Below the pieces are notes generated by a model. It saw only the letters and a program-made list of their open reading frames with translations, had not been told where the DNA came from and ran no database searches. A stretch of DNA of 64,000 nucleotides from Alienimonas californiensis. GTDB lineage: Bacteria > Planctomycetota > Planctomycetia > Planctomycetales > Planctomycetaceae. The DNA is taken from NCBI RefSeq assembly GCF_007743815.1, contig NZ_CP036265.1, positions 1,852,323 through 1,916,322 on the forward strand. Reading direction: 5' to 3'. Position numbers and translations under genes: made by a program. Below are positions 1-64,000 of this stretch, piece by piece. The first letter of the stretch is position 1. Each line of letters starts with the position of its first letter.

Positions 1-908
1 ACCTGCGGGTCAGCATTTTGCCCACGATGTTCGGCGAAGCCTGCGTCATGCGGGTGCTGGACCGCACGGTGGTCAGCCTCGACCTGAATAAGATCGGGAT
101 GGACGCCGGCACGCTGGACCGCTTCCGCAAGATGATCAAGCGGCCCAACGGCATTATTCTGGTCACGGGGCCCACCGGGTCGGGCAAGACGACCACGCTG
201 TACTCCACGCTGAACGAACTGAACGAGATCTCGGAAAAGATCATCACCACCGAGGACCCGATCGAATACGACATCGACGGCCTCATCCAGTGCCCGATTA
301 ATTCCGACATCGACGTCACCTTCGCCGCCTGCCTGCGGGCGATCCTGCGGCACGACCCGGACCTGATCCTCGTCGGCGAGATCCGCGACTACGAAACGGC
401 GGAGATCGCCGTGCAGAGCGCCCTCACCGGGCACCTCGTGTTCAGCACGCTGCACACCAACGACGCGCCCAGCAGCATCACCCGGATGCTCGATATGGGC
501 GTGCCCAAGTTCCTCATCACCGCCTGCGTGGAGGCCGTGCTGGCCCAGCGGCTGGTCCGCCGCATCTGCACCGATTGCCGCACCGCCTTCGAGCCCTCCG
601 ACGAACTGCTGATGGAACTCCAGCTGCCGGTCGAAACGGCCCGGCAGTACGACTTCTATTACGGCAAGGGCTGCGCGACCTGTCATAACAGCGGCTATAA
701 AGGCCGCGTCGGGCTGTACGAACTGATGGACGTCACCGACGACATCCGCGACCTGATCGCCGAGGACGCCAACGTGGACGACCTCCGCAACCTGGCCCGC
801 TCCCAGGGGATGACCACCTTGCGGGAAGCCGGCCTGAAACTGATTTTCGAGGGAGTGACCACAATCGACGAGGTCGTCCGCGAAACCGTCATCGAGGACA
901 TCACGTAG
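1..908 (+). CDS. gspE: GspE/PilB-type secretion ATPase, C-terminal part (5' end outside window)
   Basis: Cytoplasmic hexameric ATPase that powers pseudopilus assembly in type II secretion or type IV pili. The frame is open from base 3 and reads RVSILPTMFGE, a block internal to the family, so the start lies upstream. About 301 residues are visible. Walker A is GPTGSGKTTT (near residue 56), followed by the Asp-box region (TTEDPIEY), Walker B (DLILVGEIRD) and the His-box (STLHTND). A tetracysteine zinc motif (CTDC, then CATCHNSGYKGR) is the usual mark of GspE/PilB rather than the retraction ATPase PilT. It is the first visible gene of a co-oriented cassette with gspF and pseudopilins downstream. 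The choice between T2SS and T4P is inferred from context. Confidence 0.93.
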   Translation, partial: LRVSILPTMFGEACVMRVLDRTVVSLDLNKIGMDAGTLDRFRKMIKRPNGIILVTGPTGSGKTTTLYSTLNELNEISEKIITTEDPIEYDIDGLIQCPINSDIDVTFAACLRAILRHDPDLILVGEIRDYETAEIAVQSALTGHLVFSTLHTNDAPSSITRMLDMGVPKFLITACVEAVLAQRLVRRICTDCRTAFEPSDELLMELQLPVETARQYDFYYGKGCATCHNSGYKGRVGLYELMDVTDDIRDLIAEDANVDDLRNLARSQGMTTLREAGLKLIFEGVTTIDEVVRETVIEDIT

Positions 909-945
909 CGCCCGGCTTCCCGTCCGGCCCGCCGGGCGTTCCTTT
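909..945 (+). terminator. possible weak hairpin terminator after gspE
   Basis: Arms cgcccggc (909-916) and gccgggcg (931-938) can pair and are followed by ttcctttcc. The loop is long (14 nt) and the T tract is interrupted, so this may only attenuate transcription between gspE and gspF. Confidence 0.3.
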
Positions 946-1054
946 CCGTTCCCTTCACGCAAAACTCGCGGCCCGACCGGACCCTTCCCCGGACTCGTCC
1001 TCCCCCCGGCCCGCCGCCCGTAACCCGCCGCACCCACGCCGCCCGGAGACCGTT

Positions 1055-2329
1055 ATGCCCACCTTCGTCTACGAGGCGATGGACAACACCGGGTTGGAGA
1101 TCAAGGAATCGATCGACGCCCCGACGAAGAAGGACGCCGAGGCGAAGGTCCGCGAAAAGGGCTTCTTCGTCACCGACATCCGCGAGTCGAAGGCCAAGAA
1201 GAAAAAGTCCGCCTCCAAGGACGGGGACAAGGGCAAGTCGAACAAGGCGGCCCGGGCCAAGGCCAAAAAGAAGGGCGGCGGCTTCACGATCGGCCGGGTC
1301 AGCCCGAAGCAGCTCACCACGTTCACCCGGCAGCTCTCCACGCTGCAGGACGCCGGCCTGCCGATCCTGCGGTCGCTCCGCATTCTGGAAGGCCAGAGTA
1401 AGCCGGGGGTCATGAAGAACTCCCTGCTGGGCGTGATCGAGGACATCGAGGGCGGTATGACGCTCTCGGAGGCGATGGCCAAGCAGCCCAAGGCGTTCGA
1501 TGGGCTGTACGTCAACATGGTGAAGGCCGGCGAGGCCGGCGGCGCTTTGGAGATCATCCTCCAGCGGCTCGCGGACTTTAAAGAGCGCTCCCAGAGCCTG
1601 AAAAAGCGGGTTCAGGGGGCCATGATCTACCCCGTCGCGGTCGTCACGGTGGCGGTCGCGATCGTCGGGTTCATCATGTATTACATCATCCCGAAGTTTA
1701 AAAAGATCTTCGAGGACTTCGGCACCCCGCTGCCGGCGATCACCGAGACGCTGATCGCCTGCAGCTCCTTCACGGTCAAGTACTTCTATCTGTTCCCGGC
1801 GGTTCCGTTCGCGATCTGGCTGATCCTCAAGATCATCCGCAAGAACCGCACGGGCAAATACGTCACCGACTGGATCCTGCTGCACATCCCGGTACTGGGC
1901 AAGATCGTGGAGAAGGCCACGGTCGCCCGTATCTGCCGGACGCTGGGCACGCTGATCGCCTCCGGCGTGCCGATCCTGGAAGCGATCATCATCGCCCGCG
2001 ACACCGCCGGGAACGGGGTGTTCGCCCGGGCCTTCGACAACATCTACGCCGCCATCCGCGAGGGGGAATCGATGGCCGTGCCGTTGAAGGAAGCCCGCAT
2101 CGTGGACGACATCGTCGTCAACATGGTGGACGTCGGCGAGGAGACGGGCGCCCTAGACACGATGATGTATAAAGTCGCCGACGTGTACGACGAAGAGGTC
2201 AAGGTGCTGGTCGACGGCCTGATCAAGCTGCTGGAGCCGATCATGGTCGTCGTGCTGGGTCTGGTCGTGGGCTTCATCGTCATCGCGCTGTTCATGCCGC
2301 TGATCGACCTGCTCAACGACCTGTCGTAA
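1055..2329 (+). CDS. gspF: Type II secretion inner-membrane platform protein GspF/PilC
   Basis: Polytopic inner-membrane platform protein that couples the GspE ATPase to pseudopilin assembly. At 424 residues it is near the usual family length of about 400. It has a short N-terminal region (MPTFVYEAMD), a highly basic Lys-rich linker (about residues 47-72), then two T2SSF repeats. Repeat 1 begins FTRQLSTLQDAGLPILRSL and repeat 2 begins RTLGTLIASGVPILEAI. Membrane segments lie near residues 188-212, 245-265 and 395-418. ATG start at 1055, 146 bp after gspE. The basic linker may contact GspE or the membrane; that is inference. Confidence 0.93.
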   Translation: MPTFVYEAMDNTGLEIKESIDAPTKKDAEAKVREKGFFVTDIRESKAKKKKSASKDGDKGKSNKAARAKAKKKGGGFTIGRVSPKQLTTFTRQLSTLQDAGLPILRSLRILEGQSKPGVMKNSLLGVIEDIEGGMTLSEAMAKQPKAFDGLYVNMVKAGEAGGALEIILQRLADFKERSQSLKKRVQGAMIYPVAVVTVAVAIVGFIMYYIIPKFKKIFEDFGTPLPAITETLIACSSFTVKYFYLFPAVPFAIWLILKIIRKNRTGKYVTDWILLHIPVLGKIVEKATVARICRTLGTLIASGVPILEAIIIARDTAGNGVFARAFDNIYAAIREGESMAVPLKEARIVDDIVVNMVDVGEETGALDTMMYKVADVYDEEVKVLVDGLIKLLEPIMVVVLGLVVGFIVIALFMPLIDLLNDLS

Positions 2330-2330
2330 C

Positions 2331-2424
2331 GGAATGACCAAGGTCCAGGAGACAAGAACCAAAACCCGGGTTCGGCGCCTCGTCCCGCCCGGCCGGTCTT
2401 TGGTTCTTGTCGCTTGGTCATTGG
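2331..2424. repeat. R4 inverted repeat, copy 1 (caagaaccaa / ttggttcttg)
   Basis: An imperfect two-part palindrome. Outer arms aatgaccaag (2333-2342 region) and cttggtcatt (2413-2422) enclose inner arms gacaagaaccaaa (2351-2363) and tttggttcttgtc (2399-2411). A related structure lies at 19300-19380. It falls between gspF and the first pseudopilin and contains an ATG (2334) that is not a credible start. Confidence 0.7.
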
Positions 2425-2560
2425 AACTTCCCCCCCGCGTCCCGTCCGATTCTGCGACGTCCGTCCCGCCCGGGTGTTGCGAAATGCAACGCTCGGTCGG
2501 GCGGCGTGCGTTCTCGCCAAGCTCTTATCCCGTAGTGGGTTACGCGGGCCCGGCGCGAGC

Positions 2561-2576
2561 CGGCGCCGCGTTTGCA
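2561..2576 (+). promoter_or_regulatory. weak sigma-54-like -24/-12 site
   Basis: CGGCGCC-N4-TTTGCA shows GG (2562-2563) and GC (2574-2575) separated by exactly 10 bases, with the TTGCA of the -12 element. The -24 half matches the TGGCACG consensus only partly. It is 42 bases upstream of the GTG start at 2619. In 70% G+C DNA this could be chance. It is listed because a much better site precedes the DUF1559 prepilin at 16964. Confidence 0.3.
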
Positions 2577-2618
2577 GCAGATCCCTTAGCCGTTCGGCAT
2601 CTCTCCCCGGAGCCTCCC

Positions 2619-3674
2619 GTGATTTCCCGCCCGTCCCTGTCCGCCGTCCCGGTTTCCGTTTCTGAGCGCGGTTCCGTCCGGCGTTCTTCGTCCCGGGCGG
2701 GCTTCACGCTCGTGGAGTTGCTGGTCGTGATCGGGGTGATCGCGATCCTGATGGCCCTGCTGGCCCCCGCCGTGATCGGCGCCGCGGGCGCGGCCCGGGT
2801 CGCCGCGGTCCGCTCCGACATGAGCGGGATGGAGGCGGCGATCTCCCAGTTCCACGCCGAATACGGCCGCACCCCGCCCAGCTTTATCGACCTGCGGCGG
2901 ACTTCGGGAAAGAAGTTCGTCAACCCCGCGACGATGTCGACGCTCCGCAGCGTCTTCGGCCCGCAGATCGACGAGGCGACGATGATCGACAGCCTCAACC
3001 GCATGGATTTCCCCGGCGAAGGGGCGTCGGGCGACACTGACTTTTCAAAACGCGGCGTCGTCCGCGGGGCGGAGTGCCTGGTGCTGTTCCTCGGCGGCCT
3101 GCCGGCCAGCGGATCGCCCACGCCGACCAAGGAACTGGCCGGGTGGAGCCAGAACCCGCGCGATCCGTTCAACGCCCAGACGAAGGCGGGCGGCTTCACG
3201 CTGCTGGACAAGAATCGCCGCAAAGGACCGTTCTTCACGTTCGAACCGGACCGGCTGCTTTTCAACAACGAGGTGGAAGGCTCCGGCTTCACGCCGTCGG
3301 CGACCGGCGACCCCGGGGTGTCCTACTTCACCTACCTCGACACGTTCGAGACGCAGACGACCCCGCTGATCTACGCCAGCAGCGACAACGGCCGCGGATA
3401 TCGGACGCAGGACGTGCTTTATAACGTCGGCGTGTTCTTGAACGACGACGGCAGCGCCGCGTTGTCCCAGGGCGTGTATCAGTCGCCGGGCGGCGGGGCG
3501 GTGAACCCCAACGGCTATCAGATTATCTCCCCGGGGCGGGACGGGCAGTTCGGCGGGGGCGGGAGCTACAGCGCCGACGACGGCTATACGCCGGTGAAGG
3601 ACGCCTCGGATCAGATCATCCCCGGCGGGGAGGACAACATCACGAATTTCTCCGACGGCATGCTGGACGACTAG
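2619..3674 (+). CDS. Type II secretion pseudopilin, GspG-like
   Basis: A 351-residue secreted pseudopilin. A short basic leader ends at the prepilin peptidase site AG^FTLVELLVVIG (Glu at +5), followed by about 20 hydrophobic residues that form the pilin spine. The C-terminus has glycine/aspartate loops (SPGRDGQFGGGG and GGEDNITNF) like the calcium-binding end of GspG pseudopilins. GTG 2619 is preferred because the longer frame from 2334 would translate the R4 inverted repeat and an unstructured 95-residue extension. At 351 residues it is longer than classical GspG (about 140). Second gene downstream of gspE, probably co-transcribed with the following pseudopilins. Confidence 0.8.
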   Translation: MISRPSLSAVPVSVSERGSVRRSSSRAGFTLVELLVVIGVIAILMALLAPAVIGAAGAARVAAVRSDMSGMEAAISQFHAEYGRTPPSFIDLRRTSGKKFVNPATMSTLRSVFGPQIDEATMIDSLNRMDFPGEGASGDTDFSKRGVVRGAECLVLFLGGLPASGSPTPTKELAGWSQNPRDPFNAQTKAGGFTLLDKNRRKGPFFTFEPDRLLFNNEVEGSGFTPSATGDPGVSYFTYLDTFETQTTPLIYASSDNGRGYRTQDVLYNVGVFLNDDGSAALSQGVYQSPGGGAVNPNGYQIISPGRDGQFGGGGSYSADDGYTPVKDASDQIIPGGEDNITNFSDGMLDD

Positions 3675-3743
3675 CCGCTTCGACCCGCCGCTTCGTCCCC
3701 CTCGCCCGCCTGCACTCGCGCCCGCCCGCACCCGCTCGCCTTC

Positions 3744-4943
3744 ATGACGCCTCTCGCTCCACCGCCGACCTCGCCCAGCCGCACGCCGCGGGGGGCGTTC
3801 ACGCTGATCGAACTGCTGGTGGTGGTCAGCATCGTGGCGATCCTGCTGAGCCTGACGGTGACGGCCACGCTGGCCTTCGTGACCAACGCCCGGGAAGCGG
3901 CGACCCGCACCACGCTGACGAAGATCGACGCCAAGGTGCAGCGGCGGATCGGGGCGCTGCGGCGGGGGCTGGAAACGACGTCCGGCAACGTCTCCAGCGC
4001 CGGCGGCGGGGCCGCCGGACCGCTGCGGGTCAAGATGGCGATGCTCAACCAGATGCCCAGCTACCTGTATCCGCGGGGTCCCGGCCCGGACGGCGAGATC
4101 GGCACCGCCGACGATCCGCTGCCGCTGTCGGAGGGGGATTACGTGACCGCCAAGTTGCGGGGCAACGCCGCCGTCACCGGGCCCTTTGAAGACGCGACCT
4201 ACCGCAACGACGCCACCGCCAGCAGCGAGGCACTGTTCCTGTTTCTGAGCCAGGGCGAGACGTACGGAGTCGAAGATACCGACGCCGACGCCTTTAAAGA
4301 GAGCGAACTGGCCGACGCTGACGGCGACGGCCTCCGCGAGATCGTGGACGGCTTCGGCAACCCGATTCGCTTCTACCGCTGGCCCACCCGCCTGATCCGC
4401 CCGGCGGTGCCGGGCTCGTATAACGGGCTCGTCGAACCCGCGGTCGCGTCCACGCAGGACGCCGACGGCCGCTGGCCCGTGCGGGCCTTCGACAACGCCG
4501 GGGACGGCGAGTTCGCGGCGGCGGCGGCGGCGCTGTTCGGCGCGGCGCTGCCCAGCCGGGAGCTGGACGGCTCCGGGAACGAAATCACCGACGACGCCGC
4601 CGCCTCAATGCCGTTCCTGCCCACCTTGGGCAGCGCCCTGCGGGCGGACCCGGACGACCGCTACGCCCAGATGAACCTGTCGTTTAAGTCGGCGACCGAC
4701 CCGCGGTCGCCGTTCTCGAGGGTGGCGAAGGGGGTGACGACCGAGGAGGAGTTGGGGCCGATTTTCGAGCGGTTCCTGCACACGCCGGCGACGTTTTACG
4801 TGCCGATGGCCGTGTCCGCGGGGGCGGACGGGGAGTTGGGGCTGTACGAGCCGCAGGACCGGGCGAACTTCGGCCATCTGGCCCAACCCAAAGAGCCGAA
4901 CGCCACGCTGGACAATCTGACCACCGCCCAGGGGGGATTCTGA
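3744..4943 (+). CDS. Prepilin-type N-terminal cleavage/methylation domain protein (pseudopilin)
   Basis: A 399-residue pseudopilin. The leader ends RGA^[11 protein letters not shown]; Ala occupies the -1 position instead of the usual Gly. A hydrophobic helix follows (residues 22-45). The body has an Asp-rich stretch (DTDADAF, then DADGDGLREI) resembling EF-hand or thrombospondin type 3 calcium loops, and then GFGNPIRFYRWP, which recurs in planctomycete pseudopilins. The stop at 4943 is one base before the next ATG, so the genes are tightly coupled. The exact GspG/H class cannot be assigned. Confidence 0.8.
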   Translation: MTPLAPPPTSPSRTPRGAFTLIELLVVVSIVAILLSLTVTATLAFVTNAREAATRTTLTKIDAKVQRRIGALRRGLETTSGNVSSAGGGAAGPLRVKMAMLNQMPSYLYPRGPGPDGEIGTADDPLPLSEGDYVTAKLRGNAAVTGPFEDATYRNDATASSEALFLFLSQGETYGVEDTDADAFKESELADADGDGLREIVDGFGNPIRFYRWPTRLIRPAVPGSYNGLVEPAVASTQDADGRWPVRAFDNAGDGEFAAAAAALFGAALPSRELDGSGNEITDDAAASMPFLPTLGSALRADPDDRYAQMNLSFKSATDPRSPFSRVAKGVTTEEELGPIFERFLHTPATFYVPMAVSAGADGELGLYEPQDRANFGHLAQPKEPNATLDNLTTAQGGF

Positions 4944-4944
4944 G

Positions 4945-6423
4945 ATGATGCGTTTTCTCTCCCCTCGCCAATACCAGCCCGAGGCGCAAGCCTCGGCCGT
5001 GCGTCTTTTCCCTCGGCGGGAGCGGCTGCGCCGACCCCCGGAGCTCGCGCTCCGGGCTGGTATGCGGTCCCCCCGCCGGACCGGCTTCACGCTGATCGAA
5101 CTGCTGGTGGCGGTCACGATCTTCCTGATCCTGGCCACCGTCACCCTGACGGCGGTGGGGGCGTTCCAGAGCGCCGATCAGGTCAGCGGGTCGGCCCGGC
5201 AGGTGCAGAGCTTCACCAGCGGCGCCCGCGACCGGGCGATCTATACGGTGCGCACGGACGCCGGCGCCCGCTCCCGCGGCGTGCGGCTGCTGGTTAACAA
5301 CGACCTGACCGACGCCAACGGCAACCCGTTCGCCTGCACCACGCTGCAATACGTCGAAAGCGCCGGCTACTTCCCCCCGCTAGCCGTCGACCGGCTGGAG
5401 TTCGCTGACAGCGAATTGCTGTTCCTCGCCGGCGGACCGACTGACGGCACCGTCGCCGAACTCGTTCCTCCGGTCTTCGTCGGCGGCGTGGTTCAACCTT
5501 ATAAAGACGGCGACGACGGCAATCCGCCGGACTTCTTTCTCACCGCCGGCAGCGAACGGGAGCCGATCGCCGACAAGCCCGGCGCCTTGGCCACGGCCTG
5601 GCGGGACACCCCGCTGAACCGCGTGTTCCAGGCGGGCTTGTTGGGGGAGAACATCCCGAAACAGACCGCGTCGCCCCATCAAACCACGGCTCTGTTCACC
5701 GCCCGCGTGCGGCTGCCGAAGTACGCGAACGGCGCCGGGCGCTGGTATCAGGCACTGATCGTCTCCGTAGGGTCCGAGGGCGAGAGCGAGCAGGCGCTGC
5801 GTCTCAAGGGGATCGCCCGGGTGTTCCTGATGACGCTCTCCGCTGCGGAGGACCCGCAGGAATATAATTTGAACGCCGCCGAGGACGGCTACGTCTTCGA
5901 GTTGCGGACAGTACCGCTGGCCGGCGAGGACCCGCGGCCGCTGCCGAACCAGACCGCGATCGACCTCCGCGGCGCCGCCCGCTTCGGCGGGCTGCCCTCC
6001 ACCTGGTTCACGCTGGTGAACCACGACGGCGACGGCTCGACCGCCGCGATCCCCGTGCCGCGGGGGCCGCTGGACATCATGTTCGATCCCTCGGGGATGG
6101 TGACCGGCCCGCTGGCCGCCAGCGGTCTGATCCATCTGCCGGTGGTGAGCCTGGAGGACCTGGACGAAGGCACGAACTCCGGGCGCTTCGCCCAGGGCGA
6201 GTTCCTGCCGCTGGGCTACGTCGGCACGGACGCGGACGCCCCGATCGCCTTCGACGGCACGACCTACTCCGGCCCCGGCAAAAGCGCGGAGGACCTCGTC
6301 GTCACGATCAACACCCAGACCGGCACGGTGACCGTCGCCCCGCTCGACGGGGCGACCTCGTCCGGCAACGGCATCGCCAACGATCCGTTCCGATTCGCCG
6401 AACTCGGACTGGAGGCGCCGTGA
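4945..6423 (+). CDS. Prepilin-type pseudopilin (GspH-like); start uncertain, 4945 or 5062
   Basis: Pseudopilin with cleavage site TG^[13 protein letters not shown] and a single N-terminal hydrophobic helix. The frame is 492 residues from ATG 4945 or 453 from ATG 5062. The first 39 codons are mostly the dispersed repeat R2 (4971-5063), and ATG 5062 sits at its very edge with a compact basic leader (MRSPRRTG). I favour 5062 on leader length, but 4945 couples to the upstream stop with one base between. The GTG start of the next gene overlaps the stop (GTGA). The body has no recognisable enzymatic motif. Confidence 0.78.
   Translation: MMRFLSPRQYQPEAQASAVRLFPRRERLRRPPELALRAGMRSPRRTGFTLIELLVAVTIFLILATVTLTAVGAFQSADQVSGSARQVQSFTSGARDRAIYTVRTDAGARSRGVRLLVNNDLTDANGNPFACTTLQYVESAGYFPPLAVDRLEFADSELLFLAGGPTDGTVAELVPPVFVGGVVQPYKDGDDGNPPDFFLTAGSEREPIADKPGALATAWRDTPLNRVFQAGLLGENIPKQTASPHQTTALFTARVRLPKYANGAGRWYQALIVSVGSEGESEQALRLKGIARVFLMTLSAAEDPQEYNLNAAEDGYVFELRTVPLAGEDPRPLPNQTAIDLRGAARFGGLPSTWFTLVNHDGDGSTAAIPVPRGPLDIMFDPSGMVTGPLAASGLIHLPVVSLEDLDEGTNSGRFAQGEFLPLGYVGTDADAPIAFDGTTYSGPGKSAEDLVVTINTQTGTVTVAPLDGATSSGNGIANDPFRFAELGLEAP
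4971..5063. repeat. R2 dispersed palindromic repeat, copy 1, inside a reading frame
   Basis: About 93 bp bounded by perfect 11-bp inverted ends (ataccagcccg / cgggctggtat), with inner hairpins gaggcgcaagcctc and ggagctcgcgctcc. The reverse complement of 28940-29019 aligns along most of its length, sharing ggccgtgcgtc, ccctcggc and ggctgcgccga. It occupies the 5' end of the pseudopilin frame beginning at 4945. Confidence 0.8.
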
Positions 6424-8126
6424 CGACCTCCGCCGCTTCGCGGTTCTCCTCTCGACTGTTCATTCGTTCCCTCTCCGGCTCTCTGATGCACGCCCGCCCG
6501 TCCGCCCGCCGCCCCGTTTCGCCGCGATTGTCGGCGGCGATGGCGCGGCGGCTCCGGGCTACGCCCCGCGGCCGCCGCGCGGCGGCCCGGCTGGGCGTGA
6601 CGTTGACGGAAGTGCTGATGAGCCTGCTGGTGATGGGCATCGGCGTGACGAGCGTCGCCACGCTGTTCCCGCTGGCGGTGCTCCGCGGCGCCCGGGCCAC
6701 GCAGTTGACGGCCGGCACGATCCTGAAGGTGAACGCCGAGGAAACGGTCCGCTTCAGCCACACCCCCTCGCTGGAGGCCCCGTTGCCGAAGCAGATCGGC
6801 GGGGTGCTGCTGAAGGGGGGCGTGAGCGCCTTCCCGCGGGGCGCCAGCCCCGGCGTGGAGCGGTTGGCGATGCTGCTCGACCCGGACGCCAACGGCAGCC
6901 TGGACGTCTGCGGGGCGGCGACGAAGGTCTCTCCCACGAACACGCTGGCCTGGGGGCCGGGCGGGGCGTTCCTCGGCAACGGCGGCACGCCGCGGAAGTA
7001 CGTCGTCGACCCGCTCGGCGCCGCGGTGCTGGCAGGAGACACGTCGGACGCCGTGAGCCCGTGGTTCTACGGCGCGAAGGCCACGGCCGGTTCGGCGGCG
7101 ACGGATCAGTTCGGGGCCGCCCTGGGCGGCGAGCCCGCCCTGCGGTTCGCCTGGCCCTTCCCCTGGGAGATGGTCAACGCCGCCGAGAGCGGCAACTCGG
7201 CCGTGCGGCGGCAGATGGTCGAGACGGCCTACAACGTCGTCGGCCGGGCCGGGGACTACAGCTCCGATCTGGACGTGGACGCCTCGGCGACCTTGAACGC
7301 CGCCGGCACGGTGACGATCACGTTCAGCAACCGCGACGTGGAGAACGGGGCGCTGGAGGAGTTCTACGATCAGAACAACGCCACGGCGGAGGGGCTCGCC
7401 GTGCCGGGGGCCGATCTCGCCCGGATCGTGCTGTTCGCTCCCGACCAGCGGTCCAGCGCCGCCATCCCGCTGGCCCGTCTGCCGGAGGCGGAGGTGAGAG
7501 CCGGCGCCGCTCCGGACGACGTGACGGACGTCGCCGACGGCTACACCCTCACGGTTCACACCCCGAACGCCGGCTTCCAGGCGGCGGCGTTCGACACCGA
7601 CGGCGACGGCGTCGCGAACACCGGGGCGAACGTGCCCCTGCGGGTGCGGCTGGAACGGCCGGACCGGCGGTACAGCTGGATGCTGACCTGCCGGCGGACC
7701 GGCTCGGAGCGGACCGAGGCGGAGGTCGCCGTGTTCTTCAACCGGGCCCTCAGCGCGGAGGACGAGTCCGTCTGGCGCAGCGTGCGGACCGCGAGCGGCT
7801 CCTACGTGCTGTTCTGGGACACGGGCTCCGCGACCCCGCAGCGGAACCCGCAGGTGGTGGGCGGCGGCTGGCTGCTGGAAATGGGCGAATTCGCTTGGTT
7901 ACAGGTCGGCCGCGTGCTGGAGGCCGAAGGCGACCCCACGGACGCCGACGCCCCCCAACGGGTGAAGGACGCCTACAGCCGGGCCGGCGGGGGGATGACC
8001 ACGCCGCGATATCTGGAGTTCCTGCTGTCGTCCGGCACGCCGCGCCGCAACGAGGCCGGGATGGGGGGCAACCTGTTCGCCACGTTCCCGCGGGGGGTGG
8101 TGTCCGTGTTCACGCTGGACCCGTAA
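6420..8126 (+). CDS. PilV/GspI-like prepilin-type protein
   Basis: A 568-residue pseudopilin-like protein. Its cleavage site LG^VTLTEVLMSLLVMG has Glu at +5 and resembles the GspI/PilV signature rather than FTLIE. The helix runs through TSVATLFPLAVL. GTG 6420 overlaps the previous stop by 4 bases and implies translational coupling; an in-frame ATG at 6486 is an alternative that still leaves a basic leader. It is far longer than classical GspI (about 120 residues). The large body contains Asp-rich loops (DTDGDGVANTG) and no catalytic motif that I recognise. Confidence 0.78.
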   Translation: MTTSAASRFSSRLFIRSLSGSLMHARPSARRPVSPRLSAAMARRLRATPRGRRAAARLGVTLTEVLMSLLVMGIGVTSVATLFPLAVLRGARATQLTAGTILKVNAEETVRFSHTPSLEAPLPKQIGGVLLKGGVSAFPRGASPGVERLAMLLDPDANGSLDVCGAATKVSPTNTLAWGPGGAFLGNGGTPRKYVVDPLGAAVLAGDTSDAVSPWFYGAKATAGSAATDQFGAALGGEPALRFAWPFPWEMVNAAESGNSAVRRQMVETAYNVVGRAGDYSSDLDVDASATLNAAGTVTITFSNRDVENGALEEFYDQNNATAEGLAVPGADLARIVLFAPDQRSSAAIPLARLPEAEVRAGAAPDDVTDVADGYTLTVHTPNAGFQAAAFDTDGDGVANTGANVPLRVRLERPDRRYSWMLTCRRTGSERTEAEVAVFFNRALSAEDESVWRSVRTASGSYVLFWDTGSATPQRNPQVVGGGWLLEMGEFAWLQVGRVLEAEGDPTDADAPQRVKDAYSRAGGGMTTPRYLEFLLSSGTPRRNEAGMGGNLFATFPRGVVSVFTLDP

Positions 8127-8130
8127 CGCC

Positions 8131-10503
8131 ATGACGCCCGCCCCGCCGCCGCTCCCGCCCGTCACCGACCGTCCTCACGCCCGCCGCCCGACCGTGCCGT
8201 CCCGTCGCCCCGCCGCTCGTCTCGCCCGCTCCCAAGGGGCGCGCCGCCAAGACGCGCGCCGCCTGGCGGCGACGGCGAACCGGCGTCCGCGGGCCGGCTT
8301 CACCTTAATTGAGATGCTGGTCGCCACGACGCTGGTGCTGTTGATGATGCTGTTGTTCGCGCAGGTGTTCGGCCTGGCGACGGAGACGGTCTCGATGCGC
8401 AAGGGGATGGCGGCGAACGATCAGAAGGCCCGCCTGCTGACGGGCCGGTTCGACAACGACCTGTCCGCCCGCACCTTCCGCACCGTGGCCCCCTTCCGCG
8501 GGGCGACGTTCGCCTATGTGTGGAACGGCGTCGACGCCTGGGAGCGGCAGCCGGCCAGCGATAGCGGCGTGGACCTCTACACCGCCAACGGCAGCACCAC
8601 CCGGGCGTGGGCGACGGAGACGGTTAAAGGGCGGCTGGAGGATCGTCGCGGCTACTTCTCGATCAGCGAGAACGACCCCGACGACGACACCGACGAGGTC
8701 CTCAGTTTCACGATCGACCGCCGCCTGGCGGAACGTCGCGGCGGGGTCGACTACTCCCCCGCCCTCGGCCGGGCTACGGTGCTGGACACCGATGCGGCGC
8801 TGTTCAAATCGTCCGGCGGCGACGTCGAGCCGGACCAGCCGGCCACCGATCAGTTCAACACCAGCGGCGCCGCGGACGAGGAGAAACTCAGCGACAGCCC
8901 GCTGATCAGCGGCACCGGCATCGGACAGCAGGCGCTGGAGTCCGCCCAGCCGGTCGGGGTGTCGAACTACGAAGTCGTCACCTTCTACCTGCGGAACGGC
9001 AACTTGGTCCGCGCCCGCAAGCTGATACGGGAGCCGAAGACGAACCCCACCCTGTGGGATACCGACGCCGACAACGCCCCGAACTCCTGGCCCCCGGGCG
9101 GAATGGTCGATCCGGACGACGGCCTGGAACACAGCTTCGCCCATTACTTCGACTACGCCGCCTACAGCCACCCCAATACGCTGGCGACCTCGGGGACGCA
9201 AACTCTCGGCCCGGTGCTGCACTCCGAGGCCAGCCTAGACAACGAGTCCGGCGGCGATTTGGTGCGGGCCAATCTTAACGAGGCGGATGACCTAACGAAC
9301 TACGGCGTCTCTCTGGACGAGTACCGCATGCCGGACAGCCTCGGCAACCCGCTGCTGCGGGACGGCGCCGGGTTCTTCCCCTTCGACGTGACGAACCCCG
9401 GCCGCACCCAGCCGTTCGGCCGCCCGCGGGAGTTCCTGGGGATTACCCTCGGCCCGGACGTGCAGTTCGGCGGCGGCGGCCTGACCAGCGAAGACTGGAA
9501 CACCCCCTTCTTCGGCCGCTACACCGTGCAGGAGCAGTCCCACCCGGACTTCAAGTTGCCCGGCCGGGCGGCGATGCCCCCCGGCGCCTCCGCGGGCTCC
9601 AGCGACGGCGGCCCGCTGTTCGCCGAGAACCCGCGCGTCCTGAAGTACCTCAACGACGGGGGCGGCCGCCGCGATCGCCGCGGCGAGGAGATCCTGCTCA
9701 CGAACGTGCACGGGTTCGACATCGAAGTCTACGACGACGCGATCGGGGATTTCGTGGACCTCGGCCACACCCGCACGGCGCCGACCCAGGACCTTTTCGA
9801 TATCAACGGCGACGGCGACTACACCGACAGCGTGCAGATCCCCGGCGACTACCACGCCGACCGCCTGCGGGCGCTCACGCCGAAGGGGGAACTCGCCCTG
9901 GACGTGCTCGGCGACGCGGAGCCGGACGCCAGCTACGACGCCGACGGCACCACAGACCCGCACCCGTTCGGCAACCGGTTCGACACCTGGCACCCGGACA
10001 TGGCCCTGATGGGCCTCGGCTGGGCGGACACGGGGTCCGGCACCCCCGACACGCCGGTGTCGCTGCGGCGCCCCTACCCGCCGCCGTACCGGCCGCTGCG
10101 GAACCCCTTCGGCGGGGACGTCGGCCTGCCGGTGGGCGTGGACATGACCTTCAGCGGCGTCGGCCTGGTCTCCGCGGCCGATCTGGCCGGCGCCCCGGGC
10201 GACGCCCCGATCTCCAGCATCCCCCTGGTCGACGCCACCGCCAACGACAGCTTCTACGACGACGACGGCTTCCTGCACGAGAAACTGCCCCTGCACACCG
10301 GCCCCGGCGGCTCCAGGGGCGGGTACTACGTCCGCGGGGACGTCGGCGGGTCGCCGCGGCTGTTCCCGAATCCCAACGTGATCGGCCAGCCCGGCTCCGG
10401 CGACGAGAAGCCGCTGCGGGCCATTCGGATCACCGTCCGCTACTACGACGTGCAAAGCGATCAGATGCGGCAGGAATCCTTCCGCCACAGCTTCACGAAC
10501 TAG
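8131..10503 (+). CDS. GspJ/PulJ-like prepilin-type protein
   Basis: A 790-residue pseudopilin-like protein with a long Arg-rich leader (about 54 residues), cleavage site AG^FTLIEMLVATTLVL and a hydrophobic helix. An ATG (8131) four bases after the previous stop gives the frame; GTG 8194 is an alternative. There is no start codon between the R3 repeat (8236-8284) and the cleavage site, so the leader must include translated repeat sequence (residues ARRLAATANR). GspJ is usually about 200 residues, so the globular part is greatly enlarged. It ends with RAIRITVRYYDVQS, a beta-strand-like close seen in minor pseudopilins. Probably a minor pseudopilin of the tip complex; inferred from order and leader. 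Confidence 0.78.
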   Translation: MTPAPPPLPPVTDRPHARRPTVPSRRPAARLARSQGARRQDARRLAATANRRPRAGFTLIEMLVATTLVLLMMLLFAQVFGLATETVSMRKGMAANDQKARLLTGRFDNDLSARTFRTVAPFRGATFAYVWNGVDAWERQPASDSGVDLYTANGSTTRAWATETVKGRLEDRRGYFSISENDPDDDTDEVLSFTIDRRLAERRGGVDYSPALGRATVLDTDAALFKSSGGDVEPDQPATDQFNTSGAADEEKLSDSPLISGTGIGQQALESAQPVGVSNYEVVTFYLRNGNLVRARKLIREPKTNPTLWDTDADNAPNSWPPGGMVDPDDGLEHSFAHYFDYAAYSHPNTLATSGTQTLGPVLHSEASLDNESGGDLVRANLNEADDLTNYGVSLDEYRMPDSLGNPLLRDGAGFFPFDVTNPGRTQPFGRPREFLGITLGPDVQFGGGGLTSEDWNTPFFGRYTVQEQSHPDFKLPGRAAMPPGASAGSSDGGPLFAENPRVLKYLNDGGGRRDRRGEEILLTNVHGFDIEVYDDAIGDFVDLGHTRTAPTQDLFDINGDGDYTDSVQIPGDYHADRLRALTPKGELALDVLGDAEPDASYDADGTTDPHPFGNRFDTWHPDMALMGLGWADTGSGTPDTPVSLRRPYPPPYRPLRNPFGGDVGLPVGVDMTFSGVGLVSAADLAGAPGDAPISSIPLVDATANDSFYDDDGFLHEKLPLHTGPGGSRGGYYVRGDVGGSPRLFPNPNVIGQPGSGDEKPLRAIRITVRYYDVQSDQMRQESFRHSFTN
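8236..8284. repeat. R3 repeat copy inside the GspJ-like leader
   Basis: The sequence gccgcctggcggcgacggcg followed by aaccgg (8259-8284) is the reverse orientation of the R3 unit. A partial inverted arm (gcgcgccgcc) lies at 8239-8248. The copy is read in frame as part of the prepilin leader. Confidence 0.65.
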
Positions 10504-10565
10504 CACCCCCCCGGACGGCAGCGCCCCGGCGTCCGTCCCCCCTCGCCCCTTCCTTCGACCTCCGC

Positions 10566-10592
10566 CCGCCGGCCTCGTTCTGAGGCCGGCGG
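10566..10592. other. strong hairpin between pseudopilin genes
   Basis: Arms gccggcctc and gaggccggc (10568-10590, 5-nt loop gttct), extendable by flanking bases, sit in the 116-bp gap before the giant GspK-like gene. There is no T tract. It could attenuate transcription or stabilise a processed mRNA end, changing the dose of the large protein relative to the pseudopilins. Confidence 0.5.
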
Positions 10593-10619
10593 ACGACCCC
10601 TCCCGATCGGGAACCCCTC

Positions 10620-13600
10620 ATGAACGCCCGCCGCAACCCCCCGCCCCGCCCGCTCGCGCCTCGGGCGACCGCCCCCTCCCGGCACGCCCGCCGGGGGACC
10701 GTGATCGTCGTGGTCATCGCCCTGCTGGGGGCGTTGATGCTGCTGGGCTTCCTGTTCCTGACGCTCACGATGCAGGAGGAGGCGAACAGCCAGAATTTCG
10801 GCGAGACCCACGACCTGCCCGCCGAAAAAGACCCGGACGTCTTCTTTAACTGGGCCCTGGAGCAACTGATCGTCGGCCCGCCGGACACGGCCCGCAACAG
10901 CGTGCTGTTCAGCGGTTATAAATCGCTGCTGCCGAATATGGTCGGGGCGGACCTGGCCCCCTACGACGGCACGGGCGTCGGCACGGCGTGGAGCGGGGCG
11001 AACGGCCGGCCGGAGCTGGACCTCAACCGCAACGGCGTCGTCGACCTGGACGAGGGCCTCGATCCGGCGAAGCAGTTCGCCCTGCAACTGAACTTCGCCC
11101 CCGGCTCGCAGCTGGACCCGCTGGACTACACGGCGCTGCGGAACCCGTCCGTCAATCTGCTGCCGGCCCCGGACGCGGACTTCACCTACCCGGACCTCAA
11201 CAGCGCCTTCCTGTCCTACGACTGGATCGAACCGGTCACCGGGCGGCGGGTCGTGATCCCCTCGTTCCACCGCCCCCAACTGCTGCGGAACCGGATCGCC
11301 GCGGGCGACTATCTGCTGGACCCGGGGAGCGAGTGGACCGACGTGGGCGGGACGCCGGTGCACCCCTGGTACACCAGCACGGAGACGCTGCCCTTCGTGA
11401 TGCGGCCGCACCTAGAGCGCCGCGTGGTCGCCACCGATCCGGAGAACCCGACGAACTTCAGCGTGCGGTTTGAGGACGCGGGGTACGCCCGACGGTTCGT
11501 GACCGGGAATTGGCCGGACGTGGACGGTTCCGGCCCCGTCGCCTCGGACGATCCGAGCTTCGTGCCGCCGATCAGTCTGGCCGTGCATCGGGAACCGATC
11601 TGGCGGGTGGGGATCGGCGACGCCGCCGCGGTCGCCGCCGGCACCGACACCGCCGCCTACGCCAACAGCTACGACGCCGACCCGGACAACGACGGCATCT
11701 TCGACGCGATCTGGCTGGACCTGGACTTCCCGATTCAAAACGCCGGCGACGGCGTGGGAGAGTTCGTGCCGCTGTGGGCGTTGAAGGTCGTGGACGTGGA
11801 CGCGCTGTTCAACCTGAACGCGCACGGCAACAGCTACGGCTCCTACGCGGACGCCGACGGCGACAGCGTGGACGATAGTTTGAACCTGCTCGGCGACCGG
11901 TTCATCGGGAGCACGAACGCCGCCCCGCCGCTCTCGCAGAGCGGCTCCGGCCTGATGACGCAGGACGGGGTCAACGCGCAGTACGGCCTGGCGGGGTTGG
12001 GCAACACCAACATCGACCCGCTGTCGGACGAGGCGAAGGCCGTGAAGGCCTTCAGCGAGTTCTACGACCGCGCCCGCGACACCGACACGCCCTGGACCGG
12101 CGGGGCGGCCCAGAGCCGCAACTTGGAGTGGTGGTTCCTGCTGCACGGCCGCGTCACCTTCCGCGACAGCCCGGGCGGCGGCGGCGGCCGCGTGCCGGAC
12201 GACCTGCTGGTCGGCCGCTACGGCGAGCCGGACCGGCTGGAGGAGGGGGCGATGGTGCTGGGGACCGGCGACCCGACCGCCGCGGCGTTCTTCCCGTACC
12301 CGGGTCTGACGGCCAACTCCTACAACGTCGGCGGGGCCGGCGACGACAACTCCAACGCCTTGGAGGGCCTGGGCCGGCAGTTGCCGGGGCTGGCGTTCGG
12401 CGGGGCCCGGGGCTACGGCGCCGGCGCCACGCACACGATGACCATCGCCCCCGAGGGCGTGCCGCTGGACCGCCGCGGCAGCGGGTTCGCCACCGACGCC
12501 CTCCGCGGTCTGCAGGGCCTGTTCCTGACGGACACCAACCCCATCCCCAACGACGGCCGGACGCTGCCGGACGGATTGGAGGACGGGAACGTGCGGTTCC
12601 GGTTCCCCACGCTGATGAACGCGGTGCTGCCGCTGTTCGACGTGAGCGCCAATCAGGGCTTCAACAACTCGGCGACGGTCGGGGCGGTCGGCGCGTTCGC
12701 CTACGTGCGGAACTGGTTCGCCGGGACCGGCCTGCATGAGGGCCGCATCTTCGCCAATCGGGCCTACGCCGTCGCGATGAACGCCGCCGGCGAGCCGACC
12801 CAGGGCACGGTGACGGCGGAATTGACCGGCCAGGGCGCCGCCGCCGGGTCGATGGTCGAACCGACCTCCGGGAACGCCGGGGCGGCGCCGACGGGCCGCT
12901 GGGCGGCCTCGCTGTACGGCGCCGCGGCCGGCCAGATGAATAATTTCGAGCAGTACCATCGCCTGCAAATCGACGAGCCGGCGGAGACGATCCGCGACTT
13001 CGATCTGGCCCAGTCGCAGAGCAGCGACCAGATCTTCTCCCCCGCGGAGACTGCCCGGCTGCACATGACGGACGCGGACTACCGAATCGGCAAAACGACC
13101 AGCCGCCTGCTGACGCTGGCGCCGGTCAGCTTCGCCAAGGCGCCGGAGCACGAGCGCGTCCGCCGCCGGTTCACCTCGGTGAGCTGGGACGTGGCCACGA
13201 CCGCCTCCCGCTTCGAGCCGCCCGTCGCCGCCCTGCAGAGCCCCGGGGCGAGCGAGCGGGCTTGGGAGCACAATCGCCTCCCCTCCGCTGCCGCCACGGA
13301 CCCCCGCCAATTCCCGCCGGTGTTCGGCAACGTCGCGGCGTTCGACCAGAACGACCCGTTCCGGGCCCCGGTGCGGAGCATTCTCGGCCAGGCCGTCATG
13401 AACGCGGAGCCGACGACGCTGGACGGCAAGCGGGACCTCCGCCGGCTGATGCGGAAGCTCAGCTTCAATCTGGTCGCCGAACGCGTCACCAACCCCGCCG
13501 ACCCCGCGTTCGACCGCACCGCCGGCACGAACGGGCACGGCGAGGTGCGGCTGCGGACCCTCACCCCGCACCCGCTCAACCTGGCGGCGACCGAGGTGAT

Positions 13601-16600
13601 CGGCCCCGCCGGGCACCCGGCGTTCGCGGATTACACAGGCACCACGAACACGACGCCGCGGTTCGGGGTCATGGAGGACAACCCGATCCCCAGCGACGGC
13701 GTGACCCGGGTCAACCTCCGGGCCGCCGGCGGCGGCGCCGGCACGGGGCTGCTGACGTGGGACTTCGGCGGCCTCAGCGGGCAAAGCGCCCTGCGGGCCC
13801 AGGAGTGGCACGCCCGCCGGGATCGGCAGAACCTCGCCCGGGACATCTACGTCCTGCTGTACACGGTGGGCGGCGTCGACCCGGCCACGCCGAACAAGAA
13901 CTACACCGGCGACAACTCCGCCCACGCGCTCTACTCCGAGGAGCAGCTCCGCGAGATGGCGCAGCTCGCGGTGAACATCGTGGACGCGATGGACCCGGAC
14001 CCGGTCCGCACGCTGTTCGTTTACGACAAGAACCTCGGCAACGGCTACACGCCGTTTGACGACGGCTACGCCAACCGCCCCGACCCGGCCGACAATGAAC
14101 GCGGCGTCGTCGCGGGCGTCGAACGGCAGGAACTGGCCCTGTCCGAAGTCCTGGCGAACGTCTCCTGGGCGGAGGACGGGACCGACGGGGACGGCGACCC
14201 GGCCAACCACACGCTGACGGAGTGGAACGACGCCGGGAAGGACGAGACGCCGCACGACTTCTTGTTCGTCGAACTGGCCTACACCGGCCCGGGCGAACTC
14301 AACTTCGCCGGGGGCAACCCGGCGATCAACGGCGGGGCGCCGGGCGAGAACGTCCGGATCGTCGTCCGCGACCCGCGGAACGATCGGCAGTTCCGTGAGG
14401 ACGACGGCCTCGTCGGCACGCCGGCGATGAGCGCCCGCGCGATCATCCCCCGGGCCGGCAAGCTGACCGCCGCCCGCCCGTTCTACACCGTCGCCAATGC
14501 GGACGCGTACAACGACGGCAGCACCTACGTCGACACCATGACGTACAACGCCGCCAACGCCCGCAGCCGCATGCGGGTGAACCTCAACGAGCAGCGGTCC
14601 GCCCCCAGCGGGGTGGACGGGGTGAACTGGATCACCCTCGCCCCGCAGCCGTTTGCCGACAACGCCCGGCAGGTGGACCCCGCGTCGGTACTGCGGGACA
14701 CGAACTCCGGCAACAACGCCCAGATTCTTGACACGCTGGCGCCCGGCGACACGGCGAACCCGACCTTCCGCGTCCAGCACCTGAACAACGACCTGACCGT
14801 CACCGCTCTGGCGAACCCCGCGACCGCGGACGCGAACGACCTGTTCCATCTGAATCCGCCCACCGCTGAGGACTGGTATGCCGACGCCGACGCCACCCCG
14901 GCGGTCGAGGTGCTGCTCCAGGTTCGGTTGAACCCGCTCCGCCAGCCCAAGGCCGCCGACCCGGCCGACCCGAACTACGGGACCGAGGACCGCGACAACC
15001 CCTGGGTCACCGTCGACCGGACCCGGGTGGTGACCACGCGGCTGGACCTGTTCGTGGGTGACGACAACGACGCCGACCCGTCGGCGAACCCGGGCAGCGG
15101 GGCCTTCGAGGCGCACTTCACCGACGGCGGCGCCGTCGCCGGGCCGATCTCCGCGGCGGGCGGCACAAACGACACGCCCAAGCTCGCCAGCCGCGTGCGG
15201 ATGGAGCCCCTGCTGCGGGCCAGCGAACTGGCCGCCGTCGGCCGGACGAACGCCGAACGCTCCCTGTTCGACGGGGCGAACCCCTCCCCGCGGAACGCGG
15301 AGTACGGCTCCTTCGTGTTCAACTCCCTCGGCGGGCACGACCGGAACAGTCCGGGCGGACATGCCGGGGAGATGCGGCCGTTCGCTCTCTGGCAGCCGCA
15401 CTACGACCGCGAGTTCGCCGGCCCCGCCGACGTGATCGGCGTGCCGCTGTACGACGCCGAATCCCTCACCGGCCTCACCGCCGAGAGCGACCGGGCCTTC
15501 GGCAGCGGGGCCTCGGCGATCAAGAAGACGACCTTCCAAGAGTTTTCGACGCTCGGCAGCAACGCCCTGCGGCAGATCGGTCTCGGCTACGACCCGGACC
15601 CGCAGGATTTCACCGGGCAGACCGGCGTCGGGCACGACGCCGTCCTCAACGAGTTCGCCGTCGCCGGGTCCCGGCTGCTCTACCCGGACGTCGCCCGCCC
15701 CTCCTGGCAGGACCCCGTGTACGGGGGCGACGGCGCCAGCACGACGCAATTCAACGCTTGGTACCGCCTGTTGCAGTACGTCGGCACGCCCCGGCGGCTG
15801 GCCGAGATGACCGACGCCGTTGCGGAGACCGTCGCCGTCGGCCCGACCGACCGACTGAACCAGGACGGCACGTTCGATCTGGGCGAGTACCGCCTGCCCG
15901 GCCGCATCAACCTGAACACCCTGCGGCACCCGCAGGTGCTCGCCGGGGTGATGGACGACTCGCGGGTCCACGGCAGCCCGAGCTTCTTCGGTCTGCCGGC
16001 GGCCCCCGGGAGCCCCACCCCTGCCGGGACCAGCGGCGTGACGGACCTCGGCGGGAACTCCTTCAACGAGGACTTCTACCGTTCCCTGCTGCTCTCCCGC
16101 GACGGCCGCGACCCGCTCACCCTGCCGCCCGACTGGGGCGGCGTGCGGGCCGTTCTGCCCGGGCTGGCGGCCCGGGGGATGGGCGCGGCGGGCGGACTCG
16201 ACGGGAACCCCTTCACCGGGTTCCACGGCCCGACCGGCTCGCTGACGGACCCCAAGAACCTGCGGGGGGCGATTCAGTCCACCCCGCTGCGACTCCGCCC
16301 GCAGGCCGACGCCTGGGTCGGTGGGACCGGCGTCGCCCTGAACGGCCGCACGGACCGTACGAGCGACAACCTGCCCCGCGCCTTCTTCGGCGTGGGCGGG
16401 TCTCAGATCAACCACGCCACGGACGAGACCGGCCGGAACCCCGCGGACCTGGACTTCACCACCCGCTACCGATTGCTCAACAAAGTGTTGAATTCTGCAA
16501 CACACCGTAGCAACGTGTTCCTCTGCTGGATTCAGGTCGACTTCTTCCACGCCCGGGAACTGACCGGCGAGGAGATTGGCCTGACCGGCGCCGAGGCCAA

Positions 16601-16823
16601 CCAGCGTCTGGTGCGGATCGGCGCCAAACGGGGCGACAGCCCCCGCTACCGCGGCGTGTTCCTGATCGATCGCTCCAAAGCCCCGGCCCTGCTGCGGGCG
16701 GACCATCTGCCGGAGACCTCCGACGCCGGGCTGAACACCTACAGCTTCGCCCGGGAACCGCTCTCCGGCGGGGCCAAGTTCCCCTGGCAGGAGCTGATCC
16801 TTCACCGCCAGCGGATTCAGTGA
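10620..16823 (+). CDS. Giant GspK-like/PilX-type secretion protein, 2067 residues
   Basis: The N-terminus has a basic leader ending RRG^TVIVVVIALLGALML and one hydrophobic helix (residues 27-47). It lacks the +5 Glu, as GspK does, and its last place in the pseudopilin order fits GspK. Classical GspK is about 320 residues; this is six times longer. The body is rich in Asn, Asp and Gly, with repeated acidic loops (DADGDSVDDS, DPDNDGIFDAIW, DGTDGDGDPANH). The C-terminal block around residues 1955-1985 (LNKVLNSATHRSNVF, then CWIQVDFF) looks conserved and structured. Architecture recalls the large protein of Verrucomicrobia prepilin cassettes (Verru_Chthon cassette protein A), by analogy only. No enzymatic motif seen. 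It most likely forms or caps an extracellular pseudopilus. Confidence 0.75.
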   Translation: MNARRNPPPRPLAPRATAPSRHARRGTVIVVVIALLGALMLLGFLFLTLTMQEEANSQNFGETHDLPAEKDPDVFFNWALEQLIVGPPDTARNSVLFSGYKSLLPNMVGADLAPYDGTGVGTAWSGANGRPELDLNRNGVVDLDEGLDPAKQFALQLNFAPGSQLDPLDYTALRNPSVNLLPAPDADFTYPDLNSAFLSYDWIEPVTGRRVVIPSFHRPQLLRNRIAAGDYLLDPGSEWTDVGGTPVHPWYTSTETLPFVMRPHLERRVVATDPENPTNFSVRFEDAGYARRFVTGNWPDVDGSGPVASDDPSFVPPISLAVHREPIWRVGIGDAAAVAAGTDTAAYANSYDADPDNDGIFDAIWLDLDFPIQNAGDGVGEFVPLWALKVVDVDALFNLNAHGNSYGSYADADGDSVDDSLNLLGDRFIGSTNAAPPLSQSGSGLMTQDGVNAQYGLAGLGNTNIDPLSDEAKAVKAFSEFYDRARDTDTPWTGGAAQSRNLEWWFLLHGRVTFRDSPGGGGGRVPDDLLVGRYGEPDRLEEGAMVLGTGDPTAAAFFPYPGLTANSYNVGGAGDDNSNALEGLGRQLPGLAFGGARGYGAGATHTMTIAPEGVPLDRRGSGFATDALRGLQGLFLTDTNPIPNDGRTLPDGLEDGNVRFRFPTLMNAVLPLFDVSANQGFNNSATVGAVGAFAYVRNWFAGTGLHEGRIFANRAYAVAMNAAGEPTQGTVTAELTGQGAAAGSMVEPTSGNAGAAPTGRWAASLYGAAAGQMNNFEQYHRLQIDEPAETIRDFDLAQSQSSDQIFSPAETARLHMTDADYRIGKTTSRLLTLAPVSFAKAPEHERVRRRFTSVSWDVATTASRFEPPVAALQSPGASERAWEHNRLPSAAATDPRQFPPVFGNVAAFDQNDPFRAPVRSILGQAVMNAEPTTLDGKRDLRRLMRKLSFNLVAERVTNPADPAFDRTAGTNGHGEVRLRTLTPHPLNLAATEVIGPAGHPAFADYTGTTNTTPRFGVMEDNPIPSDGVTRVNLRAAGGGAGTGLLTWDFGGLSGQSALRAQEWHARRDRQNLARDIYVLLYTVGGVDPATPNKNYTGDNSAHALYSEEQLREMAQLAVNIVDAMDPDPVRTLFVYDKNLGNGYTPFDDGYANRPDPADNERGVVAGVERQELALSEVLANVSWAEDGTDGDGDPANHTLTEWNDAGKDETPHDFLFVELAYTGPGELNFAGGNPAINGGAPGENVRIVVRDPRNDRQFREDDGLVGTPAMSARAIIPRAGKLTAARPFYTVANADAYNDGSTYVDTMTYNAANARSRMRVNLNEQRSAPSGVDGVNWITLAPQPFADNARQVDPASVLRDTNSGNNAQILDTLAPGDTANPTFRVQHLNNDLTVTALANPATADANDLFHLNPPTAEDWYADADATPAVEVLLQVRLNPLRQPKAADPADPNYGTEDRDNPWVTVDRTRVVTTRLDLFVGDDNDADPSANPGSGAFEAHFTDGGAVAGPISAAGGTNDTPKLASRVRMEPLLRASELAAVGRTNAERSLFDGANPSPRNAEYGSFVFNSLGGHDRNSPGGHAGEMRPFALWQPHYDREFAGPADVIGVPLYDAESLTGLTAESDRAFGSGASAIKKTTFQEFSTLGSNALRQIGLGYDPDPQDFTGQTGVGHDAVLNEFAVAGSRLLYPDVARPSWQDPVYGGDGASTTQFNAWYRLLQYVGTPRRLAEMTDAVAETVAVGPTDRLNQDGTFDLGEYRLPGRINLNTLRHPQVLAGVMDDSRVHGSPSFFGLPAAPGSPTPAGTSGVTDLGGNSFNEDFYRSLLLSRDGRDPLTLPPDWGGVRAVLPGLAARGMGAAGGLDGNPFTGFHGPTGSLTDPKNLRGAIQSTPLRLRPQADAWVGGTGVALNGRTDRTSDNLPRAFFGVGGSQINHATDETGRNPADLDFTTRYRLLNKVLNSATHRSNVFLCWIQVDFFHARELTGEEIGLTGAEANQRLVRIGAKRGDSPRYRGVFLIDRSKAPALLRADHLPETSDAGLNTYSFAREPLSGGAKFPWQELILHRQRIQ

Positions 16824-16864
16824 TCCCCCCGCCGATGGACCCGCCCTGGGGGATTCACCCCTCG

Positions 16865-16879
16865 TGGCACGTGTTTTGC
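16865..16879 (+). promoter_or_regulatory. sigma-54 (RpoN) -24/-12 promoter
   Basis: TGGCACG (16865-16871), four bases, then TTGC (16876-16879) is an exact match to the core sigma-54 consensus TGGCACG-N4-TTGC with the required GG-N10-GC spacing. Transcription would begin near 16891, about 73 bases before the DUF1559 gene. A sigma-70-like TAGAAT (16882-16887) immediately downstream is an alternative -10 element with no clear -35. Sigma-54 control would require an enhancer-binding activator, which is not in this window. Confidence 0.7.
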
Positions 16880-16963
16880 GATAGAATGCCTGCGGCGTTC
16901 CGCCGTTTCTGAACCACCCCGTTCCCGCCGTTCCGTCCCCTGCTCGCTCAAGGCTCCGACCCG

Positions 16964-18142
16964 ATGAACCTCCCCCGCCCCCGCCGACCCCTCGCCGCGG
17001 CGCGGCGGGGCCAGCTCTTCCTGAAACCCGGCCGCACCGGGTTTACGCTAATCGAACTGCTGGTGGTCATCAGCATCATCGCGGTGCTGATCTCGCTGGT
17101 GGCCCCCGCCGTCCAGCAGGCCCGCGCCGCCGCCCGGCTGATGCAGTGCCAGAACAATGTCAAGCAGATCACCCTGGCGCTGACCAACAAATCCACCAGC
17201 AACAGCGGCAAGCTGCCCCACATCCGCGACGGGGTGTACCGGCTCGCGGACCGGAGCAACGCCGGCATCGCCGCCCGCAACACGTGGCCGCGGTCGATCC
17301 TGCCGCAGATGGACGCCCGGTCGCTGGACCGCTCGATCAGCAGCCTGGAAGAGCTGCACCTGACCACTTCCGACGTCGCTGACTTCACCGACCGGATCGC
17401 GGTGCTGAACCTCGGCACCGGCCAGGTGAAGAGCTACGTCTGCCCGGACGACAGCGTCAACGCCAGTGCCAACTACGGCCTGAGCTACCGGGCGAACGGC
17501 GGCTACTTCGGCAGCAGCATCACCCCGTTGGCCGACGGCACCGGCGGGAACGCCGGCGCCCACACCCCCAGCAACTACGACTGGACCGTCAACGGCGTCG
17601 ACGTGCCGAACAATGTCGACGTCCACCTCAAGAGCGGGGCGATGCACATGCCGGTCGGCGGCGACATCGACGTCCCCGGCGCGTCCCCGGCTCAACTGAC
17701 GCTGGACCAGATCGGCAACTGGGACGGGACCACCAACACGATGTGGATCTCCGAGAACGACACCCAGTCGAGCTGGCTCGACGGCAACGCCTTCGGCCTC
17801 GCCTTCGGGGCGACCGTGGCCAGCACTGGCGACTCCCCCGTCGCCGCGACCTTCCCGCAGGAGGGCGCCTACCTGCCGTTCGCCAACGAGGACCCGGGCA
17901 AGCCGAACGCCAAGTTCAACAGCAACGTGGCGCGGCCGCGGCCCTCGTCGGAGCACTCCGGCGGGGCGATCATCGTCGGGTTCTGCGACGGTCGGGCCAC
18001 CAGCTTCAACGACAACATCGCCCGCGACGTCTACATCCGCCTGATCTCCAGCGGCGGGTCGGCCCTCTCCTTCGCCCGTGACGGCAGCGCCACCTCCGGC
18101 TTGCCGCTGCAGGCCCCGGTCAGCGCCTCCGATTACGACTGA
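16964..18142 (+). CDS. DUF1559 domain prepilin-like secreted protein
   Basis: A 392-residue planctomycete-type DUF1559 protein. A basic leader (residues 1-26) ends at the prepilin site TG^[16 protein letters not shown], followed by the family block [21 protein letters not shown]. The C-terminal His and glycine/aspartate block ([18 protein letters not shown]) is typical of DUF1559. The family is greatly expanded in planctomycetes and its role is unknown; members look like substrates of a pseudopilin assembly machine. The gene stands alone, 140 bp after the secretion cassette, with its own sigma-54-like promoter and a good terminator. ATG at 16964. Confidence 0.92.
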
Positions 18143-18166
18143 GCGCCCTCTGCTCGCCGTTCTCCG

Positions 18167-18200
18167 CACCGCGGTCGGTTCGCCGGCCGCGGTGTTTTTG
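18167..18200 (+). terminator. Rho-independent terminator of the DUF1559 gene
   Basis: Arms caccgcggtcgg and ccggccgcggtg pair along 12 positions (one G-T) around a ttcg tetraloop, followed by tttttg. It starts 24 bases after the stop. Confidence 0.85.
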
Positions 18201-18320
18201 TGCGCTCCCGCCCGGAGCGCCGCGACCGCGCGGGCCGCAACGACTGGCGATCGGCGCCGGCGGCCTGCAGCGCCTCCCGGTGACGACGCCTCCTTACAGC
18301 GGCGCCTGACCGACCGCGCA

Positions 18321-18357
18321 CGAAAACGCCCGCCGCGATCTGCGGCGGGCGTTTTCG
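18321..18357. terminator. bidirectional terminator between DUF1559 gene and rpsT
   Basis: Perfect 15-bp arms gaaaacgcccgccgc (18322-18336) and gcggcgggcgttttc (18342-18356) with a 5-nt loop. A and T runs at both ends allow termination in both directions. It lies 35 bases past the rpsT stop. Confidence 0.85.
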
Positions 18358-18391
18358 ATGGAACCGCCGACGATCGACGCCGGCGTCGGCC

Positions 18392-18661
18392 TCAGCTTTC
18401 GGTGAGGGCGGCGTTGAGCTTCTTGGCCAGCCGGCTCTTCAGGCGGGCGGCCTTGTTCTTATGAATCAGGCCGCGGCCGGCGGAGATGTCCAGGTGCCGC
18501 ATCGCCGTCTTCACGTCGTCGGCAGCCTCGGACGGCTGCCCCTCGACCGCGACGCGGGCCTTTTTCAGGTTGGTCCGCAGCGCGCTGCGGTTCGACCGGT
18601 TCACCAACCGCCGCTTCTGGCTCTTACGGAGGGCCTTTTTGGCGCTGGGAGAGTTGGGCAT
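18392..18661 (-). CDS. rpsT: 30S ribosomal protein S20
   Basis: An 89-residue basic helical protein that binds 16S rRNA in the small subunit body. It begins MPNSPSAKKALRKSQKRR, the usual S20 opening, and carries the conserved RNLVNR-like/NRSALRT block and the C-terminal HKNKAARLKSRLAKKL segment. Length matches the family (85-95). Monocistronic and divergent from the DUF3467 gene; a TAGACT -10-like element (18737-18742) lies upstream and a strong hairpin lies downstream. Confidence 0.97.
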   Translation of the reverse strand: MPNSPSAKKALRKSQKRRLVNRSNRSALRTNLKKARVAVEGQPSEAADDVKTAMRHLDISAGRGLIHKNKAARLKSRLAKKLNAALTES

Positions 18662-18736
18662 CGGGAGCGGAGACGACGGGGCGAAACGAAACGGGCGCGG
18701 CGCCGGGTCACGGTGCGCCGGAACGGAGGATCGGGG

Positions 18737-18742
18737 AGTCTA
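18737..18742 (-). promoter_or_regulatory. possible -10 element (TAGACT) for rpsT
   Basis: TAGACT on the minus strand, 76 bases upstream of rpsT. The same hexamer or close variants occur upstream of several other genes here. The nearest -35-like sequence (TTGCCC) is only 13 bases away, so the assignment is weak. Confidence 0.35.
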
Positions 18743-18948
18743 TGCAGGTCGGCCGGGGCAATCCAGTCCGAGGCGGTCCCGCCGTTCCCGTCCGCCCGCT
18801 TTCGTCCTTCTTCCCGCCCCCCGGCGCGGCGCGGCCGCCCTCCTCCCGCGGCGGGGAGCTCCGGTTCCGCCCCGCGTTGCCGCCGCGGCGGCCCCCCGGT
18901 AAGACGGTCGCCCCCCCGCATTCCCGATCCCCCGCACCGGACGCCCCG

Positions 18949-19290
18949 ATGAGCAGCGACGCCCTCCCCCCCGACCCTGAAGCCGCCCAAGACGCGCCTG
19001 AGCAACAGCAACGCGTCAACGTGCAGTTCGACGACAGCGGCGCCGCCGTCTGCTACGCCAACTTCTGCCGCGTCTCCCGCAGCCCCGAGGAGATCATCCT
19101 CGACGTCGGCCTCAACCCGCACCCCGGCGGCGGCGTCCCGGCCAAGGTGACCGTCGCCCAGCGGATCGTGATGAACCCCTACACCGCCAAGCGTCTGCTG
19201 GGGGCCCTGAACGTCGCCCTCCGCCAGCACGAACAGACCTTCGGCGAAGTGCAGGTCGACGTGCGGAAGCGGGTCGTCAACCAGGGCTAG
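18949..19290 (+). CDS. DUF3467 domain protein
   Basis: A 113-residue soluble protein. Residues from about 22 onward (RVNVQFDDSGAAVCYANF, SPEEIILDVGLNP, RIVMNPYTAKRLLGALNVAL) fit DUF3467, a small conserved bacterial family of unknown function that shares a fold tendency with chaperone-like subunits. ATG 18949 is chosen because the first 69 codons of the longer frame (from 18742) are low-complexity Pro/Arg and overlap the rpsT promoter. An acidic Gln/Glu-rich N-terminus precedes the domain. No neighbour suggests a pathway. Confidence 0.88.
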   Translation: MSSDALPPDPEAAQDAPEQQQRVNVQFDDSGAAVCYANFCRVSRSPEEIILDVGLNPHPGGGVPAKVTVAQRIVMNPYTAKRLLGALNVALRQHEQTFGEVQVDVRKRVVNQG

Positions 19291-19299
19291 GCGGAAATT

Positions 19300-19380
19300 C
19301 CCAGACCAAGAAATCAAGAACCAAGGGGGGAAGACAGAGTTCGACCTCAGAGTTTGGTTCTTGATCTCTTGGTCCTTGGA
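19300..19380. repeat. R4 inverted repeat, copy 2
   Basis: Left arm gaccaagaaatcaagaacca (19303-19322) pairs imperfectly with right arm ttggttcttgatctcttggtc (near 19353-19373). The caagaacca / tggttcttg core and flanking gaccaag / cttggtc are shared with the copy at 2331-2424. It lies between the DUF3467 gene and the next start. Confidence 0.7.
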
Positions 19381-19388
19381 GCTTTCCC

Positions 19389-19829
19389 GTGACGGACGTC
19401 GCCGTCTTGCTGGTTCAGGCCGCCGTCACCCTGCCGCTGGTCGGGCTGATCTGGACGGTGCAGCTTGTGCATTACCCGCTGTTCGACGGCGTCGGGGCGG
19501 AGGGGTTTGCGGAATACGAACGCCGGCACTCCCTCCGCATCACCTGGATCGTGGCGCCGCTGATGCTGGCGGAACTGGCCGTCAGCGGCTGGCTGGCCGT
19601 GCAGCCGCCCGCGGGCGTGCCGGCGTGGCAATGCTGGCTGGGAGCGACGCTGACGGCGGGAATCTGGCTCTCGACCGGCTTCCTGCAGGTCCCCCGCCAT
19701 CGGGAACTCGCCGCGGGCTTCGTCCCCGCCGCCCACGCGGCGCTGGTGGGCACGAACTGGCTGCGCACGCTGCTGTGGTCCGGCCGTGGGGCTCTGGCAC
19801 TGGCGATGCTCGCGGCCCGGCTGAGCTGA
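19389..19829 (+). CDS. Uncharacterised four-helix membrane protein
   Basis: A 146-residue integral membrane protein with about four hydrophobic helices (near residues 4-28, 53-72, 83-100, 110-140). Notable polar positions are VQLVHYPLF in helix 1, RITW before helix 2, QVPRHREL after helix 3 and GTNWLRTLLW in helix 4. The conserved-looking His, Arg and Trp residues inside or next to membrane segments suggest a binding role, possibly cofactor or proton. I do not recognise a named family. GTG start at 19389, right after the R4 repeat. Monocistronic as far as can be seen. Confidence 0.72.
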   Translation: MTDVAVLLVQAAVTLPLVGLIWTVQLVHYPLFDGVGAEGFAEYERRHSLRITWIVAPLMLAELAVSGWLAVQPPAGVPAWQCWLGATLTAGIWLSTGFLQVPRHRELAAGFVPAAHAALVGTNWLRTLLWSGRGALALAMLAARLS

Positions 19830-19897
19830 CGCGGGGAGGACGGCTCCGCGGGAGTCTCCAAGAGGTCGGCACTGGTCATCGGCTTGGCCGCAGTTTA

Positions 19898-19929
19898 CCG
19901 TTGCAACAGGCAACTTCCTGTTGCAACGG
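19898..19929. other. perfect 13-bp inverted repeat (operator-like)
   Basis: ccgttgcaacagg (19898-19910), 6-base spacer, cctgttgcaacgg (19917-19929). There is no T tract, so it is less like a terminator than an operator. It lies 69 bases after the membrane-protein stop and 277 bases before the sigma factor start. The remaining gene-free DNA (19830-20205) shows no other clear signal. Confidence 0.6.
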
Positions 19930-20205
19930 GGGAATCCCTCACCCCAGGGCGCGGGAGTCGGACCCGGCGAGGTGATTGAGAACGCCGGCCCCCCTGTCTA
20001 TGGTCACCTTTCGCGGTGAACGATTTGGACGTTTCGACGCCGCCCCGCCGCGAGACCGACCGGACCCCCGCTGCCAGATCGCTCGGGACGCGCCCCCGCA
20101 GGGCCTGTTTTTAGCGAGAAGGCGACGGGCGCCGGGATCGGCCGCGGACCCGCTCCGGGAGTCTTCCTCCCGGACGCCAGCCTCCTCTCGAACGGACCGC
20201 CCGTC

Positions 20206-21276
20206 ATGCCCGCCGCTCGCCTCGCGACGCAGACCCCTCCCCCAGCTGCGTCCCCCACACAACGCGGTCAGGAGAAAGCGGGCCGGGCCGGGCGGACCCC
20301 GGTCAACCGCCTGCCGACACAGAACCGCCTGCCGGCGGACGCCGTGTCCGGGCCGATGCCGGTCGACCCGGAGTCCAAGGCCGGCCGACAGTCGCGGGCC
20401 GCCGCGGTCCTCAAGGCAAAGTGCGACTTCATCGACAACCCGGAGTTCGCCGACCCCGCGGTGCAGAAGGAAATCCTCGCCACCCCGCTGATCGAGGAGG
20501 GCACGCCCGGCCGCCGGGCCCGCCGCCCCGAGGGGCTGCCGAACTATCTCGCCGGGCTGTACGAAGTCCCGCTGTTGACGCCCAAGCACGAGGCGGCGCT
20601 GTTTCGCAAAATGAACTTCCTGAAGTGGAAGGCCGCCGGGCTGCGGGAGAGCCTCTCCCCGCACCGCCCCGGCAAGAAGAAGCTGGAGGAGATCGAGTTC
20701 CTCCTCGCCGAGGCGAAGACGACCCGCAACCGCATCGCCCGCTGCAACCTGCGGCTGGTGGTCAGCATCGCCCGCAAGTTCGCCGATCAGAACGTCTCCT
20801 TCGACGAGTTCGTCTCCGAGGGGAACGTCGCCCTGCTGAACGCCGTGGCGAAGTTCGACTACGGCCGCGGCTTCCGGTTCAGCACCTACGCCACGCACGC
20901 GATCCGTCGGGCCTACTACCGCATGGTCCAGCAGCGGGGCCGGCGGAACAGCCGGATGGTGCTGGGCACCGGGGAGATCATCTCCGAGAGCCCGCACGAG
21001 CACGAGGAACGGCACCTCAACGAAGGCCAGTACGCCGACTTCCAGCGCCTGATGGCCAAGGCCGCCGGGGAGCTGGACGAACGGGAGCGGATGATCCTCA
21101 CCGCCCGCTTCGGGCTGGAGGAAAGCGAAGGCGTCCAGACGTTGCAGGTCGTCGCAGGGCAGCTCGGCATCTGCAAGGAGCGGGTCCGCCAGCTCCAGAA
21201 CCGGGCGATCGGCAAGCTGCGAGAACTGGCCGAGGAAATGCGGATCGAAGCCCCGGAGCTGATCGCCCCGCATTGA
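20206..21276 (+). CDS. RNA polymerase sigma-70 family sigma factor
   Basis: A 356-residue sigma factor. Residues 1-85 are a disordered Pro/Arg-rich extension. Region 1.2-like sequence (YLAGLYEVPLLTPKHEAALF) leads to region 2 (NLRLVVSIARKFADQ, FDEFVSEGNVALLNAV, FDYGRGFRFSTYATHAIRR) and C-terminal region 4 with a helix-turn-helix (VVAGQLGICKERVRQLQNRA). Region 2.4 reads THAIRRAYYRMVQQ instead of the primary-sigma TWWIRQAI, so promoter preference is probably altered and it is an alternative group 2/3-type factor rather than RpoD. No anti-sigma gene is adjacent. A strong terminator follows. Confidence 0.92.
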   Translation: MPAARLATQTPPPAASPTQRGQEKAGRAGRTPVNRLPTQNRLPADAVSGPMPVDPESKAGRQSRAAAVLKAKCDFIDNPEFADPAVQKEILATPLIEEGTPGRRARRPEGLPNYLAGLYEVPLLTPKHEAALFRKMNFLKWKAAGLRESLSPHRPGKKKLEEIEFLLAEAKTTRNRIARCNLRLVVSIARKFADQNVSFDEFVSEGNVALLNAVAKFDYGRGFRFSTYATHAIRRAYYRMVQQRGRRNSRMVLGTGEIISESPHEHEERHLNEGQYADFQRLMAKAAGELDERERMILTARFGLEESEGVQTLQVVAGQLGICKERVRQLQNRAIGKLRELAEEMRIEAPELIAPH

Positions 21277-21300
21277 CCCCGGGTTCTCTGTCAGCCGCCC

Positions 21301-21334
21301 GTAACGCCGAGGCCCCGCGGGGCCTCGGCGTTAC
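21301..21334 (+). terminator. 17-bp perfect hairpin after the sigma factor gene
   Basis: gtaacgccgaggccccg and cggggcctcggcgttac are perfectly complementary and contiguous, forming a 34-bp palindrome 24 bases past the stop. The following bases (gcttac) lack a true T run, so termination may be bidirectional or Rho-assisted. Confidence 0.7.
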
Positions 21335-21357
21335 GCTTACTGAGAGAGAGGATTTGC

Positions 21358-21363
21358 TACACT
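21358..21363 (+). promoter_or_regulatory. possible -10 element (TACACT)
   Basis: TACACT 23 bases before the Uma2 start at 21387, with TTACTG 15 bases upstream as a weak -35. One of a series of similar hexamers in the window. Confidence 0.35.
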
Positions 21364-21386
21364 GACGGGTCCCTCGGAGAACGCCC

Positions 21387-22133
21387 ATGGCTTTGCTCGC
21401 CGATTCGCCTCCGCTCGCCGCGCCCGCTGTGCGTCGCGGTTCGACGGCCCCCGTTCCGCCCCGCGACCGCGTGACGGCCCCGGCGCCCGCCGGACGGTGC
21501 GTGCTGGCGGGCGCGAATTGGGAGATGTACCGCCGGCTGCGGGACGAACCGGCGAACGCTCGCTTCAAGCTGACCTACGACGGCCCGAGCGGACGGCTGG
21601 AGATCGAGATGCCCCAAGGACCGTTGCACGAGTCCGTCGCCCGCCTGATCGCATATTTCGTAATGGCGTTTCGTCAATCCGGCGGACCGCGGTTCCGGGC
21701 GACAGGAGGCGTGACGCTCGGCCGAGAGGATCTTGATCGCGGGCTGGAGTGCGACGAATCGTTCTATATTTCCAGCCTCGATGACGCCCCGGACCTGGAC
21801 GCGAACACGTTGGACCTCTCCAGCGGCGCCCTCCCGCCGGACTTGGCGATCGAGGTCGACGTGACGAGCCCGGGCGTCGAGAAACTGCCGATCTATGCGG
21901 CGCTCGGCGTGCCGGAGGTGTGGGTCTGGAACGCCGCCGACGGGTCCCTCGCCGCTCACCGACTTTCCGAGTCCGGCGGATACGCGGTCACGGCGGACAG
22001 TGTGGAACTGCCCGGGTTCCCGCTGGCGGTCGCGGCGGAGTTGATCCGCACTCGCGGCGACCGGGACGACGGCGAGTTGCAGGCCGCCTTCGCCGAGCGG
22101 CTGCGGCAGGTCTCCGGGGAGGACAATCGATGA
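21387..22133 (+). CDS. Uma2 family (DUF820) PD-(D/E)XK endonuclease-like protein
   Basis: A 248-residue Uma2-family protein, a restriction-endonuclease-like fold abundant in cyanobacteria and planctomycetes and of unknown cellular role. Visible signatures are YDGPSGRLEIEMP, the acidic ECDESFYI at the usual catalytic Asp position, and IEVDVTSPGVEKLPIYAALGVPEVWVW, which carries the Glu/Lys pair of the family. It closely resembles the gene at 24134, so the two are likely paralogues. The stop overlaps the ATG of the next gene by 4 bases (ATGA), indicating coupling. Confidence 0.88.
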   Translation: MALLADSPPLAAPAVRRGSTAPVPPRDRVTAPAPAGRCVLAGANWEMYRRLRDEPANARFKLTYDGPSGRLEIEMPQGPLHESVARLIAYFVMAFRQSGGPRFRATGGVTLGREDLDRGLECDESFYISSLDDAPDLDANTLDLSSGALPPDLAIEVDVTSPGVEKLPIYAALGVPEVWVWNAADGSLAAHRLSESGGYAVTADSVELPGFPLAVAAELIRTRGDRDDGELQAAFAERLRQVSGEDNR

Positions 22134-22861
22134 CCGCTCCGCTTCCAAAACCCCGCTCGCCCATGTTGCTCGCCCACCGATTGTTTCTCGCCGCGGTCGC
22201 CTGCCTAGTCGCCGCGGCCGTGGTGGGGGCGACCTCATGGAACGCTCAGGGGCCGCTGCCGGGCGACGTCGCCCTGACCAAAGGCTTGCAGTCGCTGTTC
22301 GGCGCCGACCCCGGTTGGGCGGCGTGGCTGACCTCGACGGCGAAGCCGCCGCTGGTCTGGCTGACGGTGCTCGTCGGGGCGGCGTTGGCCTGGGCGAAGG
22401 CCGGCTGGCGGGGGGCGGTCGCGGTTCCGGCCGTGTTCCTGATGACCCTGCTGATCGACATGGGCCTGCGGGCGGCGATCTACGTGCCGAAGCCGATCGT
22501 CGAGTTCGTCCCGATCGCCTCGCCGAGCGATTCCTCCGGCCTGCCGTCGACCTTCGGATTGGTGTTCGGGGCGGCGTTCGGGGCGGCGCTGCTGTTCCCG
22601 CGGACGATGCCGAAGCCGCAGGCCGTGACCGCCGTGGTCGTCGCCGCCCTGCTGCTGATCGCCGGGGCCTGCTGCCGGATCGTGCTGGGCGGGCACTGGT
22701 TCAGTCAGATGGCGGCGAGCCTGCTGGCGGCGTTCGGCGTCACGCTGCTGGCCGGCTGGGTGATCTGGGCCTGGCGCCCACCCGTCGAAACGCTGCTGGC
22801 CCCCGGCTCCGCCGCGACCGGGACGCCGTCGAGCGACGAGGACCTGCTCGAACCCAGTTGA
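22130..22861 (+). CDS. PAP2-like membrane protein with degenerate catalytic motifs
   Basis: A 243-residue integral membrane protein with about six hydrophobic helices that resembles type 2 phosphatidic acid phosphatases. The phosphatase motifs are incomplete: the KX6RP motif is absent near RAAIYVPKP; the PSGH motif appears as LPSTFG without its His; and the SRX5HX3D motif appears as CRIVLGGHWFSQ, which keeps Arg and His but not the final Asp. It therefore may not hydrolyse phosphate esters and could be a lipid-binding relative. ATG 22130 overlaps the upstream Uma2 stop, so co-translation is likely. Confidence 0.68.
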   Translation: MTAPLPKPRSPMLLAHRLFLAAVACLVAAAVVGATSWNAQGPLPGDVALTKGLQSLFGADPGWAAWLTSTAKPPLVWLTVLVGAALAWAKAGWRGAVAVPAVFLMTLLIDMGLRAAIYVPKPIVEFVPIASPSDSSGLPSTFGLVFGAAFGAALLFPRTMPKPQAVTAVVVAALLLIAGACCRIVLGGHWFSQMAASLLAAFGVTLLAGWVIWAWRPPVETLLAPGSAATGTPSSDEDLLEPS

Positions 22862-22950
22862 GCACCGAGTCCGGTTGAACGTCGGGGCCAGTTGAAGGCC
22901 CGGGGGCCGCGGCGGATGCTCGGGCGTTCGCCCGCCCCGGAGTTCCCGCC

Positions 22951-24099
22951 GTGTTCGTCGCCCGATTCCCTCTCCGCTGCGTCGCCGTCACGGCGGCGGC
23001 CCTGCTGACGGGCGCGCCCCTGACCGGCGTCTCCGCCGCGGCCGAGGTGACGGTCGGCTCCGACGCCGCTCTCCGCGATGCCCTCGCCGCCGCCGGGCCG
23101 GGGGACACGGTGCGGGTGAAGCCCGGCGTGTACCGCGGCGGGTTCGAGTGGTCCCCCCGCGGCGAACCGGGGCGGCCGATCACGCTGATCGGCGACGACC
23201 CCCGCAATCCGCCGACGTTCCGCGGCGGGGCCTCCGGCATCAAGTTGACCCGCCCGGCCCACGCGGTGCTGAGCGATCTGATCTTCGAGGGGGCCTCCGG
23301 CAACGGGTTGAACGCCGACGACGGCGGCGATCGGGACGCCCCAGCCGGGCCGCTGACGCTCCGCCGGGTCACGGTGCGGGACAGCGGCGGACTGCCGGAG
23401 CGGGCGGCGAATCTGGACGGGTTTAAGCTCTCCGGCGTCGACGGCCTGCGGATGCACGACTGCGTCGCGGAGCGTTGGGGCGGGGGCGGCCAGGGGATCG
23501 ATCTGGTCGGCTGCCACGACGCCGCGATCCGCCGCTGCCGGCTGGACGGCGGGGCGACCGGGGAGGTTGGGCCGGGGATCGGTCTGCAGGCAAAGGGCGG
23601 CAGCCGCGACGTGCTGTTCGAGAACTGCCGCGTCGAGGGCGTGACGGAACGCTGCGTGAACCTCGGCGGGTCCACCGGGCTCGCCTTCTTCCGCCCGCCC
23701 AATGCCCCGTACGAAGCCGCCGACGTGACGGTTCGCGGCTGCGACCTGATCGGCGGGGCCGCCGCGGTGGCCTTCGTCGGCTCCGACGGCGGACGGGTCG
23801 AGGGCTGCACTCTGCGGGACCAGACCCGGTTCCCCTTCCGCATCCTCAAGGAAAACGACGCCGCCCACCTGATCGACACCCGCGGCGGCGTGATCGTGGG
23901 GAACGTGATCGTCTGGGAGGCCGGCAGCGTGTGGACGCGGGTGAACGTTGGCCCCGGCGCCGCGGCGGAGACGTTCAAGTTCGCGGACAACGTCTGGGCG
24001 AACGTCGCCGCCCCCGCCCGCAGCCGCCTCGGCGACCTCCCGGCCCCGGAGACCGGCGCCGAGTACGGCATCGTCCCGCCGGGGCTGGAACCGCGGTAA
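22951..24099 (+). CDS. Secreted right-handed parallel beta-helix protein
   Basis: A 382-residue exported protein with GTG start and a signal peptide (residues 1-32, ending VSAAAEV). It opens with the DUF1565/pectate-lyase-like block DALAAAGPGDTVRVKPGVYRGG, followed by several beta-helix coils of alternating short strands (GITL-, LIFEGASGNG-, VRDSGG-type turns). Such proteins are often polysaccharide lyases or surface adhesins; no catalytic triad could be assigned. The gene stops 34 bases before the second Uma2 start. Confidence 0.8.
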   Translation: MFVARFPLRCVAVTAAALLTGAPLTGVSAAAEVTVGSDAALRDALAAAGPGDTVRVKPGVYRGGFEWSPRGEPGRPITLIGDDPRNPPTFRGGASGIKLTRPAHAVLSDLIFEGASGNGLNADDGGDRDAPAGPLTLRRVTVRDSGGLPERAANLDGFKLSGVDGLRMHDCVAERWGGGGQGIDLVGCHDAAIRRCRLDGGATGEVGPGIGLQAKGGSRDVLFENCRVEGVTERCVNLGGSTGLAFFRPPNAPYEAADVTVRGCDLIGGAAAVAFVGSDGGRVEGCTLRDQTRFPFRILKENDAAHLIDTRGGVIVGNVIVWEAGSVWTRVNVGPGAAAETFKFADNVWANVAAPARSRLGDLPAPETGAEYGIVPPGLEPR

Positions 24100-24102
24100 A
24101 CT
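24097..24102 (+). promoter_or_regulatory. possible -10 element (TAAACT)
   Basis: TAAACT overlaps the stop of the beta-helix gene, 31 bases before the Uma2 start at 24134. Confidence 0.35.
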
Positions 24103-24133
24103 GGGCGCTCCGTTCTCGACCGTCACGACGCGC

Positions 24134-24805
24134 ATGTCCGCCCTCGCCCCGCCCTCGGCGGAGATGCCGCCCGGAACGCGAGTGGTGTTGGACGGCGTGG
24201 ACTGGGAGACGTACGTCCGGCTGGCAGACGCTCCCGACACAGAGTGTTTCAGGTTCACGTTCGACGAGCCGACCGGCCGGCTGGAGATGGAACGGCAGGG
24301 GGGCTTCCTGCATGAGGTCACTTCCGCCGCGATTGCCCTGTTGACCACCGCGTTCGCCCGGGAGCGAGGGATTCGCACCCACGGCGTCGGTTCGCTCTCG
24401 CTGCGGCGGCCCGGCAGCGGCGGGGCGGATCCCGATGAATCCTTCTACATCAGTTCGTTCGACCGCCTGCCGGCCCGCGACACGAACGTGCCGGATCTCG
24501 AACGGGAACTGCCGCCGGACCTCGTCATCGAAGTCGACGTCACCAGCCCCGGCGTGTCGAAGCTGCCGATTTACGCCCGGCTTGGCGTCAAAGAGGTGTG
24601 GGTGTGGGCGGAGGACGCGCTGGTTTGCCACCGCCTGAACGATGCGGGGGAATATGACGCGACCACCGACAGCGGCGAATTGCCCGGCTTCCCGCTGGCC
24701 TTCGCGGCGGAGTTGATCCGCCAGCGGCCGGACGCCGCCGACGCCGAGTTGCAGGACGCCCTGATCGCACGCCTGCGAGAGAACAGGGGCGGCCCGCCGG
24801 GGTGA
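24134..24805 (+). CDS. Uma2 family (DUF820) PD-(D/E)XK endonuclease-like protein, second copy
   Basis: A 223-residue paralogue of the protein at 21387. Shared blocks are VDWETYVRL, TGRLEMERQG, DPDESFYISSFD, ELPPDLVIEVDVTSPGVSKLPIY and GELPGFPLAFAAELIRQR. The acidic catalytic positions and the following Lys are retained. ATG 24134 is chosen over the longer frame from 23948, which overlaps the beta-helix gene and encodes low-complexity sequence. Pairs of Uma2 genes are common in genomes that carry many copies; this one is separated from its twin by two unrelated genes. Confidence 0.88.
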   Translation: MSALAPPSAEMPPGTRVVLDGVDWETYVRLADAPDTECFRFTFDEPTGRLEMERQGGFLHEVTSAAIALLTTAFARERGIRTHGVGSLSLRRPGSGGADPDESFYISSFDRLPARDTNVPDLERELPPDLVIEVDVTSPGVSKLPIYARLGVKEVWVWAEDALVCHRLNDAGEYDATTDSGELPGFPLAFAAELIRQRPDAADAELQDALIARLRENRGGPPG

Positions 24806-24905
24806 GTCGTCCGCGACCGCTTGCGGTTTCGCGGCGACCGAGGGTTCTCCGGCCCTGCGAAGCCGTGAGCGGTCGTCGCATGCGCACCCCTCGCCTGACT
24901 CTCGG

Positions 24906-24911
24906 TAACAT
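24906..24911 (+). promoter_or_regulatory. possible -10 element (TAACAT)
   Basis: TAACAT 9 bases before the redoxin ATG at 24921. If used, transcripts would be nearly leaderless. Confidence 0.3.
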
Positions 24912-24920
24912 TTCGATGCG

Positions 24921-25880
24921 ATGCGTTCCCCCCGCGCCCCCCGCCCGATCGCCGCCCCCTGGATGCGGCCGGTTCTAATTGCGGCGGGCGTCTACAACCT
25001 GCTGTGGGGCGCCGCGGTCGTGCTGCTGCCGGTCGGGTGGACGGTCGGCTGGACCGGGATCGAGGTCGGGAACCCGGCGTTCTGGCGCTGCCTGGGGATG
25101 GTCGTGGGGGTCTACGGCGTGGGCTACCTCTGCGCCGCCCGCGATCCGCTGCGACACTGGCCGATCGTGCTGGTGGGCTTTCTGGGGAAGGTGTTGGGGC
25201 CGATCGGCTTTCTGTTCGGGGCGCTGCGGGGCGAACTGCCGTGGGCGCTGGGGGTGTACAACCTCGGCAACGACCTGATCTGGTGGATTCCCTTCGCCCT
25301 GATCCTGTACCGGGCAGCCGATCGGCACGCGTTCGGCCGTCAATTGTTCGGCGACGGCCCACCGACCGAGCGGTCCTGGCCGGAGGCGGCTCGGGCGGCG
25401 GTCGATCAGCGGGGGGAAACGCTGGCGTCGCACCTGGCCCGCGGACCGGTGTTGCTGTTGGCCGTGCGGCACGCCGGCTGCGTGTACTGCCGGTCGGAAC
25501 TGGCCGCCCTGGCGGCGAACCGGCAGCGAATCGAATCCGCCGGCGTGCGGCCGGCGATCCTCACGATGAGCGCTGCCAACACCGCCGCCAGGCGGGCGGC
25601 CCGGGCGGGCCTCGACGATCTGCCCCGCTTCTCCGACCCGGATCGCACCGTCTACCGGGCCCTGGGCCTGGGCCGCGGGAACGCCCGGGAGCTGTTCTCG
25701 CCGACCGTCTGGGCGAAGGGGCTGGCGCCGTTTCTGAAGCACGGCCTCGGCCGGATGGACGGCGACGGCTTCCAGATGGGCGGCGCCTTTCTGCTGAGCG
25801 AAAACGGCGTGCTGACCTCCCACGTCGCCCGCCACGCCGCCGACGCCCCGGACCTCCCGGCGCTCGCCCAGGCGCCGTAG
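24921..25880 (+). CDS. Membrane-anchored peroxiredoxin-like (AhpC/TSA, SelL-related) protein
   Basis: A 319-residue fusion. Residues about 15-135 form four hydrophobic helices. Residues about 155-315 are a thioredoxin-fold domain with the redox pair in RHAGCVYCRSELAAL, the CxxC arrangement of peroxiredoxin-like/SelL-related proteins. Later blocks FSDPDRTVYRALGLGRG and QMGGAFLLSENGVL fit the AhpC/TSA fold. It probably reduces peroxides or disulfides at the membrane; partner unknown. ATG 24921. Runs in the same direction as the next gene, 82 bp away. Confidence 0.82.
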   Translation: MRSPRAPRPIAAPWMRPVLIAAGVYNLLWGAAVVLLPVGWTVGWTGIEVGNPAFWRCLGMVVGVYGVGYLCAARDPLRHWPIVLVGFLGKVLGPIGFLFGALRGELPWALGVYNLGNDLIWWIPFALILYRAADRHAFGRQLFGDGPPTERSWPEAARAAVDQRGETLASHLARGPVLLLAVRHAGCVYCRSELAALAANRQRIESAGVRPAILTMSAANTAARRAARAGLDDLPRFSDPDRTVYRALGLGRGNARELFSPTVWAKGLAPFLKHGLGRMDGDGFQMGGAFLLSENGVLTSHVARHAADAPDLPALAQAP

Positions 25881-25962
25881 CGCTCCGGCGGCGTGCCGCC
25901 TGACGCGACCCCCGGTCCGTTCGTTCCTGCTCCCGTTCGCCTCGCCCCCGCTGAGCGCCGTC

Positions 25963-27129
25963 ATGCCGTCGCTGTTGTGTCTTGCCGTGCTGTGCGTCCC
26001 GCCGGCCGAGGGGGTCCCGCCGGCCAAGGCGCTGCCGCGGACCGACGGGGCCGCCGCGGGGGCGGCGATCTCCGCGGTGCGGTGGGGGTACGGCCCGGCG
26101 GGGCCGGAGCAGTTGGCGCTGCGCTGGGAAACGGACCGGCCGGCCGCCTCCGCGGTGCGGTTCGGCCCGCCGGGGGCTCCCGCTGAGGAGCGCCGGGTCG
26201 AGGGCGAGCGACGGCGACATGAAGTAACCGTTCCCGCCGGCCGGACGGGGGCCTACCAGGTGAGCGGCCCGGACGGCTGGTCGTCCCCGGCCCCGCTGCC
26301 CGCGGCGCCCGCCGAGGAGTTGCGGGTGGCGTTCGTCGCGAACTGGCAGGGCCGGCCGGATCTCTCGGCGCTCCTGGCGGACGACCCGCACCTGCTGGTC
26401 TCCGCGGGCGATCAGGTGGCGGACCTCCATTCCGGCTGCGGCGAGGGCGCCGTCGCGTGCACCGCCCCGTTCGCCCGGCTGATCGACGATTACCCCGCCC
26501 TGTTCCGCTCCGTCCCGTATCTGCCCACGCTGGGAAACCACGATCGCCAGATCCGCGAACGCGGTCCGGAGCCCCCGGCGGAGCCGGTCTACGACGTCGA
26601 CGCCGTCGCCCTCCGGGCCTTCTTCACCCTGCCGAGCGAACCGGAGTGGCGGTGGCGGCTGACCCTGCCGGAGTTCGGCCTGCGGCTGACCTCGGTCGAC
26701 CTGAACCACACCTCCGACGTCGGCACAACGTGGCAGTCCTGCCACGCGTTCGACGCGGGGTCCGAGCAACTGAACTGGTTCGAAGACCGCCCGGCGGAGG
26801 AGGCGGCCTTCCGAGTCACGGTCTATAACGAACGCAACGCCACCGTCCGCGGCCTGGCCGGCGGGCGGTGGGGGGCGGCGCTGGAGGGGGAGACCTGCGT
26901 GATCGCCGGGTTCGGCCATTTCGCGGAGCGGGCGGAACCCCCGGGCTCCGCAGTCTTTCTCAACACCTCCCTGCACGGCCGGGGCGACCGCTATCCGGAC
27001 CCGCACACCCGGTTCCTGGCCGGCGAGGACGGCTACGTGCTGTTGCGCATCGCCCGCGGCGGTCCGATGACGGCGGAACTGAAGAACCTCGACGGAGAAA
27101 CGCTCGACGCGGTGCGCTTCCCCCGCTGA
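25963..27129 (+). CDS. Secreted metallophosphoesterase-like protein
   Basis: A 388-residue exported protein with a short hydrophobic N-terminus. Residues about 35-110 resemble the beta-sandwich of purple acid phosphatases (RWGYGPAGPEQLALRWE). The calcineurin-like part keeps GDQVAD (Asp) and PTLGNHDRQ (Asn-His-Asp). The first metal motif, normally Asp-x-His or Asp-x-Gly, appears as FVANWQG and lacks Asp. Later GFGHFAE may stand in for the distal His motif. The metal site is therefore unusual; substrate unknown. Confidence 0.75.
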   Translation: MPSLLCLAVLCVPPAEGVPPAKALPRTDGAAAGAAISAVRWGYGPAGPEQLALRWETDRPAASAVRFGPPGAPAEERRVEGERRRHEVTVPAGRTGAYQVSGPDGWSSPAPLPAAPAEELRVAFVANWQGRPDLSALLADDPHLLVSAGDQVADLHSGCGEGAVACTAPFARLIDDYPALFRSVPYLPTLGNHDRQIRERGPEPPAEPVYDVDAVALRAFFTLPSEPEWRWRLTLPEFGLRLTSVDLNHTSDVGTTWQSCHAFDAGSEQLNWFEDRPAEEAAFRVTVYNERNATVRGLAGGRWGAALEGETCVIAGFGHFAERAEPPGSAVFLNTSLHGRGDRYPDPHTRFLAGEDGYVLLRIARGGPMTAELKNLDGETLDAVRFPR

Positions 27130-27145
27130 CGGCAGCCTCGCCGCC

Positions 27146-27181
27146 TGTCGACGGGCGCCGCCTGTCGGCGACGGCGAAGCG
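27146..27181. repeat. R3 repeat copy, intergenic
   Basis: ggcgccgcctgtcggcgacg then gcgaagcgg is the R3 unit in reverse orientation with several substitutions, in the gap between the phosphoesterase and the VOC gene. A weaker inverted arm precedes it (cagcctcgccgcc). Confidence 0.5.
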
Positions 27182-27183
27182 GG

Positions 27184-27189
27184 TAGACT
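27184..27189 (+). promoter_or_regulatory. possible -10 element (TAGACT)
   Basis: TAGACT 36 bases before the VOC gene at 27226, right after the R3 repeat. The same hexamer occurs upstream of rpsT. Confidence 0.4.
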
Positions 27190-27225
27190 GTCTTCCCGTT
27201 CGCACCCCCGTTTTCGGTTCGTCCC

Positions 27226-27552
27226 ATGCCCGCCGTCGCCCCGCCCCTCGATCGTTTGCACCACGTCGCCGTGGAGGCGGACGACATCGAAACCGCTGTC
27301 GAGTGGTATCAGGAACACTTCTCCTGTCGGGTCGCCTATCAGGACGATACCTGGGCGCTGCTGAAGTTCGCCAACGTCTCGCTGGCGTTGGTCACCCCCG
27401 GCCAGCACCCGCCGCACCTGGGCTTCGTACACCCGGAGGCGGCGAAGTTCGGCGAACTCAAACCGCACCGCGACGGCACGGAGAGCCTGTACCTCTCCGA
27501 CCCCCACGGCAACGCGGTCGAACTGCTGAGCACCAAAGGGATTCAGGAATAA
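27226..27552 (+). CDS. VOC family (glyoxalase/bleomycin resistance fold) protein
   Basis: A 108-residue single-domain vicinal-oxygen-chelate protein. It starts the fold at LDRLHHVAVEADDIETAVEWYQEHF and ends with SLYLSDPHGNAVELL, the typical second beta-alpha-beta close with the metal-ligand Glu. His in LHHVAV and Glu in NAVELL are candidate metal ligands. Only one half-module is present, so it should dimerise. Substrate unknown. Confidence 0.9.
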   Translation: MPAVAPPLDRLHHVAVEADDIETAVEWYQEHFSCRVAYQDDTWALLKFANVSLALVTPGQHPPHLGFVHPEAAKFGELKPHRDGTESLYLSDPHGNAVELLSTKGIQE

Positions 27553-27615
27553 ATCAGGCCGGCCGCGCCGGGGACAGGAAGAATTGAGGCGGAGCGTCGG
27601 CAAACGCGACCGTCG

Positions 27616-28467
27616 TTGAAGGGGGGCGCGACGGGCGATACCGTCGGCGTCGCGCCGCGTTTCCCCGCTGTTCGGGGACGGGGCAGAGCCGCCCTCGGAC
27701 GACGGAGCCCGACCATTCTTTCCTCCCTGCGGAACCGGTTGCTCCGGTGGGGCCCCCGCCCGAAACCGATTCTGTTCGACCACCTGCCCAAGTGCGCCGG
27801 CACGTCGCTCATTGAGTTCCTGAAGCCGCGCTACCCGGAGCGCGAGTCCTATCTGTTCGACGGGCGGGCCCCCCATGAATCAGCGGAGCGGTTCCTCGCG
27901 CTGCCGGCCGAGAAACGGCATGCCTTTCGGCTGATCGCCGGACACGGCGCGAACCGCGTGCTGGACGCCGCCCGGTCGGACCTCGTCCTCGCGACGCTGT
28001 TCCGGGACCCGGTCGAGCGGATCGTGTCGCACTATTTCTTCGCCCGTCGCCGGGAAGGACATTATTTATACGCCCGGATCACCGGCGCCGACGGCGGGGG
28101 CGGGGTGGCGCTGGAGGATTACGTCGACGCCGTCGACAGCGGGGAGTTGAGGAACTACTACGTCGCCCACTTCACCGGGCTCACGCGGGAGCAGATCGAC
28201 GCCGACCCGGACGCCGCCCTGCGACAGGCCCTCGACGTCGTCCTCTCCCGCTACGGGGTGATCGGCTTTCAGGACGAACTGCCCGCCGCGGCGGCGCGGC
28301 TGCGGGCGGCGACCGGCCTGCGGGGCGACTTCTCGAAGGGCTCCGTGAACCGCACATCGACCGGCGACCGCGACCCGGTCTCCGAGGAGGCCCGCCGCCG
28401 CATCGCGGAGGCGAACGCGCTTGACCAGCGGCTGTACGATCAAGTCCGCGCCGCCGTACTCGGCTGA
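27616..28467 (+). CDS. Sulfotransferase family protein
   Basis: A 283-residue protein with PAPS-dependent sulfotransferase motifs. The 5'-phosphosulfate loop reads DHLPKCAGTSLIEFL and the 3'-phosphate motif reads TLFRDPVERIVSHYFF. It probably sulfates a carbohydrate or glycolipid. Two sulfatases also lie in this window, consistent with sulfated glycan metabolism. The start is uncertain: TTG 27616 gives a 35-residue Arg-rich leader, whereas TTG 27739 begins just before the fold; no ATG or GTG is available. Confidence 0.8.
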   Translation: MKGGATGDTVGVAPRFPAVRGRGRAALGRRSPTILSSLRNRLLRWGPRPKPILFDHLPKCAGTSLIEFLKPRYPERESYLFDGRAPHESAERFLALPAEKRHAFRLIAGHGANRVLDAARSDLVLATLFRDPVERIVSHYFFARRREGHYLYARITGADGGGGVALEDYVDAVDSGELRNYYVAHFTGLTREQIDADPDAALRQALDVVLSRYGVIGFQDELPAAAARLRAATGLRGDFSKGSVNRTSTGDRDPVSEEARRRIAEANALDQRLYDQVRAAVLG

Positions 28468-28520
28468 GATGACCGCCGCGGTCATGCGGTCGGGTCGCTG
28501 AGCCGCAAAGGGAACGAGGA

Positions 28521-28907
28521 ATGAAGCCGTCGACCGAACGGACCATCCGCCGCTGGGGAACCCGGGCAATGATCGCGACGGTGGCGGCGTCCGCATTGGG
28601 CGTGGTCCTGCTGTTCGTTTACGCCCGTCACCTGCGCCACACACTGGGCATCGGCGACGAGGCGATGAGTCACGTTCGGGTGGGCCTGACCGAGGCGGAA
28701 ATCGCCGGTCCGTTGGCGGGGGCGGGGTTTGAACGCCACGAATCGCCCGCGTTCAGCACGATCATGGCGGCCGCCCCGCCCGGGGAACCGACGCCGGTGA
28801 TCGCGTTCGAGTGGCGCAAGCGGGTGGATACGTTCTTCCTGCCCGTCACCTGGGTGGTGAGCCTGGACGATTCCGGCACGGTGATTCAAACGCACCGTTA
28901 CGACTAA
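28521..28907 (+). CDS. Small membrane-anchored protein with BamE/SmpA-like segment
   Basis: A 128-residue protein with one N-terminal membrane helix (residues 16-35). The extracytoplasmic part includes HVRVGLTEAEIAGPLAGAGF, which resembles the helical start of SmpA/OmlA (BamE-like) domains, then beta-rich sequence (WVVSLDDSGTVIQTHRYD). There is no lipobox Cys, so it is not a lipoprotein. A gaggaa ribosome binding site sits directly before ATG 28521. Function unknown. Confidence 0.65.
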   Translation: MKPSTERTIRRWGTRAMIATVAASALGVVLLFVYARHLRHTLGIGDEAMSHVRVGLTEAEIAGPLAGAGFERHESPAFSTIMAAAPPGEPTPVIAFEWRKRVDTFFLPVTWVVSLDDSGTVIQTHRYD

Positions 28908-28939
28908 CGCGCTCTTAAGCAAGGCCTCGTGGGTGTCCG

Positions 28940-29019
28940 GTGAGCCCGGAGCGCAAGCTCCGGCATTCGGCGCAGCCGAGGGAGGGGACGCACGGCCGGA
29001 GCTTGCGCCCCGGGCTCAC
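28940..29019. repeat. R2 dispersed palindromic repeat, copy 2, intergenic
   Basis: Bounded by gtgagcccgg and ccgggctcac with inner arms ggagcgcaagctcc and ggagcttgcgcc. Its reverse complement aligns with 4971-5063. It lies between the small membrane protein and the HPF-like gene, which converge on it. Confidence 0.8.
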
Positions 29020-29060
29020 AAGGAGCGCCACGCGGTGAAGACTGCTCTCAACGGGCCATC

Positions 29061-29096
29061 ATAAAACACGCCGGCGGGGGCGGGCCCCGCCGGCGT
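29061..29096 (-). terminator. terminator of the HPF/RaiA-like gene
   Basis: On the minus strand acgccggcggggc and the complementary gccccgccggcgt-like arm (29068-29096) form a strong hairpin followed by gttttatg. It begins 27 bases beyond the stop of the minus-strand gene. Confidence 0.75.
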
Positions 29097-29122
29097 CGGT
29101 TCAGGTCGGTCTTCTTGGGTTG

Positions 29123-29470
29123 CTACGCCGGAGACCGTCGGAGGGTGGCGCGGTTGGTGTGCCGCGTGAGGGCGTCCAGCCGTTTGGCGACGGTGCGGCG
29201 GGCTCGCAGCAGGGCCTCGGCGGCAGCCGCGGCGGGGGTGGCCCCGGTGGCCTTCACCACCACCGCCTTGCCGCGGTCCAGCGCCACCCGCACCGTGCAC
29301 CGCAGATCCGGCCCGTGATGGGCGTCGCCGCCCCGCACGACCACCTCCGCCGACTGCACCGAGCGCCCGAACCGTCCGAGCAGGCGATCCGCCTTCTCTT
29401 CGAGCTGGTTCACGATCGACCGCAACTGCGGCGTCCGCGGGAGGTGGTGCAGAGAAACTTCGGTCCGCAT
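29123..29470 (-). CDS. Ribosome hibernation factor HPF/RaiA-like protein
   Basis: A 115-residue protein fitting the short HPF/RaiA (sigma-54 modulation, S30AE) fold, which binds the 30S decoding centre in slow-growing cells. It begins MRTEVSLHHLPRTPQL and contains EKADRLLGRFGRSVQSAEVVV and a Lys/Ala-rich helix (PAAAAAEALLRARRTVAKRL) with basic RNA-facing residues. ATG 29470 is chosen over the longer frame from 29557, whose extra 29 residues are low complexity. A terminator follows. Similarity is moderate, so the function is probable rather than certain. Confidence 0.7.
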   Translation of the reverse strand: MRTEVSLHHLPRTPQLRSIVNQLEEKADRLLGRFGRSVQSAEVVVRGGDAHHGPDLRCTVRVALDRGKAVVVKATGATPAAAAAEALLRARRTVAKRLDALTRHTNRATLRRSPA

Positions 29471-29985
29471 CGGAGTACTCCGAATCAGGAAGTCAGGACA
29501 GGGGAACCGCGCGCCGTCTCTCACGGCGGCGGGGACGCACGAACGCACGGAGCGCACGTTGCCACGTGGTGGACCGGAGGGTCCGCCGTTCAGTTCCGAC
29601 CGCGCAGCGGCGACCGGCCGGCGACGCCTCCGCGTTCATTGCGAAAGGCCTCGCCGGTGACCGTGAGGGGTCTAACGTCGGAGTCGCCCGCCCGGTTCAA
29701 ACGACCACGGAGGTCGGGCGGAGGAGCAGAGAAGCCCGCCGGCGGGGCGGGAGGATCCGCCGCGGTTCGGCGGCGAATCCGGCATAACGCCGTGATTCAT
29801 GACAGTATGACAGAGCCGCATCGTCTCTCCCGGGGTCGGTGAGGAACGCTCGTCGCGGCGACCGGCGCCCCGCGGGGCGGGGCGTCCATCGCCGGAGACT
29901 ACTTTCCACGCCGGGGCCGCGTCGTCAAGAGGGATCTCCGATCACCGGGGTTTGCCGGGGACGCGACGCGGGGGCTTGGCGCGAT
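29471..29985. other. 515-base gene-free region
   Basis: Upstream of the minus-strand HPF-like gene and downstream of the minus-strand creatininase gene. Short open frames here are arginine-rich and show no family resemblance. A GC palindrome (gccccgcggggc) lies near 29869-29880. I see no RNA gene or repeat family member. Confidence 0.5.
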
Positions 29986-30774
29986 TCAATCGGCGAAGGG
30001 GAAGGCGGCCGTCGCCGGGGCCTCGGCGAGTTCATGGATCGCCTCGGCCAGGCAGTCGCTGACCAGTTCGAAGAGCCGGGCGCCCTTCTCCGCGGTGGCG
30101 CCGTGCGGGTCGCCGTCGCCGGTGGCGGTGGTCAGTAGGTCCCAACGGCGGCTGATCTGCACCACCCCGTCGCGGACGCTTTCCAAGGCCAGCGGCCGCG
30201 TCGCCCCGGCGTCGGCCCGCAGCGAGCCGTCGTCGTTTCGGACCACCAGATCCGGGCGGAGATGCAGCATCAGCGACGTTTCCATCTCGTCGGCGTGCGA
30301 GCCGGGGGCGAGGTCTAATTCGGCCCGCGCCTCGTCCATGGCGCCGCCGAACCAGTCGCACAGAAATAGATGCACGGGCGTCTGTTCCATCAATTCCCGG
30401 AGGGCGAACTTCAGGTTGTTCCCGCCGTGGCCGTTGATGATTAATAACCGCCCCACGCCGGCGTCGTGCAGCGAGCCGCACAGGTCCCGCAGCACGGCGA
30501 GCTGCGTGCTGGGGTGCATGTTGAGGGCCAGCGGGCAGCGTTTCATATTCGTCTGCGTGCCGAACGGCACGCCGGGCAATAACACGACCTTGGCTCCGCG
30601 TTCATGGGCGATCTGACAGGCCCGGTCGGCGAGGGCGGTCACCTGATAATTATCCGTCCCGTGCGGCAGATGAAGGTTATGCGGCTCCGTCGCCCCCCAC
30701 GGCAGCACGGCGAGCGGGAACCGCTCCTCGCGGGTTTCCTGATAGGTCAGTTCGGAGAGGCGCCAGGGGGACAT
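29986..30774 (-). CDS. Creatininase family amidohydrolase
   Basis: A 262-residue metal-dependent amidohydrolase. Conserved ligands appear in LPWGATEPHNLHLPHGTDNY (Glu, His and Asp), IINGHGGNNLKF and SHADEMETSLML. Length and motif order match the creatininase/MftE/FapB-type family. The substrate is likely an amide or formamide but cannot be told from sequence. ATG 30774. The upstream nucleoside phosphorylase gene is co-oriented with a 48-base gap, so a two-gene operon is likely. Confidence 0.92.
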   Translation of the reverse strand: MSPWRLSELTYQETREERFPLAVLPWGATEPHNLHLPHGTDNYQVTALADRACQIAHERGAKVVLLPGVPFGTQTNMKRCPLALNMHPSTQLAVLRDLCGSLHDAGVGRLLIINGHGGNNLKFALRELMEQTPVHLFLCDWFGGAMDEARAELDLAPGSHADEMETSLMLHLRPDLVVRNDDGSLRADAGATRPLALESVRDGVVQISRRWDLLTTATGDGDPHGATAEKGARLFELVSDCLAEAIHELAEAPATAAFPFAD

Positions 30775-30822
30775 TTTGAGTGAGGAGTTTTGGGTGAGGA
30801 GTGAGGGGAGATACAGGGGGGC

Positions 30823-31503
30823 TCACCCCGGTTCGCCGTCGCCGCTAGGCGGCGCGTGCGCGGGGAGGGCGTTGGTGAGGTAGGCGGCGAGGTTCGCAGA
30901 ACACCGCCGCGACGTGGCCGCCAATCGAAGCAGGTCGCCGACGAGCGTCGGCCGTCGGAGCAACGCCCCGGCGCAACGCGCGATCGATCCCTCTCCGGCG
31001 GCGAACCTCAAAAACGGTTCGAGCCCTGCCGGCAGATCGTCGCCGGCGGCGTCGGTGACGACTTTCACCGCGGCGAACGGGACGCCGGCCTCCGCACAGG
31101 CTTCGGCAACGCCGGAGGCCTCCATATCGACGACCGCGGCCCCGGTGCGCTTCCGCAACGCGGCTTTGTCGGTCGCGGTCAGCAGCGGACGGTCCACCGT
31201 GGCGAGCGTGACGGCCGGCTCGCCCAGCGGTTCGGCAACGTAACGGGTGCCGTCCGGGGCGAGGATGGCGTCGGCGGTTGCCACGTCGCCGGTCTTCAAC
31301 GCCGGGTCGAGGCCCCCGCAGTAGCCGATCGACACGACCAGCCGCGGCTTGAGCCAGCCGATCGCGTCGGCGGTCGTCGCCTCGGCACGCCGCCGCCCGA
31401 CCCCTCCAGCGATCATCCGCACGTCCCGCAGCGGGCCGTCCGGCGGCGGCAACTCGCGCTGCAGCGCGGAGATCAGCAGCACGGGGCCGTTCGGGTCGAA
31501 CAT
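30823..31503 (-). CDS. Nucleoside phosphorylase / MTA-SAH nucleosidase-like protein
   Basis: A 226-residue PNP/UDP-family protein. It shows VLLISALQREL, a glycine-rich GGVGRRRA substrate loop, LVVSIGYCGGLDPALKTGDV (phosphate or ribose site) and AVVDMEASGVAEACAEAG with the catalytic-type Met-Glu and ribose contacts. It resembles MTA/SAH nucleosidases and the hopanoid-associated phosphorylase HpnG; no hopanoid genes are nearby. Its last residues (PPSGDGEPG) are encoded by an R3 repeat. ATG 31503; 46 bases separate it from the divergent esterase gene. Confidence 0.85.
   Translation of the reverse strand: MFDPNGPVLLISALQRELPPPDGPLRDVRMIAGGVGRRRAEATTADAIGWLKPRLVVSIGYCGGLDPALKTGDVATADAILAPDGTRYVAEPLGEPAVTLATVDRPLLTATDKAALRKRTGAAVVDMEASGVAEACAEAGVPFAAVKVVTDAAGDDLPAGLEPFLRFAAGEGSIARCAGALLRRPTLVGDLLRLAATSRRCSANLAAYLTNALPAHAPPSGDGEPG
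30830..30858. repeat. R3 repeat copy encoding the phosphorylase C-terminus
   Basis: ggttcgccgtcgccgctagg followed by cggcgcg matches the R3 unit. Read on the minus strand it supplies the last codons and leads directly to the stop. Confidence 0.7.
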
Positions 31504-31549
31504 CCGCCCACGCTAACGCATCGGCCGGCGCCCCCGTTATCGTCCCGGC

Positions 31550-32473
31550 ATGATCGCCGCCGCACTTCTTCCCGCCCTGTTGGTTCCCGTGCTCGCCGCC
31601 CCGCCGGTCGAACTGATGGGGAAGCCTGACGAAAACGCCACGGTCCTCCCCCTCTGGGAAGCCGTCGAAGTGCCCGCCGGGGGCATCCCGGGCGGACTGG
31701 CCGGCGGCGACGCCCCCACGCTCTCCATTCACAAGCCGGAGAACCCCAACGGCACGGCGATCGTCGTTTGCCCCGGCGGCGGGTACGGCACGCTGGCGAC
31801 CGGGCACGAGGGCAAAGACGTCGCCGCCTGGCTGAACTCCAAGGGGATCACCGCCGGGGTGCTGCGGTATCGGGTCAGTCCGAACCGGCACCCGGCGCCG
31901 CTGCTGGACGTCCAGCGGGGTATCCGGCTGATGCGGAAGCACGCCAAGGAGTACGGCGTCGACCCGGCGAAGGTCGGCGTGCTGGGCTTCTCCGCCGGCG
32001 GGCACCTCGCCGCCAGCGCCGCCACCCTGCACACCGACGAGGCCCGCGAGTTGAATCCCCTCGCCGACGCCGACCCGCTGGCCGGGGCCGTCTCCGCCCG
32101 GCCGGACTTTGCGGTGATGATCTACCCGGTGATCACCTTCACCGGCGACGTCGCCCACCGCGGCAGCGCCCGCAACCTGCTGGGCGCGGACGCGACCGAC
32201 GCGCAGTACGAAACCTTCTCGCTCCAGAACCGCGTGACGGCGGAGACTTCCCCGTCCTTCCTCGTCGCCACCAACGAGGATGCCGGCGTGCCGCCCGAGA
32301 ACAGCGTGCTGTTCTGGCAGGCCTGTCGGGCCCACAAGGTCCCGGCGGAACTGCACGTCTACCAGCACGGTCCGCACGGCTTCGGGCTGGGCGACGCGAA
32401 GGGCCGCAAGGGGCCGGACTGGACCGGCGCCTGCGAGAAGTGGCTGGCCGGCCGCGGCCTGCTGGGCGAGTGA
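31550..32473 (+). CDS. Secreted alpha/beta-hydrolase esterase (acetylxylan-esterase-like), copy A
   Basis: A 307-residue exported esterase with signal peptide ending VLAAPP. The oxyanion region is VVCPGGGYGTLA, the nucleophile elbow is GVLGFSAGGHLAAS, and likely acid and base are Asp in TNEDAGVPPENS and His in GPHGFGLG. The family includes BD-FAE and acetylxylan esterases. It forms a tandem pair with the next gene: a 197-base stretch (31888-32084) is almost identical in both. Probably deacetylates polysaccharide outside the cytoplasm. Confidence 0.9.
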   Translation: MIAAALLPALLVPVLAAPPVELMGKPDENATVLPLWEAVEVPAGGIPGGLAGGDAPTLSIHKPENPNGTAIVVCPGGGYGTLATGHEGKDVAAWLNSKGITAGVLRYRVSPNRHPAPLLDVQRGIRLMRKHAKEYGVDPAKVGVLGFSAGGHLAASAATLHTDEARELNPLADADPLAGAVSARPDFAVMIYPVITFTGDVAHRGSARNLLGADATDAQYETFSLQNRVTAETSPSFLVATNEDAGVPPENSVLFWQACRAHKVPAELHVYQHGPHGFGLGDAKGRKGPDWTGACEKWLAGRGLLGE

Positions 32474-32523
32474 CGCCCGTCGCGTGACCTGAACACCCGC
32501 CGTTTCCCCGCCGCCCGCCCGCG

Positions 32524-33495
32524 ATGCTCGCCGCCCTGCTGCCTGCCCTGCTGGTTCCCGCGCTCGCCGCTCCGCCGGTCGAGTTGGACGGCCCGCCCGT
32601 CGAGGGCGCCGTGGTCCTGCCGCTGTGGGCGGGCGCTGAAACGGCGGACGGTTCGATCCCCGGCGGGCTGGCCGACGGGGCCGACGCCCCGACCTTGGCG
32701 ATCCACGTTCCGAAGAGCCCCAACGGCGCGGCGGTGATCGTCTGCCCCGGCGGCGGCTACCACGTCCTCGCCACCGCCCACGAGGGCAGGGACGTGGCGA
32801 AGTGGCTGACCGACCGCGGCGTGACCGCCGCGGTGCTGCGGTACCGGGTGAAGAAGCAGGTCCCCGGCCCGCTGCACCCGGCGCCGCTGCTGGACGTCCA
32901 GCGGGGTATCCGGCTGATGCGGAAGCACGCCAAGGAGTACGGCGTCGACCCGGCGAAGGTCGGCGTGCTGGGCTTCAGCGCCGGCGGGCACCTCGCCGCC
33001 AGCGCCGCCACCCTGCACACCGACGAGGCCCGCGAGTTGAATCCCCTCGCCGACGCCGACCCGCTGGCCGCTTCGGTCTCGGCCCGGCCGGACTTTGCGG
33101 TGATGATCTATCCCCGCATCACCTACATCCAACCCGCGGGGCTGCGTGAGATCCCCCGCCTGGCGGGCGACGGCGGGACCCTGTTCGGCGCGGGGGCGAC
33201 GGAGGAGCAACTCGCCGGACTCTCCCTGCAAACGCAGGTGACGGCCGACACGCCGCCGTCATTCCTCGTGACCACCAACGGCGACGAGGGCGTGCCGGCG
33301 GAGAACAGCGTGCTGTTCTGGCAGGCCTGTCGGGCGGCGAACGTTCCCGCGGAGCTGCACGTCTTCGACCGGGGCGGCCACGGCTGGGGCCTGGGCGGCC
33401 CCGACAGCGAAGCCCGCGGCAACCCGGGGCCGGACTGGACCGGGGCCTTCGAAACCTGGCTGGCCGGTCGCGGGCTGATCCGGGCGGCGGAATGA
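32524..33495 (+). CDS. Secreted alpha/beta-hydrolase esterase, copy B (tandem paralogue)
   Basis: A 323-residue paralogue of copy A, 50 bases downstream. It has the same signal peptide type (LVPALAAPP), oxyanion loop IVCPGGGYHVLA, nucleophile GFSAGGH, TNGDEGVPAENS and GGHGWGLGG. An insertion (KKQVPGPLHPAP) and a longer C-terminal half distinguish it. The central block 32874-33070 is 195/197 identical to copy A while flanks have diverged, indicating gene conversion or recent selection on that segment. Confidence 0.9.
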   Translation: MLAALLPALLVPALAAPPVELDGPPVEGAVVLPLWAGAETADGSIPGGLADGADAPTLAIHVPKSPNGAAVIVCPGGGYHVLATAHEGRDVAKWLTDRGVTAAVLRYRVKKQVPGPLHPAPLLDVQRGIRLMRKHAKEYGVDPAKVGVLGFSAGGHLAASAATLHTDEARELNPLADADPLAASVSARPDFAVMIYPRITYIQPAGLREIPRLAGDGGTLFGAGATEEQLAGLSLQTQVTADTPPSFLVTTNGDEGVPAENSVLFWQACRAANVPAELHVFDRGGHGWGLGGPDSEARGNPGPDWTGAFETWLAGRGLIRAAE

Positions 33496-33577
33496 CGAAT
33501 GAGGAATGAGGAGCGGGGCGGTACGGTGGTCGGCGGCTCACCGCTCCGTCATTCGACATTCCTCATTCGACATTCAA
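33490..33577. repeat. inverted repeat of gaatga/tcattc units
   Basis: Left arm gaatgacgaatgaggaatga (from 33490) pairs with right arm attcctcattcgacattc (ending 33577); ccgctccg elements also pair inside. It lies between the esterase stop and the MscS start and overlaps the likely leader of the latter. Similar gagtgagg motifs occur at 30778-30810. Confidence 0.6.
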
Positions 33578-33578
33578 G

Positions 33579-34235
33579 ATGCTGCTTCAAATGGACGCCG
33601 ACCGGGCGGAGAACGTCCCGGACCAGACCCCCGTGAAGGCCGCCGAGGGCGCCCGCGACCCGCTGAGCGCCGGGGAGCAGATGTGGAACGAGTTCCGGGC
33701 CGACCTGTGGGAGTTCCTGCCCTGGCTGGCCGCCGGGGTGGGCATCTTCCTGGCCTTCTGGCTGCTGGCGGTGATCCTGCGGGGCGTGACCAGCCGGCTG
33801 GCGACCTCCCGCGGCGTGGACCGTTCGCTGGGCCGGCTGTTGGCGAAGGGCGTCTACATCACGCTGATCGTGACGGGGCTGATCGTCGGCCTGGAGACCG
33901 CCGGCATCGACATGACCGCCGCGATCGCCGGCCTGGGCCTGACCGGCTTCGCGCTGGGCTTCGCGTTGAAGGACATCGTCTCCAACCTGATCGCCGGCGT
34001 GCTGATCATCCTTTATAAGCCCTTCGACGAGGGCGACACGGTCAAGTGCGGCGGGTTCGAGGGCGTGGTGAAGCGGATCGACCTCCGCTACACCTTCCTG
34101 GAGAACGAGGGCGACGACATCTTCCTGCCCAACAGCAAGCTGTTCACCGACCCGATCGTCGTGAAGGGCGGCACCAGCAGCCCGGACATGCGCCCGGAAA
34201 TGGCCGCCGAGAACCCGCCCCCGCCCCCGGCGTGA
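33579..34235 (+). CDS. MscS-family mechanosensitive ion channel
   Basis: A 218-residue small MscS-type channel. Helices lie near residues 45-65 and 88-108; the pore-lining TM3 reads LGLTGFALGFALKDIVSNLIAGVLI, followed by the beta domain signature YKPFDEGD and FLPNSKLFTDPIV. It lacks the large C-terminal vestibule of E. coli MscS (286 residues) and ends in a Pro tail. Releases osmolytes on hypo-osmotic shock. ATG 33579 or 33591. Confidence 0.93.
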   Translation: MLLQMDADRAENVPDQTPVKAAEGARDPLSAGEQMWNEFRADLWEFLPWLAAGVGIFLAFWLLAVILRGVTSRLATSRGVDRSLGRLLAKGVYITLIVTGLIVGLETAGIDMTAAIAGLGLTGFALGFALKDIVSNLIAGVLIILYKPFDEGDTVKCGGFEGVVKRIDLRYTFLENEGDDIFLPNSKLFTDPIVVKGGTSSPDMRPEMAAENPPPPPA

Positions 34236-34246
34236 ACTTCCCCCGC

Positions 34247-34316
34247 TTCGCCGTCGCCGCGAGGCGGCGCGAGCGCTGTCACGGGTGCGCGCCGCCTCGC
34301 GGCGACGGCGAACCGG
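34247..34316. repeat. R3 repeat, inverted pair
   Basis: Two R3 units face each other: ttcgccgtcgccgcgaggcg (34247-34266, extending to gcgcg) and gccgcctcgcggcgacggcg (34291-34310, extending to aacc). The middle is about 20 bases. It is the only copy here with both arms well preserved and may represent the full element. Confidence 0.75.
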
Positions 34317-34341
34317 GGGGGCCGGGTCAGCGATCCGCGGT

Positions 34342-35694
34342 TTACGGCGCCAGCAGCGTCGGTTCGCCGTAGACCGTTCGCTGGTCGCCCATCTCGTCCA
34401 TCCACGCCTCGACGGCGGCCCGCATGGCCTTCAGGCGTTCCGCGTGGGCCGGGTCGGCGGCGAGGTTATTCACCTCGTGCGGGTCGGCCTGCACGTCGTA
34501 CAATTCTTCAGCGGGGCGTTGCTGGTAGCGGTTCACTTTCTCGGCCGCGGCGGGGGCGTTCTCCGCCTTCTTCACCCAACTCGGCCAGTAGCCGGTATCG
34601 CCGGGCTTCTCCGTGGCGTGGGAGGTGAACTTGTACTCCGGGTGCAGGTTGAGGATGTATTTATAGTGTCCGTCCCGCAGGCTGCGCGACGGATAGACGT
34701 TGATACTGCCGTCGCCGCTGTGCGTGGCGAAGACGCGGTCGCGGTGGGTTTCCGTCTCGCCGAGCAGCACGGGCAGAAAGGAGCGGCCGTCCAGCGCGTC
34801 CTTCCCGGCCTGTTTCGCCGGGTCGCCGCCCGCGGCCGCGACCAGCGTGGGGAGCAGATCGACCCAGGTCACCATCGCGTCCGTCCGCACGCCGGGGGCG
34901 ATCTTGCCGGGCCAGACGGCGATCAGCGGGGTCCGCAGGCCGTCGTCGTAGAGGGTCCACTTCCCGAACGGCCACTGGGCTCCGTGGTCGCTGGAGTGCA
35001 CGAACAGCGTGTTCTCGCCGAGGACCTCGTAGGCGGCGTCGAAGGTGCGGCCGAGTTCCTCGTCCATCGTCAGCACGGCCTGATAGTACTTCGCCCGGGC
35101 CTGCCGCGTTTTGGGGGTTTGCACGTGGGTCGGCGGGATTCGGATCGACTTCGGGTCGACGTCCTCCGGGTTCGGCCAGGGCACGTGCGGCCAGTTGGTG
35201 CCGACGAACAGGCACAGCGGGCGCTCGTCGGTGCGGTTCTTCAGCCACTCAATCGCCTCGGTCACGGCGACGTCGTCGTGGTAGCCGAAGTGCTTCGCCA
35301 CGTCGAAGCCGTACTCGGTCACCTGCCGGTAGTGAGCCACCTTGCCGAAGGCGACGACTTCGTAGCCGAGGTCGTGGAAGTACGCCGGCAGCTTCTTGAT
35401 CTCCGGCCGCGGCCGGGCGTGGTTCGGCTCGGCCCCGTTGTGGGCGGGCAGCAGGCCGGTCAGCAGGGCGGCCCGGCTGGGGGCGCAACTGGGCGAGACG
35501 ACGAAGGCCCGGTCGAAGGTCATGCCCCGCCCGGCGACCCGCTCCATCTGCGGGGTCTTCAGGTCCGTCGAACCGTACAGGGACGAATCGGTGAGGGTGT
35601 GATCGTCGGAGAGAAACACGACGACGTTGGGTCGCTCCGCGGCCGACGCGACGGCGACGCAGAGGCAGGGCAGCAGAGCGAGCAGGCGGGCCAC
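34342..35694 (-). CDS. Formylglycine-dependent sulfatase
   Basis: A 450-residue secreted sulfatase with a signal peptide (residues 1-18, VASAAE). The modification motif is SPSCAPSRAALLTGLLP (CxPSR), and VVVFLSDDHT supplies calcium ligands at the N-terminus. HSSDHGAQW is the C-terminal Asp-His metal region. The nearest family type is iduronate-like sulfatases. A sulfatase-modifying enzyme (FGE) is not present here. GTG start at 35694; monocistronic. Target probably a sulfated algal or extracellular polysaccharide. Confidence 0.93.
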   Translation of the reverse strand: MARLLALLPCLCVAVASAAERPNVVVFLSDDHTLTDSSLYGSTDLKTPQMERVAGRGMTFDRAFVVSPSCAPSRAALLTGLLPAHNGAEPNHARPRPEIKKLPAYFHDLGYEVVAFGKVAHYRQVTEYGFDVAKHFGYHDDVAVTEAIEWLKNRTDERPLCLFVGTNWPHVPWPNPEDVDPKSIRIPPTHVQTPKTRQARAKYYQAVLTMDEELGRTFDAAYEVLGENTLFVHSSDHGAQWPFGKWTLYDDGLRTPLIAVWPGKIAPGVRTDAMVTWVDLLPTLVAAAGGDPAKQAGKDALDGRSFLPVLLGETETHRDRVFATHSGDGSINVYPSRSLRDGHYKYILNLHPEYKFTSHATEKPGDTGYWPSWVKKAENAPAAAEKVNRYQQRPAEELYDVQADPHEVNNLAADPAHAERLKAMRAAVEAWMDEMGDQRTVYGEPTLLAP

Positions 35695-35818
35695 GACACG
35701 ACGTCCGGAACGGGGGGCGAGACGGCGTTACCCTCCCCCGCTCCCGGCCCGGTGGCAACGTGGCTCGGACCGATTCGGCCTCGCACGGTCTCCCGACGAC
35801 GTTCTCCCGTCCCCCGCT

Positions 35819-35845
35819 CCGCCGTCGCCGCGAGGCGGCGCGCCC
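35819..35845. repeat. R3 repeat copy, intergenic
   Basis: ccgccgtcgccgcgaggcgg followed by cgcg, in the divergent region between the sulfatase and rpsD. Downstream bases gcccggaaacgggc form a small hairpin. Confidence 0.6.
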
Positions 35846-35991
35846 GGAAACGGGCGAGAAGGAGGCGGGAAGTCGGCGAAGTCGGTTGATCCGCCGACCG
35901 CCCCCCGATACCCTCCCCGACCCGCGCGACCGTTGCGTTTGTCGGCTGTCGCGCTCCGTCCCTCTCGTTCTGTCCCCGCTTCGCTGCACTC

Positions 35992-36600
35992 ATGGGTCGT
36001 TACACCGGACCGAAGGCCCGTATTAACCGTCGGCTCGGGTTTCAGGTGTACGAAGACGCCGGGGCCCGCAAGGCGTTTGATCGGCGTCCGAACCCGCCCG
36101 GCCCGCCGGCCCGGCGGCGGAAGGTCTCGAACTACGGCCTGGCCCTGATCGAGAAGCAGAAGATCAAGTACTACTACGGCCTGCGGGAGAAGCAGCTCCG
36201 CACGCTGTTCGACAAGGCCCGCCGGATGCCCGGCAACACGGGCGAAAACTTGATGGTGCTGTGCGAGCGGCGCCTGGACAACGTCGTCCGCCGCAGCGGC
36301 ATGACGCTGACCCGCCCGCAGGCTCGCCAGGGCATCGCCCACCGCCACTTCCAGGTGAACGGCCGCACGGTCAAGACGCCGTCGATCCTCGTCCGCCCGG
36401 GCGACATCGTCACCGTCCGCAACCGCCCGAACCTGAAGCGGATGTACGAGGGCGTCGCCGGCAGCGACGTCACCCAGCGGGCCGAGTTCCTCTCCTTCGA
36501 CCAGTCCGGTCCCCGCATCACCGTCACCGCGATGCCGGACTTCGGCGACGTCAGCCTCCCGGTCGACGTCGGCTCCGTCGTCGCCTTCCTGAGCCGGTAA
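35992..36600 (+). CDS. rpsD: 30S ribosomal protein S4
   Basis: A 202-residue S4 that nucleates 30S assembly. It begins MGRYTGPKARINRRLG, has the S4 RNA-binding fold with ERRLDNVVRRSGM, ARQGIAHRHFQVNGRTVKTPS and the closing VDVGSVVAFLSR. Length is normal. The N-terminus has no zinc cysteines. The gene stands alone, away from the usual rpsM-rpsK-rpsD-rpoA cluster. ATG 35992; a perfect palindrome ends the transcript. Confidence 0.97.
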   Translation: MGRYTGPKARINRRLGFQVYEDAGARKAFDRRPNPPGPPARRRKVSNYGLALIEKQKIKYYYGLREKQLRTLFDKARRMPGNTGENLMVLCERRLDNVVRRSGMTLTRPQARQGIAHRHFQVNGRTVKTPSILVRPGDIVTVRNRPNLKRMYEGVAGSDVTQRAEFLSFDQSGPRITVTAMPDFGDVSLPVDVGSVVAFLSR

Positions 36601-36626
36601 CGCTCGGGTTCACCGTCGATCAACGC

Positions 36627-36654
36627 CCAAGCCGGACGCATGCGTCCGGCTTGG
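36627..36654 (+). terminator. perfect 28-bp palindrome after rpsD
   Basis: ccaagccggacgca and tgcgtccggcttgg are exactly complementary and contiguous, 27 bases after the rpsD stop. A short T-containing tail (ttgcgttat) follows. It also contains ATG 36640, which is why the next gene is more likely to start at 36673. Confidence 0.75.
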
Positions 36655-36672
36655 TTGCGTTATGAAGGGTGG

Positions 36673-37467
36673 ATGAACCTCTCCGCCCGCCCCGTTCGAC
36701 TGCTCGTCGCGATCCTGCGGCCTTGGGTGATCGTGCTTGCTCTGTTGGGGGCGGCGGTGACGGCGTTCCCGCCGTGGCTCGGGGGGGCCGAACCGTTCAT
36801 TTCGCCGCACCCGGCCGGACCCACGGTGCAGGTGATGGCGCTGCGGTGGCCACATCCGCGGGCGATCTGTTTCGGCTGGGCCTTCCGCGAATGGCCACGC
36901 CGCTATCTCGGCTGGAGTGAGTACGCCGACCGCTTCGGGGTCGGGCGGGCCGAGATCGGGTTCGACAGTTCCTCGCCCACGCCGAACGTCCGACCGCCCG
37001 GGGCGTCGGCCGACTTCGTCATGTATTACGTCAGCCTTTGGTGGCTGCTGGGGGCGCCGGCGGCGCTGTCCGTCCTCGCCGGCTGGCGGACGTTACGGAG
37101 GGAACCGAAGACGTTGCCCGCCGACGGGCGTCCGTCGCTCGCGTGGCCGTTGGCCCGGCCTTGGGCGGCGACGTTCGGAGTGGTGGGCGTCGGACTGTTG
37201 GTGAGCGGCCTGAACGTTCCGGGGTCGGCGGGGCCGCATCAAACGCTCTTCGAGATGCATATCCAACGGACGCCGCTGGAAGCGTGGCACCCGCGGGAGG
37301 CGTTCGCGGTTCTCGCCCAAGTCCGTCCCCCCGCCGCGGGTGGGGGCGTCCTGTCGGCGAAAGCTCTGACACTCGGCGTCTGGTGGCTGATCGCGATCCC
37401 CGCCGCGTGCAACTTCGTCACGATGGCCCGGCTTGCCCGGCGGCGGGGGACTGGACGGTCCGTTTGA
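36673..37467 (+). CDS. Uncharacterised membrane protein
   Basis: A 264-residue protein with three to four hydrophobic helices: residues about 8-28, 115-132, 160-180 and 235-255. A large extracytoplasmic loop contains several Trp-Pro pairs and a Tyr/Trp-rich segment (FREWPRRYLGWSEYADRF). I do not recognise the family. ATG 36673 is preferred to 36640 because the latter lies inside the rpsD terminator palindrome. A gaaggg ribosome-binding sequence sits 5 bases upstream. Confidence 0.55.
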   Translation: MNLSARPVRLLVAILRPWVIVLALLGAAVTAFPPWLGGAEPFISPHPAGPTVQVMALRWPHPRAICFGWAFREWPRRYLGWSEYADRFGVGRAEIGFDSSSPTPNVRPPGASADFVMYYVSLWWLLGAPAALSVLAGWRTLRREPKTLPADGRPSLAWPLARPWAATFGVVGVGLLVSGLNVPGSAGPHQTLFEMHIQRTPLEAWHPREAFAVLAQVRPPAAGGGVLSAKALTLGVWWLIAIPAACNFVTMARLARRRGTGRSV

Positions 37468-37562
37468 CCCGGCGATCGGTTCGACCCATCGGCGCCGATC
37501 GAAGTGGGACGCAAGCGGTCGCAGGGACCCCTCTGGCGGCGGTCGGGGGGCGCCCCAGGTGG

Positions 37563-37568
37563 TAGGCT
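37563..37568 (+). promoter_or_regulatory. possible -10 element (TAGGCT)
   Basis: TAGGCT 42 bases before the adenylate kinase ATG at 37611; same context (ggtag-ctgt) as the site at 27184. Confidence 0.3.
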
Positions 37569-37610
37569 GTCCGCTTCATCGTCCGCCCGTCGTCACCGCC
37601 CCGCGCCCTG

Positions 37611-38306
37611 ATGCCCGACGCTCCCGCCCGCCACGGCGAACGCCACCGCGCCGAAGATCGCCGCCGTTTCCCCGCCGCATTGCTGTTCGGCGCCCCCGGC
37701 GTCGGCAAGGGCACGCAGGGCAGCATTCTGGCCCGCATCCCCGGGTTCTTTCACCTCAGCAGCGGCGACATCTTCCGCTCGATCGACCTCGGCGGGGAGG
37801 ACGGCCGCGAGATCACCCGGCACATCTCCCGCGGCGACCTCGTCCCGGACGAGTTGACCGTCAAGGTCTGGCGGCGGGCGCTGGACGCCCACATGTTCCT
37901 GTCCAGCTTCAAGCCGCGGGAGGACCTGCTGATCCTCGACGGCATCCCCCGCAACGTGCACCAGGCGCAGATGCTCCAGGAGCACGTCGAGGTGAAGGCC
38001 CTGATTCACCTCGAATGCACCGACACCGAGGCGATGGTCACCCGCCTCCGCCGCCGGGCCCTGCGGGAGGGCCGGATGGACGACGCCAGCGAGGACATCA
38101 TCCGCCACCGCTACGAGGTCTACTCGCGGGCCACGGCGCCGGTCTCCGAGTTCTACCCCCCCGAGGTGATCCACCGCCTGGACGCCATCGGCAGCCCGGC
38201 GGCGATCCTGCGGCGGGTGCTGGACGTGCTGGTCCCCATCCAGGACGCCGTCTTCGCCGCCCCGGAACAGGCCGCCGAGGGCGAAACGCCGTCGGCGGGG
38301 GCGTAG
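37611..38306 (+). CDS. Nucleoside monophosphate (adenylate) kinase
   Basis: A 231-residue adenylate-kinase-type P-loop enzyme: Walker A GAPGVGKGTQ, NMP-binding FHLSSGDIFR, and LILDGIPRNVHQAQML (DGxPRT-like). The LID region (RRRALREGRMDDASEDIIRHR) is short with the RxDD-type arginines and no zinc cysteines. The DGIPRN variant differs from the usual DGFPR. Substrate could be AMP or another NMP. Followed 9 bases later by a HicB-like small gene. Confidence 0.9.
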   Translation: MPDAPARHGERHRAEDRRRFPAALLFGAPGVGKGTQGSILARIPGFFHLSSGDIFRSIDLGGEDGREITRHISRGDLVPDELTVKVWRRALDAHMFLSSFKPREDLLILDGIPRNVHQAQMLQEHVEVKALIHLECTDTEAMVTRLRRRALREGRMDDASEDIIRHRYEVYSRATAPVSEFYPPEVIHRLDAIGSPAAILRRVLDVLVPIQDAVFAAPEQAAEGETPSAGA

Positions 38307-38314
38307 ACGGTGCA

Positions 38315-38566
38315 ATGAAAGCGATCGACCGGTACCCGCACTGGGTGCGGTGGAACGACGAAGACGGCGTTTACGTCGGCCGGTGCCCGGACCTGTTCCG
38401 CGGCGGCGTCCATGGCGACGACCCGGTTGCCGTCTTCGAAGAACTTCGGTCCGCGATGGCGGATTGCCTCGACGACGCGTCGCCGTCCGCGTCCCCATGG
38501 CCGGACGACCGGTCGAATCCGGGTCGGGACGCGACGACGCCCGCTGCGGGAATCGCCGCCGCTTGA
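38315..38566 (+). CDS. Small HicB-like protein without HicA partner
   Basis: An 83-residue protein, ATG 38315, 9 bases after the adenylate kinase stop. The first 50 residues (YPHWVRWNDEDGVYVGRCPDLF, then GVHGDDPVAVFEELRSAM) match the HicB beta-alpha fold with the usual WSxEDGxYV pattern. The C-terminal 30 residues are Pro/Asp-rich and probably disordered; no DNA-binding helix-turn-helix is present. No hicA gene lies nearby, so it is an orphan HicB-type domain rather than a working antitoxin pair. Confidence 0.72.
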   Translation: MKAIDRYPHWVRWNDEDGVYVGRCPDLFRGGVHGDDPVAVFEELRSAMADCLDDASPSASPWPDDRSNPGRDATTPAAGIAAA

Positions 38567-38640
38567 CGCGGCGGGGGCGATCCGCCGCAATCGGCCGGGC
38601 GTTCTGACGGCCCGTCCCGTTTCGATTGAGGCTCGCGTCG

Positions 38641-40032
38641 ATGTTCATCCCGGTCGGCACCGACGCGCCGATCTATCACTTCCCCTTCGCCACGATCTTT
38701 CTGGCGGTCGTCAACGTGGGGGCCCACGTCTGGCTGGGGCAGGTCGACCCGGACACGTTCGGCCTCAGCGGGACGAAGCAGGACTGGTCGCTGTGGTTTG
38801 GGGAGGGGCTGCACCCGCTCCAGTGGGTCACGAGCTGCTTCCTGCACGCCGGCTGGTTCCACCTGATCGGCAACCTGATCTTCCTGTGGGGGTTCGGGAT
38901 CATCGTCGAGGGGAAGCTCGGCTGGTGGCGCTTCCTGCTGCTCTACGTCGCTATCGGCGCGACCGCCTGCGGGATCGAACAGGTCGCCCTGCTGCCCGGT
39001 TGGCTGACGGAGCTGCCCCGGGCGCAGATGGAGCACGTGCTGATTGAACGCGGCGAGGACCCGGAAGAGGTTGAGGACGCCCTCGACCTAATCGGCTACC
39101 CGGAGCACGTCGTCGCCCTGGGGGCCAGCGGGGCGATCTTCGGGCTCGTGGCGATCAGCATGATCTGGGCGCCGCGGAACGACCTCGATGTGCTGTGGAT
39201 CATCTGGTACCGCGGCGGGATCAGCGAGGTGTCCATCCTCGCCTTCAGCATGCTGTATATCGGTCTGGAACTCGTCACGCTCGGAATTCAGGCCAGCGTG
39301 CTGGGGCCGGAGTACGCCGTCAGCAGTGCCTTCCTGCACACCACCGGGGCGCTGGTGGGGGCGATCGCGGGGACCGCGTTATTGAAGTGGGGCTGGGTCG
39401 ACTGCGAGAACTGGGACCTGTTCGCCGTGCTGAAGGGTACGCACGGCAACCGGGACGAGTTCGAACTGCAGCGTTCCACCTACCAGCGCGAACTGACCGT
39501 CCCCACGCAAGCCGCGAGCGGCGCGGGCGCGGTGGCGCCCGGGGAGGAGCTGCCCGCCGCCGCCCCGTCGCGGCCCGGTCGCAAGGCAAAGAAGACGCCG
39601 CGGCGGCCGGTCGACGCCTTCGCCCGGTTGCGAAAGCACCTTGAGGGGGGCGACGGCATCAGCGCCCTGGGCGAGTGGGAAACGCTGATCGGCAGCCGGC
39701 CGAAGCTCGTCCCGCCGGAGCCGGACCTGTTCGCCCTCGCCGAGGCCGTCGACAAGGCGAACTTCCCGGAGGAGGCCGCGTCGCTGTTCGCCCTGTATCT
39801 GCGGTCCTATCCGAAGCCGAAGCCGGACGATGCGCCGCCGGCCGAGGGGGAGGAGCCGCGGCCGTACGACGCCGCCCACGCCGGGGTGATCCGCCTGCGG
39901 GCCGCCCGCCGCCTGCTGGAGCGTCCCGGCCGCCGCGCCCAGGCCGCGACTCTGCTGCGGGGCGTCGACGGCGCCGCCCTCTCGCCCAAACAGCGCCAGA
40001 TGCTGGACAAACTCACCGCCGCCGCCGGGTAA
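38641..40032 (+). CDS. Rhomboid family intramembrane serine protease with C-terminal helical extension
   Basis: A 463-residue protein. The six-helix rhomboid core (residues 10-250) contains HAGWFHLIGNLIFLWGFG (oxyanion Asn), GASGAIFGLVA (nucleophile Ser) and the catalytic-type His in AFLHTTGALVG. An acidic insertion lies between helices (IERGEDPEEVEDALDLIG). From about residue 290 a soluble, cytoplasmic extension has helical repeats resembling TPR segments (FARLRKHLEGGDGISALGEW). ATG 38641. Substrate unknown. Confidence 0.9.
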   Translation: MFIPVGTDAPIYHFPFATIFLAVVNVGAHVWLGQVDPDTFGLSGTKQDWSLWFGEGLHPLQWVTSCFLHAGWFHLIGNLIFLWGFGIIVEGKLGWWRFLLLYVAIGATACGIEQVALLPGWLTELPRAQMEHVLIERGEDPEEVEDALDLIGYPEHVVALGASGAIFGLVAISMIWAPRNDLDVLWIIWYRGGISEVSILAFSMLYIGLELVTLGIQASVLGPEYAVSSAFLHTTGALVGAIAGTALLKWGWVDCENWDLFAVLKGTHGNRDEFELQRSTYQRELTVPTQAASGAGAVAPGEELPAAAPSRPGRKAKKTPRRPVDAFARLRKHLEGGDGISALGEWETLIGSRPKLVPPEPDLFALAEAVDKANFPEEAASLFALYLRSYPKPKPDDAPPAEGEEPRPYDAAHAGVIRLRAARRLLERPGRRAQAATLLRGVDGAALSPKQRQMLDKLTAAAG

Positions 40033-40043
40033 GGGTTCCGTCC

Positions 40044-40223
40044 TCCCCTCGCCCCCCTTTTTGGGGGAGAGGGGTCGGGGGTGAGGGGGCAACGACGCCC
40101 GCACTTCGTTCACCGTTCGCCTCGCTCTCCCGTCGGTGGGTCACCGCAGAGAGCGGCAACGGGTGAACCGTGCCCCACCCTCACCCCCGGCCCCTCTCCC
40201 TGAGGGAGAGGGGGGAAGAGCGA
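40044..40223. repeat. R1 dispersed composite repeat, copy 1 (orientation A-B)
   Basis: Module A is a GC hairpin (cccctcgccccccttttt and ggggagagggg) followed by tcgggggtgagggggc. Module B is the palindromic cccctctccctgagggag and its flank. The two are joined by a spacer with cgttcaccg and caccgcagagagcgg. It separates the rhomboid gene from the adaptor gene, and the naive upstream frame of the adaptor reads through its end. Confidence 0.85.
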
Positions 40224-40259
40224 GCCGGCGGGCCTTCTGTCCCGCTCCCGGCGCCGTGT

Positions 40260-40265
40260 TATCCT
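40260..40265 (+). promoter_or_regulatory. possible -10 element (TATCCT)
   Basis: TATCCT 33 bases before ATG 40299, just beyond repeat R1. Confidence 0.3.
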
Positions 40266-40298
40266 GACCCGGTCCGCTTCTCTCCACGGCAGGTTCCG

Positions 40299-41861
40299 AT
40301 GCGCGTCCCCCGGCCCGACCTTCGGCGGTGGCTGACCCTGGAACGGCTCTCCTGGGCGGGGGCCGCGGCGCTGGCGGTGGTCGCGGCGCTGACCTTCGGC
40401 TGGTGGGGGCCGACGGCGACCGGGTTGATCGCCGGGACCGAACCCGTCGCCGAGGAGGCCGCCGACCCCCACGCCGGGCACGACGACGCCGCCCCCGCCG
40501 GGGAGCCGTACGAGACGATCCGCCTCTCCGAGCAGGCCCGCGGCACCCTCGGGCTGCGGACCGCGGAGGTGACGGTGTCGGACTTCACCCGTCACATCGA
40601 GGTTCCCGCCGTCGTCACGGAGATCCCCGGCCGCACCTCGCTGCGGGCCTCCGCCCCGATGACCGGCGTGCTCACGGACGTGTTCGTCACCGAGGGGCAG
40701 GCCGTCGAGCCCGGCGACCCGCTGTTCCTCCTCCGCCTCACCCACGAGGACGTCGTCCGCGCCCAGACGGAGTACCTCACTACCCTGGAGGCGCTGGACG
40801 TCGAGGATCGGGAGATCGCCCGGCTGGAGGCGGCCGGCAGCGGCGTGGTCGCCGGCAAGGTCGTGCTGGAGCGGGAATACGAACGCCAGAAGCTCGCCGG
40901 GCTGCTGAAGGCCCAGCGGCAGGCCCTGCTGTTGCACGGCATCACCGACGCCCAGATCGCCGAGATCCGCCAGTCGCGGAACCTCGTCCGGGAGGTGCTG
41001 ATCGAAGTCCCCCGGCCGCACGATCCCACCGAACCGGGGCACGAGGGGCAACATGACCTGCCGATTCGCGCCGCCGCCCTGCGGCGCCCGGCGTTCGCCG
41101 CTCAGGAGCCGGCCGCACAGGACGGGGCCCCCTCCGCGGCCGCCGCGACGCCCGGTCGGCTGACGGTCGCCCACCTGCACGTCCGCCCCGGCGAAGCGGT
41201 GGAGGCCGGGGCGGAGTTAGTCGAGCTGCACGATTTGAGCCGGCTCTATATCGAGGGCCGCGCCTTCGCCGCGGACGCCGACGCCGTCACCCGGGCCGCC
41301 CGCCAGAACCGCCCCGTCACCGCGATCCCCGCCGACGGGCTGCTCACCCCCGACGGCGACATGGGCGGCGCGCTGGACGAGGGCGACGACCCGGACGGCG
41401 ACGACGACCCGGCCGAACGGCACGGCGCCCCGATCCCCGATCTGCGGATTCTGCACGTCAGCAACGACGTGAACCCGGACTCCCGCACCCTGCCCTTCTA
41501 CGTCGGCCTGCCCAACGTGGTCTTGCGCGAGGGCGGCGGGTTCGTCACCTGGAAGTACAAGCCGGGCCAGCGGATGCGGGTGCGGGTGCCGGTCGGCCGG
41601 TACGGGGACGTGATCGTGCTGCCGGCCCGGGCGGTGACGGAGTCCGGGGCGGAGCGGTTCGTATTCGTCGAGAACGGCTCCACCTTCGAGCAACGCCCCG
41701 TCCGCGTCCGGTACGCCGACGGCGAGCGGGTGGTGATCGCCGACGACGGCAGCGTACTGCCGGGCGAATCCGTCGCCGTGACGGCCGCCTACCAGCTCCG
41801 CATGGCCCTCAAAAACAAAGCCGGCGGCGCCCCCGACCCCCACGCCGGCCACAACCACTGA
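40299..41861 (+). CDS. RND-type efflux periplasmic adaptor (HlyD/CusB-like), orphan
   Basis: A 520-residue adaptor with an N-terminal membrane anchor (residues 15-40) and the barrel-sandwich/alpha-hairpin fold (LRASAPMTGVLTDVFVTEGQAVEPGDPLF; PGEAVEAGAELVELHDLSRLYIEG). His-rich motifs occur near the start (DPHAGHDD) and at the very end (DPHAGHNH), which suggests metal binding as in Cus-type systems. No RND pump or outer-membrane channel is adjacent. ATG 40299 is chosen because the frame from 40170 translates the R1 repeat. Confidence 0.85.
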   Translation: MRVPRPDLRRWLTLERLSWAGAAALAVVAALTFGWWGPTATGLIAGTEPVAEEAADPHAGHDDAAPAGEPYETIRLSEQARGTLGLRTAEVTVSDFTRHIEVPAVVTEIPGRTSLRASAPMTGVLTDVFVTEGQAVEPGDPLFLLRLTHEDVVRAQTEYLTTLEALDVEDREIARLEAAGSGVVAGKVVLEREYERQKLAGLLKAQRQALLLHGITDAQIAEIRQSRNLVREVLIEVPRPHDPTEPGHEGQHDLPIRAAALRRPAFAAQEPAAQDGAPSAAAATPGRLTVAHLHVRPGEAVEAGAELVELHDLSRLYIEGRAFAADADAVTRAARQNRPVTAIPADGLLTPDGDMGGALDEGDDPDGDDDPAERHGAPIPDLRILHVSNDVNPDSRTLPFYVGLPNVVLREGGGFVTWKYKPGQRMRVRVPVGRYGDVIVLPARAVTESGAERFVFVENGSTFEQRPVRVRYADGERVVIADDGSVLPGESVAVTAAYQLRMALKNKAGGAPDPHAGHNH

Positions 41862-41874
41862 GGAGGGACCGGCG

Positions 41875-42144
41875 ATGCCTCTTGTCCGCCTCGACGCACG
41901 TCGCATCACCGACTGGCAGACGTTTCATACAGTATTCGCGGAGGTCTTCGGCTTTCCGGACTTCTACGGCCGAAACATGAATGCGTGGATCGACTGCATG
42001 ACCTCGCTCGACGAGCCGCGAGACGGCCTGACGTCAGTCCACGGCACCGCGTCCGACCCAGTCGTCCTGCAACTCGACCACGCGAACTCTCTATCCAACG
42101 AGCTATTTGAGGCGATCACGGAGTGCGCCGCATTTATAAACTGA
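41875..42144 (+). CDS. Barstar family protein, apparently cut short by an in-frame TGA
   Basis: An 89-residue barstar-type ribonuclease inhibitor fold. It begins LVRLDARRITDWQTFHTVFAEVFGFPDFYGRNMNAWIDCM, with the FYGRNxxAW helix that binds barnase-like nucleases. The stop TGA (42142-42144) falls where family members usually continue. In the same frame, codons 42145-42207 read RRIEVGEPAILMLSCWRTDPR and end at TAA 42208-42210, which looks like the missing C-terminal strand. No barnase-like toxin gene is adjacent. Either a nonsense mutation or a natural shortening. Confidence 0.82.
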   Translation: MPLVRLDARRITDWQTFHTVFAEVFGFPDFYGRNMNAWIDCMTSLDEPRDGLTSVHGTASDPVVLQLDHANSLSNELFEAITECAAFIN

Positions 42145-42253
42145 CGTCGGATAGAGGTGGGCGAACCGGCGATCCTGATGCTTTCCTGTTGGAGAACGGA
42201 CCCGAGGTAACTGGTCGTCGAACCGTCGACCGCCGTTCCGTCCCCCGGCGGGG

Positions 42254-45200
42254 ATGGGTTACACCCCGCGGGTGTCGCACCTCCTCATCGCCCCGCTGCT
42301 CGCCGCCGCCCTGTCGCAGGTCGGGCCGCCGGACGCGAACCCAGCCGACGCCGCCCCGGCCGGCCCCACGCCGGAGCAGGAGGATGCGAACCTGCACGCC
42401 CTGCACCTCGCCGGCCCGCACGCCTGGGCCTGCGGGGACCGCGGGGCCGTCTGGCGGTCCGCCGACGCCGGCCGCACGTGGGCCTTCCAACCCACGCCGA
42501 CGGCGTGGTCGCTGCGGAGCCTGTCGTTCGTCACCGGCAACCTCGGCTGGGCGGCGGGCGGTGGCGTGGAGGCCTTCACCGGCGACAGCGTCGGCGTCGT
42601 GCTGAACACCACCGACGGCGGGGCGACGTGGGAACGGATTGACGCGACCCCGCTGCCGAACGTCGTGGCGATCCGGTTCTTCACCCCGGAGCGCGGCCTC
42701 GCCGCCTGCGAACCGACCGACGCCGCCCCGTCCGGCCTGTGGACCACCGAGGACGGCGGCGCCGTCTGGACGGCGCTGCCCGGCCCCCGGCTGGGTCACT
42801 GGCGGGCCGCCGCCCTGACCGGGCCGGAGCAGGCGCTGCTGGTCGGCGAACGCGGCCGCATCGCCCTGTCCGGCGGCGGCGCCTTGACGGCCAGCCCCGC
42901 CGCCCCCGGCGGCCTGCCGGCGCTGAACGCGGTGACCGCCGCCGGCGCCGCGGCCTTCGCCTGCGGGGAGAACGGCCGCGTCTGGACCACCCGCACCGCC
43001 GGCCGGGCGTGGGAACTCCTCCCCGGTCCCCTGCCGACGAACGGAAGCGCCGCCGGCGGGCCGGTCGCGCAGGACCTCGATCTGCGGGGCGTCTGGGCCG
43101 GCGGCCCGTCGTCGGGAACACCGACGCTGGCCGTCTGCGGCGATCCGGGCGGCGTGATCTTCGTCCGCTCCCCGGGGGCCGACGGTCGGCCCGGCTGGAC
43201 GGCGGGCGGCGTCGCCGGGACCGCCCCGCTGAACGCCGTCGCCTTTTCGCAGGTGCGGACGGAACGGGGCGAAGAACCGTACGGCCTGGCGGTGGGCGAC
43301 CTCGGGGCGATCGTCCGCACCGCCGCGAAGCCTGCGGAGGCCGCGGCGGTCGGGTGGAACACGGTGCGGGGCGGCGGACGGCGGGCGGCGGCGCTGGCGA
43401 TCGTCGCCGACCCCGCGGAAGGCCCCTTCCTCGCCCTCGCCGCCACCGCCGCCGCCGACGGTCACCGGGCCGTCGTGCTCTGCCCGGTACGGCGGGACCT
43501 CGGCGCCGCGGCCGTCCGCCCGGCGGGCGAGGCGGGGCGGCTGGACTCCGCCGTGCTCACCGCCGGCGGCTCCGCGGGCCTGCTGAGCTGGGACTTTCCC
43601 CTGACCGTCCCCGGCGCCGAGGCGGACCCCGCTGTGCTGGTGCGGGAATGGAACGACCGCCACGAGGGTGACGGCCCGACCCCCGGAACCGGCGGCGGCG
43701 CCGGCCCCCGGCTGGCTCGCCGGCTGGCCCGGGCGATCCGCACCTGGCGACCGAGCGTGGTGCTCCTCCCCGCCGCCGACCCGTCCGCGAACCCCCGGGG
43801 CTCCGCCTTCCTCGTTCGCAAAGCGGCGGAGCAGGCGCTTCAACTTGCCGCCGACCCGACGCGGCTGTCCGAACTGGACCAGCTCGGCCTGCGGCCTTGG
43901 CGGGTCGCCCGGGTCCTGGAGCGCCGCCCGGACGGCGACGCGGCCGCGGTCGCGGTGCGGGCCGCCGACCCGCTGCGAACCCTCGGCGGCACGGCGGGCG
44001 ATCTGGCGGCCTCCGCCCGTTCGCAAATCATTTCCACGGGCGACGCGTCCCCGGCCCCGGCCGCGGAGGGCTTTCGTCCGGTCGAACTGCCGACGACCGT
44101 CTCTCCCCCCGCCCGCGGCGACGCCCTGTTCGCCGGGCTGCACCTCGCCGCGGGCGGGCCGGCCCGCCGGTGGGGGCGGCCGCGGGTCGAACCGCCGGAC
44201 TCCGGCGTCGTGCTGCGGCGCCGATTGCTGACCGCGGCGGCGGATCGCATCGCGGCGGGGGCGGCGACGTCGCTGGTCGGGCCGGAGGACGTGACCGCGA
44301 ACCTCCGCCCGCTCGCCGCCGGCGTGCCCGCCGCGCTGGCCGCCGCGGACCTCGCCCGCCTCGCCGAACTGCTGCTGGAGGCCGGGGAGATCGACGCCGC
44401 GGAAGCCGTGCTGATCGAACTCGCCAACCGCTTCTCCGCCGAACCCGCCGCGCACGCGGCGCTGCCGGAGTTGATGCGGCTGTGGTGCGGCAGTGAACGG
44501 GCTTCGCTGCGGCTCGACCCGAACGGCGTGCAGACCGTGACGACCACCCGGGACGCCGTGGTCACCGCCGGCGCCGCCCGGGCCGCGGACCCGCGGGTCG
44601 AAACGGCGGACATGAACGTGGACCGCGGCGTCGGCCATTCGGCGGCCCTCCGCAAAGGGCAGTTGGAGGGCGTGCTGCGACTGGGCGCCCTGTTGGAGCA
44701 GCGGGCGCCCCGGCGGTTCGCCACCCGACAGGTGCAGCGCCCGCTGGCGGCGGCGCGGCGTCAGTTGGGCGTGCCGACCCCGCCCGGCTCCCCCGCGGCG
44801 GCGATCCTGACGGGCGACGACCCGACGGCCTTCCTGCCCTGCGGCATCTCCCCCGCCGTGCCGCGGCTGGACGGCGCCCTCTCCGACCCCTGTTGGCGGG
44901 CCGCCGAGGCCGTCACGCTGAGCGACCCCGCCGGCCGCAGTCGGGGCGGGCTGGTGATGACGGCCCGGGACGACCGCTTCCTGTTCCTCGCCGCCTCCCT
45001 GCCGATCGACCCGCGGGCGCCGCTGCCGGCGGTCAATATGACTGCCCGCGGCCACGACGAACCCACGGCACCGCACGACCGGCTCGAACTGGAACTGGAC
45101 ATTGACCGCGACCTCGGCACCGCGTGGCGGCTGACGATCGCCGCGGACGGCGCCGTCGCCGAGGACTGCTGCGGCGATCCGAGCTGGAACCCCCGCTGCG

Positions 45201-45445
45201 CCGTGCACGTCTCCCGCGAGGCCGGCGCGACCGCCGACGATCCGGGGGCGTGGCGGATCGAACTGGCGATTCCTCTCTCGGAATTAGCGCCGGAACCGCC
45301 GCCGATCGGGGCGACCTGGGCTCTGCGGATGCGGCGGGTCACCCCCGGCGTGGGCGCCGCCGACTGGCCGCCGCCGCCGGCGGACGCCGTCGCCCTGACC
45401 GACGACGCCGACCGCCCCTTCGGCGCCCTGCGGTGGGCCAAATGA
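42254..45445 (+). CDS. Large secreted beta-propeller protein (BNR/Ycf48-like) with C-terminal CBM9-like domain
   Basis: A 1063-residue exported protein. Residues 40-400 contain repeated blades with Asp-box-like motifs (RSADAGRTW, NTTDGGATW, WTTEDGGAVW, RTAGRAWE), resembling Ycf48/HCF136 photosynthesis-assembly and sialidase propellers. The middle is Ala/Arg-rich and unassigned. The C-terminus (about residues 870-1060) resembles a family-9 carbohydrate-binding or DOMON-like beta-sandwich (PRLDGALSDPCWRAAE, LELELDIDRD, WRIELAIPLSEL). The stop overlaps the RNase HII-like ATG. Confidence 0.78.
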   Translation: MGYTPRVSHLLIAPLLAAALSQVGPPDANPADAAPAGPTPEQEDANLHALHLAGPHAWACGDRGAVWRSADAGRTWAFQPTPTAWSLRSLSFVTGNLGWAAGGGVEAFTGDSVGVVLNTTDGGATWERIDATPLPNVVAIRFFTPERGLAACEPTDAAPSGLWTTEDGGAVWTALPGPRLGHWRAAALTGPEQALLVGERGRIALSGGGALTASPAAPGGLPALNAVTAAGAAAFACGENGRVWTTRTAGRAWELLPGPLPTNGSAAGGPVAQDLDLRGVWAGGPSSGTPTLAVCGDPGGVIFVRSPGADGRPGWTAGGVAGTAPLNAVAFSQVRTERGEEPYGLAVGDLGAIVRTAAKPAEAAAVGWNTVRGGGRRAAALAIVADPAEGPFLALAATAAADGHRAVVLCPVRRDLGAAAVRPAGEAGRLDSAVLTAGGSAGLLSWDFPLTVPGAEADPAVLVREWNDRHEGDGPTPGTGGGAGPRLARRLARAIRTWRPSVVLLPAADPSANPRGSAFLVRKAAEQALQLAADPTRLSELDQLGLRPWRVARVLERRPDGDAAAVAVRAADPLRTLGGTAGDLAASARSQIISTGDASPAPAAEGFRPVELPTTVSPPARGDALFAGLHLAAGGPARRWGRPRVEPPDSGVVLRRRLLTAAADRIAAGAATSLVGPEDVTANLRPLAAGVPAALAAADLARLAELLLEAGEIDAAEAVLIELANRFSAEPAAHAALPELMRLWCGSERASLRLDPNGVQTVTTTRDAVVTAGAARAADPRVETADMNVDRGVGHSAALRKGQLEGVLRLGALLEQRAPRRFATRQVQRPLAAARRQLGVPTPPGSPAAAILTGDDPTAFLPCGISPAVPRLDGALSDPCWRAAEAVTLSDPAGRSRGGLVMTARDDRFLFLAASLPIDPRAPLPAVNMTARGHDEPTAPHDRLELELDIDRDLGTAWRLTIAADGAVAEDCCGDPSWNPRCAVHVSREAGATADDPGAWRIELAIPLSELAPEPPPIGATWALRMRRVTPGVGAADWPPPPADAVALTDDADRPFGALRWAK

Positions 45446-46437
45446 GCGGCCTGTTCGACAGCGTTCCCCCCGCGTCCCCCCCGCCGCCGGGCGGGTTGAT
45501 CGTGGGCGTGGACGAAGCCGGCCTCGGCCCGAACCTCGGCCCGCTGGTGATCGGCGTGAGCGTCTGGCGCACCCGCGGGGAGCCGTGGCCCGATTCCCAA
45601 TGGAGCGGGGACCCGATCGACGGGCTGCCCGGCGTGCTCAGCCGCACCGTGGCGGCGGATCGGCTCTGCATCGCGGACAGCAAGGCCGTCTACGCCCCCG
45701 GCGGCGGACTGAGTGAGTTATCGAGGAGCGCCCGCACCGCATTGGCCGTCTGCGGGCAGGCACCGGACACGCTGCGCACGTGGCTGGACGCCCTCGGTTC
45801 GCCGTCGCCGTTAGGCGGCGCGCAAGAGTGGTTCAACGAACTCAAAACCCCGCTGCCGGACGCGGCAGGGCTCCCCGAACTCGCCGCCGCATGGCGGAAC
45901 GCCGGGGCGGCGGCGGGGCTGGAACTGGTCGGCCTGCACGCGGACGTGCTGTTCGCTCCGCGGTTCAACGCGGATCTGGTGCGGCTCGGCGGCAAGGGGC
46001 GGTTGCTGACCGGGGCCTCGCTGGGCCTGCTGGCGCGGGTCTGGGACCCCGCGACGGCGCCGCCGACGCGGGTCGAGTGCGACAAGCACGGCGGCCGGAA
46101 CTTCTACGCCGCGGCCCTCGCGGAGGCGTTCGACGAACTGCCCGCCATCGTCCGCGAGGGCGCCGCCGGGAGCGAATACACGCTAAACCACGGCCGGCAC
46201 CGCCTCGGCTTTCGGCCGCGGAACGAAGCCTTCGGCCCGGTGGCGCTGGCCTCGCTAGTCGCCAAGTTCACCCGGGAACTGCTCATGGAGCACTTCAACG
46301 CCTGGTGGGCCGAACGCGTCCCCGGCCTGCGGCCGACGGCCGGCTACCCGGTCGACGCCCAGCGGTTCCGAGCCGACACCGCCGACGCCCGCACGGCGTT
46401 GGGCGTTCCGGATGACGCGTTCTGGCGGGCGAAGTAG
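45442..46437 (+). CDS. Divergent RNase HII-like protein
   Basis: A 331-residue protein with the RNase HII start GVDEAGLGPNLGPLVIGV, a DSK motif (CIADSKAVYAP), Asp in CDKHGG and VALASLVAKFTRELLM then PTAGYPVD. The family's GRG substrate-contact motif reads GLG, so the Arg that senses the ribonucleotide is missing. An R3 repeat (45796-45822) is read in frame as GSPSPLGGA in the middle. It is longer than standard RnhB (about 200). Activity on RNA-DNA hybrids is uncertain. ATG 45442 overlaps the previous stop by four bases. Confidence 0.72.
   Translation: MSGLFDSVPPASPPPPGGLIVGVDEAGLGPNLGPLVIGVSVWRTRGEPWPDSQWSGDPIDGLPGVLSRTVAADRLCIADSKAVYAPGGGLSELSRSARTALAVCGQAPDTLRTWLDALGSPSPLGGAQEWFNELKTPLPDAAGLPELAAAWRNAGAAAGLELVGLHADVLFAPRFNADLVRLGGKGRLLTGASLGLLARVWDPATAPPTRVECDKHGGRNFYAAALAEAFDELPAIVREGAAGSEYTLNHGRHRLGFRPRNEAFGPVALASLVAKFTRELLMEHFNAWWAERVPGLRPTAGYPVDAQRFRADTADARTALGVPDDAFWRAK
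45796..45822. repeat. R3 repeat copy inside the RNase HII-like frame
   Basis: ggttcgccgtcgccgttagg then cggcgcg matches the unit at 30830 almost exactly and is in frame with the coding sequence. Confidence 0.7.
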
Positions 46438-46486
46438 GGTTTGCGGGTTCGCCCCGTCTTCGTGCGCTCCCCCGTCGGCACCCCTC

Positions 46487-47338
46487 ATGTTCGCCCCGCT
46501 GCTGTGTGTTCTGCTGCTCGCCGCCGGTCCCGAGAGGCCGCCGGACGAGGTGTTGGCCGAGGCGGCCGGCGAATCGATCACCCGCGGCCGGGTCAATCTG
46601 TTGCTGAAACTCCGCGGCACGCCGGCGTCCGCCCGGGCCGCGGCGTGGGACGACGCCGTGCAGACGCTCGCCGACCGGGCCCGGATGCGGCGGTTCCTCG
46701 CCTCCCGCCGGGCCACGCCGGACGCGAAGGAACTCGAAACCCAAACCGCCGCCCTGCTGGCCCGCTTCGGGAAGGACGAGGAGGCCCAGACCGTGGCCCT
46801 GCAGAAGTTGGGTGTCACCGCCGACGACGTGCGGGCCGAGGCGGCCCTGCCGCTGGCCTGGGAGCAGCAGGCCCGCCGGCTCATCACGCCCGACGCCCTG
46901 CGGGACCACTTCGAGGCGAACCGGCTGCGGTACGACGACACCGCCCTCACGGTCGCCCACATCTTTCAACCCGGCGACGCGACCGCCGAGCTGGCCAAGG
47001 TGAAACAGCAGATCGACGCCGGCGCCCTCACCTTCGCCCAGGCCGCCGCCCAACACTCGCAGGCGCCGACGGCGAAGTCCGGCGGCGTGATCGGCCCGCT
47101 GCGGCCCGGCGACGGCAAGGCCCCGCCGGAAGTGACCGCCGCGGCGTTCGACCTGGCCCAAGGCGGGGCGACGCCGGGCGCCGTCAGCGAGCCGGTGCGC
47201 AGCGCGGTGGGCACGCACCTCGTCACGGTCCTCGGCGTCGCGGAGCCGGGCGAACTGACCTTGGAGGACGTCCTCGCCCCGGTGCGGCGGGACCTCAGCC
47301 GGCAACTGTGGTTCGAGCAGCTCGAACGGCTGCGGTGA
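46487..47338 (+). CDS. Parvulin-type (PpiC/SurA-like) peptidyl-prolyl isomerase
   Basis: A 283-residue exported folding catalyst with a short signal sequence (ends AAGPERP). The N-terminal SurA-like helical domain is followed by a parvulin domain (residues about 155-265): LTVAHIFQPGD, AAAQHSQAPTAKSGGVIGPL and PVRSAVGTHLVTVLGV. Chaperones or isomerises periplasmic proteins. ATG 46487 is chosen for the signal peptide. Confidence 0.88.
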   Translation: MFAPLLCVLLLAAGPERPPDEVLAEAAGESITRGRVNLLLKLRGTPASARAAAWDDAVQTLADRARMRRFLASRRATPDAKELETQTAALLARFGKDEEAQTVALQKLGVTADDVRAEAALPLAWEQQARRLITPDALRDHFEANRLRYDDTALTVAHIFQPGDATAELAKVKQQIDAGALTFAQAAAQHSQAPTAKSGGVIGPLRPGDGKAPPEVTAAAFDLAQGGATPGAVSEPVRSAVGTHLVTVLGVAEPGELTLEDVLAPVRRDLSRQLWFEQLERLR

Positions 47339-47346
47339 GGATCATT

Positions 47347-47525
47347 TCCCCCCTCTCCCTTGAGGGAGAGGGGCCGGGGGTGAGGGTGAGCGAACGGTTC
47401 ACCCGTTTCCGCTCTCTGGGGTGACGGACTGGCTGACGGACGAGCGATCGGACCGTGAACGGCGGGCGGGCGTCGCTGCCCCCTCACCCCCGGCCCCTCT
47501 CCCCTAAAAGGGGGCGAGGGGGGAC
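47347..47525. repeat. R1 dispersed composite repeat, copy 2 (orientation B-A)
   Basis: ccctctcccttgagggagag (palindromic module B), a spacer ending cggaccgtgaacggcg, then ccccctcacccccggcccct and module A with gggggcgagg. Lies between convergent genes and may carry their mRNA 3' ends. Confidence 0.85.
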
Positions 47526-47538
47526 AAAAACGAACCGT

Positions 47539-48111
47539 TCAGGGAACCGCGGCGGTTTCGGCGACAGCGGAAGTCTCCTCGACCTGGGCCGGGGTCGTGG
47601 GGGCGGCGGGTTTGTCGACGGGTTTGAACAGCATCACCATCACCGCCCCGATGGCGGCCAGCACGAGCCCGGCGAAGAACTTCCAGTCCGGCATCGTCTT
47701 GACCGGGTGGAAGTAGAGCAGCGTGGCGATCGTGTTGACGATCGGCGCCCCGGCGAACACCAGCGGGGCGACGTACAGCGGCCCGATGCTGCCCTTGGAG
47801 GCCGTCACCGCGAAGATCACGCACAGCGCCCCCGCGGCCCCCAGACAGCCGGCGACGATACCCCAGGTGATGCCCTTGGAGTTCCAGTTCGCCGTCGGTT
47901 GGGCGGTGGGATCGGCGTTGGCGAAGATCAGCGCCAGCGGGATCAGCACCGCGACCAGGAAGTAGGCCACCCCCACGAACAGAAACGCCCGCAGGTTGGA
48001 GTGCAGCCCGACGTCCTTATCGCCCGCGGCGACGTGAATGCTGGGCACGTACGTCCCCCAGGTGAGGGCGGCCCCGGCAATAAACAGGGCGACGAGCAGC
48101 GGCTTGGACAT
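47539..48111 (-). CDS. Uncharacterised membrane protein, about five helices
   Basis: A 190-residue integral membrane protein (ATG 48111). Hydrophobic helices lie near residues 5-20, 33-55, 77-98, 105-122 and 140-160. Glycine-rich packing (TWGIVAGCLGAAGALCVIF) recalls half of a DMT/EamA transporter fold, but it is too short and I do not claim that role. The C-terminus is a Pro/Thr/Glu tail. The region upstream of ATG to 48234 encodes low-complexity Pro/Arg and is excluded. Confidence 0.68.
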   Translation of the reverse strand: MSKPLLVALFIAGAALTWGTYVPSIHVAAGDKDVGLHSNLRAFLFVGVAYFLVAVLIPLALIFANADPTAQPTANWNSKGITWGIVAGCLGAAGALCVIFAVTASKGSIGPLYVAPLVFAGAPIVNTIATLLYFHPVKTMPDWKFFAGLVLAAIGAVMVMLFKPVDKPAAPTTPAQVEETSAVAETAAVP

Positions 48112-48232
48112 GGCGACGAGCGGCGGGGCGGGATCGAACCGGGGGGGCGGGCGGGGATGGTAGCCGCCCCGCCGGGGGGCGCCACGGGGGCGGCCTCTTG
48201 CTGCGGCGTCCCCGAAGCCGGACCATTCTTTC

Positions 48233-48901
48233 ATGTCACGCGCCGCGGCCCTCGCCCCGTCTGCACCAGTCGGGGTTCCGGACTACACCGAACGCCTCCG
48301 CACGGATTGGGAGTGGAAGATGGACGAAGCGGACCGCCACTTCCGCGGCGGCGGCACGGTGCGGGAAGCGTTGCAGGCGATTACGAGCCGTCTTAAGCAA
48401 CTCGGCATCCCGTACGCCGTCGTCGGCGGGATGGCGGTTGTCCGGCACGGTCTCAACCGGTTTACTGACGACGTGGACCTGCTCGTGACGCGGGAGGGCT
48501 GGGAGGCGATTCACCAGAACCTCCGGGGCCGCGGCTATCTCCCGCCGTTCGAAGCGAGCAAGAACCTCAAAGATACCAGCCGCGGGGTTCGTATTGAGTT
48601 CCTCATCACCGGCCAGTATCCGGGATCCGGCAAGGAGCAGCCGGTTTCCTTCCCGGACCCCACGGACGTGGGGGAGGAGATTGACGGCGTCACGTATCTC
48701 AACCTTCCGACTCTCATTACGCTCAAGCTAGCCTCGTGGATGTCGGCGAAGGCTCGGGCGAAGGACGCGGGCGACGTTCAGGAACTCATCCGCACGCACG
48801 GTCTGACCGCGGAGTACGCGGATCAACTCCATCCCTACGTTCGAGACGCCTTCCGGGAGCAGTGCGAGGGCGTTGAGGAAGATCGACGCTCGGGGGGCTG
48901 A
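48233..48901 (+). CDS. Nucleotidyltransferase (AbiEii/MNT-like) protein
   Basis: A 222-residue protein with the nucleotidyltransferase core: VVGGMAVVRHG (GG) and RFTDDVDLLV (catalytic Asp pair), followed by SFPDPTD, LPTLITLKLASWMSAKARAKDAGDV, where Lys and the KxxD are typical of AbiEii/DUF1814 toxins and DUF6036 proteins. No antitoxin (AbiEi-type HTH) gene is next to it. It could be a solitary toxin-like nucleotidyltransferase or a domesticated enzyme. Confidence 0.8.
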   Translation: MSRAAALAPSAPVGVPDYTERLRTDWEWKMDEADRHFRGGGTVREALQAITSRLKQLGIPYAVVGGMAVVRHGLNRFTDDVDLLVTREGWEAIHQNLRGRGYLPPFEASKNLKDTSRGVRIEFLITGQYPGSGKEQPVSFPDPTDVGEEIDGVTYLNLPTLITLKLASWMSAKARAKDAGDVQELIRTHGLTAEYADQLHPYVRDAFREQCEGVEEDRRSGG

Positions 48902-48910
48902 CGCCCCCCG
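48891..48910. terminator. hairpin overlapping the nucleotidyltransferase stop
   Basis: cggggggc and gccccccg flank tgac; the stop codon TGA lies in the loop. It lies between convergent genes (the ABC gene ends at 48932). Confidence 0.4.
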
Positions 48911-48931
48911 CTCGCCGGCGCCCCGTCCCCC

Positions 48932-50983
48932 TCACGCCAGGACGGCGTCGTTGCCTTCGGTTTGGAGGACGACCATGTCCGCGTAGCGGCCGCCGCGGAG
49001 CATGAGCTCCTCGTGCGTGCCGGTCTCCGAGACGCGGCCGTGCTCCAGCACGACGATCTGGTCCGCGTCGCGGATCGTGCTCAGGCGGTGGGCGATCACG
49101 AAACTCGTCCGGCCCTCCATCAACTCCGCCAGCGCCGACTGGATCAGGCGTTCGCTTTCGGTGTCGAGGTTCGAAGTCGCCTCGTCCAGAATCAAAATCT
49201 TCGGGTCCGCCAGGATGGCCCGGGCGATCGCCAGGCGCTGGCGTTGGCCGCCGGAGAGTTTGACGCCGCGCTCGCCGATGAACGTGTTCAATCCGTCCGG
49301 CATCTTCCGAATGAACTCCGCGGCGTTGGCGGCCTCGGCGGCGGCCTCCACGTCGGCGAGGGTCGCGTCCGGGCGGGCGTAGGCGATGTTGTCCGCGACC
49401 GTGCCGTCGAACAGGAATACGTCCTGTTCCACCACGCCCAGCAGCGTGCGGTAGCGCTCCACGTCGAAGTCCCGCAGGTCCGTGCCGTCCAGGGTGACGT
49501 GGCCCTCGGTCGGGTCGAAGAAGCGGGCGACGAGGTTGCACAGCGTCGTCTTGCCGGCCCCGCTGCGGCCGACCAGCGCCACCGTGCTGCCGGGCTCGGC
49601 GACGAGGTTAATCTCCTCCAGTGCTGTCTCCAATTCGTCGGCCTGATCGCCCTCCGCGGATTGCTTCCCCCGCCGGCCGGCGGGGTAGCGGAAGGTGACG
49701 TCCTCGAACTCCACGCGGCCCCGCACGCTATCCCGGGTCAATTCCACGGGGGCGGCGGGGGTCGGGAAATCGCGGTCCTCCTCCAAAATGTCCATCACCC
49801 GGTCCAGGGCGCTCAGGCCGTTCTGCAGCTGGGTGGCGCTGTTCGCCAGCACGGCGATCGGTTCCAGCAACAGCAATAAATAGGTGAGGAACATCATTAG
49901 CTCCCCGAGCGTCAATTCGCCCTGAATCACCTGATAGCCGCCGTAGGCCAGCAGCCCGGCGCTGGCGGCAGGGATCAGCGTTTCCCAGATCACCTCGATG
50001 ATCCGCATCCACCACCAGACGTGCAGTTCCTGCCGGCCCATCAGGTGCTGGCCGGTCATATTGCGGCGGGTCTCGGCCTTCTGTCGGCTGAAGGCCCGGA
50101 CGACGCGCATGCCGCCGAAGCTCTCCGTGGCCTGGGCGTCCACGTCCTCGCGGGTGTTGCGGACGGCCCGCCACTGAGGGCGGATGCGGTCGATCCAGGT
50201 TTTATGGGTGAGCCAGATCACCGGCATCAGCGCCACCGCCCCGGCCAGCAGGCGCCAGTCCACGAAGGCCAGGATGATCAGCGAGCCGACCAACTGCACG
50301 ACCGCCCGCCAGGGGTTATAGACGCCGTTGAAGATCAGGTCGCCCACGCTGCCGCTGTCGTTCCGCAGGACGCTGGCGATGCCGCCGCTTTTGAGGTCCT
50401 GCACGCGGTTCAGCGGCAACCGCACGGCGTGTTCGAAGACTCGCTTGCGGACGCTCATCTGCACCCGTTTATTGGCCCGGGTGGCGAACCAGCGGCCCCA
50501 GAGGGAGACGCCCACCTTCACGAAGCTGATGGCCAGCACCGCCCCGACGATCACCCACAGCAGGTTCACGCGGCCCTCCGGCGTGGTGGGGGCCGGCAGG
50601 TCGACGGTATTCGTGATCCAGGCGGGCAGCGGGGTGTCGCCGAGGACGCTGTCGATGACGAACTTCGTCGCCGCCGGCGGGACCAAGCCCAGCAGCGTGC
50701 TGATCGTCAGCGTGGTCAGGGCGAAGGCGATCTCCCCCCGGTGCCCGCGGACCTGCGACCAAAAGGCCAGCGCCAGGGCCTTCGCGGAGCGGTTGCGGGG
50801 CTCCGCGTTTTTACGGCGGCGTTCGGCCCCGGCGGTCTCGGGGGCCGGTTCGTCGGCCCGTTTGCGGTCCTGGAACAGACCGCGTCGGTACTCCTCAAAC
50901 CGCGCCCGGCTGGGGCGGCCGGAGCGCGAGACGGAGGGGACGCCGGAGGGGGAGCCGGGGGCAGACGGGGGGGGCGTGCGCAT
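48932..50983 (-). CDS. ABC exporter, permease-ATPase fusion
   Basis: A 683-residue half-transporter of the MsbA/lipid and multidrug type. A charged N-terminal cytoplasmic part precedes six transmembrane helices (about 90-360), including LIILAFVDWRLLAGAV. The ATPase has Walker A GRSGAGKTT, signature LSGGQRQRLAIAR, Walker B KILILDEATSNLD and H-loop AHRLS. It should homodimerise. ATG 50983. Substrate cannot be told; co-oriented with the phosphofructokinase but separated by R1 and over 300 bases. Confidence 0.94.
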   Translation of the reverse strand: MRTPPPSAPGSPSGVPSVSRSGRPSRARFEEYRRGLFQDRKRADEPAPETAGAERRRKNAEPRNRSAKALALAFWSQVRGHRGEIAFALTTLTISTLLGLVPPAATKFVIDSVLGDTPLPAWITNTVDLPAPTTPEGRVNLLWVIVGAVLAISFVKVGVSLWGRWFATRANKRVQMSVRKRVFEHAVRLPLNRVQDLKSGGIASVLRNDSGSVGDLIFNGVYNPWRAVVQLVGSLIILAFVDWRLLAGAVALMPVIWLTHKTWIDRIRPQWRAVRNTREDVDAQATESFGGMRVVRAFSRQKAETRRNMTGQHLMGRQELHVWWWMRIIEVIWETLIPAASAGLLAYGGYQVIQGELTLGELMMFLTYLLLLLEPIAVLANSATQLQNGLSALDRVMDILEEDRDFPTPAAPVELTRDSVRGRVEFEDVTFRYPAGRRGKQSAEGDQADELETALEEINLVAEPGSTVALVGRSGAGKTTLCNLVARFFDPTEGHVTLDGTDLRDFDVERYRTLLGVVEQDVFLFDGTVADNIAYARPDATLADVEAAAEAANAAEFIRKMPDGLNTFIGERGVKLSGGQRQRLAIARAILADPKILILDEATSNLDTESERLIQSALAELMEGRTSFVIAHRLSTIRDADQIVVLEHGRVSETGTHEELMLRGGRYADMVVLQTEGNDAVLA

Positions 50984-51094
50984 CGTCGGGCATCCTTACC
51001 CCCGCGGAGCGGCCGGCAACTGTCGGCGCCGTTCTGCCCTCTGCCGTGAGAGCGCGGGGAGGGCGAGTCAGCGATACACCAGAAGGTTCGCCGC

Positions 51095-51273
51095 GCTCTT
51101 CCCCCCTCTCCCTCGAGGGAGAGGGGCCGGGGGTGAGGGCGGGGCACGGTTCGCCCGTCTTCGTCCTCTGCGGTGACAAACCGACGGGAGAGCAGACGGA
51201 CAGTGAAGGGCGTGCGGGCGTCGCTGCCCCCCTCACCCCCGACCCCTCTCCCCGAAAAGGGGGCGAGGGGAGA
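51095..51273. repeat. R1 dispersed composite repeat, copy 3 (B-A)
   Basis: Contains the palindromic cccctctccctcgaggga unit, the spacer (ctctgcggtgacaaaccg) and the reverse A module with gggggcgagg. It occupies most of the 317-base gap between the ABC and phosphofructokinase genes. Confidence 0.85.
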
Positions 51274-51300
51274 TTGAACCACAGAGCCTGAACGTCAGTT

Positions 51301-52740
51301 TCATCCTTCCAAGTAGCGGATCCGTTTTTGCATGTCGACGTTCACGCTGGCGTAGCGGCGGCCGAGGTGGCCGGGTTGGAAGGTGTCGGACAGCCAGAAC
51401 TCCACGTCGTCGCGGCCGAGGGCCTCGGTGAAGATCGTCCGCAGGTAGTCGCGGCCGACCTTGGAGGGGCCGAACAGGCGGTCGTCGTAGAACTCCTGGG
51501 CGACGGTGCGGGCCCGGATGATGCCCCAGCGGTCCCGCAGGCGGCTGGAGGGCAGGCTGTCGTAGGTGAAGCCGTCGCGTTCGCTGAAGTTGATGATGCT
51601 GACCGCGTTCGTCTGCCCCTGGTGGAGCATGTCGACGGCGTGGCCGCCGGACTGCACGGCGTGGAAGCGGTCGAAGGCGACCGGCCGCCCGCCCCGCTGG
51701 GTGTGGCCGATTTTCCGGGTGAAGATGGCCCGCTCGGCTTTGTCGTGACGGTTGGAGCCGCGGAAGTAGTCGTCGCCCAGGCGGGCCACGAGCTGCCGCT
51801 TTAATTCCTCCGCGGCGCCCTGGAAGAGGACGTTGCCGCTGGGGTCCGTGCTGGCGGCCTTGGCGCCGAGCTGCTCGCCGCTGGCGTCCCGCACGCCCTC
51901 GCCGACGACCAGCACGACGTTTTTCTGCTGATCGTAGAGCCGCTTCACCTCGTGTTCGACGGCGTCCAGATCGATGGGCACCTCGGGGATGAGGATCATG
52001 TCCGGCTGGCCGTAGGCGCTGCCCAGGGCGATGAACCCGCTGTCTCGGCCCATCACCTCGACGATGGCGATGCGGCGGTGGCTCTCGGCGGTGGTGCGAA
52101 TCCGCTGGACGCCCTGCACCACGACCAGCACCGCGGTGGCGTAGCCGGGGGTGGCGATGTTCACCATCGTGTCCCGACTGACCGACAGCGGGCCTTTCCG
52201 CTTGATATACGTCGGGGCGGCGCCCGCGGCGTCCTGGTTCGGGTCGTCGTTGGAGGCGACGGGGTCCTGACGGAGCCAGTCGCTGGGTTCGCCGTCGTAG
52301 TTGAGGCCGAGGTCGTTATCGATCGTTTTGGGGGCGAGCACGCAGGGGAGGAACTCGCTGATCGGCTGCATGCCGTTGATCGTGCCGTCCCCGCCGACGC
52401 AGATCAGGGCTTCGATGCCCTCGTCGTCGGGGCGGGGGCCGGATTTGACGCGGAGGAGCCGGTCCACGGCGATGCGGCAGTCCTCGAAATTGTTCTCCCC
52501 GATATAATGGCGGCTGCTGCCGAGGATCGTGCCGCCGTTGTGCGGCTGCAGTTCCGGGATCGGTTGGAGCAGCGGATTGAGCCGCACGTGGGGTACGCGG
52601 GGATCCGTCATCCCGCTGAAGCCCTTCATGATGCCGGTGACGGCGATGCCCAGCTCGCTGGCCCGGCGGGTCACGCCGTAGAGGGTCGCGTTGAGGGCGG
52701 GCGTGTCGCCGCCGGCGGTGAGAACGCCGAGGTGCTTCAT
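51301..52740 (-). CDS. 6-phosphofructokinase, mixed-type active site
   Basis: A 479-residue PFK-A family enzyme for fructose 6-phosphate phosphorylation. It shows LTAGGDTPALNA, ALICVGGDGTINGM, PKTIDNDLG, a catalytic-site SRDTMVNIATPGYATAV and EVMGRDSGFIALG. Where E. coli has the G104/G124 pair, this reads GGDG (104 Gly, as in ATP enzymes) and PKTIDND (124 Lys, as in PPi enzymes). An insertion of about 45 residues (GEPSDWLRQDP through KRKG) precedes the catalytic loop. Longer than the bacterial form (320). Near glgC in the same direction. Confidence 0.93.
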   Translation of the reverse strand: MKHLGVLTAGGDTPALNATLYGVTRRASELGIAVTGIMKGFSGMTDPRVPHVRLNPLLQPIPELQPHNGGTILGSSRHYIGENNFEDCRIAVDRLLRVKSGPRPDDEGIEALICVGGDGTINGMQPISEFLPCVLAPKTIDNDLGLNYDGEPSDWLRQDPVASNDDPNQDAAGAAPTYIKRKGPLSVSRDTMVNIATPGYATAVLVVVQGVQRIRTTAESHRRIAIVEVMGRDSGFIALGSAYGQPDMILIPEVPIDLDAVEHEVKRLYDQQKNVVLVVGEGVRDASGEQLGAKAASTDPSGNVLFQGAAEELKRQLVARLGDDYFRGSNRHDKAERAIFTRKIGHTQRGGRPVAFDRFHAVQSGGHAVDMLHQGQTNAVSIINFSERDGFTYDSLPSSRLRDRWGIIRARTVAQEFYDDRLFGPSKVGRDYLRTIFTEALGRDDVEFWLSDTFQPGHLGRRYASVNVDMQKRIRYLEG

Positions 52741-52838
52741 CGGATCGTGCGGGAGCGAGAGGTACGGGGAACCGACGAGCGTGACGGGAGTCTAAATCTT
52801 CGTCCGCCCGGGCGCTCCCCCGGGGTCGCGGTTCGGAC

Positions 52839-53015
52839 TCCCCTCGCCCCCTTTTGGAGGAGAGGAGTCGGGGGTGAGGGGGCAGTGATTCCCGCACGCC
52901 GTTCATGGTCCGCCTCGCTCGCCCGCCGGTCGGCTTGCCACGGCATGAGCGGAGACGGGCGAACCGCTCGCCCACCCTCACCCCCGGCCCCTCTCCCTCA
53001 AGGGAGAGGGGAGCA
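52839..53015. repeat. R1 dispersed composite repeat, copy 4 (A-B)
   Basis: Module A (ccctcgcccccttttggagg, then gtcgggggtgagggggc), spacer and module B (ctctccctcaagggagag). It is in the gap between the phosphofructokinase start and the glgC stop, with opposite orientation to copy 3. Confidence 0.85.
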
Positions 53016-53025
53016 GAATGGCCCC

Positions 53026-54387
53026 TCAGGCGCTGGCGGTGGTGGCCTCGACGCCGCGTTTGGCGGAGTCGCTGTCCGGGGTCCAGCCGTCGGGCAGTTC
53101 GGTGTTCTTGGGCAGCACGAGGATGCCGTCCCGCAGCACGCCCCAGTTGTAGTCGGCGTCCTTGGCGTAGCGGGCGCCGGCGGCGGGGGCGGGGGGGGCG
53201 AAGTGGATGTTCCGGCCGATGCGGCAGTTCTTGTCGACGATCGACCCGTCGACGGTGCTGCCGTCGCCCACGCCGACCGGCGGGCGGCCGGCGGCGAAGT
53301 CGTCCTCGCGGTGCCCGGCCTCCTGATAGAAGTCCGCCCCCATCACCACGCTGTTGCGGATCGTCACGCCGTCGCCGATATAGGACCGCAACCCGATCAC
53401 GCTGTTTTCGATGGTGCAGTTCTTCCCGATGATGCAGCCGTCGGAGATCAGGCTGCCGGTGATCGTCCCCCCGCCGATCCGCGAGGAGGGCAGATAGCGG
53501 GACTGCGTATAAATCGGGGCGGCGGCGTCGGCGAAGTCGAAGGGCGGGTTCGGCCCGGCCAGCGCCAGGTTCGACTCGTAGAAGCTGCGGATCGTGCCGA
53601 TGTCCTCCCAGTAGCCGTCGAACAGGTGGGCCTGCACGTGCTTGGATTGAATCGCCCGGGGGAACACCTCCTTGCCGAAGTCCTCCGCGTCGTCGGCCTT
53701 TAAGAGTTCGACCAGCACGTCGCGGTCGAACAGATAGATGCCCATGCTGCCCAGGCAGTCGCGGCCGTTGGATTTGATGCCGTGGGCGTCCATCCAGGCG
53801 GGGTCGGTGCGGACGGCGTCGATCGCGGCGTCGGTCTGGGGTTTCTCCGTGAAGTCGGTCACGCGGCCGTCGTCGTTCAGCGTCATGATGCCGAACCCCC
53901 GGGCCTGCTGCCGGGTCACCGGCAGGGCGCCGATGGTCACGTCCGCCTTGGCCTTTTTATGGGTCGCCAGCATTTTGGCGTAATTCATCCGGTACAGCTG
54001 GTCGCCGGAGAGGATCAGCACGTGCTTGACGCCGTGCTGTTCGATATACCGCAGGTTCTTGCGGACGGCGTCCGCGGTGCCCTGGTACCAGTCGTGCTCC
54101 GCCTCGTCCTGCGATTGCTGGGCGGCGAGGATCTCCACGAAGCCCCCGCCGAAGCGGTCGAACTTATAACTCTCGCGGATGTGCCGGTGCAGCGACACGC
54201 TATTGAACTGGGTGAGCAGATAAATCTGCTCCAGCCCGCTGTTCAGGCAGTTGGAAATGGGGATGTCGATCAGCCGGAACTTCCCGGCCAGCGGCACGGC
54301 CGGCTTGCTGCGGAGTTCGGTCAGGGGAAACAGCCGCGTGCCTTTGCCGCCGCCGAGGATCAGACTGATGAGGGACGAACGGGCCAT
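53026..54387 (-). CDS. glgC: Glucose-1-phosphate adenylyltransferase
   Basis: A 453-residue ADP-glucose pyrophosphorylase, the committed step of bacterial glycogen synthesis. The nucleotidyl domain has [47 protein letters not shown] and [11 protein letters not shown], with FTEKP at the sugar site. The C-terminal left-handed beta-helix ([42 protein letters not shown]) supports tetramer formation and allostery. Phosphofructokinase is co-oriented downstream, so sugar storage and glycolysis genes are neighbours. ATG 54387. Confidence 0.96.
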
Positions 54388-54501
54388 CGCGGCGCTGCGT
54401 GGTGTGCGGAAAGTCGGTCGGGTGAGGTCGGGCAGGACCGTACCGATCCGCCGCCGCGGTTCCCACCGGGCGGGGGACGGGCGAATCCCCCAGACCGCCC
54501 C

Positions 54502-55518
54502 TCACCACAGCATTTCCGGCTCGATCAGCGGGAGATAATACTCCACCGCGTGATCGCTCAGGCGGCCGCCGAGGCCGTTGCGGCCGAGGAGGTTGGGGAT
54601 GGGGTCGTCGCCGTGGGTCAGGAACGTCCATTTGCCGACCGCCAAGTTCGTCTCGGCGGCGTTGGGGGCGCCCAGCAGGACGCAGGCGACGTGGGCGTTG
54701 GAGAGCCCCCGCCGTTGGCGGTTCGTCAGGATCGCGTGCAGTTGGGCGCCGCCCTGGGAGTGGGCGATCACGGTGATCGGCCGCGGCTCGTCCAGTTTCG
54801 AGCGAAGCTCCTTTTCAATCCCGACGTTTAGATCGGCCATGTTCAGCAGCGTTTCGCAGGCGTCGCCGACGCAGCCGTTCGTCTGGTTGTGCCAGACCAG
54901 CACCACCGCCCCGAGGCGGTCGGCCAGCGCCTGCCCGGTTTGCAGGGCGCGGTCCTCGTCGGTCATCGCCCCGTTGAGAAGGACGATCGGGGATCGCGTG
55001 TAGCGAATCGGGATCGGCCGGCCGTCGGCGTCCACCCCGGGCCGGACCGCGGTGAAGCCGCGTTCCCGCAGCGGCGTCGCCCAGTCGACCAGCATGTAGA
55101 GGTCGAGGACCTCGTTGCGGGTCAGCGCCCGCAGCGGGCTGTGCACGTCCGTCGGGTCCAGCCCGGCCCGCAGTTCGCGACGGGCCCGCTCCGGGTCGAT
55201 CGGCAGCGTGGCGAAGTACCGGACCGGCACGTCGGCCAGCCGTTCGACCCGGCGCAGCGCGCACTCCGCGTGCGTCTCCACCCGCTCAGCGGCCTGTTCG
55301 ATCTCGAGACGGGCCGGCTGGACGAAGCGGTCGTCGACGGCCCGGCCGCGATCGCGGATCTGTTCGACTGTTGCGGCGAGCGTCGCCTCGGCCTGCTCCA
55401 ACCCGTCGTCCGCCCGCACGGTCTCCGGCGCGACAGCGCCGACGAACAGCGCCACGGCGAACGTGGCCGCGACGCCGGTGCGGACGGGACGAGGCGGCCG
55501 CGAGCGTCGGCGATCCAT
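54502..55518 (-). CDS. Secreted alpha/beta-hydrolase-like (lipase/DUF676-type) protein
   Basis: A 338-residue exported protein with a signal peptide ending TVRADD. A coiled-coil-like acidic N-terminal region precedes a hydrolase core ([13 protein letters not shown]). The nucleophile elbow is [17 protein letters not shown] (GxSxG-like, HSQGG); possible acid is in [11 protein letters not shown] and base in [10 protein letters not shown]. It resembles DUF676/lipase-like esterases. Located divergent to the NTF2-like gene. Confidence 0.72.
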
Positions 55519-55617
55519 CGGGCCGGGGGCGTTGGGGGGAGCGGGGCGGGTTGCATCGTACCGGGGCGCAGGTCCAATCCGGAGACGCCGCTTTCACCCC
55601 GTGCCCGGATCGCCCCG

Positions 55618-56142
55618 ATGCTCGCCGTCCTGCCCCCGCTGCTGCTCGCCGGTTTGCTGGCCGCCCCGCCGACGGAACCCGCCGTTGATGTGTCGGCCGC
55701 CCGGACCGCCGCCGAACTCGACGCGTTCTGGGCCGAGGCCGCCCGCACGGTCCGCAATGGGGACGCCGCCGGCTACACAGCCCTCTACCACCCGGACGCC
55801 GTGTTCGTCAGCGACGTGAAGGGCACGGTCGCCCCGATCGCGGAGCAGTTGGAGAAGTGGAACCCCGGCTTCGAGGAGACGAAAGCCGGCGAAACGGTCG
55901 CGGAGGTGTCGTTTCGCTTCACCCAACGCCTGCACGGCCCCACGACCGCCCACGAGACGGGGCTGTTCCGATACGTCTCCCATGCTCCCGGGGCGACGGG
56001 CGAGCCGGCGTTCGTGCGGTTCGAGGCCCTGCTGGTCCGCGGCCCGGACGGCTGGCGGTGGGTGATGGAACGCCAGCTCGGGGTCGTCACGGAGCGGGAG
56101 TGGGAGGCGGCGAGGGCGGCCGCGGAGACCCTGCGTAGATGA
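55618..56142 (+). CDS. Secreted SnoaL/NTF2-like protein
   Basis: A 174-residue protein with a signal peptide (LLLAGLLAAPP) and an NTF2-like cone fold: ELDAFWAEAARTVRNGDAAGYTALYHPDAVFVSD, then SFRFTQRLHG, and RGPDGWRWVMERQLGV. Resembles DUF4440/SnoaL proteins, often without known activity. ATG 55618 is chosen over the long upstream frame, which overlaps the divergent gene. Confidence 0.8.
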   Translation: MLAVLPPLLLAGLLAAPPTEPAVDVSAARTAAELDAFWAEAARTVRNGDAAGYTALYHPDAVFVSDVKGTVAPIAEQLEKWNPGFEETKAGETVAEVSFRFTQRLHGPTTAHETGLFRYVSHAPGATGEPAFVRFEALLVRGPDGWRWVMERQLGVVTEREWEAARAAAETLRR

Positions 56143-56392
56143 GGTGAGAAACCGGTGGGCGGAAGCAGGAAGGCTGGGGCGATTTTTCGGGATTGACAGA
56201 GTGGGGCAGTTCCATCGGTTGCGATGAGGTTGCGGGGCACGTACCGTCCCCCGCTTCGCCGCCGGAGCGGCGTCCGCAAGTCCGACGGAAGTGCGACTCG
56301 CGGCCCGCCCCCCGGCATCTCCCAGGTACGCACATCCCGGTTCTCAAAGGCCGGAGCGCTTTCCGCGTACCTTCCCAAGACCCCGGAGAGAC

Positions 56393-56929
56393 ATGACGAT
56401 TCGCCCCCTCCTCGGTTCCGCCCTCGGCCTCGCCGCGGCTCTCGTCGCGGCCCCGATCGCCTCCGCCCAGTTGCCGCAAGGCGTTGTGCTGAACCCCGGC
56501 GAGCGCCTCGTGACGCCGCAGGCTCAGTCCACGGCTCGCATCCAGCAACCGGTCCGCGTTCAGCAGCCGACGCGCTACGCCGCCCCGCAGTACGGCATTC
56601 AACAGGCCGGCGGCATCCAGCAGGCCGGCGGCGTGCAGTACGCGGCCCCGAACCGCTACGTCACGCCGACTCAGTACTCGGCGCCGGCGCCGCAGCAGGG
56701 TTCAATGGTCGGCGGCAGCGATCAGGCCCGGGCCCAGCAGGAGGCGAACATGATGGCCTCCCGCGGCATCCGCGGGCACGTCGGCGGCACGATCGGCGCC
56801 TTCGAGGGCGTCGGCTGGTCCTCCGGCGGCACGCCCAACACCTGCACCCCGAGCCGTCCGATGCGGCTCACCGCCGACGCCATCGCCCGCGGCCCCGGCG
56901 GCGTGTACCGCGTCCGCGCCTGGCGCTGA
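56393..56929 (+). CDS. Secreted Gln-rich protein of unknown function
   Basis: A 178-residue exported protein with a signal peptide ending IASAQL. A Gln/Val/Pro-rich low-complexity region (QQPVRVQQPTRYAAPQ; GIQQAGGIQQAGG repeats) follows. The C-terminal third has a compact domain (QQEANMMASRGIRGHVGG, then GVGWSSGG and ADAIARGPGGVYRVRAWR). This domain looks conserved-like but I cannot name it. ATG 56393. Confidence 0.65.
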   Translation: MTIRPLLGSALGLAAALVAAPIASAQLPQGVVLNPGERLVTPQAQSTARIQQPVRVQQPTRYAAPQYGIQQAGGIQQAGGVQYAAPNRYVTPTQYSAPAPQQGSMVGGSDQARAQQEANMMASRGIRGHVGGTIGAFEGVGWSSGGTPNTCTPSRPMRLTADAIARGPGGVYRVRAWR

Positions 56930-56953
56930 GGAACCGGCAGGGCGTCGCCCTAC

Positions 56954-57132
56954 TTCCCCCCTCTCCCTTGAGGGAGAGGGGTCGGGGGTGAGGGTGGCGC
57001 ACGGTTCCTACGTCTCCGCTCTCTGCGGTGACGAACCCGGCGATGCACGAGCAGACGGACCGTCAGCGGCATGCGGGGGTCACTGCCCCCTCACCCCCGG
57101 CCCCTCTCCCCCAAAAGGGGGCGAGGGGGGAC
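56954..57132. repeat. R1 dispersed composite repeat, copy 5 (B-A)
   Basis: Same modules as the other R1 copies, with cctacgtctccgctctctgc in the spacer. It sits between the convergent ends of the Gln-rich gene and the BBP7 gene. Confidence 0.85.
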
Positions 57133-57160
57133 GCGTTGCCTGCGGAACCCACCACGCAAA

Positions 57161-57201
57161 CGCCCCGGCGGTCCCGCGAAACTCGCGGGACCGCCGGGGC
57201 G
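57161..57201 (-). terminator. 19-bp perfect hairpin terminating the BBP7 gene
   Basis: cgccccggcggtcccgcga (57161-57179) and its exact complement (57183-57201) enclose a three-base loop. On the minus strand it is followed by tttgcg, 29 bases past the BBP7 stop. Confidence 0.82.
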
Positions 57202-57229
57202 GCGTGCGTTCGGGCTCCGCCGCAGCGGC

Positions 57230-58750
57230 TTACCACTCCAGACCCAGCGTGAGGTTGAAGCCGGTGAAGCCGACGTTGCCCTCCGCCGAACCGGGGCTGC
57301 CCACGCCGCCCCAGACGTGGCCCTCGTAGGCCAACTGGGTGAAGAACAGCGTGTTGGGGTTCACCCAGGCGCTCCATTCGCCGCCGACCTGCAACTCGCC
57401 GGTCGGCACGAAGTCGTTGCGGGTGGAGGAGCCGGTGAGGACCTGGCCGCCCTGGCTGACGCGGGCGTCGGTTTCGTTCTCGCCGGCCAGCAGCGAGATG
57501 CGGCCGGCGCTGACGAAGGCGAAGCCGCTGTTGCCGATCGGGCGGCGGGCCTCGGCGAAGCCGGTCAGGCCGGCGCCGTGGAACGCCATGGAGCTGCTAG
57601 CCTCGCCGGCGTTCCGGCCGACCACCGTGGCGGAGTATTCCTGATCCAGCCGGGCGAACCGCAGGCCGCCGCCGGTGTTCAGCAGCCAGTTGCCGGCCCG
57701 CAGGCGGCGGGTGGCGTCGACGTCGAAGTTCGAGAACTGCACTTCGCTCTCCGTCATCAGCACGTTGCCGGCGCCGGCCGTCACCACGCCGGAGGGGGAG
57801 TTGGTGTCCAGGGCGAACAGCGCCGGGATCGCGGCGCTGGTCACGCCGGGGGCGGCGTTCACGGTCGTGCCGGCGAACTCCTGGCGGTCGGAATCCGCTT
57901 CCAGCCCGCTCCAGGTCACCCGCAAACCGACGGCGTCCGGGCGGATCAGCTCCGCATAGATGCGGGAGCCGGAGGCCAGATCGAAGTCGAAGTCCTGCCG
58001 CATGCTGGCGACGCCCTGGCCGGTGGGGGTGCGGGTGACCGCGGCGGTGGCGTCGCCCTGGTGGGGGCGGAGGAAGAGGAAGGCGTACCCGGCGCTGAGG
58101 CCGCAGGCCTGCTTGGCGGTGGCGTTCGTGTAGAACTTGCCGCACCGGCCGAACTTATTGCACACCACCGGCCCGCCGCAGGCCAGATCGCCCTCGCAGG
58201 TCGGGTCACAGGTGGCGGGCGTGCAGCCCGTGGTTCCGCAGGAGCCGCAGACGTCGTTGTACAGCCCGGCGCCGTAGCCGCCGCCGTACCCGCCGCTCAC
58301 GCCGGAGTCGTAGATCACCCGGCCGTAGGGGCTGCCGGCGTCGCAGCCGACGTCGCAAGCTCCGTCGCAGACGCTGTCGGAGACGATCGGGCCGGCGTAG
58401 GTGGGGTCGTCGAAGACGTACCCCCCGCCGCCGGGCGACGGGTATTGGGTGGATCGCATCACCGGATAGGACTCCGCGACCATCTCCCCGCCGGTCATGG
58501 GATAGCCCGCCCCGGGGCCGCCCATTACGGGACCGCCCATCGGGCCGCCGACGAAATCTCCGCCGGCGGAAGCGGTTCGGTACGCGGTGTGCATCTGAGG
58601 ATCGACGTGCCCGCCGCCCCCTGCACCGCCATCCAGCACGATCGCCTCCCCGGCGGGGACGGCGTACTGCTGGGCGAACGCGTGCGGAGCGGCGCAGAGG
58701 GCCGCCCCGGACAACAGGGCGGTCGTCAGCGAGCGGGCGACGGTGGGCAT
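57230..58750 (-). CDS. BBP7-family outer-membrane beta-barrel protein
   Basis: A 506-residue exported protein (ATG 58750, signal peptide HAFAQQ). The N-terminal part is Gly/Val-rich, then a cysteine-rich region (CDGACDVGCDAG; CGSCGTTGCTPATC; CNKFGRCGKFY) that could crosslink by disulfides. The C-terminal 270 residues are alternating beta-strands (RIYAELIRPDAVGLRVTWSGL through FTGFNLTLGLEW) and end in Trp, as outer-membrane barrels do. This fits the planctomycete BBP7 (DUF1551) family, known in Rhodopirellula. It may be a porin or surface protein; the Cys-rich linker may tie it to the cell-wall-like layer. Confidence 0.85.
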   Translation of the reverse strand: MPTVARSLTTALLSGAALCAAPHAFAQQYAVPAGEAIVLDGGAGGGGHVDPQMHTAYRTASAGGDFVGGPMGGPVMGGPGAGYPMTGGEMVAESYPVMRSTQYPSPGGGGYVFDDPTYAGPIVSDSVCDGACDVGCDAGSPYGRVIYDSGVSGGYGGGYGAGLYNDVCGSCGTTGCTPATCDPTCEGDLACGGPVVCNKFGRCGKFYTNATAKQACGLSAGYAFLFLRPHQGDATAAVTRTPTGQGVASMRQDFDFDLASGSRIYAELIRPDAVGLRVTWSGLEADSDRQEFAGTTVNAAPGVTSAAIPALFALDTNSPSGVVTAGAGNVLMTESEVQFSNFDVDATRRLRAGNWLLNTGGGLRFARLDQEYSATVVGRNAGEASSSMAFHGAGLTGFAEARRPIGNSGFAFVSAGRISLLAGENETDARVSQGGQVLTGSSTRNDFVPTGELQVGGEWSAWVNPNTLFFTQLAYEGHVWGGVGSPGSAEGNVGFTGFNLTLGLEW

Positions 58751-59173
58751 CGGAGCAGACTCCGGCCGGGAGGCGCGGCGGGCCGCGGACGATGCGGCGG
58801 GGACCCGGGGCTCGACCCCCGACCGTCCCGCTGCGAACAGCGGGAACGAATCGGGAACCGGGCGCGAATGGATCGCCGCGGCGAACGTCCGCGAGGCGTG
58901 CGGCCTCGGGCGTGAACGGATTGAAACAGGGTGCTTTGGAGAGCGGCAGGGGGTGTAGGTCCGCCGGTGCGCGGCCGTCAAGAACACTTCGCGCCCTGAT
59001 TTTGCGCACGCGAATCCGGTCCCTTTCGGGCCGCGGCGGGCCTTTGGCTCAAGGTTCGGTTCGCGGACGCAATCCCGGTTCGATGCGGGGGCGTCGCTGG
59101 GGATCGACCCGATGGAGGCCCGGCGGCGGGGGTTCATACTGGGCCGTCCGCCCCGCTTCGCCCCCGTCGTGTC
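58751..59173. other. 423-base divergent regulatory gap
   Basis: Lies between the BBP7 and CAP genes, which read away from it. It must hold promoters for both, but I see only a weak CATACT -10-like element (about 59135) before the CAP gene. No repeat-family member or open frame of interest is visible. Confidence 0.4.
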
Positions 59174-60118
59174 ATGCCGCTCGCTCCGACCGCCCCGCTG
59201 CTCGCCGCCCTGTTGACGCCGGGACTGCTATTTCAGGACGCCGTCGTCCCCCCCGCCGCCCCGCCGGCGCCCGCGGACGCCCCGGCTGAAACCACGGCGG
59301 AGCCGGCGGACGAGCACGGCACGATCAAACTCCCCCCCACCGGCGGGGAACGCCGCACCGCGGACCGGGCCGATCTGGAACAGGCGGAGAAAATTATCAT
59401 CGACCTCACCAACGAGTTCCGCAAGAAGAACGATTTAAAGCCCGTGACCCGCGACGAAACGCTCGCGGAGGCGGCGGAGAAGTTCGGGGCGTATCTCGCG
59501 CAGCAGGGCGTGTTCGGGCACCGGGCCGGCGGGACCAAGCCGTCGGAGCGGGTCACGGCGGCCGGCTACGACTACTGCACCGTGCGGGAGAACCTCGCCT
59601 ACCACTTCGACACCTTCGGCTTCAAAGCGGAGAAGCTGGCGAACGAATCCGTCACCGGCTGGATTAATTCCCCCGGCCACCGGGCCAACCTGCTCGCCGA
59701 GGACGTGACCGAGACCGGCGTCGGCGTGGTGCACGACGCGGAAAGCGGCCGGTATTTCTCCGTGCAGCTGTTCGCCCTGCCGGCGAGCGCCGCCGTGCAA
59801 TTCGAAGTCGAGAACCGCACCGGGGCGCCGCAGACGTATCGAGTGGGGGATCGAGAATATACGCTCCCCCCGCGCTACGTGCAGACGCATAAAAGCTGCT
59901 CCCCCGGCGCCGTGAAGGTCGTGTTGAACCCCGCCCCGCCGTCCGCCGCGACGGGGACCGAGGGCGAGAACGCCGACGCCGCGTCCGGGCCGACGTTGGA
60001 GTTGTCCTCCGGTCAGGTGTTAATCCTGCGGTCCGGCCCGGACGGCGGCGTGGACCCGGAGGTCTGGACTCCCCCGGCGGAGGAGACTGAGGAAACGAAC
60101 GGGACGACGCCCCGCTGA
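59174..60118 (+). CDS. Secreted CAP (SCP/PR-1) domain protein
   Basis: A 314-residue exported protein. The CAP domain (residues 70-215) shows LTNEFRKKNDLKPVTRDETLAEAAEKFG, GVFGHRAGG, ENLAYHFD and GWINSPGHRANLL with the paired His and Glu residues of the cavity. The C-terminal extension is acidic and Pro-rich. CAP proteins can bind lipids or act as proteases; role here unknown. ATG 59174. Confidence 0.88.
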   Translation: MPLAPTAPLLAALLTPGLLFQDAVVPPAAPPAPADAPAETTAEPADEHGTIKLPPTGGERRTADRADLEQAEKIIIDLTNEFRKKNDLKPVTRDETLAEAAEKFGAYLAQQGVFGHRAGGTKPSERVTAAGYDYCTVRENLAYHFDTFGFKAEKLANESVTGWINSPGHRANLLAEDVTETGVGVVHDAESGRYFSVQLFALPASAAVQFEVENRTGAPQTYRVGDREYTLPPRYVQTHKSCSPGAVKVVLNPAPPSAATGTEGENADAASGPTLELSSGQVLILRSGPDGGVDPEVWTPPAEETEETNGTTPR

Positions 60119-60127
60119 CGCGGTTTT

Positions 60128-60303
60128 TCTCCCCTCTCCCTCAGGGAGAGGGGCCGGGGGTGAGGGTGAGGCACGGTTCCTACGTCCCCGCTCTCTGCGG
60201 TGACGAACCGGTCGACGGGCGAGCAGGCGGACCGTGAACGGCGATCGGGCATCACTGCCCCCTCACCCCCGACCCCTCTCCCCCAAAAGGGGGCGAGGGG
60301 GGA
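60128..60303. repeat. R1 dispersed composite repeat, copy 6 (B-A)
   Basis: Nearly the same as copy 5, including the cacggttcctacgtccccg segment. It begins ten bases after the CAP stop. Confidence 0.85.
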
Positions 60304-60335
60304 CGCGAGAGCGGGAGTTTGAGCGTCGGTCGGCT

Positions 60336-60519
60336 CGCTCTTCCCCCCTCTCCCTCGAGGGAGAGGGGCCGGGGGTGAGGGTGAGGCGTGGTTCGCCGGT
60401 CCCCGCTCTTCGCAGTGACGCACCGGACGACGGACGAGCCGGCGGACGGTGAACAGGGTTCGGGAGTCGCCGCCCCCTCACCCCCGACCCCTCTCCCCCA
60501 AAGGGGGGCGAGGGGGGCA
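60336..60519. repeat. R1 dispersed composite repeat, copy 7 (B-A)
   Basis: Directly repeats copy 6 after a 32-base gap, so two full elements stand in tandem between convergent genes. Confidence 0.85.
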
Positions 60520-60550
60520 CAGGTCAGCCAAGCCTGAGATTGGTTCGCCT

Positions 60551-60593
60551 CGCTCTTCCCCCCTCTCCCCGAAAAGGGCGGCGAGGGGAGACG
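60551..60593. repeat. R1 partial copy (hairpin module only)
   Basis: cccccctctccccgaaaagg followed by gcggcgagggg, a truncated module close to the second sulfatase stop. Confidence 0.6.
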
Positions 60594-60599
60594 GAACCC

Positions 60600-62078
60600 T
60601 CACCGGCCCTGCGGGCGGCGTTTCGGGCGGTCTTTGTCTGAGGGGGCGTTCGGGGCGTAGTCGGTCGGCAGGCGTTTTTGCAGCGGGCCGAAGGCGGGCG
60701 GACGGTCGGCGTGCGTCAGCAGGTTGCGGTATTCGCCGGGGTCGGCGGCGTGGTCGTACAGTTCTTCGCCGCCGTCTTTGTAGTGGATCAGGCGGAACCG
60801 CGGCCCCCGCACGCTGGTGTTGCCGCGGCCGTGGGTGGTGACCGCGACGTGCTCCCACGCGGCGTCCGGGTCCTCCAACAGAGGCCGCAGGCTGGGGGCG
60901 TCGAACTCTCCGGCAGGGGCGACGCCGCACAGGTCGCACAGCGTGGGGAACAGGCTCGTCAGTTCGACCGGGGCGTCGCACCGCGTTCCCGCGTCGGTCA
61001 CGCCGGGGGCGACGATCATCAGCGGCACCCGGGTGGCCCGCTCCCAGAGGGTGAACTTCCGCCAGTGCTCCTTCTCGCCGAGGTGCCAGCCGTGGTCGCC
61101 CCACAGCACGATGATCGTGTTGTCCGCCCGGCCGGAGGCGTCCAAGGCGTCCAGCAGCCGGCCGACCTGCCCGTCGGCGTAGCGGATGTTCGCGAGGTAC
61201 GCCCGCACCGCGGCGCCCCACTGGTCAGCCTGAGTGACGGCGGCGTGGTCGCCGTCCGGCTTCGCCATCCGCACGCCGGCGGGCGGCAGGTCGCTCAGAT
61301 CGTCCTTCGGCGCGGCGGGCAACGTCGGGTTCTCGGGGACGGCGTCGAAGTATTTCTGCGGGACGAACCACGGCAGATGCGGGCGATACAGCCCGACGGC
61401 GGTGAACCGCGGGGCGTCGCCGGCCGGGTCGTCTTTGATTACGCCGGTCGCCCAATCGACGAGTTGGGTGTCGCCCATCGCCTCATCGCCGACCTCCAAC
61501 GGGGCCCAGTCGAAATGACCGCGGCCCAGTCCGTTGGCGGTGCCCCCCTTCGCCTCGTGCGGCACGGGGAAGCCGGGGAGGGGGAGGTATTCGTGCCAGA
61601 AGCGTTCGTCCTTCAAGCCCGGGTTGCCGCCGTGGAACAACTTGCCGCCGGCCCGCACCCGATAGCCGGCGTTCTTGAAGGTCTCGGTGAGAACCGGCAC
61701 GTCCTGCGAAGCGGCGTACCAGTCCTGATCGTTCACGTACAGCCCGGTCGTGGTGGGCCGCAGGCCGGTCATCACCGCCAGCCGGCTGGGATTGCAGGCC
61801 GGGGCGGCGCAATGGGCATTGGTGAACAGCGTGCCGCGGGCGGCGAGGCGGTCGAGGTGCGGCGTGTGCGTGTCCGGGTGCCCGCCGGCCAGCGGGCTGC
61901 GGTCGTTCGTCAGGCAGCCGATCCAGTCGTTCAGATCGTCCACCGCGATGAACAGCACGTCCGGCCGGGCCGGGGCCTTCGCCGGGGCGTCCTCCGCGGG
62001 AGCCGGGCGGGCGGCGGCGAGCCAGAGCAGAGCGAGGGCGAAGACCGCGACCCCGCGGGAGCTGAGCACGAAACGCAT
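60600..62078 (-). CDS. Formylglycine-dependent sulfatase (iduronate-2-sulfatase-like)
   Basis: A 492-residue secreted sulfatase with a signal peptide (ends RPAPAED). It has DVLFIAVDDLNDWIGCL (metal Asp pair), the formylglycine motif APACNPSRLAVMTGLRP, GKLFHGG and LWGDHGWHLGEKEHW. These are hallmarks of iduronate-2-sulfatase-like planctomycete enzymes. The C-terminus is basic. It lies beside a DUF1080 gene, so it probably takes part in polysaccharide breakdown. Confidence 0.93.
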   Translation of the reverse strand: MRFVLSSRGVAVFALALLWLAAARPAPAEDAPAKAPARPDVLFIAVDDLNDWIGCLTNDRSPLAGGHPDTHTPHLDRLAARGTLFTNAHCAAPACNPSRLAVMTGLRPTTTGLYVNDQDWYAASQDVPVLTETFKNAGYRVRAGGKLFHGGNPGLKDERFWHEYLPLPGFPVPHEAKGGTANGLGRGHFDWAPLEVGDEAMGDTQLVDWATGVIKDDPAGDAPRFTAVGLYRPHLPWFVPQKYFDAVPENPTLPAAPKDDLSDLPPAGVRMAKPDGDHAAVTQADQWGAAVRAYLANIRYADGQVGRLLDALDASGRADNTIIVLWGDHGWHLGEKEHWRKFTLWERATRVPLMIVAPGVTDAGTRCDAPVELTSLFPTLCDLCGVAPAGEFDAPSLRPLLEDPDAAWEHVAVTTHGRGNTSVRGPRFRLIHYKDGGEELYDHAADPGEYRNLLTHADRPPAFGPLQKRLPTDYAPNAPSDKDRPKRRPQGR

Positions 62079-62229
62079 CGGGGCCTCGGGAGCGAATCGG
62101 GGCGAAAAGGGGCGAACGCCCCACCCTGACGAGCTTCCGCGATCGGTACAACATGCCCCGGACTCCCATTAGAGTTTGTCGATCGCCCCGTCGTTCGGGG
62201 TTCCCGCCCCCTTTCACCCCGCCTGTTCC

Positions 62230-63018
62230 ATGCTCGCCCCGACGCTCGCCGCGGCCCTGGTCGCCCCGGCCCTGCTGCTCGCCGCCCCCGATCACCACGA
62301 AGAAAAGGCGTCCTCCGGCGCCACGGTCCTGTTCGACGGCTCCTCCACCGACGCCTGGGAGAAGTACACCGGCGGGGAGATCGGCTCCAAGTGGGTCGTC
62401 GAAGACGACGCCCTGCACTTCCTCGGCAACGAGGGCCAGGGCAGCGGCGGGGACATCCAGACCAAGCAGACCTTCGGCGACTTCGACCTGCGGTTCGAGT
62501 TCAAGGTCGCCGAGGGCGCTAACAGCGGCGTGATCTACGGCGTGGTCCCCAAGAAGGGCGAGCCGGCCTACAAGACCGGCCCCGAGTATCAGATCCTCGA
62601 CGACTCCAAGCACGGCGACGGCAAGAACCCCAAGACCAGCGCCGCCGCCCTGTACGCCCTGTACGCGCCGCAGGTGCATAAAACCTGCCCCGCGACCGGC
62701 GCCGTCCCCTGCCCGCACACCCCCAAGCCGATGAAGGCCGTTGGCGAGTGGAACAGCGGCCGGATTGTGAAGACCGGCGCCCGCATCCGCCACTACCTCA
62801 ACGGCGTGAAGGTGGTCGACGTGCGGCTGGACTCCCCCGAGTTCAAGGAAGCCGTCGCCAACAGCAAGTTCAAGGGGTGGAACGAGTTCGCCCAGCCGCT
62901 CGCCAAGAATGAGAAGACCCGCATCGTGCTGCAGGACCACGGCAACTCCGTCTGGTTCCGCAACGTGACCGTGCAGAAGCCGACCCTCACCGAAGACGGC
63001 CCGCTGCTGGAAGGCTGA
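62230..63018 (+). CDS. DUF1080 (3-keto-disaccharide hydrolase-like) secreted protein
   Basis: A 262-residue exported protein, ATG 62230. A signal peptide (LLLAAPDHHE) leads into the DUF1080 beta-sandwich: VLFDGSSTDAWEKYTGG, KWVVEDDALHFLG, FGDFDLRFEFKVAEGANSGV and EYQILDDSKHGDGKN. DUF1080 proteins in planctomycetes are often linked to sugar breakdown through 3-keto intermediates. ATG 62230 gives the better signal peptide than 62176. Confidence 0.9.
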   Translation: MLAPTLAAALVAPALLLAAPDHHEEKASSGATVLFDGSSTDAWEKYTGGEIGSKWVVEDDALHFLGNEGQGSGGDIQTKQTFGDFDLRFEFKVAEGANSGVIYGVVPKKGEPAYKTGPEYQILDDSKHGDGKNPKTSAAALYALYAPQVHKTCPATGAVPCPHTPKPMKAVGEWNSGRIVKTGARIRHYLNGVKVVDVRLDSPEFKEAVANSKFKGWNEFAQPLAKNEKTRIVLQDHGNSVWFRNVTVQKPTLTEDGPLLEG

Positions 63019-63035
63019 ACGCCGACGGAACTGAA

Positions 63036-63085
63036 CTGAACCGAGCTGAACCGAGCTGAACCGAGCTGAACCGAGCTGAACCGAG
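63036..63085. repeat. five tandem copies of ctgaaccgag
   Basis: Perfect 10-bp direct repeats (63036-63085) preceded by a partial ctgaa unit and followed by cggttcggc, which can pair with the repeat's gaaccg. It lies 18 bases past the DUF1080 stop. Confidence 0.9.
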
Positions 63086-63108
63086 CGGTTCGGCGAAACG
63101 TTCGCACC

Positions 63109-63143
63109 GCGGCCGGGGTTCCTTCGGGAGCCCCGGCCGCTTT
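63109..63143 (+). terminator. terminator after the DUF1080 gene
   Basis: gcggccggggttcc and ggagccccggccgc pair (one G-T) around a ttcg loop and are followed by ttt. This ttcg-loop design recurs at 18167. Confidence 0.75.
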
Positions 63144-63146
63144 GCG

Positions 63147-63152
63147 TAAGAT
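63147..63152 (+). promoter_or_regulatory. possible -10 element (TAAGAT)
   Basis: TAAGAT 40 bases before ATG 63193, close to the preceding terminator. Confidence 0.35.
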
Positions 63153-63192
63153 GGCCGCCGACGGCCCCTTCCCTCTTCGCACCGGACGCTGC

Positions 63193-64000
63193 ATGTTCGT
63201 CGCCCCGCTCCTGTTCGCCGCCCTCGCCGCGGGCGACGTCGCCCTGACGCCCGTCCCCTTCCCCGCGGACGCCGAACTGCGGGACGTGCACGGGGCCCGC
63301 ACCACGCTGGGCGCGGCGCTCGCCGACGAGAGCGGCGAACCGGCCCGGGCCGCGGTGATCGTGTTCGTGGGAACCGAGTGCCCGCTGGTGCAGATCACGG
63401 CCCCCCGGCTGCGGGCCGTCGCGGAGGAGGGTCGGAAGGACGGCGTGCGGCTCGTGCTGGTCGACGCCAACCGGCAGGACTCGCTGAGCGACCTCGCCGA
63501 GTTTCGCACCCGGCACGAGTTCGACAAAGCCGGCGTGCCGGTCCTCAAAGACCCCGGTAACACGCTGGCCGACGCGCTGAAGGCCGAACGCACGCCGGAG
63601 GTGCTGATCTTCGGTCCGTCGGGGAAAGACGGCCGCACGCTGCGGTATCGCGGGCGGATCGACGATCAGTACGGCGTGGGCACCGCGAAGGCGTCCGCGT
63701 CGCGGGATGATTTCGGCCTCGCATTGGCCAGCGTGCTGAAGGGCGAACCGGTCGCGGAGCCGGCGACGGAGGTCGTCGGCTGCAAGATCGGCCGCGCCCG
63801 CGAGGTCGATCCGAACGCCGCCGTCACCTGGGCGAGCGGTCCGGACGGGGCTCCCGGCGCCGCGGCGGTGATCTTCGACAAGTGCGCCCCCTGCCACCGC
63901 CCCGGCGAGGCGGCGCCCTTCGCCCTGCTGGACTACGAGGAAGCCGCCGGCTGGGGGCCGATGCTGGCCGAGGTCGTCAAAGAGGACCGCATGCCGCCCT
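63193..64000 (+). CDS. Redoxin fused to c-type cytochrome domain (3' end outside window)
   Basis: At least 269 residues, ATG 63193 with no stop before the edge. A short signal sequence precedes a thioredoxin/AhpC-like domain (IVFVGTECPLVQ; LVLVDANRQDSLSDLAEF; PVLKDPGNTLADAL). A C-type haem motif follows, FDKCAPCHRPGEAAPFALLDYEEA (CxxCH), then KEDRMPP. This redoxin-plus-PSCyt arrangement is typical of planctomycetes and related phyla. Only one redox Cys (TECPL) is visible in the redoxin part, so it may not work as a dithiol enzyme. Transcribed alone downstream of a terminator. Confidence 0.88.
   Translation, partial: MFVAPLLFAALAAGDVALTPVPFPADAELRDVHGARTTLGAALADESGEPARAAVIVFVGTECPLVQITAPRLRAVAEEGRKDGVRLVLVDANRQDSLSDLAEFRTRHEFDKAGVPVLKDPGNTLADALKAERTPEVLIFGPSGKDGRTLRYRGRIDDQYGVGTAKASASRDDFGLALASVLKGEPVAEPATEVVGCKIGRAREVDPNAAVTWASGPDGAPGAAAVIFDKCAPCHRPGEAAPFALLDYEEAAGWGPMLAEVVKEDRMPP

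Follow-up and report, generated by a model that had tools for sequence, protein, structure and literature searches.

The window analysed here, a single stretch of 64,000 nucleotides from Alienimonas californiensis, begins inside a gene for a GspE/PilB-like ATPase, of which the C-terminal part is encoded on the plus strand at 18-908, followed on the same strand by a gene for a GspF/PilC-like protein (1055-2329). Both proteins are identified by domain matches and together form the assembly machine of the cluster. Behind them lie a GspG-like prepilin gene (2619-3674, plus strand), for which GTG 2619 is the probable start in a mechanical open reading frame that runs from 2334, and four further plus-strand genes between 3744 and 10503, of which three match the prepilin N-methyl motif of Pfam and the fourth (6420-8126) has a weak PilV-like NCBIfam match only. 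The next plus-strand gene, at 10620-16823, encodes a giant prepilin-like protein of 2067 amino acids with a hydrophobic N-terminal stretch, which had zero matches in searches of Pfam and NCBIfam. Its position and N-terminus suggest a GspK-like protein. Members of the family share it at low sequence identity, and it would be unusually large for a pseudopilin. The C-terminal 487 residues are matched in 59 of 170 family genomes. The last gene of interest, at 16964-18142 on the plus strand, encodes a prepilin-like protein of 392 amino acids with a DUF1559 domain (PF07596, 78.9 bits) and a GFxxxE prepilin N-terminus (N_methyl, 30 bits; TIGR02532, 28.1). The giant gene is its syntenic partner, standing directly upstream of the DUF1559 gene in 16 of the 29 loci of relatives that were found through their best DUF1559 match. 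The window also carries an interspersed element of about 180 nt, at 40037-40256, 47346-47524, 51089-51273, 52840-53017 (minus strand), 56953-57131, 60127-60303 and 60328-60526, with the left end CCCTCTCCCT..AGGGAGAGGGG..CGGGGGTGAGGG and the right end CCCTCACCCCCG.C.CCTCTCC (inverted). It is shared with the sister species (L119:13800-13990) and looks like a short mobile repeat; Rfam at gathering thresholds matches neither this element nor anything else within the 64-kb window.

Between the giant gene and the DUF1559 gene lies a sigma-54 type -24/-12 element on the plus strand (16865-16879), which consists of TGGCACG (16865-16871), the spacer TGTT and TTGC (16876-16879). The GG at 16866-16867 and the GC at 16878-16879 give a spacing of exactly GG-N10-GC, and the core TGGCAC-N5-TTGC is present, so that the claim of the initial annotation that an exact sigma-54 core precedes a DUF1559 prepilin gene holds letter by letter. 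The element is intergenic and correctly oriented, starts 41 nt past the stop of the giant reading frame and stands 84 nt upstream of the ATG at 16964. The base directly after TTGC is G, the commoner base at this place in sigma-54 promoters being A or T. The element is directly followed by the A/T-rich stretch GATAGAAT (16880-16887), which would fall between -11 and -4 and could be the region melted by the sigma-54 polymerase, or else an overlapping sigma-70 -10 element without a -35. Sigma-54 geometry places the predicted start 12 nt after the C of the -12 element, which gives a predicted leader of about 73 nt (16891-16963, plus strand). This leader has a hairpin, GCGGCGTTCCGCCG, near its 5' end (-8.6 kcal/mol, z -1.8), and AAGG before the ATG, and its segment GCGGCGTTCCGCC is also found in the sister species. 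Another plus-strand hairpin, at 16820-16857 where the giant gene ends, can be folded in the sister species as well and may be a terminator that separates two transcription units, although it lacks a T-run and its z of -1.4 (-1.1 in the sister) is not striking.

As a single match, the site is not exceptional. We scored it with a sigma-54 matrix based on the published consensus, and complemented this by a spacing scan that is independent of the matrix. At 15.4 bits the site is the top matrix match of the window on both strands; the runner-up is CTGGCACTGGCGATGCT at 19794-19810, with 14.5 bits. An equally strong match occurs, however, in 12 of 60 dinucleotide-shuffled windows, and the two matches of at least 12 bits in the window are fewer than the shuffle mean of 3.3. 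In the genome of about 5.48 Mb the exact core pattern is found 4 times as against 3 for the reversed control, while another consensus, TGGCAYN5TTGCW, which the 16865 site does not fit, is found 2 times as against 3. Because shuffled windows and reversed patterns give such similar counts, the single match lies within chance, and the evidence beyond chance for the 16865 site is comparative. The word TGGCACAGTGGTTGCA near an activator gene (2977920) was dropped as a positive control; the open reading frame downstream of it does not appear gene-like.

The comparison starts with the sister species, which contributes the one further genome of the genus in the set searched and whose syntenic DUF1559 ortholog is 62% identical. 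Here CGGCACGCCGTTTGCGATAGAAT aligns with TGGCACGTGTTTTGCGATAGAAT of the window, and the core reads CGGCACG-N4-TTGC. Ten of the 11 core bases are the same, whereas three of the four spacer bases have changed, and the whole intergenic region has 97 of 144 alignment columns identical. The core is thus conserved above the regional average, and its neighbours GATAGAAT and GCGGCGTTCCGCC are kept in the sister as well.

Beyond the genus, 95 loci were considered (L036-L065 and L152-L216), of which 49 intergenic regions from 29 genera were kept; 17 loci without a match to the giant gene, 17 without a prepilin motif within 1500 nt of its stop and 12 duplicates were dropped, and a search for further orthologs in additional genome contigs found none. 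In this set TGG-N8-TTGC, which is equivalent to GG-N10-GC, occurs in 14 of the 49 regions (9 genera) in the forward direction and in none as the reverse complement, and no other spacing between 0 and 24 gives more than 5 in either direction. The same preference is seen with GG-N8-TTGC (24 forward and 2 reverse; at most 13 at other spacings) and with GG-N7-TTTGC (20 forward and 1 reverse; at most 9). By the matrix, 16 regions from 11 of the 29 genera reach 10 bits or more, while 100 dinucleotide-shuffled sets give a mean of 1.8 regions (maximum 6) and 1.8 genera (maximum 5); when the matrix is run with the base composition of the regions themselves, it finds 16 forward, a single one as the reverse complement and none reversed. 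GG and GC are both kept in 15 of these 16 regions, the exception being L193, and L168 has a poor -12; TTGGCACACAGTTTGCA (L052) and TTGGCAGGGGAATTGCT (L172) are examples of ortholog sites. The remaining 33 of 49 orthologous regions stay below 10 bits, some with nothing at all. When the presence of the site is mapped onto a quick tree of 48 of the 49 proteins, at least 10 changes are required, which means frequent loss or gain. A first reading, in which the sigma-54 site was not conserved in relatives, was overturned by the matrix and spacing scans. Since related genera keep a like site in the same place, the 16865 site is very probably real.

This conservation is seen for the orthologs of this one gene, while in its own genome DUF1559 genes as a class do not show such sites. 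The genome has 72 PF07596 domain matches, a count that includes split domains and genes without a prepilin motif, and 59 distinct upstream regions with a recognisable prepilin motif were scanned. Only two of the 59 reach 10 bits, namely the 16865 site itself and a site of 12.1 bits in L067. The latter (G000:C1:3214800-3216400) reads CTGGCACGGAAAAAGCC, has the GG-N10-GC spacing and lies about 214 nt before the prepilin motif. Sites of this strength are commoner in the orthologous regions (16/49) than before the other DUF1559 genes of the same genome (1/58; Fisher p ~9e-6, with genomes within a genus not being independent), and among DUF1559 genes of relatives without a giant-gene match 1 of 12 reaches 10 bits. 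A -24/-12 element is missing from the nearest paralog (C1:275574, 75% identical), which nevertheless keeps CGATAGAAT. Given two sites in 59 regions and a close paralog without one, sigma-54 control is not a class property of DUF1559 genes here, and a genome-wide sigma-54 regulon of these genes was rejected on the same count. The proposal of the initial annotation that sigma-54 ties DUF1559 expression to a specific signal therefore fails for DUF1559 genes in general, for which no enrichment of sites is found in this genome, but is supported for this gene, where the orthologs are enriched and the genome encodes RpoN and its activators. The 16865 site is probably a sigma-54 promoter that works, and one that serves this single DUF1559 gene.

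The initial annotation had also noted a weaker site of the same spacing before the GspG-like gene and taken it as a hint of shared control of prepilin-like genes. This plus-strand GG-N10-GC site, CCGGCGCCGCGTTTGCA (2560-2576, with CGGCGCCGCGTTTGCA at 2561-2576), scores 8.4 bits, and its sister counterpart GCGGCGCACCGTTTGCA scores 8.3 bits. For the comparison, 70 of the 124 genomes with a match were examined, giving 70 loci, of which 5 were dropped (L222, whose site scores 14.9 bits, was one of them) and 65 regions from 39 genera remained. Twelve of the 65 GspF-GspG regions (6 of 39 genera) reach 12 bits, as against 1 for the reverse complement and 0 reversed; the corresponding forward, reverse-complement and reversed counts are 13, 1 and 5 at 10 bits or more, and 22, 3 and 8 at 8 bits or more. 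TGGCA-N7-TGC is found 10 times forward and twice in reverse, with at most 1 at other spacings, while the looser GG-N8-TTGC is unremarkable (11 forward, 10 reverse). These counts replace an earlier one on unrestricted 450-nt regions reaching into the GspF gene, in which the forward count at 10 bits or more (8 of 30) had not exceeded the reversed one (9 of 30). Good sites occur at both the GspG-like and the DUF1559 gene in genera 5, 15 and 27, at the DUF1559 gene only in genera 23 and 25, and at the GspG-like gene only in genus 57. Because three genera have sites at both genes, shared control is likely in some genera; in Alienimonas, where the local site is weak, it is no more than a possibility.

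In relatives, the region before the DUF1559 gene often contains a second element, CATAATGGAGG, which we take to resemble a -10 element with a G-rich discriminator. With at most one mismatch it is found in 11 of the 49 DUF1559 regions, and not at all as the reverse complement, reversed or in 20 shuffled sets. It is exact in L040, L043, L044, L051, L160, L173 and L187, and the other copies have 1-3 mismatches. If CATAAT copies are counted that differ from the full word at no more than 4 positions, the 16 regions of at least 10 bits have such a copy downstream of the GC in 9 cases, upstream of it in L187 and none in 6. The distance after the GC is 94-97 nt in genera 15 and 27, 108 nt in genus 5, 51-57 nt in genera 23 and 25 and 34 nt in genus 10; in a further genus-5 genome with a weaker sigma-54 site (9.5 bits), the element lies 97 nt downstream. 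As a general promoter word CATAATGGAGG was rejected: YATAATGGAGG occurs 46 times in 59 genomes as against 49 for the reversed control, which is background, and 3 of 30 fetched loci lie before a prepilin motif. The idea that CATAATGGAGG is the counterpart of GATAGAAT was likewise rejected after the matrix and spacing scans, because CATAATGGAGG and sigma-54 sites coexist, and at different offsets.

These elements bear on the best of the alternatives, in which sigma-54 and sigma-70 polymerases both use overlapping or tandem sites and provide an induced and a basal level of expression. The recurrence of CATAATGGAGG at 34-108 nt past the GC speaks for it, as do GTGACA at 16-18 nt upstream of four CATAATGGAGG copies and the presence of GATAGAAT in Alienimonas. 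A -35 element is, however, not generally conserved before CATAAT, since at least 4 of 6 positions match in 8 of 23 copies, which is not significant against a shuffle mean of 3.3 and a maximum of 9; the L187 element lies upstream of the best sigma-54 match, and YATAATGGAGG occurs 0 times in the genome of the window. Dual use of this kind is compatible with the explanation that we prefer, and we regard it as possible but less likely than not.

Less probable is the explanation that only an overlapping sigma-70 type promoter with the -10 hexamer TAGAAT (16882-16887) is used and that the sigma-54 core is there by coincidence or as a relic. What gives it some weight is GATAGAAT, which reads the same at the gene itself, in the sister and in the paralog without a sigma-54 site. 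The genome has 14 copies of it as against 5 of the reversed word, several of them shortly before mechanical open reading frame starts, which makes it a candidate -10 word of this GC-rich organism. Copies preceded by C or G and lying no more than about 100 nt upstream of such starts are found at G000:C1 275501-275508, 1609867-1609874, 2519903-2519910, 3082294-3082301 and 3451750-3451757. TAGAAT may be a second start signal. As the sole promoter, however, it has no TTGACA-like -35 hexamer 16-18 nt upstream, where CCTCGT, CCCTCG and CCCCTC are found, and an A/T-rich stretch after the -12 element is expected at sigma-54 starts anyway. Moreover, GATAGAAT is confined to Alienimonas among the 49 orthologous regions (present in 2, absent from the other 47), so that this explanation leaves TGG-N8-TTGC in 13 further orthologous regions, all of them without GATAGAAT, unaccounted for, and we consider it unlikely. 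A chance match, in which one of the few exact cores expected in a GC-rich genome of this size happens to precede the gene, agrees with the pattern counts and shuffled windows given above but is hard to reconcile with the conservation in the sister and the enrichment among orthologs, and is the least likely of the three.

The machinery that a sigma-54 promoter needs is encoded in the genome. RpoN is encoded once (PF04552, 218 bits), as it is in 156 of the 170 family genomes. Ten strong PF00158 matches identify enhancer-binding proteins, none of them inside the window. A GAFTGA-type motif is found by pattern in 8 of the 10, and the pattern is absent from the fetched stretches of the other two (L290 and L291). 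Among the 8 activators examined for further domains, 6 have a receiver domain, one has FHA and GAF domains and one has a GAF match just under the cut-off. We therefore prefer the reading, to which we assign a probability of about 0.82, that 16865-16879 is a working -24/-12 promoter which drives the DUF1559 gene as its own unit through RpoN and an NtrC-type activator. The RpoN polymerase would sit at 16865-16879 as a closed complex, just behind the GspE-F-prepilin cluster. An enhancer-binding protein of the NtrC class, most probably the response regulator of a two-component system, would bind upstream, with its sites probably in the 3' end of the giant gene or else in the 41-nt gap, and would spend ATP to open the A/T-rich GATAGAAT stretch. 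The resulting transcript, a separate unit, would begin at about 16891 with the leader of 73 nt and encode the DUF1559 prepilin-like protein. The DUF1559 protein, a putative subunit of a pilus or pseudopilus, would in this way be supplied in response to a signal and independently of the other products of the cluster. Of this scheme, the data show the site with its conservation, the order of the genes and the presence of RpoN and activators, while the steps from binding to filament function are inferred.

We further speculate that a module of this kind extends through the family, with sigma-54 promoters at the GspG-like and the terminal DUF1559 genes under one two-component activator. In several genera the DUF1559 promoter would be a tandem of sigma-54 and CATAATGGAGG elements (94-97 nt apart in genera 15 and 27 and in one genus-5 genome), lineages would switch between the two, and a planctomycete pilus would have the DUF1559 protein as its regulated major subunit. 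This speculation is tentative and we hold it to be rather doubtful as a whole. In a transcriptome of Rhodopirellula under stress, 74 DUF1559 genes are reported; the expression of nine rises in cold and salt shock, that of 16 falls in heat shock, and the domain is assigned there to a solute-binding family (PMC2754498, in the part covered). DUF1559 is a large planctomycete family without a known function, with 72 domain matches in this genome alone. A conserved, signal-dependent promoter would mark the copy beside the GspE/F cluster as the likeliest real filament subunit, and rpoN together with the six receiver-type activators would offer a handle on when the protein is made.

Sigma-54 control of pilin genes is established elsewhere, the type IV pilin gene pilA being under PilS/PilR. 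Like pilA promoters, the site described here is a -24/-12 element immediately upstream of a prepilin gene, and its genome encodes activators of the NtrC type. Unlike them, it precedes a gene for a DUF1559 product, stands behind a giant GspK-like gene and belongs to a planctomycete. Type IV pili synthesis is named in the introduction of a 2025 survey of sigma-54, in which COG4969 PilA is enriched for predicted sigma-54 sites in beta- and gamma-proteobacteria; for Planctomycetia the passages covered describe a "lesser" enrichment at COG2165 (PulG-type pseudopilins) and mention T2SS protein E as well (PMC12316311). Our site is in line with this, being a predicted sigma-54 site at a prepilin-like gene in the same class. 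However, the survey gives class-level statistics, with 0 occurrences of DUF1559 in its main text and no individual site, synteny or second element in the passages covered (PMC12316311), whereas the present analysis follows one orthologous region across 29 genera. The main text of another article (PMC3162934) has zero occurrences of planctomycet, Rhodopirellula, DUF1559 or pilin, and the literature covered on DUF1559 or planctomycete sigma-54 promoters, which takes in few subscription journals, does not describe the site. A further parallel is found in the PEP-CTERM genes of Proteobacteria, which, in the part of the study covered, have a two-part cis region of an activator motif and a sigma-54 motif (PMC1569441). 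They resemble the present case in that surface-protein genes stand as single units with an upstream -24/-12 motif, and differ from it in that their activator motif lies upstream, while the second element in the relatives of Alienimonas lies mostly downstream of the sigma-54 site.
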